Source of the DNA: Deltaproteobacteria bacterium
GTDB lineage: Bacteria; Desulfobacterota; Desulfobaccia; Desulfobaccales; 0-14-0-80-60-11
NCBI GenBank assembly: GCA_021813445.1
Contig: JAKAKP010000051.1
Coordinates: 1-32,046, forward strand
Direction: 5' to 3'
DNA: 32,046 nucleotides
Below are positions 1 to 32,046 of this stretch, in pieces (position 1 is the stretch's first letter; every line of letters starts with the position of its first letter). The position numbers and the translations under genes were made by a program. A model generated the notes under the pieces. That model had not been told where the DNA came from and ran no database searches. It saw nothing but the letters and a program-made list of their open reading frames with translations.

Positions 1-3000
1 CGCGAGGCCAAGATTACCCCGCCCGCAGGCGCACCGGTGGCCTTTGAGGTGCGCAACTCCAAGCAGGAAGTAGTCTTCACCACGGACGCCAAGCTCTCGG
101 CTTTCGGCACCGCGGCCGGGGATTTCAAGATAGAGCCTTTCTGGCCCCTGGGGACCTATGCCCTCACCTTCCAATTCGGCGGCAAACCCTCCAAGAAGGA
201 GGAGGCAAAGTCCCAGGACGAAGAATCGGCAGACACAGAGTCTGAGGACGAGGACAGCGGCAAGCCCCTCCGGGGGGAGCGGACCAAGGTGGAGTGCACT
301 TTCCAGGTGCAGGAGTTCAAACCGCCCCGGCACTTTGCCGAAGTCTCCTTCCAGCGCTTCACCCGGGCCGAGAAAGACCAGCCCCAGGGAGCCGCGCCCC
401 GGGAGTACGTGCGCATCATCATCAGCGGCTCCTATTATGCCGGCGGGCCGGTGAAAAACGGCCAGGTCAAGTGGAAGATTCATCAGACCAAAACCAGTTT
501 TCAGGTCCCTGGCCAGGAAAATTTCACCTTCGGCTGCACGGGTGAAGAGAAAGGGGAACTGCTGGAAGGCGGCCAGGGGGTCCTGGATCAAAAAGGCCGG
601 GTGGAAATAGAGTTCCCCCTGGATCGCCAGGTCCTCACCGGGCAGCAAGGTCTGCTGGTAGTGGCCACGGTTGTGGATTTTGACGGCCGGCCCGCCACCG
701 CCACTAAGACCCTGCAGGTGGAGCCCGACTATCTGGTGGGCATCAGCCTCCATCCGGACCGGACCAAGGCCAACCAGCTCCAGATCCTGCGGGTTCACCT
801 GGCCCGGCCGGACGGCAAGCTCGTTAAACAGGGCAAAATCCAGGTGGAGATCATGGAGCAGCGCTGGGGCTACGTAGCCAAGCGCAACGACCAAGGCGAC
901 GTCTTCTGGCAGGACCAGGAGGTCTGGCGCCGCAACCGCACCGCGGAACTGAACCTGGAAAATGGCCTGGCTACTTACCGGTTCGAGTTTGCCCACGGGG
1001 GCCGCTACCAGGTGGCCTTCGCCTACCAGGATGACAAGGGGCGCCGGTTTATTTCCTCCACCGCCTACGAGGTCTCGGGCAACGTCTTCTGGGACACCGA
1101 GCCCCAGAAGGGCCGGCCCTTCCCCGCCCTGGTCCTGGGCTCGGACCAGAAGGCCTACAAGCCGGGGCAGACGGCCCGCCTCACCATCAGCCCGCCCCGA
1201 AACGTGGCCTATTACCTGGTGACGGTGGAGCAAAACGGCGGCCCGCACCACCAGGTGCTGCCCGGCAAACAGGAGCTCCAGTCCCTGGAGCTGCCCATCA
1301 AAAAGCAATTTGCCCCCAACGTCAATGTCTCGGTGTTGGGCCTGACCCCCCGGGGGAATTTCCCGGTATTGCCCGGCCGCTATGACACCGAGGCCCCGGG
1401 ATTTGTCTGGGGCAATCTCAATCTGCCGGTGCGCCTGGAAGTGGACCCCTTGGTGGTGAAGATCAGCCCGGGGAAAAAGGACCTCAGAGCCGCCCCCGGC
1501 GCCAAGGTGGACCTGGATTTCCTGGTGCAGGCCCAGGACGGCAAGGGGGTGGAAGCGGAGCTGGCGGTGGCCGTGGTGGATGAGGCGGTCCTGGCCCTCA
1601 CCGCGTTCAAGACCCCGACCCTGGAACAACTGGTCCGCTTTGACCTGCCCCTGGCGGTCTATACCGGGGACCTGCGCACCCTGCTGGTGCACCAGACCCC
1701 CTTCTACCTGGCCCGGAGCGAGCCCCTCACCGGGGGCGACGGCATGAGCGAGACGGCCCTGTCCCAATTGCGCAAACGCTTCGAACCCGTGGCTTATTTC
1801 AACCCGTCACTGCACACCGATGCCGCGGGCAAGGCCGCAGTCTCCTTCACCCTGCCGGACAACATGACCACCTACCGCGTCTACGTGGTGGCCCTGGATA
1901 AGGGCAGCCGCTTCGCCAGTCCCGAGCGGCCCCTGGTGGCCACCAAGGACTTTTATATCGAGCCCGGCATGCCCGGCTTCTTTACCCAGGGAGACCGCTT
2001 CCAGTTCCAAGTGGCGGCCTTCAATAACAGCGCCAAGCCCGGCCCGGTGAACTTCACCGCCATCGGCGATGTGGGGCTGCCGCTGAAGGCCGTGGACCCC
2101 ACGGCCAATCTGCCGGCCAATGACAGCATCAAGCTGCGGGTGGCCGGGGAGGCCGCCAAGGCCGGACCTGCAACTGTCAGCTTCACCGGGAAATTCCAGA
2201 AGTGGACGGACGCGGTGGAACTGCCGGTGAAGGTCAACTCCGGCTATGTGCGGCAGACCACCGTGACTCTGGGGACTTTCGCCGGGGGCGGCACGCTCAA
2301 AGCCCCCCTCCCCTCCTATCTGACCCATACCCGCGGCCAGGAGGTGAATCCCCAGGAGGTCAGAGCCCTGCTGACTTTGGCGGGGTCGCCCTTCTTCAAG
2401 ATGTCCCGGGCCATCCAGTACCTGCTGCACTATCCCTACGGCTGCGTGGAGCAGACCAGCTCCGGGGTGTTGGCCCTGGCCAGCCTGCGGGGTCTGGTTA
2501 AGGACGGCCTGGTCTCCGGGGTGTCCCTGGAGGACGTGGACAAGTATCTGTCCCGGGGGGTCTCCCGCCTCCTGAACATGCAGGTCGGCGGCGGCGGCTT
2601 TTCCTACTGGCCGGGCCAGCCGGAAGCGCACCCCTGGGGCAGCGTCTACGCCATTTCCGCTCTCAAGGAGGCCCAAATCCAGGGTCTGGAAGTATCGGAG
2701 AAGGCCCTGAGCGATGCAGTCAATTATTTGCGGAACGTCCTCTACAAAGAGCGGCTCTCCCCCTCCTTTGAGGGTTTCACCATTTATCTGCTGGCCCTCA
2801 ACAAGAACCTGGACAGGAGCGCTTATAACAAGGTGGCGGGCGACTACCAGCGTTTCCCCCGGGAAGCCAAGCTACTGACGCTCCTGGCCGCACATGAGGC
2901 GAAGTTCAGATCCACCAAGGACCTGGCGGCGATGTTGAAGCCGCTGCTGGAAGGCAAGCCGGAAGCGGATTATGCCCAGGACGAATTCCTGGCCCGCTAC

Positions 3001-3840
3001 CGGGCCCCGGCCCTGGCGCTCATGGCCGGGGACGCCATCATGCCGGAGAGCCCTTTGACCGGGCAAACCGCGGCGGCCCTGTTGGGCGGTCTGGATCGGC
3101 AAGGCATCTGGACCTCTACCAGCGACACGGGTTGGGCGCTGCTGGCCCTGGGCCAGCACTTCAAAAGGGCCAAGTTCGGCGGCGCCCCCGGGAAGATCAA
3201 AGTGAGCCAGCCCGGCGGCTCCACCTATGAACTGACCCTGGACCCGGCGCGCCCACAGACGGTGACCCTGGACGCGGCCGCGCTGCTGAAAAATCCGGCA
3301 ACCCGGCTCAGCGGCGAGAAAGGCCGCACCTGGCTCTACCAACTGGAACTCACCTACCCGCGCCTGGACCTGGCCCCCACCGGCGCGTCCCAGGGCTTCA
3401 AGGTGACCCGGACCATCGCCAACACCGACGGCTCCCAGGAGATCAAGGTGGGCGATATCGTCAAGGTGACGGTGCAACTGGAGCCCACGGCCCGGAGCAC
3501 CCGCTACGTGGTGATCGACGATCCCCTGCCCGCAGGCCTGGTGGCGGTGAACCCGGTGTTCAAGACGGAGGAGGCGACGCCCGATGCCGAGGACCGGTTC
3601 GACTACTTCTCCCCGGAGGGCCTGATGCGCTTCCGGCCCAACCACCTGGAGATGCGGGAGGACCGGGTCCTGGCCTTCCGGGATTGGGTCTACCACGGCC
3701 CCCAGGTGTTCGAATACTACGCCCGGGCGGTGTGCGAAGGTACCTTTGTCCACCCCGCCACCAAGGTGTCGGCCATGTACGCGCCGTTGGTGTTCGGCTG
3801 CACGCCTAAGGGCGAAATTACTATCAAGGGCCGTCCTTGA
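1..3840 (+). CDS. Bacterial alpha-2-macroglobulin family protein (5' end outside window)
   Basis: The reading frame is open from base 1, so this is the C-terminal part (1279 codons) of a larger protein; the GTG at 37 is only an internal codon. Bacterial alpha-2-macroglobulins are periplasmic, membrane-anchored proteinase traps. Visible here are beta-rich macroglobulin domains, an A2M-domain stretch around LPDNMTTYRVYVVALD, and the thioester motif YGCVEQ with Cys at codon 803 counted from base 37. An alpha-helical thioester domain follows (to about codon 1090), then a C-terminal receptor-binding-like beta domain. An acidic, low-complexity insert lies near codons 50-75. The usual partner gene pbpC follows downstream, though here with an insertion between them. 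The thioester Cys indicates the trapping type rather than the thioester-less type. Family assignment is firm; the protease target is unknown. Confidence 0.93.
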   Translation, partial: REAKITPPAGAPVAFEVRNSKQEVVFTTDAKLSAFGTAAGDFKIEPFWPLGTYALTFQFGGKPSKKEEAKSQDEESADTESEDEDSGKPLRGERTKVECTFQVQEFKPPRHFAEVSFQRFTRAEKDQPQGAAPREYVRIIISGSYYAGGPVKNGQVKWKIHQTKTSFQVPGQENFTFGCTGEEKGELLEGGQGVLDQKGRVEIEFPLDRQVLTGQQGLLVVATVVDFDGRPATATKTLQVEPDYLVGISLHPDRTKANQLQILRVHLARPDGKLVKQGKIQVEIMEQRWGYVAKRNDQGDVFWQDQEVWRRNRTAELNLENGLATYRFEFAHGGRYQVAFAYQDDKGRRFISSTAYEVSGNVFWDTEPQKGRPFPALVLGSDQKAYKPGQTARLTISPPRNVAYYLVTVEQNGGPHHQVLPGKQELQSLELPIKKQFAPNVNVSVLGLTPRGNFPVLPGRYDTEAPGFVWGNLNLPVRLEVDPLVVKISPGKKDLRAAPGAKVDLDFLVQAQDGKGVEAELAVAVVDEAVLALTAFKTPTLEQLVRFDLPLAVYTGDLRTLLVHQTPFYLARSEPLTGGDGMSETALSQLRKRFEPVAYFNPSLHTDAAGKAAVSFTLPDNMTTYRVYVVALDKGSRFASPERPLVATKDFYIEPGMPGFFTQGDRFQFQVAAFNNSAKPGPVNFTAIGDVGLPLKAVDPTANLPANDSIKLRVAGEAAKAGPATVSFTGKFQKWTDAVELPVKVNSGYVRQTTVTLGTFAGGGTLKAPLPSYLTHTRGQEVNPQEVRALLTLAGSPFFKMSRAIQYLLHYPYGCVEQTSSGVLALASLRGLVKDGLVSGVSLEDVDKYLSRGVSRLLNMQVGGGGFSYWPGQPEAHPWGSVYAISALKEAQIQGLEVSEKALSDAVNYLRNVLYKERLSPSFEGFTIYLLALNKNLDRSAYNKVAGDYQRFPREAKLLTLLAAHEAKFRSTKDLAAMLKPLLEGKPEADYAQDEFLARYRAPALALMAGDAIMPESPLTGQTAAALLGGLDRQGIWTSTSDTGWALLALGQHFKRAKFGGAPGKIKVSQPGGSTYELTLDPARPQTVTLDAAALLKNPATRLSGEKGRTWLYQLELTYPRLDLAPTGASQGFKVTRTIANTDGSQEIKVGDIVKVTVQLEPTARSTRYVVIDDPLPAGLVAVNPVFKTEEATPDAEDRFDYFSPEGLMRFRPNHLEMREDRVLAFRDWVYHGPQVFEYYARAVCEGTFVHPATKVSAMYAPLVFGCTPKGEITIKGRP

Positions 3841-3918
3841 TGATGGAGGCTAAAGCTGTCGAGCTGCCCTTAAAAGTTCAAGGTTCAATGTCCAAAGTTA
3901 AGGCACCTTGTTCGGTAA

Positions 3919-4042
3919 GTCTTACGCGCCCAAGGATGGTGCGTAAGACACACCCTACACCGGCAAGTTTTCTTAGTGGTGGCCCAGGCTTTCCAGCCTG
4001 GGCGCCCGGCGCGCCCGAAGAGGTGCGTGAAACACACCCTAC
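3919..4042. repeat. Intergenic palindromes and direct repeat after the A2M gene
   Basis: The 414-base gap 3841-4254 holds no credible gene. A 9-bp perfect inverted repeat sits at 3919-3927/3941-3949. A 9-bp stem with a TTCC loop sits at 3982-3990/3995-4003. A 21-base direct repeat occurs at 3938-3958 and 4022-4042, differing at two positions and ending in ACACACCCTAC in both. The 3982-4003 module recurs at 25398-25419 with compensated stem changes. None is followed by a T-run, so these look like interspersed repeats rather than terminators. Confidence 0.75.
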
Positions 4043-4095
4043 GGGGTCAATCATTATCCACATGCTCATATCTCATGGATGTGCTTAATATTTTT

Positions 4096-4209
4096 CCCTC
4101 TCCCCTCGGGGGAGAGGGTTAGGGTGAGGGGGGTGACTTGGACAAACAGCGGTAATCCGTCCAAAGACGCCACCCCCACCCCGGCCCTCCCCCCTCAAGG
4201 GGGAGGGAG
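4096..4209. repeat. Paired REP/BIME-like palindromic repeat
   Basis: A 10-bp perfect stem CCCTCTCCCC/GGGGAGAGGG (4096-4105/4109-4118) is followed by TTAGGGTGAGGGGGGT. After about 50 bases a mirrored unit follows, CACCCCCACCCC plus a CCCTCCCC/GGGGAGGG stem near 4185-4208. The two units are arranged tail to tail, as in bacterial interspersed mosaic elements. A diverged relative lies at about 30727-30797. No function is visible beyond possible transcript folding downstream of the A2M gene. Confidence 0.7.
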
Positions 4210-4254
4210 AAAAGACCGCGTTGCTAATGCAAGATATTTACTGGACACAACACT

Positions 4255-4794
4255 ATGTCGGACCAACAAATAGGCAAGAGAGGGGAGGAGCGGATTTATT
4301 TAGCTCATTTTACCGAAGCTTATCGACTTGCTACTGGAAAAAACCTTCTCGTCGGAGATGGTCCCGACTCTCCAGATTTTATTGGTGTTAGGGAAACAGG
4401 GGAGGAAATTGCGGTCGAATTAACCTGTATCATGAGAAACCCTGCATCAGCCCAGGCTGCTGAAATCCTTTGGCGACAGGAATATATGGATGCTGATGAA
4501 GCGCTGGAATTGATTTACCATACTATTGAGATAAAAGAAGAAAAACGAGTTAAAGATTATGGTATCTGGGCAGATAAAACAATATTGGTTATTAATCTAG
4601 TAGAATGTCCATTGTCATCATTACTCCCTGACTTAAACACCTTGCAAGGCGATTTTAATTTTCATGGGTTTGTTAAAGTATGGCTCGCTGATCATTCAGA
4701 TGACGCTTATAGTGATATTGAGTTATCTGGACTCTCACCCTTAGAAATTTGGGGATATTATCCGCGACCACCGGGACAAAAACCATATGGTTAG
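4255..4794 (+). CDS. Hypothetical protein, AT-rich, possible PD-(D/E)XK-like fold
   Basis: This is a 179-residue protein I do not recognise. Base and codon use is clearly more AT-rich than in the flanking GC-rich genes, with many A/T-ending codons, which suggests horizontal acquisition. There is no signal peptide or membrane segment, so it should be cytoplasmic. An N-terminal helix with E11/E12 is followed by SPDFIG (D41) and then a strand ending IAVELT (E55). That spacing recalls PD-(D/E)XK nuclease-like folds, but the usual Lys of the ExK motif is replaced by Thr57, so this is only a hint. Later hydrophobic strands (ILVINL, FVKVWLAD) fit an alpha/beta fold. The ATG has no convincing Shine-Dalgarno. 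The stop overlaps the pbpC start by 8 nt, so the two may be translationally coupled. It breaks up the normally adjacent A2M/pbpC pair. Confidence 0.7.
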   Translation: MSDQQIGKRGEERIYLAHFTEAYRLATGKNLLVGDGPDSPDFIGVRETGEEIAVELTCIMRNPASAQAAEILWRQEYMDADEALELIYHTIEIKEEKRVKDYGIWADKTILVINLVECPLSSLLPDLNTLQGDFNFHGFVKVWLADHSDDAYSDIELSGLSPLEIWGYYPRPPGQKPYG

Positions 4795-7150
4795 ATACAT
4801 TACTAAACGTTCTCTGTTAGTGATGACTCTCGGAGCGATTTTGGCCGCGGGGGTGATAGTGCTGCTGCGCCTCTCCCCGGTGGATCTGGCGGCGTTATCC
4901 CCCAGCTCTGGCCCCCTGGTGCTGGACCGCCAGGACCGCGTCCTCTTTCTGGGCCTGGCGCCTGACGGCAGCCGGGGGGTGAAGCTGCCGCCCGGGCCCC
5001 TGCCGCCTTTGGTGACCGCGGCCTTCGTGGCCGCGGAAGACCAGCGGTTCTGGCAGCACCCCGGGGTCGACCCGGTGGCCGTGGTGCGGGCCGCGCTCAG
5101 CAATCTGCGGGCCGGCAGGGTGGTGTCCGGCGCCTCCACCATCACCCAGCAACTGGCCCGCCTCACCTATCCCGGACCCCGCACCTGGTCCCGCAAGGTG
5201 GTGGAGATGTGCCGGAGCCTGCGCCTCGAGGCGGCCCTGAAAAAAGAGGAAATTCTGCGGCTCTATCTGGACCGGGTGCCCCAGGGGAACAACCTGACCG
5301 GGGTGGAGACCGCGGCCCTGGCTTATTTCGGCCGGAGCGCAGCCAACCTCTCGCCGTCCGAAGCCGCAATGTTGGCCTCCCTGGCCAAGGCCCCGGGCCG
5401 GCTCAATCCTTTGGGACGCCACAAAAAGAGGCTGCTGGCCCGCCGGGATTGGGTCCTGAGCCGCATGGCCGCCTTGGGTTTCCTGAGCGAGCAGGAAATG
5501 AAAACCGCCCAGGGAGAACCTATACGCTTGTCCGGGGTGGCGGGCCACCGCCCCGGCTTTCCCTTCCTGGCCCCCCACTTCGTGAACCTGGTGCTGGCCG
5601 CCGGGGCCAAGGGGAAAGAAGTGGGCACGGTCCGCACCACCTTAAACCTCACCCTGCAGCGGCAGGTGGAGCAGATTCTGCTGTCCCAGGCCGGGCGGCT
5701 CCGGGCCGGCGGCGCCCGCCAGGCCGCGGCGGTGATCCTGGACAACCGGGGGCCGGAGGTCCTGGCCCTGGCGGGGTCGCTGCGCTATGGCCCCAAAGAC
5801 GGCGGCTACAATAACGGGGCCGCGGCCTGGCGTTCCCCGGGTTCGGCCTTGAAGCCGTTCCTCTATGCCCTGGCCCTGGACCGGGGCTTCACCTCCGCCT
5901 CCATCATCGAGGATACGGAGCGGCGCTACCGCATCCCCGGGGGCGAGTTCTTTCCGGCCAACTTCGACCGGGTGGCCAACGGCCCCGTCTCCTTCCGGGA
6001 GGCCCTGGGCAACTCCCTGAACCTGGCGGCGGTGCGCCTCCTCAACCTGGTGGGGCAGGAGCGCTATTATGAAACCCTGAACCGCCTGCACCTCATCAAC
6101 CGCCAGGACCGGGGGCCGGAATATTACGGCCTGGGCCTGGTGGTAGGCAACCCGGAAGTGAGCCTCCTGCAAATGGCCACGGCTTACACCTGTCTGGCCA
6201 ACGGCGGCATTTACCGGCCCTTGCGCCTGCGCCTGGACCAACCTTCAGGAGAGGAAACTGCGGTCTTCTCCGAGCAGGCCGCGTTCATCGTCAGCGATAT
6301 TCTGGCCGATCCCCTGGCCCGGTCCCGGGCCTTCGGCGGCGCGCCGTCCATGAACCCGCCCTTTCACCTGTCCATAAAGACCGGGACCAGCACCCGCTAC
6401 CGGGATTGCTGGTCCGCGGCCTACTGCCCTCGGTACACCATAGCCGTCTGGGTGGGAAACTTTGACGGCCGCCCCACCGCCCAGCAAAGCGGGGCCACGG
6501 TCGCGGCCCCCATCATGGCGGACCTGGCCGCGGTCCTGTTTGCGGCCGCGCCGCCCGAGCCCTGCCTCCGGCCGGAAGGCGTCAGCCGCGTCCCGGTCTG
6601 CGCCTTTTCCGGGATGCGCCCCGGCCCCGGCTGCCTTTTCCAGGTGGAGGAATTTTTTGTAAGCGGGACGGAACCTGAGCGGGAATGTACTTACCACCGG
6701 CCCCATTCGCCCTGGCACCGGCTGGATACCGCCTATGCCGGCTGGCTCCAGGAGCGTTACGAAAAAGGGACGGAGGGCAGATTCCGCCTGGCGGGGTTCG
6801 ACCCGAACCTGAGCCGGGTGTTCCGGCCGGAAAGCTCGAGCCCCCGCCCCACCTCCACTCGGACCCCTCCGGTTATACCTGATCCCCGGGGAGGGAGCCG
6901 GATCAATATCGTTTACCCGCTGGCGGGCGACAGCTTCCTGCTGGCCCCCCGGGACGAGGGGGTGGAAGTGACCTTAAAGGCCCTGTGCCGCAACCGCATG
7001 CGCCAGGTGAGCTGGTTTGTGGACGGCCGGGAGGTGGGGACCGTGGGCCCGCCCTACCGCCTGACGGTGACCCTGGCCCGGGGCCGGCACCACCTCACCG
7101 CTCTGGGCCCCGACGGCCTGGGCGACTCCGTGGAGGTGTCGGTGCAATAA
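4787..7150 (+). CDS. pbpC: Penicillin-binding protein 1C (bifunctional glycosyltransferase/transpeptidase)
   Basis: A 787-residue class A penicillin-binding protein that would polymerise and may crosslink peptidoglycan on the periplasmic face of the inner membrane. One N-terminal membrane anchor (about residues 9-27) is followed by a GT51 glycosyltransferase domain with the catalytic motif AAEDQRFWQHPGVD (Glu84) and SGASTITQQL. The transpeptidase domain has SALK (Ser353, Lys356), SLN (Ser410-Asn412) and KTGT (Lys531). A C-terminal beta domain (about 695-787) matches the BiPBP_C domain typical of PBP1C. Length matches the family. It normally sits directly after the A2M gene, and the two are thought to act together in envelope repair and defence. 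The first dozen codons are AT-rich like the preceding inserted gene, and composition changes to GC-rich near 4835. Confidence 0.95.
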   Translation: MVRYITKRSLLVMTLGAILAAGVIVLLRLSPVDLAALSPSSGPLVLDRQDRVLFLGLAPDGSRGVKLPPGPLPPLVTAAFVAAEDQRFWQHPGVDPVAVVRAALSNLRAGRVVSGASTITQQLARLTYPGPRTWSRKVVEMCRSLRLEAALKKEEILRLYLDRVPQGNNLTGVETAALAYFGRSAANLSPSEAAMLASLAKAPGRLNPLGRHKKRLLARRDWVLSRMAALGFLSEQEMKTAQGEPIRLSGVAGHRPGFPFLAPHFVNLVLAAGAKGKEVGTVRTTLNLTLQRQVEQILLSQAGRLRAGGARQAAAVILDNRGPEVLALAGSLRYGPKDGGYNNGAAAWRSPGSALKPFLYALALDRGFTSASIIEDTERRYRIPGGEFFPANFDRVANGPVSFREALGNSLNLAAVRLLNLVGQERYYETLNRLHLINRQDRGPEYYGLGLVVGNPEVSLLQMATAYTCLANGGIYRPLRLRLDQPSGEETAVFSEQAAFIVSDILADPLARSRAFGGAPSMNPPFHLSIKTGTSTRYRDCWSAAYCPRYTIAVWVGNFDGRPTAQQSGATVAAPIMADLAAVLFAAAPPEPCLRPEGVSRVPVCAFSGMRPGPGCLFQVEEFFVSGTEPERECTYHRPHSPWHRLDTAYAGWLQERYEKGTEGRFRLAGFDPNLSRVFRPESSSPRPTSTRTPPVIPDPRGGSRINIVYPLAGDSFLLAPRDEGVEVTLKALCRNRMRQVSWFVDGREVGTVGPPYRLTVTLARGRHHLTALGPDGLGDSVEVSVQ

Positions 7151-7201
7151 GCTGCAGAGAACCGGAATCCGTAATTAATCTCATGCGACTGGAGGTGGAA
7201 T

Positions 7202-8332
7202 ATGTTCGGCCGCAGTTTCAAGCTGTTTAATCTATTCGGTTTTGAAGTGAGCATTGATCTGAGTTGGCTGATCATTGCCGTCCTGGTATCCTGGTCCCTG
7301 GCCGCGGGTTTGTTTCCCTACCTCTACCATGGACTCACCCCCCAGACCTATTGGGTAATGGGTATCGTGGGAGCTGTGGGCCTGTTTCTCTCCGTGATTT
7401 TTCATGAGTTCTGCCATTCCGTGGTGGCCCGGCGTTTAGGCCTGCCCATGAAGGGCATCACCCTCTTTATTTTCGGGGGCGTAGCCGAGATGGGAGATGA
7501 ACCGCCCAGCGCCAAAGTGGAATTTTTGATGGCCATTGCCGGGCCTTTATCGAGCTTTGGCTTAGCCGCCATATTTTATTTGATTTATGGACAGGGCAAA
7601 GCCGCAGGGTGGCCCTTGCCGGTCTATGGCGTTATCCGCTATCTGTCCTATATCAACGTACTTTTGGCGGTCTTCAATCTCCTGCCGGCCTTCCCCCTGG
7701 ACGGCGGCCGGGTCCTCAGGTCGATTCTCTGGGGGGCCTGGAATGATCTGCGCCGGGCGACCCGGGTTTCGGCGATGATCGGCTCCGGGTTCGGAGTCCT
7801 CCTCATCGTCATGGGCGTCTTGCAGTTTATCGGCGGCGAGTTTATTGCCGGTTTGTGGTGGTTTTTGATCGGCATGTTTATCCGGGGCGCGGCCCAGATG
7901 TCCTACCAGCAGGTGCTGATGCGCAATGCCTTGCAGGGCGAACCGGTGCGGCGCTTCATGAACCCCCACCCCATCACCGCACCCGCGTCCATCACCGTGG
8001 AACACCTGGTGGAAGACTACATCTATAAATATCATTTCAAAATGTTTCCGGTGCTGGATGACGACAAACTTGTGGGTTTCATCACCACCCGCCAGGTGAA
8101 GGAGGTGCCCCGGGAGCAATGGAGCCAGGTCACCATCGGTGAGGTGGCCAGCAGCGGTTCCCACGAAAATACCATCTCCCCCGGGGTCGATGCCGTGGCG
8201 GCCCTGGCCTTGATGCATAAGACCGGCAACAGCCGGCTTCTGGTGGTGGAGGGCAACCACTTGGTGGGCATCTTGACTCTAAAAGATTTAATGAAATTCT
8301 TATCCCTGAAGGTGGAATTGGAGCAAGAGTAA
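7202..8332 (+). CDS. Site-2-type membrane zinc metalloprotease (M50) with C-terminal CBS pair
   Basis: A 376-residue intramembrane protease. The zinc motif HEFCH (His68-Glu69-His72) lies in one hydrophobic segment, and the third ligand region NLLPAFPLDGG (Asp167) in another, the standard S2P layout. About six membrane segments occupy residues 15-235. A tandem CBS pair (about 243-376) follows and would bind an adenine nucleotide or similar ligand to control activity. This is the S2P-CBS subgroup found in many bacteria and archaea. The substrate, usually an anti-sigma factor or other membrane protein, cannot be read from the window, and no anti-sigma gene is adjacent. The ATG is preceded by GGAGGTGG at about 7191-7198, a strong ribosome site that fixes the start. 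Confidence 0.93.
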   Translation: MFGRSFKLFNLFGFEVSIDLSWLIIAVLVSWSLAAGLFPYLYHGLTPQTYWVMGIVGAVGLFLSVIFHEFCHSVVARRLGLPMKGITLFIFGGVAEMGDEPPSAKVEFLMAIAGPLSSFGLAAIFYLIYGQGKAAGWPLPVYGVIRYLSYINVLLAVFNLLPAFPLDGGRVLRSILWGAWNDLRRATRVSAMIGSGFGVLLIVMGVLQFIGGEFIAGLWWFLIGMFIRGAAQMSYQQVLMRNALQGEPVRRFMNPHPITAPASITVEHLVEDYIYKYHFKMFPVLDDDKLVGFITTRQVKEVPREQWSQVTIGEVASSGSHENTISPGVDAVAALALMHKTGNSRLLVVEGNHLVGILTLKDLMKFLSLKVELEQE

Positions 8333-8463
8333 CGGGCTGAAGGGGGGCACAGGGCCCTTGCCGCCCCTGAACAAGGCTTGCGTTGGCGGGAATTAACTCT
8401 TAAGATCAGGAGGACTAAAAGGAGAGCAAAGGGAAGCATAGTTGTCGAGTCAGGAGATCCTGT

Positions 8464-9090
8464 ATGGCGCATGACGATAAACAGCGTACCGGCAAACAGG
8501 TCTGGCAGCGGCTAATTGACGGGAATATGCGGTTTGTTCAGGGGTTGTTCCAGGGGCGCAATTTACTGGACTTGAGACGGACGCTCACCCAGGGCCAGCA
8601 GCCTGAAGCCGCGGTGTTGTGTTGTTCCGATTCCCGGGTGCCCGCGGAAATCATCTTTGACCAGAGTTTGGGGGATTTGTTTGTGGTGCGCACCGCCGGC
8701 CTGGTGCTGGACCCCACCAGCATCGGCAGCCTGGAATACGCGGTGGCCCATCTGCACGTGCCCCTGCTGGTGATCAAGGGACATGAAGGTTGCGGCGCGG
8801 TCACGGCTGCGGTCAACCATCCCGAAACCGATGAAGGTCATATCAGCGCCATTGTCAAGCAGATCGCCCCGGCTGCCGCCAAGGCCCGGGCCACGGGGAA
8901 AAGCGGCGCCGCCCTGGTGGAGGAGGCCACCTGCCACCACCTCAAATATCTCAAAAAAGCCTTGTGCGAGAAGAGCCGGATCATTAGCGAGGCATTGGAT
9001 CAGGAACGCTTGGATCTGGTGGTGGCCAAATATGAACTAAAGAGCGGCAGGGTGCTCCTCCTGAAAGCCACCTTTTTTGAATCATTTTGA
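8464..9090 (+). CDS. Beta-class carbonic anhydrase
   Basis: A 208-residue cytoplasmic enzyme interconverting CO2 and bicarbonate. Zinc ligands and the catalytic dyad are all visible: CSDSR (Cys54, Asp56, Arg58) and GHEGCGAV (His107, Cys110). The segment LGDLFVVRTAG and the length are typical of the beta class. There is no signal peptide. The start ATG has AGGAGA seven bases upstream. It lies 131 bp after the protease gene on the same strand and converges with the PEP-synthase-like gene, whose stop is 18 bp away. A role in bicarbonate supply or pH balance is inferred from the family; nothing in the sequence shows specific regulation. Confidence 0.95.
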   Translation: MAHDDKQRTGKQVWQRLIDGNMRFVQGLFQGRNLLDLRRTLTQGQQPEAAVLCCSDSRVPAEIIFDQSLGDLFVVRTAGLVLDPTSIGSLEYAVAHLHVPLLVIKGHEGCGAVTAAVNHPETDEGHISAIVKQIAPAAAKARATGKSGAALVEEATCHHLKYLKKALCEKSRIISEALDQERLDLVVAKYELKSGRVLLLKATFFESF

Positions 9091-9108
9091 GGGGCGGGCG
9101 GCAGGCTG

Positions 9109-11652
9109 TCAGACCTTTAATTGCAGGTGCTCCCGGATAAAATCTTTGATGTACCAATCCACGATGCCCTCGGAAAAGAGGGCCATATCCAGTTGCTTGG
9201 TGTAGAGGGTGAGCTTGCCGAACCAGACCAGCCGCTGCCGCATCTGCTCCAGGGGATATTTGGCTAATCTGGCCTTGATGGTGTCACCCTGGCGCTGATA
9301 GTTGAGATCCATGCGGTCGACGATGGCTTCAATCAACCTGGCCCGCCGCTCCCGGCGCTCCGGCGTCGAACCGCCCCCCCGGAAAGTAAAAGTTAGATAG
9401 TTATCGTTGATCTGGTCGCTGACGTAAGCCTCCACCGCGGACAGGTGATATCCCAGGTGGATGCTGAAGTTCATGTAATGCTCTGAGAGCACTACATAAC
9501 TCTGGTCGCGATAGGGATCGGCGCCCTGGGCCACCTCTTCTTCGCTCTTCACAAACACCGAACTGAAACTTTTGGCCCCGGCCGGTTTGCCCTGGGGCCA
9601 GCGGATGTCCGTCAGCCCCTGCCAAAAGGCCTGGAACGGGATGGAAATGATCTGCTCCGGCCGGACGTTGCGTTTCCAGCCTTTCTTCACCCCCCCGCCC
9701 AGATCCAGGATGCGCACCTTAAAGGGCAGACCCGAATCCAGGTCCATTACTCCCCTGCCTGCCAGGATTTCGCTTTCGGTCAGCTTAAACATCTCCCGCA
9801 TGGAGAATTCGTGGGCGTAGCGCACCAGGTCGTGAATGGTGCGGCAGCCGGCCGGGGTGAAATTCGCGCCTTGGGGATTAATGAGATTGAGGGGGATGAT
9901 CTTTTTCAGGACTGTCTTTAAGGTGCGGAAAACCGGGCTATCCGCCAGGTCGTTCACCTTGGCCTGGGGGGGCTCCAGCAGTTCGTTGATGATCCCGGCA
10001 TAGACGTTGTTATAATTGGCGTCCACGGTCACTTCCTGGCCGGGTTGCAAGATTTGGGTGGCCTTGCCGGTATTGAGAATGGTGGGCACCCGAAATTCCC
10101 GGGCCAGCAGCGCCATATGGCCGGTGGGGCTGCCCGCGTCGGTGATGATGGCCGCGGCCTGGGGCATGACCGTGACATACTTGGGGGAAGTGTGGCGCGC
10201 CACCAGGACCCCCCCCGGAGGAAAATTTTTCAGATCTTCATCCTGGCGCATCAGCACCACCGGGCCGGCCCCCACCCCCCGGCAGGCGATGCTGCCTTGA
10301 TCCAGCAACACGGGATATTGCTTCAGGGTCCTGGCCTTGACCTCCGCGCTCCTCTTGGCCGGTACTTGCAGGGGCCGGCTCTGCAACAGCCAGAGCCGAT
10401 CTTCCCCGTCCAAGGCCCACTCCACATCCTGGGGCCGCTGATAATGGGCCTCCAGAGTGGCCGCCCACCGGGCCAATTGCTGCAAATGCTCCGGGGTCAG
10501 ACAGGGAGCCCGGACTTTTTCCGGGGGCACCGGCGTCTTCTGCACCCCCCCTCCGGGCAGATTGACCAGCATGAACTCTTTGGGGGGGATGCGCTGCTCC
10601 AGGACCTGGCCGGGGGGCTGATAGGCCACCAGGTAGTGATCCGGGTTAATAACCCCGCCCACGGCATATTTGCCCAACCCCCAGACCGCGTTGATCAAGA
10701 TCGCGTCCTGCTCCGGGGCTTCGGGTTGACGGGTGAACAGGACCCCGCTGGCCTGGGAGTCGATCATGGGCAGCACGGCCACGCCCATGGCCATCTCCTC
10801 CTCCCGGAAGCCCTTGTTTTTATAGTAAAACAAGGCCCGGGGGGTAAAGAGGCTGGCCACGATGTCCTTGTAGCGGCTGACCAGCTCCCCGGGGGGCACA
10901 TTGAGATAGGTGGCGTACTGGCCGGCGAAGGTGAGGGTCAGGTCCTCCCCCACCGCACTGGAGCGCATGGCCACCAGGGGCCGTTCCCGGCCCGGCAGGC
11001 ATAAGCCCTCATAGGCGGCGTTGATGGCGCTTTCCAGTTCCCGCGGCACCTGGGCCTGGTTGATCATCTGCTTCAATTCTTCGCTGACCCGGGCCAGGCT
11101 GTCCAAATCATCCATCCGCCAGCGCCCCAACATCTCAGTGATGCGCGCCGTCAGGTGATTGGCATCCAGGAAAACCTTGTAGGCATAGGTGGAAATGGCA
11201 AAGCCGGACGGCACCGGGAGGCCTGTGGAGTTCCTGACCTCCCCCAGGTTGGCGCTCTTGCCCCCCGCGGTCTCCGCCATTTCCAAGTTAAGCTGATCAA
11301 AGGATAGAGTCAGGGGGGCCTTGGCTATCTCCCGGCGTTGGCTCAAGGCTTCTTCCAGTTCCAGGCTGATGTGCCGGAGGGAATGCGCCAAGCCCTCATA
11401 GCGGCCCTCGGCCATGTCATTCAGGGCGGCCACGACCGCACCGGTCTCCTGGACGATTTGGCTGACGCTGGCCCGGATGAATTGGAGGTCGAAGAGAAAA
11501 TCCCCGGAGAGCTTTTCCTCCATATCGCTCATTAAAGCCAGGACGGCATTATTGGCCGCCAACAGCCGCTGGAAATGGGCGTATTTCTCGGCCAACCCGG
11601 CGGAACCGCCGGGTTCCCGGGGTTTTTTCAGGCGTTGCCAGACGCGCTTCAG
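9109..11652 (-). CDS. PEP synthase/PPDK-like protein with unrecognised C-terminal domain
   Basis: A cytoplasmic protein of 847 residues if begun at CTG 11652. An N-terminal helical segment (about 20-120) precedes an ATP-grasp PEP/pyruvate-binding domain with GGKSANLGEV (Lys132) and RSSAVGEDLTLTFAGQY (Arg230). A swivelling phosphohistidine domain follows, with DAGSPTGHMALLAREF (His512). These parts match pyruvate,water dikinases. The last 290 or so residues do not look like the PEP-binding TIM barrel of PpsA, and I cannot name them, so the phosphate acceptor is uncertain. The CTG has GGAGGG seven bases upstream and gives an MKRVWQRLKKP start; the TTG at 11595 lacks such a site and lies in a 10-bp hairpin. 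It is probably cotranscribed with the upstream CBS gene. Confidence 0.85.
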   Translation of the reverse strand: MKRVWQRLKKPREPGGSAGLAEKYAHFQRLLAANNAVLALMSDMEEKLSGDFLFDLQFIRASVSQIVQETGAVVAALNDMAEGRYEGLAHSLRHISLELEEALSQRREIAKAPLTLSFDQLNLEMAETAGGKSANLGEVRNSTGLPVPSGFAISTYAYKVFLDANHLTARITEMLGRWRMDDLDSLARVSEELKQMINQAQVPRELESAINAAYEGLCLPGRERPLVAMRSSAVGEDLTLTFAGQYATYLNVPPGELVSRYKDIVASLFTPRALFYYKNKGFREEEMAMGVAVLPMIDSQASGVLFTRQPEAPEQDAILINAVWGLGKYAVGGVINPDHYLVAYQPPGQVLEQRIPPKEFMLVNLPGGGVQKTPVPPEKVRAPCLTPEHLQQLARWAATLEAHYQRPQDVEWALDGEDRLWLLQSRPLQVPAKRSAEVKARTLKQYPVLLDQGSIACRGVGAGPVVLMRQDEDLKNFPPGGVLVARHTSPKYVTVMPQAAAIITDAGSPTGHMALLAREFRVPTILNTGKATQILQPGQEVTVDANYNNVYAGIINELLEPPQAKVNDLADSPVFRTLKTVLKKIIPLNLINPQGANFTPAGCRTIHDLVRYAHEFSMREMFKLTESEILAGRGVMDLDSGLPFKVRILDLGGGVKKGWKRNVRPEQIISIPFQAFWQGLTDIRWPQGKPAGAKSFSSVFVKSEEEVAQGADPYRDQSYVVLSEHYMNFSIHLGYHLSAVEAYVSDQINDNYLTFTFRGGGSTPERRERRARLIEAIVDRMDLNYQRQGDTIKARLAKYPLEQMRQRLVWFGKLTLYTKQLDMALFSEGIVDWYIKDFIREHLQLKV

Positions 11653-11659
11653 AAGAAGA

Positions 11660-11665
11660 CCCTCC
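11660..11665 (-). promoter_or_regulatory. Ribosome binding site supporting a CTG start
   Basis: GGAGGG on the minus strand, seven bases before an in-frame CTG (11652-11650). No ATG or GTG occurs in frame between the upstream stop (11700-11698) and the TTG at 11595. This site is the main reason for extending the dikinase-like gene by 19 codons. Confidence 0.5.
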
Positions 11666-11795
11666 GCAGTCTCAGGAAGACCGGGTGAGATACATTTTTA
11701 TTAAATTTTAAGCTAAGTTATGGCCGCCAGTCAAGCGGGGGTGCGGGTCTTCGGGAACCTATTTCAAAATCTCGTTTAAGGCTTCCGTTTTGTTT

Positions 11796-12302
11796 TCAGT
11801 CGCCCAAAACGGTCCGGGAAATCTCCCCAAACAGGTCGCTCAGCCGCAGCATCCCCGCCACTTTGCCGTCGTACATCACCGGCAGCAGGCCCACGTTTTC
11901 CTGGATCATCAGGTAGAGGGCCTTGGCGAACGGATCTTTGGCGTCTACGGTGGCTTTAATGGGGCTCATCGCTTCGCTCACCGGCCTCTGGGATTGATCT
12001 TTCATTTTGGGCCCCAAATTGTCGCCGGTCAGAACAGTCAAACTGGGGTCCATTTTGATGAGACCGGTCTCCTGGAGAAACTTGGGCTCCAGGCCGATAA
12101 TGATATCCCGTAGAGTCAAGATCCCCATAAGCTGGTACTTTTCATCAAAGACCAGGACCGCCCGGGGCTCGTAACTGCCGCCAAACTTGGCGACCACTTC
12201 CCGGATGATGGCCATGGCCTCCCGCAGACTGAACCAATAAGGAATATGGGGGTAATCCTCCAAAGGGATCATCAAATCCTTGGCGGTTTTCTGGTAACTC
12301 AT
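11796..12302 (-). CDS. Stand-alone tandem CBS-domain protein (copy 1)
   Basis: A 168-residue soluble protein built almost entirely of two CBS motifs (about residues 5-75 and 100-168). The LMGILTLRDII and KVAGMLRLSDLF segments mark the ends of each motif. Such Bateman modules bind adenosyl ligands and regulate enzymes or transporters. It closely resembles the divergently transcribed protein at 12566-13072; both begin with the same KDLMIPLEDYPHIPYWFSLR signature. The ATG at 12302 follows GAGGA with good spacing and gives the same length as the paralogue, so I prefer it to the TTG at 12317. A sigma70-like promoter lies upstream, and the dikinase-like gene follows on the same strand, suggesting that this protein controls or is controlled with it. 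The ligand is unknown. Confidence 0.9.
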   Translation of the reverse strand: MSYQKTAKDLMIPLEDYPHIPYWFSLREAMAIIREVVAKFGGSYEPRAVLVFDEKYQLMGILTLRDIIIGLEPKFLQETGLIKMDPSLTVLTGDNLGPKMKDQSQRPVSEAMSPIKATVDAKDPFAKALYLMIQENVGLLPVMYDGKVAGMLRLSDLFGEISRTVLGD

Positions 12303-12354
12303 GGTGTATCCTCGCAAAATCCTTAGCTTCTAGGCATGACCCGAAGGTGATTCT

Positions 12355-12383
12355 GTTCTAAAGGAGCGGCCGGGAAAAGTCAA
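12355..12383 (-). promoter_or_regulatory. Sigma70-type promoter for the minus-strand CBS gene
   Basis: On the minus strand, TTGACT (12383-12378), a 17-bp spacer and TAGAAC (12360-12355). The -35 box matches five of six consensus bases and the -10 box four of six. Transcription would start near 12348, leaving a leader of about 45 nt before the ATG at 12302. This is a sequence match only. Confidence 0.5.
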
Positions 12384-12565
12384 GGACCGATGGCTCCCCA
12401 ACCACCGGGCTTGTGAAATAAAACACGATATTAACAAAAATTTAACGGCCGCTTTCCTCCTTTTAACCCCATCTTAATATGGCCATTGCTATTAGATAAA
12501 CCAGAGGCCGGGTCTACCGGGTTTCTAATCCATGACGAGCCATCATAAATCTGCGGGAGGTTTTT

Positions 12566-13072
12566 ATGCCAAACGACAAGAAGGTGAAAGATTTGATGAT
12601 CCCCTTGGAGGATTACCCCCACATCCCCTACTGGTTCTCTCTGCGCCAGGCCATGGCTATTGTCCGGGAGGCGGCCATCAAGTTTGAGGGCTCCTTCGAG
12701 CCCCGGGCGGTCCTGGTCTTTGACGAAAAATACCAGCTCATGGGCATCCTGACCCTGCGGGATATTATCAAAGGCCTGGAACCCCGGTTCCTGCACGAGA
12801 CCGCCCTGGTCAAGGCCGACCCCAGTCTCGCGGTCATGATTGGCGACCTCTTCGGGCCAGGGTTAAAGGAAGCTTCGCAGAAGCCGGTGAGCGAGGTTAT
12901 GAGTCCGATTAAAGTCACCGTCCAGGGCAATGACCCCATCGCCAAGGCCATCTTTCTGATGATCAAGGAAGACGTGGGCCTGATGCCAGTGATCCAGGAT
13001 AGCAAAGTGGCCGGGATGATTCGTCTAAGCGATCTCTTCAAGGAGATCTCCGATCTGGTGCTGGGCGACTAG
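12566..13072 (+). CDS. Stand-alone tandem CBS-domain protein (copy 2)
   Basis: A 168-residue paralogue of the divergent CBS protein at 11796-12302, again two CBS motifs with no other domain or membrane segment. Most positions agree by eye, including the N-terminal MIPLEDYP block and the LMGILTLRDII segment; differences concentrate in the linker near residues 85-105. The ATG has GGGAGG about six bases upstream. It is 36 bp before the SLC13 carrier gene on the same strand, so it is likely the first gene of that transport operon and may sense adenine-nucleotide or ionic state for the carrier. This functional link is inference from position. The 263-bp region between the two CBS genes must hold both promoters. 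Confidence 0.9.
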   Translation: MPNDKKVKDLMIPLEDYPHIPYWFSLRQAMAIVREAAIKFEGSFEPRAVLVFDEKYQLMGILTLRDIIKGLEPRFLHETALVKADPSLAVMIGDLFGPGLKEASQKPVSEVMSPIKVTVQGNDPIAKAIFLMIKEDVGLMPVIQDSKVAGMIRLSDLFKEISDLVLGD

Positions 13073-13108
13073 CCCCATCCGGGATTTTGAGAAAAGGAGT
13101 TTACTGCC

Positions 13109-14692
13109 ATGGCGGAAGACGTTAAGAAAATGCCCGTAGGCGCCGGCCTCCCGGAGATGCCCGAAGAGATCTTTATCGCCCCCAAAAAGGTGGCCATCGA
13201 CTGGAAGCGCATTGCCTTTATCCTCTTGGGGCTGGTCCTGTTTTTCCTCTTCTATTTCATGCCGGATTTAGCCGACGCGGTGGACCCCTCCGGCAAGCAC
13301 TTTCCTTTGCCGCCCCAGGGGCGGATGGCCATCGGCCTCTTCCTCATGGCCGCGGTCTGGTGGATCTTCGAGGTGATGCCCATCGGCGCCACGGCCATCG
13401 CCATCGGGTTGTTCCAGACCATCTTTATGATCCGCACCGCAGACCAGGCACTAAAAGACTTCTTCGACCCCTCCGTCTGGTTCATCTTCGGCTCCGTGGT
13501 CATGGGTCTGGCCTTCTCGGTCTCCGGGCTCACCAAGCGCATGGCCTATAAGATGCTGAACATTGTGGGGGAAAAGACCAATTTCATCCTCCTGGGCACC
13601 TTTCTCATTATCACCGGCATGACCCTGCTCATGGCCCACACCGCGGTGGCCGCAGCCGTCTTCCCGCTGCTGGTGGCCATCCATTCTCTTTACAGTGAAA
13701 GCGATCAACCCACCCGGTTCGGCAAAGGCCTGTTCATCGGCATGGCCTGGGTGGCGGGCGCAGGCTCCATCATTACCTTCCTGGGCGCGGCCCGGGGCGT
13801 GGCCGGGGCCGGGATGTTCAAGAAATTCACGGGCGGGGTGGAAATCGGCTTCTTCGAGCTTTCCTGGTACATGCTCCCTCTGGGCGCGCTCATGGTCTTC
13901 TTTATCTGGCTCATCATCATCACTTTTTTCAAACCTGAAAGATCCCGCATAGATGGCTTGCGGCAACGGGTAGCCAGCTTGAGCAAAGAACTGGGGCCCA
14001 TGAACAACAAGGAGAAGTTCGTCATCGCCATGGTAATCGTGGTCTTGGGCCTGTTCATGATGAAGTCCTTCTCGCCCATCCCTTTCTTCAAGGACATGGA
14101 CCGGGCGGCCATCATGATCGTGGCCACCGTGGCCTTCTTTCTCTCCCGTACCCTCACTGTGGAAGACATGGAGAATATTCCCTGGAATATCATGCTGCTC
14201 TTCGGGGGGGCCATGTCCATCGGCTACTGTCTCTACGACACCAAGGCCGCGGAATGGATGGCCGTCAGTTGGGTTAGCTGGTTCCAAAAAGCCCCCTGGT
14301 TGATGTTCGTCCTGGCCATCGCCTTCTTCGTCCTGGTGATGACCAATTTCATCATGAACGTGGCGGCCATTGCCATCACCCTGCCGGTGTCCCTGGTCAT
14401 CGCCCAATATTTGGGGGTAGCGCCGCACGTTATCTTCTTCGCGTCCCTGGCCACCGCGGGTATGCCCTTCAACCTGCTCATTGGAGCGGCCCCCAATGCC
14501 ATTGCTTATGAAAGCAAACAGTTCACTGCGGGGGAATTTTTCATCTACGGCTGGATTCCCAGCATCATCCTCATGTTGCTGCTGGCAGTCTTCTGCTACT
14601 TCATCTGGCCGATGCAGGGCATGCCGGTGCTGAAGTCTAAACAACCAGGCCGAACCGGGGAGGGAAACTGCGATTTTCCTCCCCTTTGCTGA
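13109..14692 (+). CDS. SLC13/DASS-family anion carrier
   Basis: A 527-residue inner-membrane protein with about eleven hydrophobic segments, two related halves and re-entrant hairpins, as in divalent anion:Na+ symporters (sulfate, di- and tricarboxylates). Residues 1-30 are a soluble lead-in. The two SNT signature positions, which contact substrate and sodium in characterised members, read AHT (176-178) and MNV (416-418) by my alignment, so substrate or coupling ion may differ. A conserved-type GAAPNAIAYESKQF segment near residue 470 is kept. The ATG has AAAAGGAG upstream. It sits between the CBS gene and the ArsB/NhaD-type permease (30 bp apart), so one transcript is likely. The substrate cannot be assigned from sequence. 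Confidence 0.88.
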   Translation: MAEDVKKMPVGAGLPEMPEEIFIAPKKVAIDWKRIAFILLGLVLFFLFYFMPDLADAVDPSGKHFPLPPQGRMAIGLFLMAAVWWIFEVMPIGATAIAIGLFQTIFMIRTADQALKDFFDPSVWFIFGSVVMGLAFSVSGLTKRMAYKMLNIVGEKTNFILLGTFLIITGMTLLMAHTAVAAAVFPLLVAIHSLYSESDQPTRFGKGLFIGMAWVAGAGSIITFLGAARGVAGAGMFKKFTGGVEIGFFELSWYMLPLGALMVFFIWLIIITFFKPERSRIDGLRQRVASLSKELGPMNNKEKFVIAMVIVVLGLFMMKSFSPIPFFKDMDRAAIMIVATVAFFLSRTLTVEDMENIPWNIMLLFGGAMSIGYCLYDTKAAEWMAVSWVSWFQKAPWLMFVLAIAFFVLVMTNFIMNVAAIAITLPVSLVIAQYLGVAPHVIFFASLATAGMPFNLLIGAAPNAIAYESKQFTAGEFFIYGWIPSIILMLLLAVFCYFIWPMQGMPVLKSKQPGRTGEGNCDFPPLC

Positions 14693-14722
14693 AAAGAAGC
14701 GATGAACAAAGGGGACTGAATC

Positions 14723-16456
14723 ATGCGCACGCGGTTAACTACCATACTATGGATATTGACAGCCCTGTTGATCTCCGGCTTCCTGGCTGGGCCCGCGGCC
14801 GCCGCCGCCCCTGCGGCGGGGGACCGCCTGGCCATCTCCGGGCTGGTGACCAACCCCATGGGCAAGGGCCTCAAGGAAGCGGAGATCGAGGTGCTGGTGA
14901 ATGGGCAGCATCTCAAACCAGTGGGTAAAGAGGCCGAGATCGTCACCGGCAAGCCCGGGGGCTATGTGGCGGATTTTATCCTGCCGCCGGGGACCCTGCC
15001 GGGGGCCAAAGTGGAGGTCAAGGCCGCCAAGCCCTCCTGGAAGCCGGTGCCGCCCACGACCGTGAAGGTGGTGGAAGCCGGCAAGGACGCCCAGGGCAAC
15101 CGGCTGTTCCAGGCCTACCAGAAACTCACCATGGAACGCAAAATCACCGCGGGGTTCTGGATCGCCACCCTCGTCTTGCTGCTGGTTTACCTGGTCATTT
15201 CTTTCGAATGGATGCACCGCACTCTGGTCTCTTTCCTGGGCGCGGCCCTCATCATCTTCATCACCTACACCCTGGGGCACTGGGATAAATCCTTCTACAT
15301 CATCTCCTTCGACGACGCCATGGGGGCCATCGACCTCAATGTCATCTTTCTCCTCATGGGCATGATGCTCTTTGTGGGAGTGATGAAAAAGACGGGCATG
15401 TTCCAGTTTCTGGCCTATAAGGCCTATGCTTTGGCCCGGGGCAACGTCTTTATCCTGTCCTTGGTCCTCCAGATCATCACCGCGGTGGTCTCGGCCTTCC
15501 TGGACAACGTCACCACCATGCTTCTGGTGCTGCCGGTGACCATCGAGATCGCGGTCACCCTGAAGATCAACCCCCTGGTCTTGCTGATCCCCGAGGCCTT
15601 TGCCTCCAACGTCGGCGGCACCGCCACCCTGATCGGCGATCCGCCCAACATCCTTATCGGCTCCTATGCCGCGCTCACCTTCGGCCAGTTTGTGCAGAAC
15701 CTATCCCTGATCTGTGCGGTGTCTTTGGTGACATCCTCATTTTTCTTCCTCTGGTGGCACAAAAAGGCCTACCTGGGGGCGGAAGTGAAGGACGTGCCCC
15801 GGACCATCGAGTATTTGAAGGAGCAGTATCAGATCACCAACAAGAAGTTGATGAACCTGGGCCTGTTTTTGCTGGCCTTTGCCATCCTCTTTTTTATCCT
15901 GGGGGGAGTTTTACACTTGCCGGTGGCGATCCCGGCGCTGGTGGGCTCCTTGCTGCTGTTAGCCATCTCCGGGGAAGACATCGTGGAGATGCTGGAGAAG
16001 GAAGTGGAATGGCCCACCCTGGTCTTTTTCATCGGCCTGTTCATGGTCATTGCCGGCGCGGAGGAGACCGGGCTGATCCAGGTGATCGCCAACTTCGTCA
16101 AGGACGTCTCCAAGGGCAACTTGACCGCGGCCATCGTCATCATCCTTTGGGTGAGCGCCATTGCCTCGGCCTTTATTGACAATATTCCCTTCACCGCCAC
16201 CATGCTGCCCATCATCGCCTTCCTGAACCAGACCATCCCCGGCGCCGAGTCCGGCGTGCTCTGGTGGTCCCTGTCCCTGGGCGCGTGTCTGGGGGGCAAC
16301 GGCACCATGATCGGGGCCTCGGCCAACGTGGTCACCGTGGGCCTGGCGGAAAAGGCGGGCTACCACATCTCCTTCGTGGACTACATGAAGGCCTGCTGGT
16401 GGCCCATGATGATTACCGTCAGCATCTGTATGGTTTACCTGTTGATTGCTTATTGA
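14723..16456 (+). CDS. ArsB/NhaD-type (IT superfamily) permease with periplasmic N-terminal domain, copy 1
   Basis: A 577-residue membrane protein. A signal peptide (residues 1-28, ending AAAA) precedes an exported beta-type domain (about 32-125) resembling carboxypeptidase-regulatory/Ig-like modules. About eleven membrane segments follow. Paired family motifs are DNVTTMLLVLPV and GGTATLIGDPPNILIG in the first half, and DNIPFTATMLPI and GGNGTMIGASANVV in the second, as in the ArsB/NhaD group that exchanges anions or Na+ for H+. The gene follows the SLC13 gene closely and precedes the KdpD-like kinase gene by 149 bp. A near-duplicate lies inverted at 19425-21164. The substrate is unknown; arsenite is unlikely to be deducible, as no ars genes are nearby. 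Confidence 0.9.
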   Translation: MRTRLTTILWILTALLISGFLAGPAAAAAPAAGDRLAISGLVTNPMGKGLKEAEIEVLVNGQHLKPVGKEAEIVTGKPGGYVADFILPPGTLPGAKVEVKAAKPSWKPVPPTTVKVVEAGKDAQGNRLFQAYQKLTMERKITAGFWIATLVLLLVYLVISFEWMHRTLVSFLGAALIIFITYTLGHWDKSFYIISFDDAMGAIDLNVIFLLMGMMLFVGVMKKTGMFQFLAYKAYALARGNVFILSLVLQIITAVVSAFLDNVTTMLLVLPVTIEIAVTLKINPLVLLIPEAFASNVGGTATLIGDPPNILIGSYAALTFGQFVQNLSLICAVSLVTSSFFFLWWHKKAYLGAEVKDVPRTIEYLKEQYQITNKKLMNLGLFLLAFAILFFILGGVLHLPVAIPALVGSLLLLAISGEDIVEMLEKEVEWPTLVFFIGLFMVIAGAEETGLIQVIANFVKDVSKGNLTAAIVIILWVSAIASAFIDNIPFTATMLPIIAFLNQTIPGAESGVLWWSLSLGACLGGNGTMIGASANVVTVGLAEKAGYHISFVDYMKACWWPMMITVSICMVYLLIAY

Positions 16457-16479
16457 AGCAGTCCTGCCCATTCTCTTGC

Positions 16480-16536
16480 GTCTTTGCGCCTTTGCGTGAG
16501 AAATAAAGCACGCAAAGGCGCAATGGCCGCAAAGAC
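16480..16536. repeat. Interspersed hairpin repeat after permease copy 1
   Basis: A 15-bp perfect inverted repeat (16484-16498/16509-16523) extended by GTCTTT/AAAGAC arms. The CTTTGCGCCTTTGCGTG unit is of the same type as the larger hairpin at 21765-21843. It lies between the permease and the kinase genes and could attenuate read-through, but it lacks a T-run. Confidence 0.7.
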
Positions 16537-16605
16537 ACTACTTGACCCCAAGCCCGGGACCGGGTATCCTGCCTGTAATAATTTACTGAGGGATATAAAA
16601 GACAT

Positions 16606-18609
16606 ATGGCAGACCCGGGCCAGGTGGCAGTAGCACAACCGCCCATGGAGCCGGACCGCTCCGGCCAGGAAAATCTGCTCGTCTGCCTCAGCCCCAGCCC
16701 CGTCGCCATTCCCCTGATTCGCGCCACCCAGCGCCTCGCCGCGGCCCAAGGGGCCAAATGGTTCGCCCTGTACGTGGAGACCCCCGCGCATGACCGGCTC
16801 CCGCCGGAAAACCGGGAAATGGTGGCCCAGGCCTTGTATCTGGCGGCCAAGCTCGGCGGCCAGGCCGTCAAGGTTTCGGGCTTCCGCATTGCCGATGAAA
16901 TCCTGGCCTTTGCCCGGGAAAACCGGGTCAGCAAGATTTTCGTGGGCAAACCCAAGGCCCGCGGCTGGCGGCGGTTTCTGGGCCTGTCCCTGGTGGACCA
17001 TTTAATCTGGCACTGCGGCGCCATCGATATCCTGGTCGTCTCCGGTGAGGCGGAAGAAGCGGCACCGCCCCAGGCCGCAACCGCCGGCTCGAAGCCCCGG
17101 CGCCTGCTCAAAGAATACCTGTTGGCCGTGGCTGGAGTGGGCCTCTGCACCGGCCTGGGGTTTTCCCTCTTCCCCCATCTGGCCCTGAGAAACCTGGCCA
17201 TGATCTATCTGCTGACCGTGGTGGTCCTTTCCTCCTGTTTGCCCCCGGGGCCCGCCCTGTTTTCCTCTTTTCTCAGCGTTGCGGTCTTCGCGTTTTTCTT
17301 TGTGCCCGAATATTATTCCTTCGTCGTCGCCAACGGCGAATATACCATGACCCTGGTGGTCATGCTGGTGGTCAGCACCCTGGTCAGCGGCCTGACCGCC
17401 CGCATCCGCCATCAGGTGCAGGTGGCGCGCCGGCAGGAGAGGCAAACTGCGGCCCTCTATGAAATGAGCCAGAATCTCACCGCCATCAACAGCCTGGAAG
17501 AGCTGCTGCAAGTGGCCGCGGAGCAAATCTCCAGGACCTTCGACTGCCGGGCGGGCATCCTGATGCCGGGCAAAGAAGACCGGTTGGAGATCAGGGCAGG
17601 ACAAGCCTATGAGGACGAGTACGGCAGAGAAGGGATGGTGGCCAAATGGGTCTTTAAACACGGGCACCTGGCCGGATCAGGAACCCCTACCCTGCCCAAT
17701 GTCAAAGGCATCTATCTGCCGCTGATCGCCTCCCAAAACGTCATCGGCGTTCTGAGACTGGAAACCGAACAGCCCCAGCGGCTTCTGGAAGCCGACTCTT
17801 TGCGGCTGTTGGAGGCCTTGGGCAGCCAGGTGGGCCTGGCCATCGAACGGGAAAATCTCTTTCGCCAGGCGCAGACGGCCCGGCTGCAGATCGAAGCCGA
17901 GCAATTGCGCAATACCTTGCTCAGTTCCGTGTCCCACGATCTGCGCACCCCCTTAACCGTGATCGCGGGTTCAGCCAGCAGCCTGCTGGAGGGGGAGGAG
18001 AGCCTGGACTCTGAGACCAAACGGGACCTGGCCCAAGGCATTTACGAGGAAGCCCGGCGGCTGGACCGGCTGGTGTACAACCTCCTGGAGATGAGCCGCC
18101 TGCAAGCCGGGGAAGCCCGGCTCAACCAGGAATGGTATGTCCTGGAGGAGGTCATTGGCAGCGCCCTGGCCCAACTGGACCCCCAACTGCACGATCATCC
18201 GCTGCGCATCAATCTGCCCACCGATCTGCCCCTGGTGCAGATCGACGCCTTGCTCATGGAACGGGTGGTGATTAATCTGTTGGAGAATGCCATGAAATAT
18301 ACGCCCCCGGGCACGCCCATCGAAATTTCCGGGCGGATTCAAGACCGGGAACTGCTGGTGGCCATCGCCGATTACGGACCCGGGGTGCCCCCGGGGCAGG
18401 AAGAGCTCATCTTCGAGAAGTTTTACCAAGTAGCCCCCGGCAGCCAACGGGGCGCGGGCCTGGGGCTGACCATTTGCCGCCGCATTGTGGAAGCCCATGG
18501 CGGCCGCATCTGGGCGGCCAACCGTCCGGAGGGGGGAGCCAACTTCCACTTCACCATCCCGCTGCTGGAAGGTGCCCCCAAATTAGACAAGGATCTTGAA
18601 GAGTTGTAA
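16606..18609 (+). CDS. KdpD-like sensor histidine kinase lacking the KdpD N-terminal domain
   Basis: A 667-residue inner-membrane kinase. An N-terminal UspA-like domain (about 20-145), a four-helix DUF4118-type membrane block (about 168-265), a GAF-like domain (about 285-415), a HisKA domain with SVSHDLRTP (His444) and a HATPase domain (NLLENAMKY, DYGPGVPP, GAGLGLTI) follow in the KdpD order. The large N-terminal KdpD sensor domain with its Walker motif is absent, so this is a short KdpD relative. In KdpD the Usp and membrane parts sense K+ and second messengers. No kdpFABC genes are in the window. The response regulator gene starts 7 bp after the stop. It is flanked by two similar permease genes, which suggests that it controls them or responds to the same ion; this is inference. 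Confidence 0.92.
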   Translation: MADPGQVAVAQPPMEPDRSGQENLLVCLSPSPVAIPLIRATQRLAAAQGAKWFALYVETPAHDRLPPENREMVAQALYLAAKLGGQAVKVSGFRIADEILAFARENRVSKIFVGKPKARGWRRFLGLSLVDHLIWHCGAIDILVVSGEAEEAAPPQAATAGSKPRRLLKEYLLAVAGVGLCTGLGFSLFPHLALRNLAMIYLLTVVVLSSCLPPGPALFSSFLSVAVFAFFFVPEYYSFVVANGEYTMTLVVMLVVSTLVSGLTARIRHQVQVARRQERQTAALYEMSQNLTAINSLEELLQVAAEQISRTFDCRAGILMPGKEDRLEIRAGQAYEDEYGREGMVAKWVFKHGHLAGSGTPTLPNVKGIYLPLIASQNVIGVLRLETEQPQRLLEADSLRLLEALGSQVGLAIERENLFRQAQTARLQIEAEQLRNTLLSSVSHDLRTPLTVIAGSASSLLEGEESLDSETKRDLAQGIYEEARRLDRLVYNLLEMSRLQAGEARLNQEWYVLEEVIGSALAQLDPQLHDHPLRINLPTDLPLVQIDALLMERVVINLLENAMKYTPPGTPIEISGRIQDRELLVAIADYGPGVPPGQEELIFEKFYQVAPGSQRGAGLGLTICRRIVEAHGGRIWAANRPEGGANFHFTIPLLEGAPKLDKDLEEL

Positions 18610-18616
18610 CAAGATC

Positions 18617-19312
18617 ATGGCGACCAATCCCATCATTCTGCTGATTGAAGACGATGCCCATATCCGCCGCTTTCTCAGGGCCAGCCTGGTGACCCAGGGC
18701 TACGAGTTGATCGAAGCCGCAGCGGGCAAGGAGGGCCTGGCCCTGGCGGCCTCCCGGGTGCCGGATGTGGTCTTATTGGATCTGGGGCTGCCGGATATGG
18801 AGGGCCTGGAGGTGATCCAGCAGTTGCGCTCCTGGTCCAACGTGCCCATCATCGTGCTCTCGGCCCGGGGCCAGGAACGGGACAAGGTGGCCAACCTGGA
18901 CGCGGGTGCGGATGACTACCTGACCAAACCCTTCGGGGTGGGCGAACTGCTGGCTAGGATGCGGGTGGCCCTGCGCAAGGCCGCGCCCGCGGAAGAAGGC
19001 AAACCGGAAGAGAGCTACTCCCTGGGCAATTTGCGGGTGGATTTCCAGCGGCGCCTGGTCTTCCGGGGCCGGGAAGAAGTCCATCTGACCCCCATCGAAT
19101 ACAAGCTCCTCTCGGTGCTCATCAAGCATCGGGGCAAAGTGGTGACCCACCGGCAATTATTGAAGGAAGTCTGGGGGCCTTCTTACATCGAGCAAAATCC
19201 CTATCTCCGCATCTTCATCCTCAATCTCCGGCGCAAACTGGAAGACGACCCCACCCGGCCCCAGTATCTTTTGACCGAACCGGGGGTCGGCTACCGCCTG
19301 CGGGATGAATGA
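18617..19312 (+). CDS. KdpE-like OmpR-family response regulator
   Basis: A 231-residue cytoplasmic transcription factor. The receiver domain has the acidic pair Asp12/Asp13, phospho-acceptor Asp55 (VVLLDLGLPDMEG), Ser82 and Lys104 (LTKPFG). A winged-helix DNA-binding domain follows (about 130-231) with HLTPIEYKLLSVLIKHRGKV and GVGYRL. The layout and the RRFLR segment after the acidic pair match KdpE. It forms a unit with the kinase gene just upstream. I prefer the ATG at 18617 because it begins directly before the conserved PIILLIEDD strand; a TTG at 18596 would add seven residues and overlap the kinase gene. Targets are unknown. No obvious repeated operator was identified in front of the permeases. 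Confidence 0.93.
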   Translation: MATNPIILLIEDDAHIRRFLRASLVTQGYELIEAAAGKEGLALAASRVPDVVLLDLGLPDMEGLEVIQQLRSWSNVPIIVLSARGQERDKVANLDAGADDYLTKPFGVGELLARMRVALRKAAPAEEGKPEESYSLGNLRVDFQRRLVFRGREEVHLTPIEYKLLSVLIKHRGKVVTHRQLLKEVWGPSYIEQNPYLRIFILNLRRKLEDDPTRPQYLLTEPGVGYRLRDE

Positions 19313-19365
19313 TTATTACGGGGGTAACACCTGCTTCCCACTCCGGCAACGGTTTTTGGCGTTTC

Positions 19366-19410
19366 AGAAAACAAAGGCCTGCCAGGCTTACAGACGCCTC
19401 CTGGCAGGCC
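19366..19410 (-). terminator. Intrinsic terminator of permease copy 2
   Basis: On the minus strand an 11-bp perfect stem GGCCTGCCAGG/CCTGGCAGGCC (19410-19400/19386-19376) with a 13-nt loop is followed by TTTGTTTTCTG. It lies 15 bp after the stop of the inverted permease gene. The plus strand has no T-run after the stem, so it acts mainly in the minus direction. Confidence 0.75.
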
Positions 19411-19424
19411 CACCCCAAGAAGCA

Positions 19425-21164
19425 TCAATAAGCAATCAGCAGATAGACCATGCTGATGGTGACGGTAATCATCATGGGCCACCAGCAGGCCTTCATGTAG
19501 GACACGAAGGAGATGTGGCAGCCCGCCTTTTCCGCCAGGCCCACGGTGACCACGTTGGCCGAAGCCCCGATCATGGTGCCGTTGCCCCCCAGACAGGCGC
19601 CCAGGGCCAGGGACCACCAGAGCACCCCGGACTCCGCCCCGGGGATGGTCTGGTTCAGGAAGGCGATGATGGGCAGCATGGTGGCGGTGAAAGGAATGTT
19701 GTCGATAAAGGCCGAGGCGATGGCGCTCACCCAGAGAACGATGACGATGGCCGCGGTGAGGTTGCCCCGGGAGACGTCTTTCACCCAGTTGGCAATTACC
19801 TGGATCAGGCCGGTTTCCTCCGCGCCGGCAATGACCATGAACAGGGCGATGAAGAAGACCAGGGTGGGCCACTCCACCTCGTTCTCCAGCATCTCCACGA
19901 TGTCTTCGCCGGAGACGGCCAGCAGCACCAGGGAGCCGAAGAGGGCCGCGACCGAGACCTGCATGTGCAGGAAACCGTGCAGGGCGAAGAGTAAAATGGT
20001 GCAGCCCAGGAGCATGAGGCTCTGGATCATCAGCTTTTTATCGGTGATCTGGTATTCCTCTTTCAAATATCCGATGGTGCGGGCCACATCCTTCACTTCG
20101 GCCTTGAGGTACTCTCTCTTGTTCCACCAGAGCAGAAACAAGGAAGAGACTGCCAGGGATACCATAGAGACCAGGGCCAGGTTCTGCACGAACTGCCCGA
20201 AGGTGAGCCCGGCGTAGGAGCCGATGAGGATGTTGGGCGGGTCGCCGATCAGGGTGGCGGTGCCGCCGACGTTGGAGGCAAAGGTTTCGGGGATCAGCAA
20301 GACCAGGGGGTTGATCTTCAGGGTGACCGCGATCTCGATGGTCACCGGCAGCACCAGGAGCATGGTGGTGACATTGTCCAGGAAGGCCGAGACCACCGCG
20401 GTGACGATCTGGAGCACCAGAGAGAGGACGAAGACGTTGCCCCGGGCCAAAGCGTAGGCCTTATAAGCCAGAAACTGGAACATGCCCGTCTTTTTCATCA
20501 CCCCCACGAAGAGCATCATGCCCATGAGCAGGAAGACGACGTTGAGGTCGATGGCCGCCATGGCGTCGTCAAAGGAGATGATGTAGAAGGACTTGTCCCA
20601 GTGCCCCAGGGTGTAGGTGATAAAGATGATGAGGGCCGCACCCAGGAAAGAGACCAGGGTGCGGTGCATCAACTCCAGGGAGATGACCACATAGACCAGG
20701 AACAAGATAATACTGGCGATCCAGAAGCCCGCGGTGACGGTCCGCTCCATGGTGAGGTTCTGCACCGCCTGAAAGAGGCGGTTGCCTTGGGTGTCCTTCC
20801 CGGCGTCCAGCACTTTCACCTGGATGGGCAGCACCGGCTTCCAAGAGGGCTTGGTGGCCTTGACCTCCACCTTGGCCGCGGGCAGGGTCCCGGGGGGCAG
20901 GATGAAGTCCGCCACGTAGTCCCCGGGTTTGCCGGTGACGATTTCCGCCTCCTGGCCCTGGGGCTTGACCTGCCGGCCGTTGACCAGCACTTCTATTTCC
21001 GCTTCCTTGACGCCCTTACCCATGGGGTTGGTCACCAGACCGGAGATAGCCAGATGATCACCGGCCGGGGCCGGGGGGCCGGCGGCTACTGCCGGGCCGG
21101 CCAGGAAACCGGCGATCAGCAGGCAAACGCAGATATCTAGAAAGGAAGTTAACCTTTTTCCCAT
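19425..21164 (-). CDS. ArsB/NhaD-type permease with periplasmic N-terminal domain, copy 2
   Basis: A 579-residue paralogue of the protein at 14723-16456, with the same signal peptide, exported beta domain (about 32-127) and about eleven membrane segments. The motif blocks DNVTTMLLVLPV, GDPPNILIGSYAGLTFG, DNIPFTATMLPI and GGNGTMIGASANVV are the same apart from single changes. Long stretches of DNA are identical or nearly so, for example around 20290-20400 against 15480-15590. The two copies differ most in the periplasmic domain and in the loop and helices near residues 340-420. It is transcribed towards the two-component genes and ends in an intrinsic terminator. The start has AAAGGGA upstream and an 8-bp inverted repeat in its leader. 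The pair indicates duplication with continuing conversion or recent origin. Confidence 0.9.
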   Translation of the reverse strand: MGKRLTSFLDICVCLLIAGFLAGPAVAAGPPAPAGDHLAISGLVTNPMGKGVKEAEIEVLVNGRQVKPQGQEAEIVTGKPGDYVADFILPPGTLPAAKVEVKATKPSWKPVLPIQVKVLDAGKDTQGNRLFQAVQNLTMERTVTAGFWIASIILFLVYVVISLELMHRTLVSFLGAALIIFITYTLGHWDKSFYIISFDDAMAAIDLNVVFLLMGMMLFVGVMKKTGMFQFLAYKAYALARGNVFVLSLVLQIVTAVVSAFLDNVTTMLLVLPVTIEIAVTLKINPLVLLIPETFASNVGGTATLIGDPPNILIGSYAGLTFGQFVQNLALVSMVSLAVSSLFLLWWNKREYLKAEVKDVARTIGYLKEEYQITDKKLMIQSLMLLGCTILLFALHGFLHMQVSVAALFGSLVLLAVSGEDIVEMLENEVEWPTLVFFIALFMVIAGAEETGLIQVIANWVKDVSRGNLTAAIVIVLWVSAIASAFIDNIPFTATMLPIIAFLNQTIPGAESGVLWWSLALGACLGGNGTMIGASANVVTVGLAEKAGCHISFVSYMKACWWPMMITVTISMVYLLIAY

Positions 21165-21198
21165 GATTCAATCCCTTTTAATCGTTGAGGTGACGCCC

Positions 21199-21231
21199 CC
21201 GTGCCCAAATTTAACGGCAGAACGGGCACGG
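21199..21231 (-). promoter_or_regulatory. Inverted repeat in the leader of permease copy 2
   Basis: CCGTGCCC/GGGCACGG (21199-21206/21224-21231), a perfect 8-bp stem 35-67 bases upstream of the permease start. It could be an RNA hairpin in the leader or a protein-binding palindrome. No counterpart was found before copy 1. Confidence 0.35.
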
Positions 21232-21764
21232 TGGCTCATCCTTTGGGCAACAGCACCGGCATGTCCATGCGGGGCACAAACAGGCCGGCTTTGCCGCCTC
21301 ACCTGGCCGGCGGCAGCAGGCGTTGCGGTTGGTGTTAGACTTGCGGCAGGCAGGGAGGGTCGTGCGCGAGGTATTTAAGATAGGAATGGACCAACAACCA
21401 GGCGGATTTGTTCGGTGGAGAGGTTGGCTTGGTTAGCATAGTCAGCCCCTGATTAAAAAACCATCAGACACTTTATCCCGGATAACCCGGATAGCCGGGT
21501 TCACCGGGTCCCAGGGCTCCCTCTTTCTGCCTCCCGGCTGCTGCCCCGAGATGTGAAAATCTTTCTGGGAGCCTTGAATCGCGGCATTTTTTCTGCTGCT
21601 CCAGCCGTGAATATAGGAGAAAGGTAACACGGGCACGATAAAATTGCCGTTAAAATGGGTGATGAGGCCGTTAATTTCTTGTTAAGAAAGCACGTTTTGA
21701 GCCGAAAAGCGGGGAGGCCCTGGTCATTAATCCGGCAACCTTATAGGCTTTTACAAAAGTCTTT

Positions 21765-21843
21765 TTCTCTGCGTATCCTCTCTCTGCGCCTCTGCGGTGA
21801 AAAAAAGGAAAATTCACCGCGGAAACGCAGAGGACGCAGAGAA
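21765..21843. repeat. Long interspersed hairpin repeat
   Basis: The arms start TTCTCTGCG (21765-21773) and end CGCAGAGAA (21835-21843). Inner parts CTCTGCGGTGAA and TTCACCGCGG also pair, giving an imperfect stem of about 35 bp. It is the CTCTGCGTCCTCTGCG type of interspersed repeat known from many genomes. It lies in the 1029-bp stretch 21165-22193, where I otherwise see only the leader of permease copy 2, small palindromes near 21485 and a hydrophobic minus-strand frame near 21895-22210. Confidence 0.75.
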
Positions 21844-21894
21844 TTCGCGGAGAGTCTTTACGATTAAATAAGCATTTTGCAAAAGGCTTCTTAG

Positions 21895-22210
21895 CCGGCC
21901 CGTTTTTTTTGCTGGATGTCTCAAGGAGAATCACCGGGAAAGAGGCACCCAGGGAAATCTGGTAGATTGACAGAACGGCCAAAATGGTTAATCTGGAAAA
22001 TATAAGGAATCTTTCTAACTTCCAAAAGAATTTTTCTCTCAAATCAAAACTGCCATAGATCTGCCCAACCAGCAGACCGCCTGCAAGTAACACGGCTATG
22101 GATGCCGCGTGGATCAGGAAGACCTCAACTACCGGGAGTGGCCCGCTCAATGGGGCCGCAGAAAGCTTGGTTATGAGCAAGAGGAGGGCGCAAATGGCTA
22201 TTGATCCCAT
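21895..22210 (-). other. Possible remnant of a membrane-protein gene (minus strand)
   Basis: A minus-strand frame, open for over 300 bases, encodes two clear hydrophobic stretches (SIAVLLAGGLLVGQIYG and LTILAVLSIYQISLG) joined by a charged segment DLREKFFWKLERF. It lies mostly outside the ATPase gene, so it is not simply its shadow. Downstream the frame runs into the hairpin repeat, and its only in-frame ATG (22210) lies inside the ATPase gene. It may be a truncated gene fragment. I do not recognise a family, and coincidence is possible. Confidence 0.2.
22181..22188 (+). promoter_or_regulatory. Ribosome binding site fixing the ATPase start
   Basis: GAGGAGGG ends five bases before ATG 22194. 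It favours this start over the upstream in-frame codons at 22098 and 22173. Confidence 0.75.
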
Positions 22211-24752
22211 CTCCAGTGAATTGGCCCAGCAAAAAAGTGTGGCAGAACTCTGGGAAGCCCTTGCCACTTCACCCCAGGGACTTTCCGGTGAAGAGGCGGC
22301 AAACCGTCTGGCCCAGTTCGGCCCCAATGCCCTGGAAGAAAAGAAGGTCAGCCCCCTCTTAAAATTCCTGGGGTATTTTTGGGGGCCTATTCCCTGGATG
22401 ATCGAAGTCGCAGCCCTCCTCTCGGCCGCGGTCCGGCACTGGGACGATTTCACCATTATTATGATTTTGCTGATTTTCAACGCCATCGTGGGTTTTTGGC
22501 AGGAATATAAGGCCGCCAATGCCTTGGAGGCCTTGAAAAAGCAGCTGGCTCTTAAGGCCAGGGTGCTGCGGGACGGCAAGTGGCAGGAGATTGCCGCGGA
22601 GCGATTGGTTCCCGGGGATGTTATCCGCCTGCGCCTGGGGGACATCATTCCCGGCGACGTCAAGCTCGTTGAAGGCGACTTCCTCAGCGTCGACCAGTCG
22701 GCCCTGACCGGCGAATCTTTGCCGGTGAGTAAGAAAGCGGGCGACATCGCCTATTCCGGCTCGGTGGCCAAACAGGGGGAGATGGTGGCCCTGGTCACCG
22801 GCACCGGCACCAATACCTTCTTCGGCCGCACCGCCAAGCTGGTCCAGGCCGCGGGGTCCGTGTCCCATTTCCAGAAAGCGGTCTTGCACATCGGGGATTT
22901 CCTGATTTACCTGAGCCTGGGCCTGGTGACGGTGCTCATCCTGGTGCAATTGCAGCGGGGCAGCCATCTCCTGACCCTCATCCAGTTTGCCCTGATCCTG
23001 ACGGTGGCTTCCATTCCCGTGGCCCTGCCCGCGGTGCTGTCGGTGACCATGGCCGTGGGCGCCCTGGCCCTGTCCAAGATGAAGGCCATTGTCACCCGGC
23101 TGGAGTCCATTGAGGAGATGGCCGGCATCGACATCTTATGTTCAGATAAAACCGGCACTCTGACCCTCAACCAATTGACCTTAGGGGAGCCCGTGACTTT
23201 CGAGGCCAAAGACCCCCAGGAATTGATCCTGTGGGGGTCCCTGGCTTCCAAAGAGGAGGATCGGGACCCCATCGACCTGGCGGTGTTGGCCGGGCTGGAA
23301 GATAAACCAGCGTTGGCGGGATACAGCCAGACCCAATTTATGCCTTTCGATCCGGTGGGCAAAAGAACGGAAAGCACCGTTCAGGATGCGCAGCATCACA
23401 CCCTTAAAGCCACCAAAGGCGCACCCCAGGTCATTATGGATATCTGCCGCCTGGACGCGGCAACTGCTGCCAAAGCCCAGAAGGTGGTGGATGATTTTGC
23501 AGCCAAAGGCTATCGCACCCTGGGAGTAGCCCGGGCCGAAAACACCGGTCCCTGGCAGTTCCTGGGAATCCTGCCTCTTTTTGATCCCCCCCGGGAGGAT
23601 TCCAAGGAGACCATTGCCGACGCCCGGCAGCATGGCGTGCAGGTGAAGATGGTAACCGGGGATAATGTGGCCATCGCCCGGGAGATCTCCCAGCACCTGG
23701 GTCTGGGCACCAACATCAAATCCGCGTCCCAACTCCTGAAAGATTGTGATGATGTCTGCCATTTAAGACCGGAGGAGGCCAGGGCCGTGGAAACCGCGGA
23801 CGGCTATGCGGAAGTCTTCCCGGAACATAAGTACGGCATTGTCCAGGGCTTGCAGTCCATGGGCCACATCGTCGGCATGACCGGGGACGGCGTTAATGAC
23901 GCCCCGGCCATCAAGCAGGCCGATGTGGGCATTGCCGTGAGCGGGGCCACGGATGCGGCCCGGGCCGCGGCCGATTTGGTGCTCACCGCCCCGGGATTGT
24001 CGGTGATCGTGAGGGCGGTGGAGGAGGCGCGCCGCATCTTCGAGCGCATGAACAGTTATGCCATCTACCGCATCGTCGAGACCATCCGCATCATGTTTTT
24101 CGTAGTTCTGGCCATGGTCTTCTTTAACTTTTATCCCATCACGGCCATCATGATCATCCTGCTGGCCCTGTTCAATGATGCGCCCATCATGGCCATTGCC
24201 TTTGACAACACCCTGGCGGACCCCGAACCGGTCAAATGGGACATGCGCCGGGTGCTGACCATCTCCACCGTCCTGGGACTCATCGGGGTGGCAGAAACCT
24301 TCCTGATCCTGATCATCGCCAAGAACTACCTCCATTTTGGTATTTCTGAGATCCAAAGCTTTATTTTCCTGAAGCTGGCGGTGGCCGGGCACCTCACCCT
24401 GTTCGTGGCCCGCACCCCCCGCATGTTTTTGCGCCGGCCTTGGCCTGCGCCGGTTCTTCTCTGGTCGGCCATTGTCACCAAGATCCTGGCCACCTTATTC
24501 GTGGTTTATCCCTTCGGCCTCATTACCCCCATCTCCTGGGAGGCGGTGGGGATCATCTGGGGCTATTGCCTTGCCTGGATTTTTATCGAAGATCTGGCCA
24601 AATGTGCGGTCCTGAGACATTTGGACCTGAGCGGCCCGCGGCATAAGACTTTTCTGAGGATGTTGAAGACCTGCGTCCAACCTTTTTACTCGCTGCGGGA
24701 ATATTCTATGAACCATTTGCGCGGCCAGCAAGCCGGTCCCCCCAGGAGATGA
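22194..24752 (+). CDS. P3A-type plasma-membrane proton ATPase
   Basis: An 852-residue ATP-driven cation pump of the inner membrane, by family a proton exporter related to fungal and plant H+-ATPases and their archaeal and bacterial relatives. It has an N-terminal cation-ATPase domain (about 8-75), two membrane helices, the actuator motif TGES (172-175) and two more helices. The phosphorylation site is DKTGTLT (Asp318), followed by the nucleotide-binding KGAPQVI, TGDN and the hinge GDGVNDAP (Asp565). Six C-terminal helices and a short basic tail end the protein. The cytoplasmic nucleotide domain is short, as in P3A rather than P2 calcium pumps. It stands alone on its strand, between a repeat-rich gap and the decayed metal-efflux region. 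Proton specificity rests on overall resemblance. Confidence 0.92.
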   Translation: MAIDPISSELAQQKSVAELWEALATSPQGLSGEEAANRLAQFGPNALEEKKVSPLLKFLGYFWGPIPWMIEVAALLSAAVRHWDDFTIIMILLIFNAIVGFWQEYKAANALEALKKQLALKARVLRDGKWQEIAAERLVPGDVIRLRLGDIIPGDVKLVEGDFLSVDQSALTGESLPVSKKAGDIAYSGSVAKQGEMVALVTGTGTNTFFGRTAKLVQAAGSVSHFQKAVLHIGDFLIYLSLGLVTVLILVQLQRGSHLLTLIQFALILTVASIPVALPAVLSVTMAVGALALSKMKAIVTRLESIEEMAGIDILCSDKTGTLTLNQLTLGEPVTFEAKDPQELILWGSLASKEEDRDPIDLAVLAGLEDKPALAGYSQTQFMPFDPVGKRTESTVQDAQHHTLKATKGAPQVIMDICRLDAATAAKAQKVVDDFAAKGYRTLGVARAENTGPWQFLGILPLFDPPREDSKETIADARQHGVQVKMVTGDNVAIAREISQHLGLGTNIKSASQLLKDCDDVCHLRPEEARAVETADGYAEVFPEHKYGIVQGLQSMGHIVGMTGDGVNDAPAIKQADVGIAVSGATDAARAAADLVLTAPGLSVIVRAVEEARRIFERMNSYAIYRIVETIRIMFFVVLAMVFFNFYPITAIMIILLALFNDAPIMAIAFDNTLADPEPVKWDMRRVLTISTVLGLIGVAETFLILIIAKNYLHFGISEIQSFIFLKLAVAGHLTLFVARTPRMFLRRPWPAPVLLWSAIVTKILATLFVVYPFGLITPISWEAVGIIWGYCLAWIFIEDLAKCAVLRHLDLSGPRHKTFLRMLKTCVQPFYSLREYSMNHLRGQQAGPPRR

Positions 24753-24819
24753 TCATGACTGGAGAACCCGGTCTCCTGCCCGACCGTTTCCCCTGCAGGG
24801 AGCCGTTGAGCAGGGAAGC

Positions 24820-25057
24820 TTTAATCAGAATGGGCGTGCCCTGGGCGTCCGCGCCCACCACGATGTTGGCCACGTCCTCCTTATTCTTGATATAGCCCAG
24901 GGCCCGCACCATGAATTCGGTCTCGGCCTGCTCCACCACTGCGCCGCCGGTGTCCTGGTTGGAGCGCTGGATGGCCTCCTTGATCTTGGACAGCGGCAGC
25001 CTGTAGGCCGCGAGCTGGTTGGGGGTCCACCACTACCTGGTACTGTTTGACGAAACC
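24820..25057 (-). pseudogene. cusA: Remnant of a CusA/CzcA-type RND metal pump
   Basis: Minus-strand translation gives GFVKQYQVVVDP, then, after a one-base insertion in a run of five C (about 25021-25025), NQLAAYRLPLSKIKEAIQRS, GGAVVEQAETEFMVRALGY and NIVVGADAQGTPILIK. This is the periplasmic porter segment found about 190-270 residues into heavy-metal RND pumps. About 80 codons of a protein that is normally over 1000 residues remain, and the frame is broken. Upstream it stops next to the TTA flanking the MITE-like element; downstream homology ends at 24820, just before the ATPase stop. It lies where cusA would be expected after cusC and cusB. This stretch (24753-25472) has no intact gene: it holds only this remnant, the element and hairpins. 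Confidence 0.8.
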
Positions 25058-25060
25058 TTA

Positions 25061-25256
25061 TACCGAGTTGCAATCTAACGGCAATTTTATGTAGGGGCGG
25101 ACCCATGTGTCCGCCCTTGCGTCCGCAAATACAACTGCGTTAATTCTACGATCATAGTCTATTTTTAGAGACTGAAGGATTGTGTTTTTGCGAGCGTCCA
25201 GGGGGCACACACGGGTGCCCCCCTACAAATCCACGTCGTTAGATTGCAACTCGGTA
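25061..25256. mobile_element. MITE-like element with 20-bp terminal inverted repeats
   Basis: TACCGAGTTGCAATCTAACG (25061-25080) and its exact complement (25237-25256) bound a 196-bp segment. The trinucleotide TTA flanks both ends (25058-25060 and 25257-25259), consistent with a 3-bp target duplication. Inside are two hairpins, GGGCGGAC/GTCCGCCC (25095-25102/25109-25116) and GGGGGCAC/GTGCCCCC (25201-25208/25215-25222). No coding sequence is present, so it would depend on a transposase elsewhere. The exact boundaries and family are uncertain because TA-duplicating families would also fit the ends. Confidence 0.65.
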
Positions 25257-25295
25257 TTAGCCTCCGTGATGGACTGAGCCCTTTGATCCAAAGGT

Positions 25296-25419
25296 GTCCA
25301 AGCAAAGCTTGGACTAATATCTCCCGTTCCCAAGTACAACTTGGGAACGAGCCGTTCATGAGCCTCCGGCTCATCCAAAATCATGAAAGTATTGGTGGCG
25401 CAGGCTTTCCAGCCTGCGC
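25296..25419. repeat. Cluster of four short hairpins
   Basis: Successive perfect stems are GTCCAAGC/GCTTGGAC (25296-25303/25307-25314), CGTTCCCAAG/CTTGGGAACG (25325-25334/25340-25349), ATGAGCC/GGCTCAT (25358-25364/25368-25374) and GCGCAGGCT/AGCCTGCGC (25398-25406/25411-25419). The last shares its loop and core with 3982-4003. This mosaic of interspersed repeats fills the place of the missing start of cusA. Confidence 0.75.
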
Positions 25420-25472
25420 ATGCATCACTTTCAGAGTAGTACAACGCAAAGTCACAAAGAACGCCATGATTA

Positions 25473-26885
25473 TCAATGCTTATGTCCCGGCGGCATGGGC
25501 GCGGCCGGGGCCGTCTCTTTGGGGGCCTCCATCTTCATGCCCGGCATGGGCGTTCCTTCCTTACCTGCCTCGCCCTGGGGCGGCAGCATCATCTGCACCG
25601 CCTCCCGGAAGCGGGACTCGGAATCCAGCATGAATTGGGCCGAGGTCACCACTTCCTCCCCGCCTTTGAGGCCCGCGAGCACCTCCCGGTAATGGTTGCC
25701 GTTGCCGTAGACCCCCAGCTTCACCTCCCGGGGTAAAAATTTGCCGCCCCCCAGGGCGATGAAGACGTGCTGTTTCAGCCCCGTGTCCAGCACCGCGTCC
25801 GTGGGCACCACCACCGCCTCTTTGGTCACCGGCGACTTGATCTGCACCTGGGCGAACATCTCCGGCTTCAACTGCAGCCGGGGATTGGGGAAACGCAGGC
25901 GCACCCTGGCGGTGCGGGTGTTTTCCTTCAAGTAGGGGTAGAGGTAATCGATTTTCCCCGGGAAGGTCTCCCCGGGCAGGTATTGCAGGCTCATCTCCAC
26001 CGGCTGCCCCACCTTGATCCAGGGCAGCTCATACTGGTAGATGTCCGCGTCCACCCAGACGGTGGAGAGGTCGGCCACCTCCAGAAGCGGCATGCCCGCC
26101 TGCACCATCTGCCCCTGGGCCACCATGCGCCTGGTGACGATGCCGCTCACCGGCGACGACAGGGTCAGCAGTTTCTTCACCTGGCCGGTTCGCTCCAGGG
26201 TCTGGATCTGCCCGGCGCCGATGTCGAAGTACTGCAGCCGCCGCCGGGAGGCCGCCAGCAGGTTCCGGGCCGAGTCCCCCAGCTCCGGGAAGGGGCCTTT
26301 CTCCAGGGCCTTGAGGTTTTTCAGGGCCAGGAGATATTCCTTCTGGCTGGCCACCAGGTCCGGGCTGTAGATGGCCAGCAGGGTCTGGCCCCGGCGCACC
26401 GGGTCGCCGGTGGCGTTGACGTAGAGGCGCTCCACCCAGCCGGTCACCTTGGTGTTGATGATGGCCAGGCTGCGCTCATTGACGGTGACCCGGCCCACGG
26501 TCCAGGTGTCGTGGCTCAGGGGCCGGACCTCCACCTTGGCGGTGCGCACCCCCATGGACTGGACCGTGATGGGGGAAATGGCGATGACGCCGGCTGCCGC
26601 GGCCGCCTCTTTCCGGGCCCCGGCCGCGGCCTCCGGGGGCACCGGCACTAACTCCATGCCGCAGATGGGGCATTTGCCGGGTTTTTCCCGGACGATCTCC
26701 GGATGCATGGGGCAACGGTAGAGCTGCTTTACCTCTTTCTTGGCAGCCGGAGCCCCGGGGGCCCCACCCCGTTCCGGGTGCACCAGGCGATAGCCGGCCA
26801 GGTGCAGGCCGCCATACACCAGCAGGCACAGGACCACACCCAGCCCCAGGCCCCTGTAGAGAAAACCGCGGGGTGCAGGACTCAT
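25473..26885 (-). CDS. cusB: CusB-type periplasmic adaptor (membrane fusion protein) with heavy-metal-binding domain
   Basis: A 470-residue adaptor linking an RND pump to an outer-membrane channel in metal efflux. An N-terminal membrane anchor (about 10-32) precedes a metal-binding domain, YRCPMHPEIV to CPICGMELVPV (Cys58, His61, Cys72, Cys75, Met77). Barrel-sandwich, helical hairpin and beta-barrel domains of the HlyD/CusB type follow, with paired segments near SPVSGIVTRRMVAQGQMV. The C-terminus is Met/His/Pro-rich and ends GHKH. The ATG at 26885 overlaps the cusC-like stop as ATGA and has GGAGGG five bases upstream, which favours it over an in-frame start at 26945. The pump gene that should follow is only a remnant, so this adaptor has no obvious local partner. 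Copper/silver specificity is inferred from the metal-binding domain. Confidence 0.92.
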   Translation of the reverse strand: MSPAPRGFLYRGLGLGVVLCLLVYGGLHLAGYRLVHPERGGAPGAPAAKKEVKQLYRCPMHPEIVREKPGKCPICGMELVPVPPEAAAGARKEAAAAAGVIAISPITVQSMGVRTAKVEVRPLSHDTWTVGRVTVNERSLAIINTKVTGWVERLYVNATGDPVRRGQTLLAIYSPDLVASQKEYLLALKNLKALEKGPFPELGDSARNLLAASRRRLQYFDIGAGQIQTLERTGQVKKLLTLSSPVSGIVTRRMVAQGQMVQAGMPLLEVADLSTVWVDADIYQYELPWIKVGQPVEMSLQYLPGETFPGKIDYLYPYLKENTRTARVRLRFPNPRLQLKPEMFAQVQIKSPVTKEAVVVPTDAVLDTGLKQHVFIALGGGKFLPREVKLGVYGNGNHYREVLAGLKGGEEVVTSAQFMLDSESRFREAVQMMLPPQGEAGKEGTPMPGMKMEAPKETAPAAPMPPGHKH

Positions 26886-28207
26886 TTCTTCCCTCCGGGC
26901 GTCCGGGGCAGCTCTCGGCCTACCAGCCACTCCAATTCCGCCCAATTTTCTTCAAAATCCTTAAGATAGCCCTGGAGTTGGATCTCGTTGTTATAGACCG
27001 CAATCTGGCTCTGGTAGAGCTGGGCGAAATCCAGGGCCCCCACCTGGTAGGAGGACAGGGACGCGGCCGCGGCCTGCCGGGCCTGGGGGATGATGCCCTG
27101 CTCCAGGAGCGCGATCTGGTGGGCCAGACGCTGGAGCTTGGCGTAGCGGTCCTTGATCAGCGCGGCCAGTTGGTTCCAGGCCGACTGCCGGGCCTCCCGG
27201 GCCGCGCTCTCCCGGGCCTGCTCCTCCCGGATGCGGGGCTTGATCTTGTCCGCCTGCCAGACGGGGAGGTTGAACATTACCCCGCCGGTGAACATATCCG
27301 CCTGTTTCTGGTTCACCGGCGGCCCCAAAGTATCCCGGAAACCATAGCCCAGCGTAACTTTGGCATCCGGAAAATAGTCCTTCTTGGCCAGGTCCACGGC
27401 CTTTTCCTGTTTAGCGATGATGGCCTGGAGGGCCTGGAGCTGGGGCCGGCTCTGGGCCTGGGTCAGGAGCGGCTCCAGCTTCAGGAGAAAAGGCCGGGCC
27501 CGCAACGGCTGGGGCCGGGCCACCGCGGTCTGGGGCGGCTTCGAGCGCAAGGCGTTGAGGTCGGCCCGGAGGGATTCCTGCTTCTGGGTCCACTGCAACA
27601 GGCGGTCCAGGTAATTGCCCAGCTCCACCTGGGCCTGGAGCACGTCCGCCTGCTGCCCTTGGCCCACGCTGTAGCGGGTCTCCGCCACCTGCACCACCTG
27701 CTCCCAGAACTGCTTGTTCTTCTGGGTCAAGTCGAAATCGGCACAGGCCATGGACAGATTCCAGTAGTCGATCACCACCTTGGCCCGCACTTCATTGGCC
27801 TTGTCCTGGTAGAGATAGCCGTCGGCCCGGGCCTGCTCCTCGGCTACCTCGGAGCGCAGCCGCCTCTTGCCCGGGAAGGGGAATTTCTGGGACAGCTCCA
27901 GCATCTTTTGGGTCATGGACTCCTGGTTCTGGGCCCAGGTGTCCACCGGCACGTTCTGGAAGCTGAAGCCGATCTCCGGGTCGTCCAGCGCCCCCGCCGG
28001 TTTGATGCTTTCTTGGGACGCGGTATGCAAAGACCGCATCTGCTTGACTTCCGAGTTGGCCTGCAGGGCCTCGGTAATCAGGGCCTGCAAATCCGGGGGC
28101 AGGTTGGCCTGGCTGAAGGCCGGCAACGGCGCCGCCATCAACAGCGTCACGGCCAAATCCAGGATCAACAGCAACGCCGCCGGCCCCAATCGCCACGGGT
28201 AAGCCAT
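26882..28207 (-). CDS. cusC: CusC/TolC-family outer-membrane efflux protein
   Basis: A 441-residue protein with a signal peptide (about 1-32, ending PAFSQA) and two related halves of long amphipathic helices typical of outer-membrane efflux channels (about 45-235 and 250-430). Helical stretches such as ARESAAREARQSAWNQLAAL and the beta-strand-like GVMFNLPVWQADKIKPRI fit TolC-family repeats. No lipobox Cys is present near the signal end, unlike Escherichia coli CusC. It overlaps the adaptor gene by 4 nt and follows the small YHS-like gene by 103 bp, so one operon is likely. Its role would be the outer-membrane duct of a CBA metal efflux system, but the inner pump gene is broken locally. The symbol reflects operon position as well as family. 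Confidence 0.88.
   Translation of the reverse strand: MAYPWRLGPAALLLILDLAVTLLMAAPLPAFSQANLPPDLQALITEALQANSEVKQMRSLHTASQESIKPAGALDDPEIGFSFQNVPVDTWAQNQESMTQKMLELSQKFPFPGKRRLRSEVAEEQARADGYLYQDKANEVRAKVVIDYWNLSMACADFDLTQKNKQFWEQVVQVAETRYSVGQGQQADVLQAQVELGNYLDRLLQWTQKQESLRADLNALRSKPPQTAVARPQPLRARPFLLKLEPLLTQAQSRPQLQALQAIIAKQEKAVDLAKKDYFPDAKVTLGYGFRDTLGPPVNQKQADMFTGGVMFNLPVWQADKIKPRIREEQARESAAREARQSAWNQLAALIKDRYAKLQRLAHQIALLEQGIIPQARQAAAASLSSYQVGALDFAQLYQSQIAVYNNEIQLQGYLKDFEENWAELEWLVGRELPRTPGGKK
26891..26896 (-). promoter_or_regulatory. Ribosome binding site of the adaptor gene
   Basis: GGAGGG on the minus strand, inside the last codons of the cusC-like gene and five bases before the ATG at 26885. 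It decides the adaptor start and supports translational coupling. Confidence 0.7.
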
Positions 28208-28310
28208 CCCCCCTCCCCCCCCTCATGAATTATTTACTACCATAAACACCTCGCCCCCTCATGGCAAGCTTTTCCTCATAATACCATCACTTGCCCGGTT
28301 GAGAGCCATA

Positions 28311-28589
28311 CTATTTGCCGGCGGTCCCCTGCGGGGGCGCGGCCTGCTGGGCCTTCAGCTTTTCCAGGTACTTGGCCGCGTCCTTTTTAAAGAGCCCCGG
28401 GCAGGCCGGGCAACAGAAGTACACCCGCTGCCCCTGGCAGTCCGCATATATATTAGGGTTGGGCTTGCCGCCCATGACCGGACAGACCGCCTGGCCCTGC
28501 CCGGCGGCAGGGGCAGCCGCCGCCCATGCGCCCCCAACCAACCCCAGCGTCAACAACACCACTAAAATCACTGTAGTCATTTTTTTCAT
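28311..28589 (-). CDS. Small exported YHS-like metal-binding protein
   Basis: A 92-residue protein with a clear signal peptide (residues 1-23, ending AWA). The mature part carries CPVMGGKPNPNIYADCQG and VYFCCPACPGLFKKD, that is Cys36, Cys51, Cys59, Cys60 and Cys63. This pattern is that of YHS/TRASH-type domains that bind copper or related metals. A Lys/Ala/Gln-rich helical tail follows. GGGAGATGA precedes the ATG. It lies 103 bp before the cusC-like gene on the same strand and would act as a periplasmic metal carrier or buffer for the efflux system. The exact metal is not determinable from sequence. Confidence 0.85.
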   Translation of the reverse strand: MKKMTTVILVVLLTLGLVGGAWAAAAPAAGQGQAVCPVMGGKPNPNIYADCQGQRVYFCCPACPGLFKKDAAKYLEKLKAQQAAPPQGTAGK

Positions 28590-28901
28590 GACTTCATCTC
28601 CCTTGAGTTAAGAAACTGTCATTAATAGGGAAAATTAAAAAATCCTGTTCCCCTGCCTGGCTGCCGCCGGTAGGGTAAATGTCCGGAATCCGCTTATCCA
28701 GGGTACTGCGGAGCGCGGTCTGATACTGTGTCTGAAGCAGCCTTGCCAGGGTCTTGGCGGGGCCGCAAACAACTGGATAACCCTGGAGCCCAAGGAAAAT
28801 CTCTACTCAGAGTTATTGGCGCCGCAAAACAAAGGTCAGGTGCGCTGCCGATCTTCTGTCTCCCCAGGCACTGAAATCAGGGAGAATCCGGCGCGTTGGT
28901 A
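28590..28901. other. 312-bp intergenic stretch in the metal operon
   Basis: This lies between the Cys-rich protein gene and the YHS-like gene. It contains the Shine-Dalgarno and an AT-rich stretch near 28620-28650 that could hold a promoter for the downstream genes, but I see no convincing paired boxes, terminator or known RNA. Confidence 0.4.
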
Positions 28902-29288
28902 TCAGACAGCCGCGAAAAGGGGAGATGACTCGGGAGGATGGAAGATATTGGGGGGAAGCAGGCGGATAAACACGGTGACCAGAGGCGGGGAATAGGAAGA
29001 GACCCGCCAATGGGGAATGTTGACCGGGGGCGTGGAAAGGCAAGCCAGACTGACGGTGCCGCAGTGGCAGGAAACCTTGGGGCCGGCGCCGGAGGGCCCG
29101 CAAGGGCCGGGCCGGCCGTGATGCTGGCAGCAGGGGCAAGACGTCAGGCCGGGGCCTGCGTGGTTACAGCAGCAATGGCCCGCAGGCTTGGGCCCGGCAA
29201 TTTCCGAGAGGCCCACCCCCGGCAGGGAAAAAACTGTGCCCAGGATGAGAGCCGCGATCAGAAAAAAGAGGATGGTTGCCCTAAACAT
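28902..29288 (-). CDS. Small Cys/His-rich exported protein
   Basis: A 128-residue protein not matching a family I know. A hydrophobic N-terminal segment (residues 5-21) could be a signal peptide or anchor. The following part is very rich in Cys, His, Gly and Pro: HCCCNHAGPG (from residue 38), CPCCQHHGRPGPCG (from 51) and CHCG (from 74). Such clusters suggest a metal-binding periplasmic protein. The C-terminal 40 residues are plain. It is the first gene of the minus-strand metal operon, behind a good sigma70-like promoter, with almost no leader before the ATG and no clear Shine-Dalgarno. It resembles small proteins seen near Cus-type genes. Coding status is likely but not certain. Confidence 0.65.
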   Translation of the reverse strand: MFRATILFFLIAALILGTVFSLPGVGLSEIAGPKPAGHCCCNHAGPGLTSCPCCQHHGRPGPCGPSGAGPKVSCHCGTVSLACLSTPPVNIPHWRVSSYSPPLVTVFIRLLPPNIFHPPESSPLFAAV

Positions 29289-29297
29289 CTTAACAAA

Positions 29298-29327
29298 ATA
29301 TTATCCAGGCGTTTGTCAGGAAGTCAA
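29298..29327 (-). promoter_or_regulatory. Sigma70-type promoter of the metal operon
   Basis: On the minus strand, TTGACT (29327-29322), an 18-bp spacer and TAATAT (29303-29298). The -10 box ends only nine bases before the ATG at 29288, so the transcript would have almost no leader. No CueR/CusR-type palindrome was recognised between the boxes. Confidence 0.55.
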
Positions 29328-29348
29328 GCACTTATTCGACGGCCATGA

Positions 29349-30515
29349 TCAATGCCGCCTCGCGGTCTTGGCGGTCAACTGCGGTTCCAGAGCGTCTTTA
29401 ATGATCCCGGCCGCGAGTTCGGAGCCCTGGTTGGTGAAGTGCACCAGGTCATAGATGTATTCCTTTTCCTGGGGCACCTTTTGGGCCAGATCGATGACCA
29501 GCACCCCGTTGGCCGCCCCGACCTCGCGGATGGCTTGATTGAAACGGTCGAAAATATTTTTGTAAGCTTGATAAGAGAGTCCCTGGTCTTTCTCCAGACA
29601 TTTGGTGAGCCGGATGATCAAGGGGTCCGGGTGCTCTTTCAACCGGTTTTCCATGGTCATCAATACCGGGGTGATGTTCCTGGCCCGGCAGATATTAATA
29701 AACAACTGCTGGTTCATCTTAAATTCTTTGACCAGTTGGTCTTGATCCAGAACGATTTTCTTGCCCCGGAAATCACGCAGTTCGTCTTCCTGGGACGCGG
29801 CCTTCTTGGGGCGCAAGGTATGGCGCACCCAGATATCCAGGGATTTTAATTCCTGGTACAGGTTGGGGATCAGATAATCCACCAGCAGCCTGGTATCGAT
29901 GATCTTGGGGTGCAGCACGACAATGGGGGAAGTGTGCCCCTTCTTATAGGTCTTACTCCAATAAGATTTGGCATACATGAGCACCGCCAGGTCATTGACG
30001 TTGTGCATCATGACCACCAGGTCCGGCTTCAAGGGAATTATCTTGTTCAGCAAGATATCCAGAGAATGGATGGAAAAGTTACCGCCCACCCCGGAATTGC
30101 TGGAATTGACCTTGAGTTTCGTATCTTTTTCCAGCAGCCGCCCCACCAGGGCCGGAAAGCGTTTGTCCTCATCCACGTAATAACACGCCGTGGTGGAGCC
30201 CCCCAGAAAGAACAGGTTCAGGTCCGGATGCTGATGGCTGCGAGCGGGTTCGATAAACCCCTCCGAGTCGGTGCGGAAGGCATATTCCTTGGGGACCAGG
30301 CTGTCGGCCATGCGCAGCTCATCGTTGCTGGGGGTAATGCGGCCGGCAAAGAGCGGCTCGTGTTCCCGCAACCGGATGACCCGGGTGATGCCGGACTTTT
30401 GGGTATGGGCCTTTAAAGACAGGGCCTTTTCAGTGATAAAGGTGCCCCCGAGCAAAAGCAGCACCAGGAACAAAACGAAGGTCTTGCGCGGATTTCTTAC
30501 GAACCAGTTACTCAT
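29349..30515 (-). CDS. SGNH/GDSL-hydrolase-like membrane-anchored protein
   Basis: A 388-residue protein with one N-terminal membrane anchor (about 12-28) and a periplasmic SGNH-fold domain. The signature blocks are visible: FFLGGSTTA (Ser107), a Gly/Asn block SGVGGNFS, HNVND (Asn174) and the C-terminal DLVHFTNQGS (Asp356, His359), so the catalytic set appears complete. Such proteins often remove or transfer O-acyl groups on envelope polysaccharides. The neighbours do not reveal the substrate. It is transcribed away from the CheX-receiver gene, and its stop lies just upstream of the metal-operon promoter. The start context is AT-rich and has no strong Shine-Dalgarno. Confidence 0.82.
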   Translation of the reverse strand: MSNWFVRNPRKTFVLFLVLLLLGGTFITEKALSLKAHTQKSGITRVIRLREHEPLFAGRITPSNDELRMADSLVPKEYAFRTDSEGFIEPARSHQHPDLNLFFLGGSTTACYYVDEDKRFPALVGRLLEKDTKLKVNSSNSGVGGNFSIHSLDILLNKIIPLKPDLVVMMHNVNDLAVLMYAKSYWSKTYKKGHTSPIVVLHPKIIDTRLLVDYLIPNLYQELKSLDIWVRHTLRPKKAASQEDELRDFRGKKIVLDQDQLVKEFKMNQQLFINICRARNITPVLMTMENRLKEHPDPLIIRLTKCLEKDQGLSYQAYKNIFDRFNQAIREVGAANGVLVIDLAQKVPQEKEYIYDLVHFTNQGSELAAGIIKDALEPQLTAKTARRH

Positions 30516-30726
30516 CTTACATCCAGATAATAGGCTTTGTGGTCTTAATTATTCCAAAATTCCCGTTGGAAAGGCAATTTAATAAGTTTGATATATTACC
30601 CGATATTATCATAGGACCGGAAATTTGCCAGATGTCGGCGATGAGGGAAAATTCCCGCCTTTTTCCCCTGCCCCTTGGTACTGCTCTTTACCCATAGGTT
30701 TATATTTTATGGATATTTGAATTATT

Positions 30727-30797
30727 TCCCTTTCCCACCCTGGGAGGAGAGGGAAGGGCGAAGGGGTCGCGGCCGGTCGCGCCATCTCCCTTCCCCC
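30727..30797. repeat. REP-like G/C-block repeat in the divergent spacer
   Basis: The 314-bp spacer 30516-30829 between divergent genes contains CCCTTTCCCACCCTGGGAGG, GAGAGGGAAGGGCGAAGGGG and, inverted, CTCCCTTCCCCCC. This is a diverged relative of the element at 4096-4209. The rest is AT-rich (30530-30620) and probably carries the divergent promoters, which I could not assign. Confidence 0.55.
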
Positions 30798-30829
30798 CAG
30801 CCATTATTTTGCAAGGAGAATCATTCGGT

Positions 30830-31687
30830 ATGGACGCCAAGTTTCTCACTGTCTTGGCCGATAGCTGCAAAAATGTCTTCACCCAAATGACCAAGACCGG
30901 GACCGTCAATGTTTCCGTGAAGCGGGACGAACGCTTGAAAGAAATTTATGCGGTGGCCCAGGTCACGCCCTATGAGGACTTCACCAAAAAGGTGAAGGGC
31001 AAGTTTCTCCTGGGCTTCAACGACGAGCGTATGGCCGTGGCCGTGGCCTCGGCCATTGCCGAGAATTTCGGGTTGCCGGCCTTCCGGAATTTTAGTGCCG
31101 AGGCCCAGGACGTCATGAACGAGTTCATGAACACCATCGTCGGGCATACCATCACCGGCTGGGATAAAATGGGCCTGCGGGTCCAGTTCGACCCGCCCAC
31201 CTCGGTTCAGAATATCAATATCCGGGACGCGGCCTTTTCCTGCCAGGAAGCCTACATGATCATCCTGGACCTGGGGGTGGACCGGGTGGTCTTCACCATC
31301 ACCTACATCGACGCCAACCGGGAGCAACTGCGGCGGCGGGTCATGGTGGTGGACGATTCCGGGATCATCCGGGGCATCCTCGCCAAAAACCTCATTGAAG
31401 CGGGTTTCGCCGTGGAAGTGGCGGAAGACGGCTTGGTGGCCCTGGATAAATATCAAACCTTCCGGCCCCACCTGACCATTATGGACCTGAACATGCCCAA
31501 CCTGGGGGGCCTGGACGCCATGCAGGAAATCACCCAGATGGACCGGCAGGCCAAGTTTATCGTCCTGACCAGCACGGCCCGCCGGGATGAAGAGCTGATC
31601 GCTCGCACCCTGAATGTCTTGGCCTACGTGGTCAAGCCCCTGCAGATGCAGCAATTTGTGAGTATTGTCAAAGAGGCGCTGGATTAA
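30830..31687 (+). CDS. CheX-like phosphatase domain fused to a response-regulator receiver
   Basis: A 285-residue cytoplasmic protein. Residues 1-160 form a CheX/CheC-like domain with the ExxN phosphatase signature in NEFMN (Glu98, Asn101). Residues 170-285 are a receiver domain with Asp175/Asp176, phospho-acceptor Asp219 (TIMDLNMP), Thr247 and Lys269 (VVKPL). CheX removes phosphate from CheY, so the fusion could regulate its own receiver or a partner's. No chemotaxis or kinase gene is adjacent. The ATG at 30830 follows AAGGAG at a rather long spacing of 11 bases; an in-frame TTG at 30809 is less likely. A strong terminator follows, so it seems to be a single-gene transcript. Confidence 0.88.
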   Translation: MDAKFLTVLADSCKNVFTQMTKTGTVNVSVKRDERLKEIYAVAQVTPYEDFTKKVKGKFLLGFNDERMAVAVASAIAENFGLPAFRNFSAEAQDVMNEFMNTIVGHTITGWDKMGLRVQFDPPTSVQNINIRDAAFSCQEAYMIILDLGVDRVVFTITYIDANREQLRRRVMVVDDSGIIRGILAKNLIEAGFAVEVAEDGLVALDKYQTFRPHLTIMDLNMPNLGGLDAMQEITQMDRQAKFIVLTSTARRDEELIARTLNVLAYVVKPLQMQQFVSIVKEALD

Positions 31688-31720
31688 AAGAAGGTTTTCG
31701 GTTTTCGGCAAAAAATGGGG

Positions 31721-31757
31721 CCGCTGCCTGCATTAAAGGGGCAGCGGTTTTTTATTT
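31721..31757 (+). terminator. Intrinsic terminator of the CheX-receiver gene
   Basis: A stem CCGCTGCC/GGCAGCGG (31721-31728/31740-31747) with an 11-nt loop is followed by TTTTTTATTT. It lies 33 bp after the stop codon. This is a classic rho-independent terminator. Confidence 0.9.
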
Positions 31758-31759
31758 GA

Positions 31760-31783
31760 GTGAGCAGTGAGCAGTAAGCAGTA
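31760..31783. repeat. Short tandem repeat of a 7-mer
   Basis: GTGAGCA, GTGAGCA, GTAAGCA and a partial GTA follow directly after the terminator. From here to 31997 I see only repeats and the probable transposase promoter. Confidence 0.7.
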
Positions 31784-31889
31784 ATACCAATGGCTGTCAA
31801 CGGTCGTTTTTTCTGTAGCGAACCTGGTGTTCGCCCAAATTCCGGGCGCACAACAAATTCACCTCTACAATTTAATTGTTTGTTATTTT

Positions 31890-31925
31890 GTCATTCTGAA
31901 CGGAGCGAAGCGGAGTGAAGAATCT
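31890..31925. repeat. Interspersed repeat of the TCATTCTGA...GAAGAATCT type
   Basis: A unit from GTCATTCTGAACGGAGCGAA to GTGAAGAATCT, a widespread short intergenic repeat with GAGCGAAGCGGAG-like internal repetition. A further small hairpin, GCGAAC/GTTCGC, lies at about 31818-31834. Confidence 0.6.
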
Positions 31926-31939
31926 AGTACCATGTAACA

Positions 31940-31967
31940 TTGTTTTTTTCGTATAATGCGGTATAAT
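31940..31967 (+). promoter_or_regulatory. Possible promoter of the IS630-like transposase
   Basis: TTGTTT (31940-31945), a 16-bp spacer and a perfect TATAAT (31962-31967), about 30 bases before the GTG start. A second TATAAT at 31952-31957 overlaps the spacer. Confidence 0.45.
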
Positions 31968-31997
31968 AGGGCAAAATCCACGGGGGAGGGATTTGCC

Positions 31998-32046
31998 GTG
32001 AAACCGCGCTATCGTGTGACGTTAACAGAGCAAGAACGTCAGGAAC
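31998..32046 (+). CDS. Start of an IS630-like transposase (3' end outside window)
   Basis: Only 16 codons are present, starting GTG with GGGGGAGGG upstream: VKPRYRVTLTEQERQE. This matches the usual N-terminus of IS630-family DDE transposases (a basic start followed by a VTLT-EER-type segment). The insertion-sequence left end would lie somewhere between about 31926 and 31960, but I cannot define the inverted repeat without the other end. AT content rises compared with the chromosome genes. Identification from so few residues is tentative. Confidence 0.5.
   Translation, partial: MKPRYRVTLTEQERQE

Follow-up and report, generated by a model that had tools for sequence, protein, structure and literature searches.

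A lone AT-rich gene acquired between A2M and pbpC in a Deltaproteobacteria bacterium likely encodes a PD-(D/E)XK-type nuclease fold

An AT-rich ORF, here named X179, lies between the genes encoding a bacterial alpha-2-macroglobulin (A2M) and a PBP1C-type protein (pbpC) in the window, by which we mean the whole 32,046-nucleotide stretch of DNA that was analyzed. This arrangement raises the questions of how X179 came to occupy the junction and what its product may do. The features at the locus are as follows.

37 to 3840, + strand: A2M (alpha-2-macroglobulin) gene, the upstream neighbor by Pfam, probably cut by the contig start.
3932 to 4244, + strand: intergenic repeats and palindromes, ancestral, 82% identical to the gene-less locus L005 and recurring in part in plasmid records.
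4245 to 4838, + strand: tract without a clear DNA match to L005 (blastn and shuffle test), comprising about 10 nt, X179, and the first 17 pbpC codons.
4255 to 4794, + strand: X179 ORF, 179 aa with an ATG start, a lone AT-rich gene for a putative nuclease-like protein of PD-(D/E)XK fold.
4787 to 7150, + strand: pbpC (PBP1C), the downstream neighbor by Pfam, its ATG lying inside the end of X179.

The identity of the upstream gene follows from Pfam A2M, A2M_BRD, and bMG10 matches, and that of pbpC from Transgly, Transpeptidase, and BiPBP_C matches. X179 has one possible start, its frame being only nine codons longer with no start codon among them, and its 3' end overlaps pbpC by 8 nt. The original prediction, made from the sequence alone, had described an AT-rich gene between A2M and pbpC with this overlap, and both its presence and its deviating composition were borne out: GC content is 41.3% in X179 vs. 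64.5% and 68.3% in the two neighbors, and GC3 is 31.1% vs. 84.5% in A2M and 84.5% in pbpC. X179 is a real gene, since two homologues align with it at 35 to 37% identity over nearly full length, as expected of a protein-coding sequence and not of a chance ORF. By eye, no Shine-Dalgarno sequence was evident upstream of the ATG of either X179 or pbpC, and neither a sigma-70-like promoter nor a terminator was found within positions 3700 to 4900. As X179 has no visible promoter, it would be transcribed together with the A2M-pbpC operon, and translation of pbpC would now be coupled to that of X179 through the 8-nt overlap; with neither a Shine-Dalgarno sequence nor a promoter visible upstream, expression of X179 is unproven. 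Elsewhere in the window, divergent genes at 11796-12317 and 12566-13072 have nearly identical N-terminal sequences, likely reflecting a recent duplication, and genes at 14723-16456 and 19425-21164, on opposite strands and of similar length, also have alike N-terminal sequences.

Given the foreign composition of X179, we compared the junction across related genomes. Fifteen pbpC loci from the genus and family, drawn from 31 genomes, were compared, leaving out L019-L028 as paralogues or distant; one of the fifteen is the window's own and carries X179, while another (L010) begins within pbpC and its junction is unreadable. X179 was absent from all 13 readable junctions of relatives, and A2M adjoined pbpC in each. 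These include the closest relative (locus L005, genome G006), whose PbpC is 88% identical and whose site is empty of X179. The blastn match between the window and L005 stops at position 4244, 10 nt before the X179 ATG, and restarts at 4839 within pbpC; between the matching blocks, L005 carries a different intergenic stretch of about 140 nt, followed by its own pbpC start. A recent gain, as originally proposed, thus agrees with the comparison of the same locus in related genomes, where the site is empty in L005 and X179 is not clade-wide.

To place X179 in a wider context, 395 genomes of the phylum were searched with the protein, which returned three carriers: the window's genome, G016 from the same family, and G040 from another family of the phylum. 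A profile built from the three members recovered the same three carriers in these genomes; in searches by class it found two carriers among 29 genomes of the window's class and one among the four genomes of the class to which G040 belongs. Each carrier genome has one copy of the family, and a scan of genome contigs found the G016 copy as the only match. Among 148 genomes of another class, the profile gave no clear member and one weak partial match, and no relative of X179 was found in phages, plasmids, or viral contigs. The known members of the family are therefore three, and the family is small, without a family name, and patchy across one phylum.

Both homologues resemble X179 in composition and setting. 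The G016 homologue (29.7% GC, flanks 63.8%) lies between an adenine deaminase gene and a gene of the ornithine cyclodeaminase family, in the same direction. When genomes of the family were searched for the cyclodeaminase, ten others had both neighbors on one contig and none of them carried an X179 homologue at this site. The G040 homologue (30.0% GC, flanks 55.3%) follows a gene for an LPG_synthase_TM-type membrane protein in the same direction and has a hairpin downstream; one of three related loci was informative (L055), and in it the flanking genes adjoin each other with no insert. Hence each of the three members is AT-rich, stands alone, and occupies a site that is unrelated to the other two and vacant in relatives. 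All three point in the direction of the upstream gene, an agreement that with three cases could be chance (one in eight).

The space between the adenine deaminase and cyclodeaminase genes holds other cargo in 3 of the 10 relatives. In G006 it contains a nucleotidyltransferase and HepT-like pair (L039:751-1405), in L040 a YdjM-like gene encoded on the opposite strand (L040:674-1282), and the matching place in L036 has, by eye, a stretch similar to the latter; accordingly, this space accepts varied small cargo. In two more of the ten, G011 and G004, a second copy of a cyclodeaminase-type gene follows.

Absence from relatives, foreign composition, and homologues standing alone at other sites empty in relatives identify X179 as horizontally acquired single-gene cargo. 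Vertical descent does not fit, because the PbpC proteins of the window's genome and G016 are 64% identical, whereas the X179 homologues are 35% (G016) and 37% (G040) identical to X179. An old operon gene, not foreign at all, that was lost from every relative could account for the family being found twice within one taxonomic family; against such losses stand the 0 of 13 relatives with X179 at the site, its sharply different composition, and the location of the second copy in the same family at a different locus, and we consider this history the least credible of those discussed here.

The original prediction further held that the insertion reached into pbpC, and this part stood only partially. 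The first 51 nt of pbpC are indeed AT-rich (GC 41% vs. 70.5% in the next stretch) and cannot be aligned to the closest relative: between the window and L005 the alignment is at chance level, with 596 of 1,000 shuffles reaching its score, while the pbpC bodies are 88.6% identical. By comparison, the same 51 nt do align between L005 and L007 (0 of 1,000 shuffles), whose bodies are 80% identical. The sign is not unique to the window, however. In L006, which has no insertion, the first 51 nt of pbpC are likewise unalignable to the window, L005, and L007-L009, so an odd pbpC start is a non-specific sign. Turnover at the signal-anchor end of pbpC seems to be rapid, and the sequence is consistent with an exchange reaching into pbpC.

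A cluster of palindromes upstream of X179 had been regarded as part of the insertion event, a view that the comparison contradicts. The palindromes and repeats themselves were confirmed at about 3938-4215; because the gene-less L005 has the cluster too, it is older than X179. Part of it is also dispersed among unrelated replicons: the repeat at 4091-4215 of the window, which contains GAGGGTTAGGGTGAGGGG, occurs at 338 places in 62 plasmid records, mainly from Azospirillum, with about 73 to 80% identity in the best-covered rows and mostly no annotated feature beneath. Judged from these matches, the repeat is widely dispersed and common to distant bacteria.

What, then, does X179 encode? The original prediction had seen nuclease-like features in the protein, and several agreeing lines, each weak alone, favor that reading. 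In the three-member alignment, invariant residues include Glu12-Arg13, Pro40-Asp41-Phe42, Glu55-Leu56, Arg61, Lys94, and Lys97, and Asp41 and Glu55 are thus conserved in both homologues. The codons of interest are as follows.

4288 to 4290, + strand: Glu12, invariant and located in the first helix, a candidate for the motif I acid (numbering after PMC1913061).
4372 to 4377, + strand: Pro40-Asp41, invariant PD, candidate motif II.
4417 to 4425, + strand: Glu55-Leu56-Thr57, E-x-T replacing E-x-K, candidate motif III with Glu55 invariant.
4534 to 4545, + strand: Lys94 to Lys97, both lysines invariant, in a predicted helix (residues 80-101), candidate migrated catalytic lysine.

The motif II Asp and motif III Glu of the PD-(D/E)XK superfamily are therefore present and invariant in the three members, while the lysine two residues past the Glu is absent, position 57 being Thr, Thr, and Val. 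The motif III lysine is known to vary among PD-(D/E)XK families. With this lysine replaced, catalysis by X179 is not assured and we term the protein a putative PD-(D/E)XK nuclease rather than a proven member. Hjc is given as a typical case, with E9, D33, E46, and K48, in PMC1913061. The same paper describes DUF1626, in which the motif III lysine is often threonine, a conserved Lys/Arg patch lies in the following helix, and the predicted order is helix, three strands, helix, strand, helix, strand (PMC1913061). X179 resembles DUF1626 in that Thr occupies the motif III position and positively charged residues occur in a helix further on, but the likeness is one of motif only and X179 has no Pfam match to any DUF.

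Structure prediction pointed in the same direction. AlphaFold gave an unusable model from the single X179 sequence (pLDDT 31) and a low-confidence one from two sequences (mean pLDDT 50.4, pTM 0.46), the latter with a helix (3-27), strands (32-35, 42-45, 51-58), helices (66-74, 80-101), a strand (109-114), a helix (124-127), and a strand (140-146). This succession, seen at pLDDT 50, matches that of the PD-(D/E)XK core; Asp41 immediately precedes strand two, and Glu55 falls within strand three. Foldseek with the two-sequence model returned 154 matches at E <= 10, none significant (best E 0.31); its first nine rows included YaeQ, Hjc, VRR-Nuc, a CdiA toxin domain, NucS, and a viral L protein with endonuclease, which we take to be restriction-endonuclease-like proteins by fold class, and lower rows were mixed. 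VIA-align 2 likewise gave no significant match (best Z 5.3). Its first row, 3n2q, is presumably not a nuclease. By the classification we assume, restriction-endonuclease-like proteins fill about 47 of the 50 rows shown; Z values of this size alone may mean just a common arrangement. Structures of 1y0k and DUF1626 were missing among the rows shown, which carries no weight against them. Against a viral structure library the best E was 0.087, with several nucleases among many unnamed entries and none significant, and the three-member profile matched no solved structure at E <= 10. As a weak control, since that model is near random, the single-sequence model gave eight Foldseek matches, with presumably no PD-(D/E)XK nuclease among them.

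X179 thus resembles the PD-(D/E)XK superfamily in the order of core elements in the low-confidence model, a PD followed by E 14 residues on, and an acid in the first helix, and differs from it in having Thr/Val for lysine and no significant sequence or structure match. The agreement among motif order, model, and structure lists makes a PD-(D/E)XK nuclease fold likely, though unproven, and the remote homology and structure search proposed for the 179-residue protein turned up no confident non-nuclease fold and no significant match. Taken jointly, the gain of X179 and its nuclease-type fold form what we judge a reasonably probable account.

Family libraries contributed little. Pfam, PHROGs, NCBIfam, and PADLOC yielded nothing usable for X179, the best Pfam match (E 0.09) being to an unrelated family, and the three-member alignment gave weak PHROGs matches of single members only. 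No anti-phage family of PADLOC-DB 2.0.0 matched X179 at E <= 10. The Pfam match at E 0.09, to ubiquitin, was rejected as it falls in a helical stretch, as was a Parb-CE match of one homologue (Pfam, E 0.011), also in a helical stretch; the true Parb-CE protein of this genome is, by eye, without the motifs. Literature searches returned nothing for 'ParB CE domain' and nothing on X179.

Two more distant candidates were recorded, L058 (G432), with PPDF...GFAEIT, and L084 (G144), a protein of 179 aa with APDI...FEIT. Their E values of 0.0067 and 0.0053 per genome come from searches of 148 and 394 genomes, in which one to two such matches are expected by chance, so both are leads only. For the C-terminal half of L058, the score did not exceed what shuffled sequences give (989 of 3,587 scoring shuffles reached it, of 5,000 made), and nothing further was found in plasmids searched with L058 and L084 or in phages and viral contigs searched with L058 alone. 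L058 weakly matches DUF1780 (E 0.017) and 1y0k (E 0.019), giving X179 a weak transitive likeness to DUF1780 (PF08682, structure 1y0k); X179 itself has no DUF1780 match, and the step from X179 to L058 is at chance level in the genomes searched. The DUF1780 (PF08682) profile matched neither X179 nor anything in G000, and across the phylum it gave weak partial matches in 18 of 395 genomes, none above the curated cut-off. If confirmed, L058 and L084 would tie X179 to putative endonucleases. Separately, six places in G134 (L059, L077-L081) weakly match the same 49 DUF1780 profile positions and are perhaps a repeated element; three lie no more than 170 nt from a contig start.

If X179 adopts a nuclease fold of PD-(D/E)XK type, Glu12, Asp41, and Glu55 would bind a divalent metal, and Lys94 or Lys97 in the later helix may take over the role of the lysine replaced by Thr57. 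Its most likely role, and the least certain step, would be that of a stand-alone nuclease against foreign nucleic acid. Lone, patchy, foreign nuclease-like genes often serve defense, and for this reason we favor a single-gene defense nuclease as the role of X179, a plausible assignment, though taken by itself less likely than not. No defense neighbor or partner was found, the neighbors annotated by Pfam being A2M, pbpC, and an M50 peptidase. A defense- or toxin-like gene with its partner at another genomic location, or one left over from a pair that has come apart, could be imagined, as the space at the second site in G006 holds a nucleotidyltransferase and HepT-like pair and such spaces take similar small cargo; each of the three members has unrelated genes on either side and no accompanying partner, which makes this version quite improbable. 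Thr or Val at the lysine position could also mean a nuclease-fold protein without catalysis that binds DNA or RNA, such as a regulator. The invariance of Glu12, Asp41, and Glu55 in three strongly diverged sequences suggests instead a kept active site, and DUF1626 offers a precedent for Thr with a lysine elsewhere (PMC1913061); we regard loss of catalysis as unlikely.

A homing-type, self-spreading endonuclease gene, whose product cleaves intergenic sites that do not yet contain the gene so that repair copies it in, would explain how single genes came to be inserted at several unrelated places with no transposase. Consistent with such spread, each of the 3 members is a single gene that follows the direction of the upstream gene and occupies a different intergenic site, vacant in relatives; the host match ends 10 nt before the X179 ATG with the pbpC start replaced, as co-conversion could give; and I-Ssp6803I is row 3 of VIA-align (Z 4.5). 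That Z value is not above those of other superfamily members, though, and by eye the three sites share no target or terminal motif. Each genome has a single copy, the pbpC start of L006 turned over without an insertion, and the copies are just 35 to 37% identical, so recent spread is not supported. Homing is accordingly very unlikely in our estimate, and we would hold out even less hope for the broader proposal that X179 founds a group of PD-(D/E)x(T) endonuclease genes that are free-standing and spread by themselves, each a single ORF in intergenic sites of unrelated operons that relies on host transcription and brings little flanking DNA.

Under the favored reading of acquired single-gene cargo, X179 stands for a small unnamed family that joins the putative PD-(D/E)XK nucleases. 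In its three known cases a single foreign gene separates two genes that otherwise form a conserved pair, and the site is vacant in relatives, which makes the entry of single genes without mobility functions into operons a testable question. If active, X179 would be a candidate single-gene defense nuclease.
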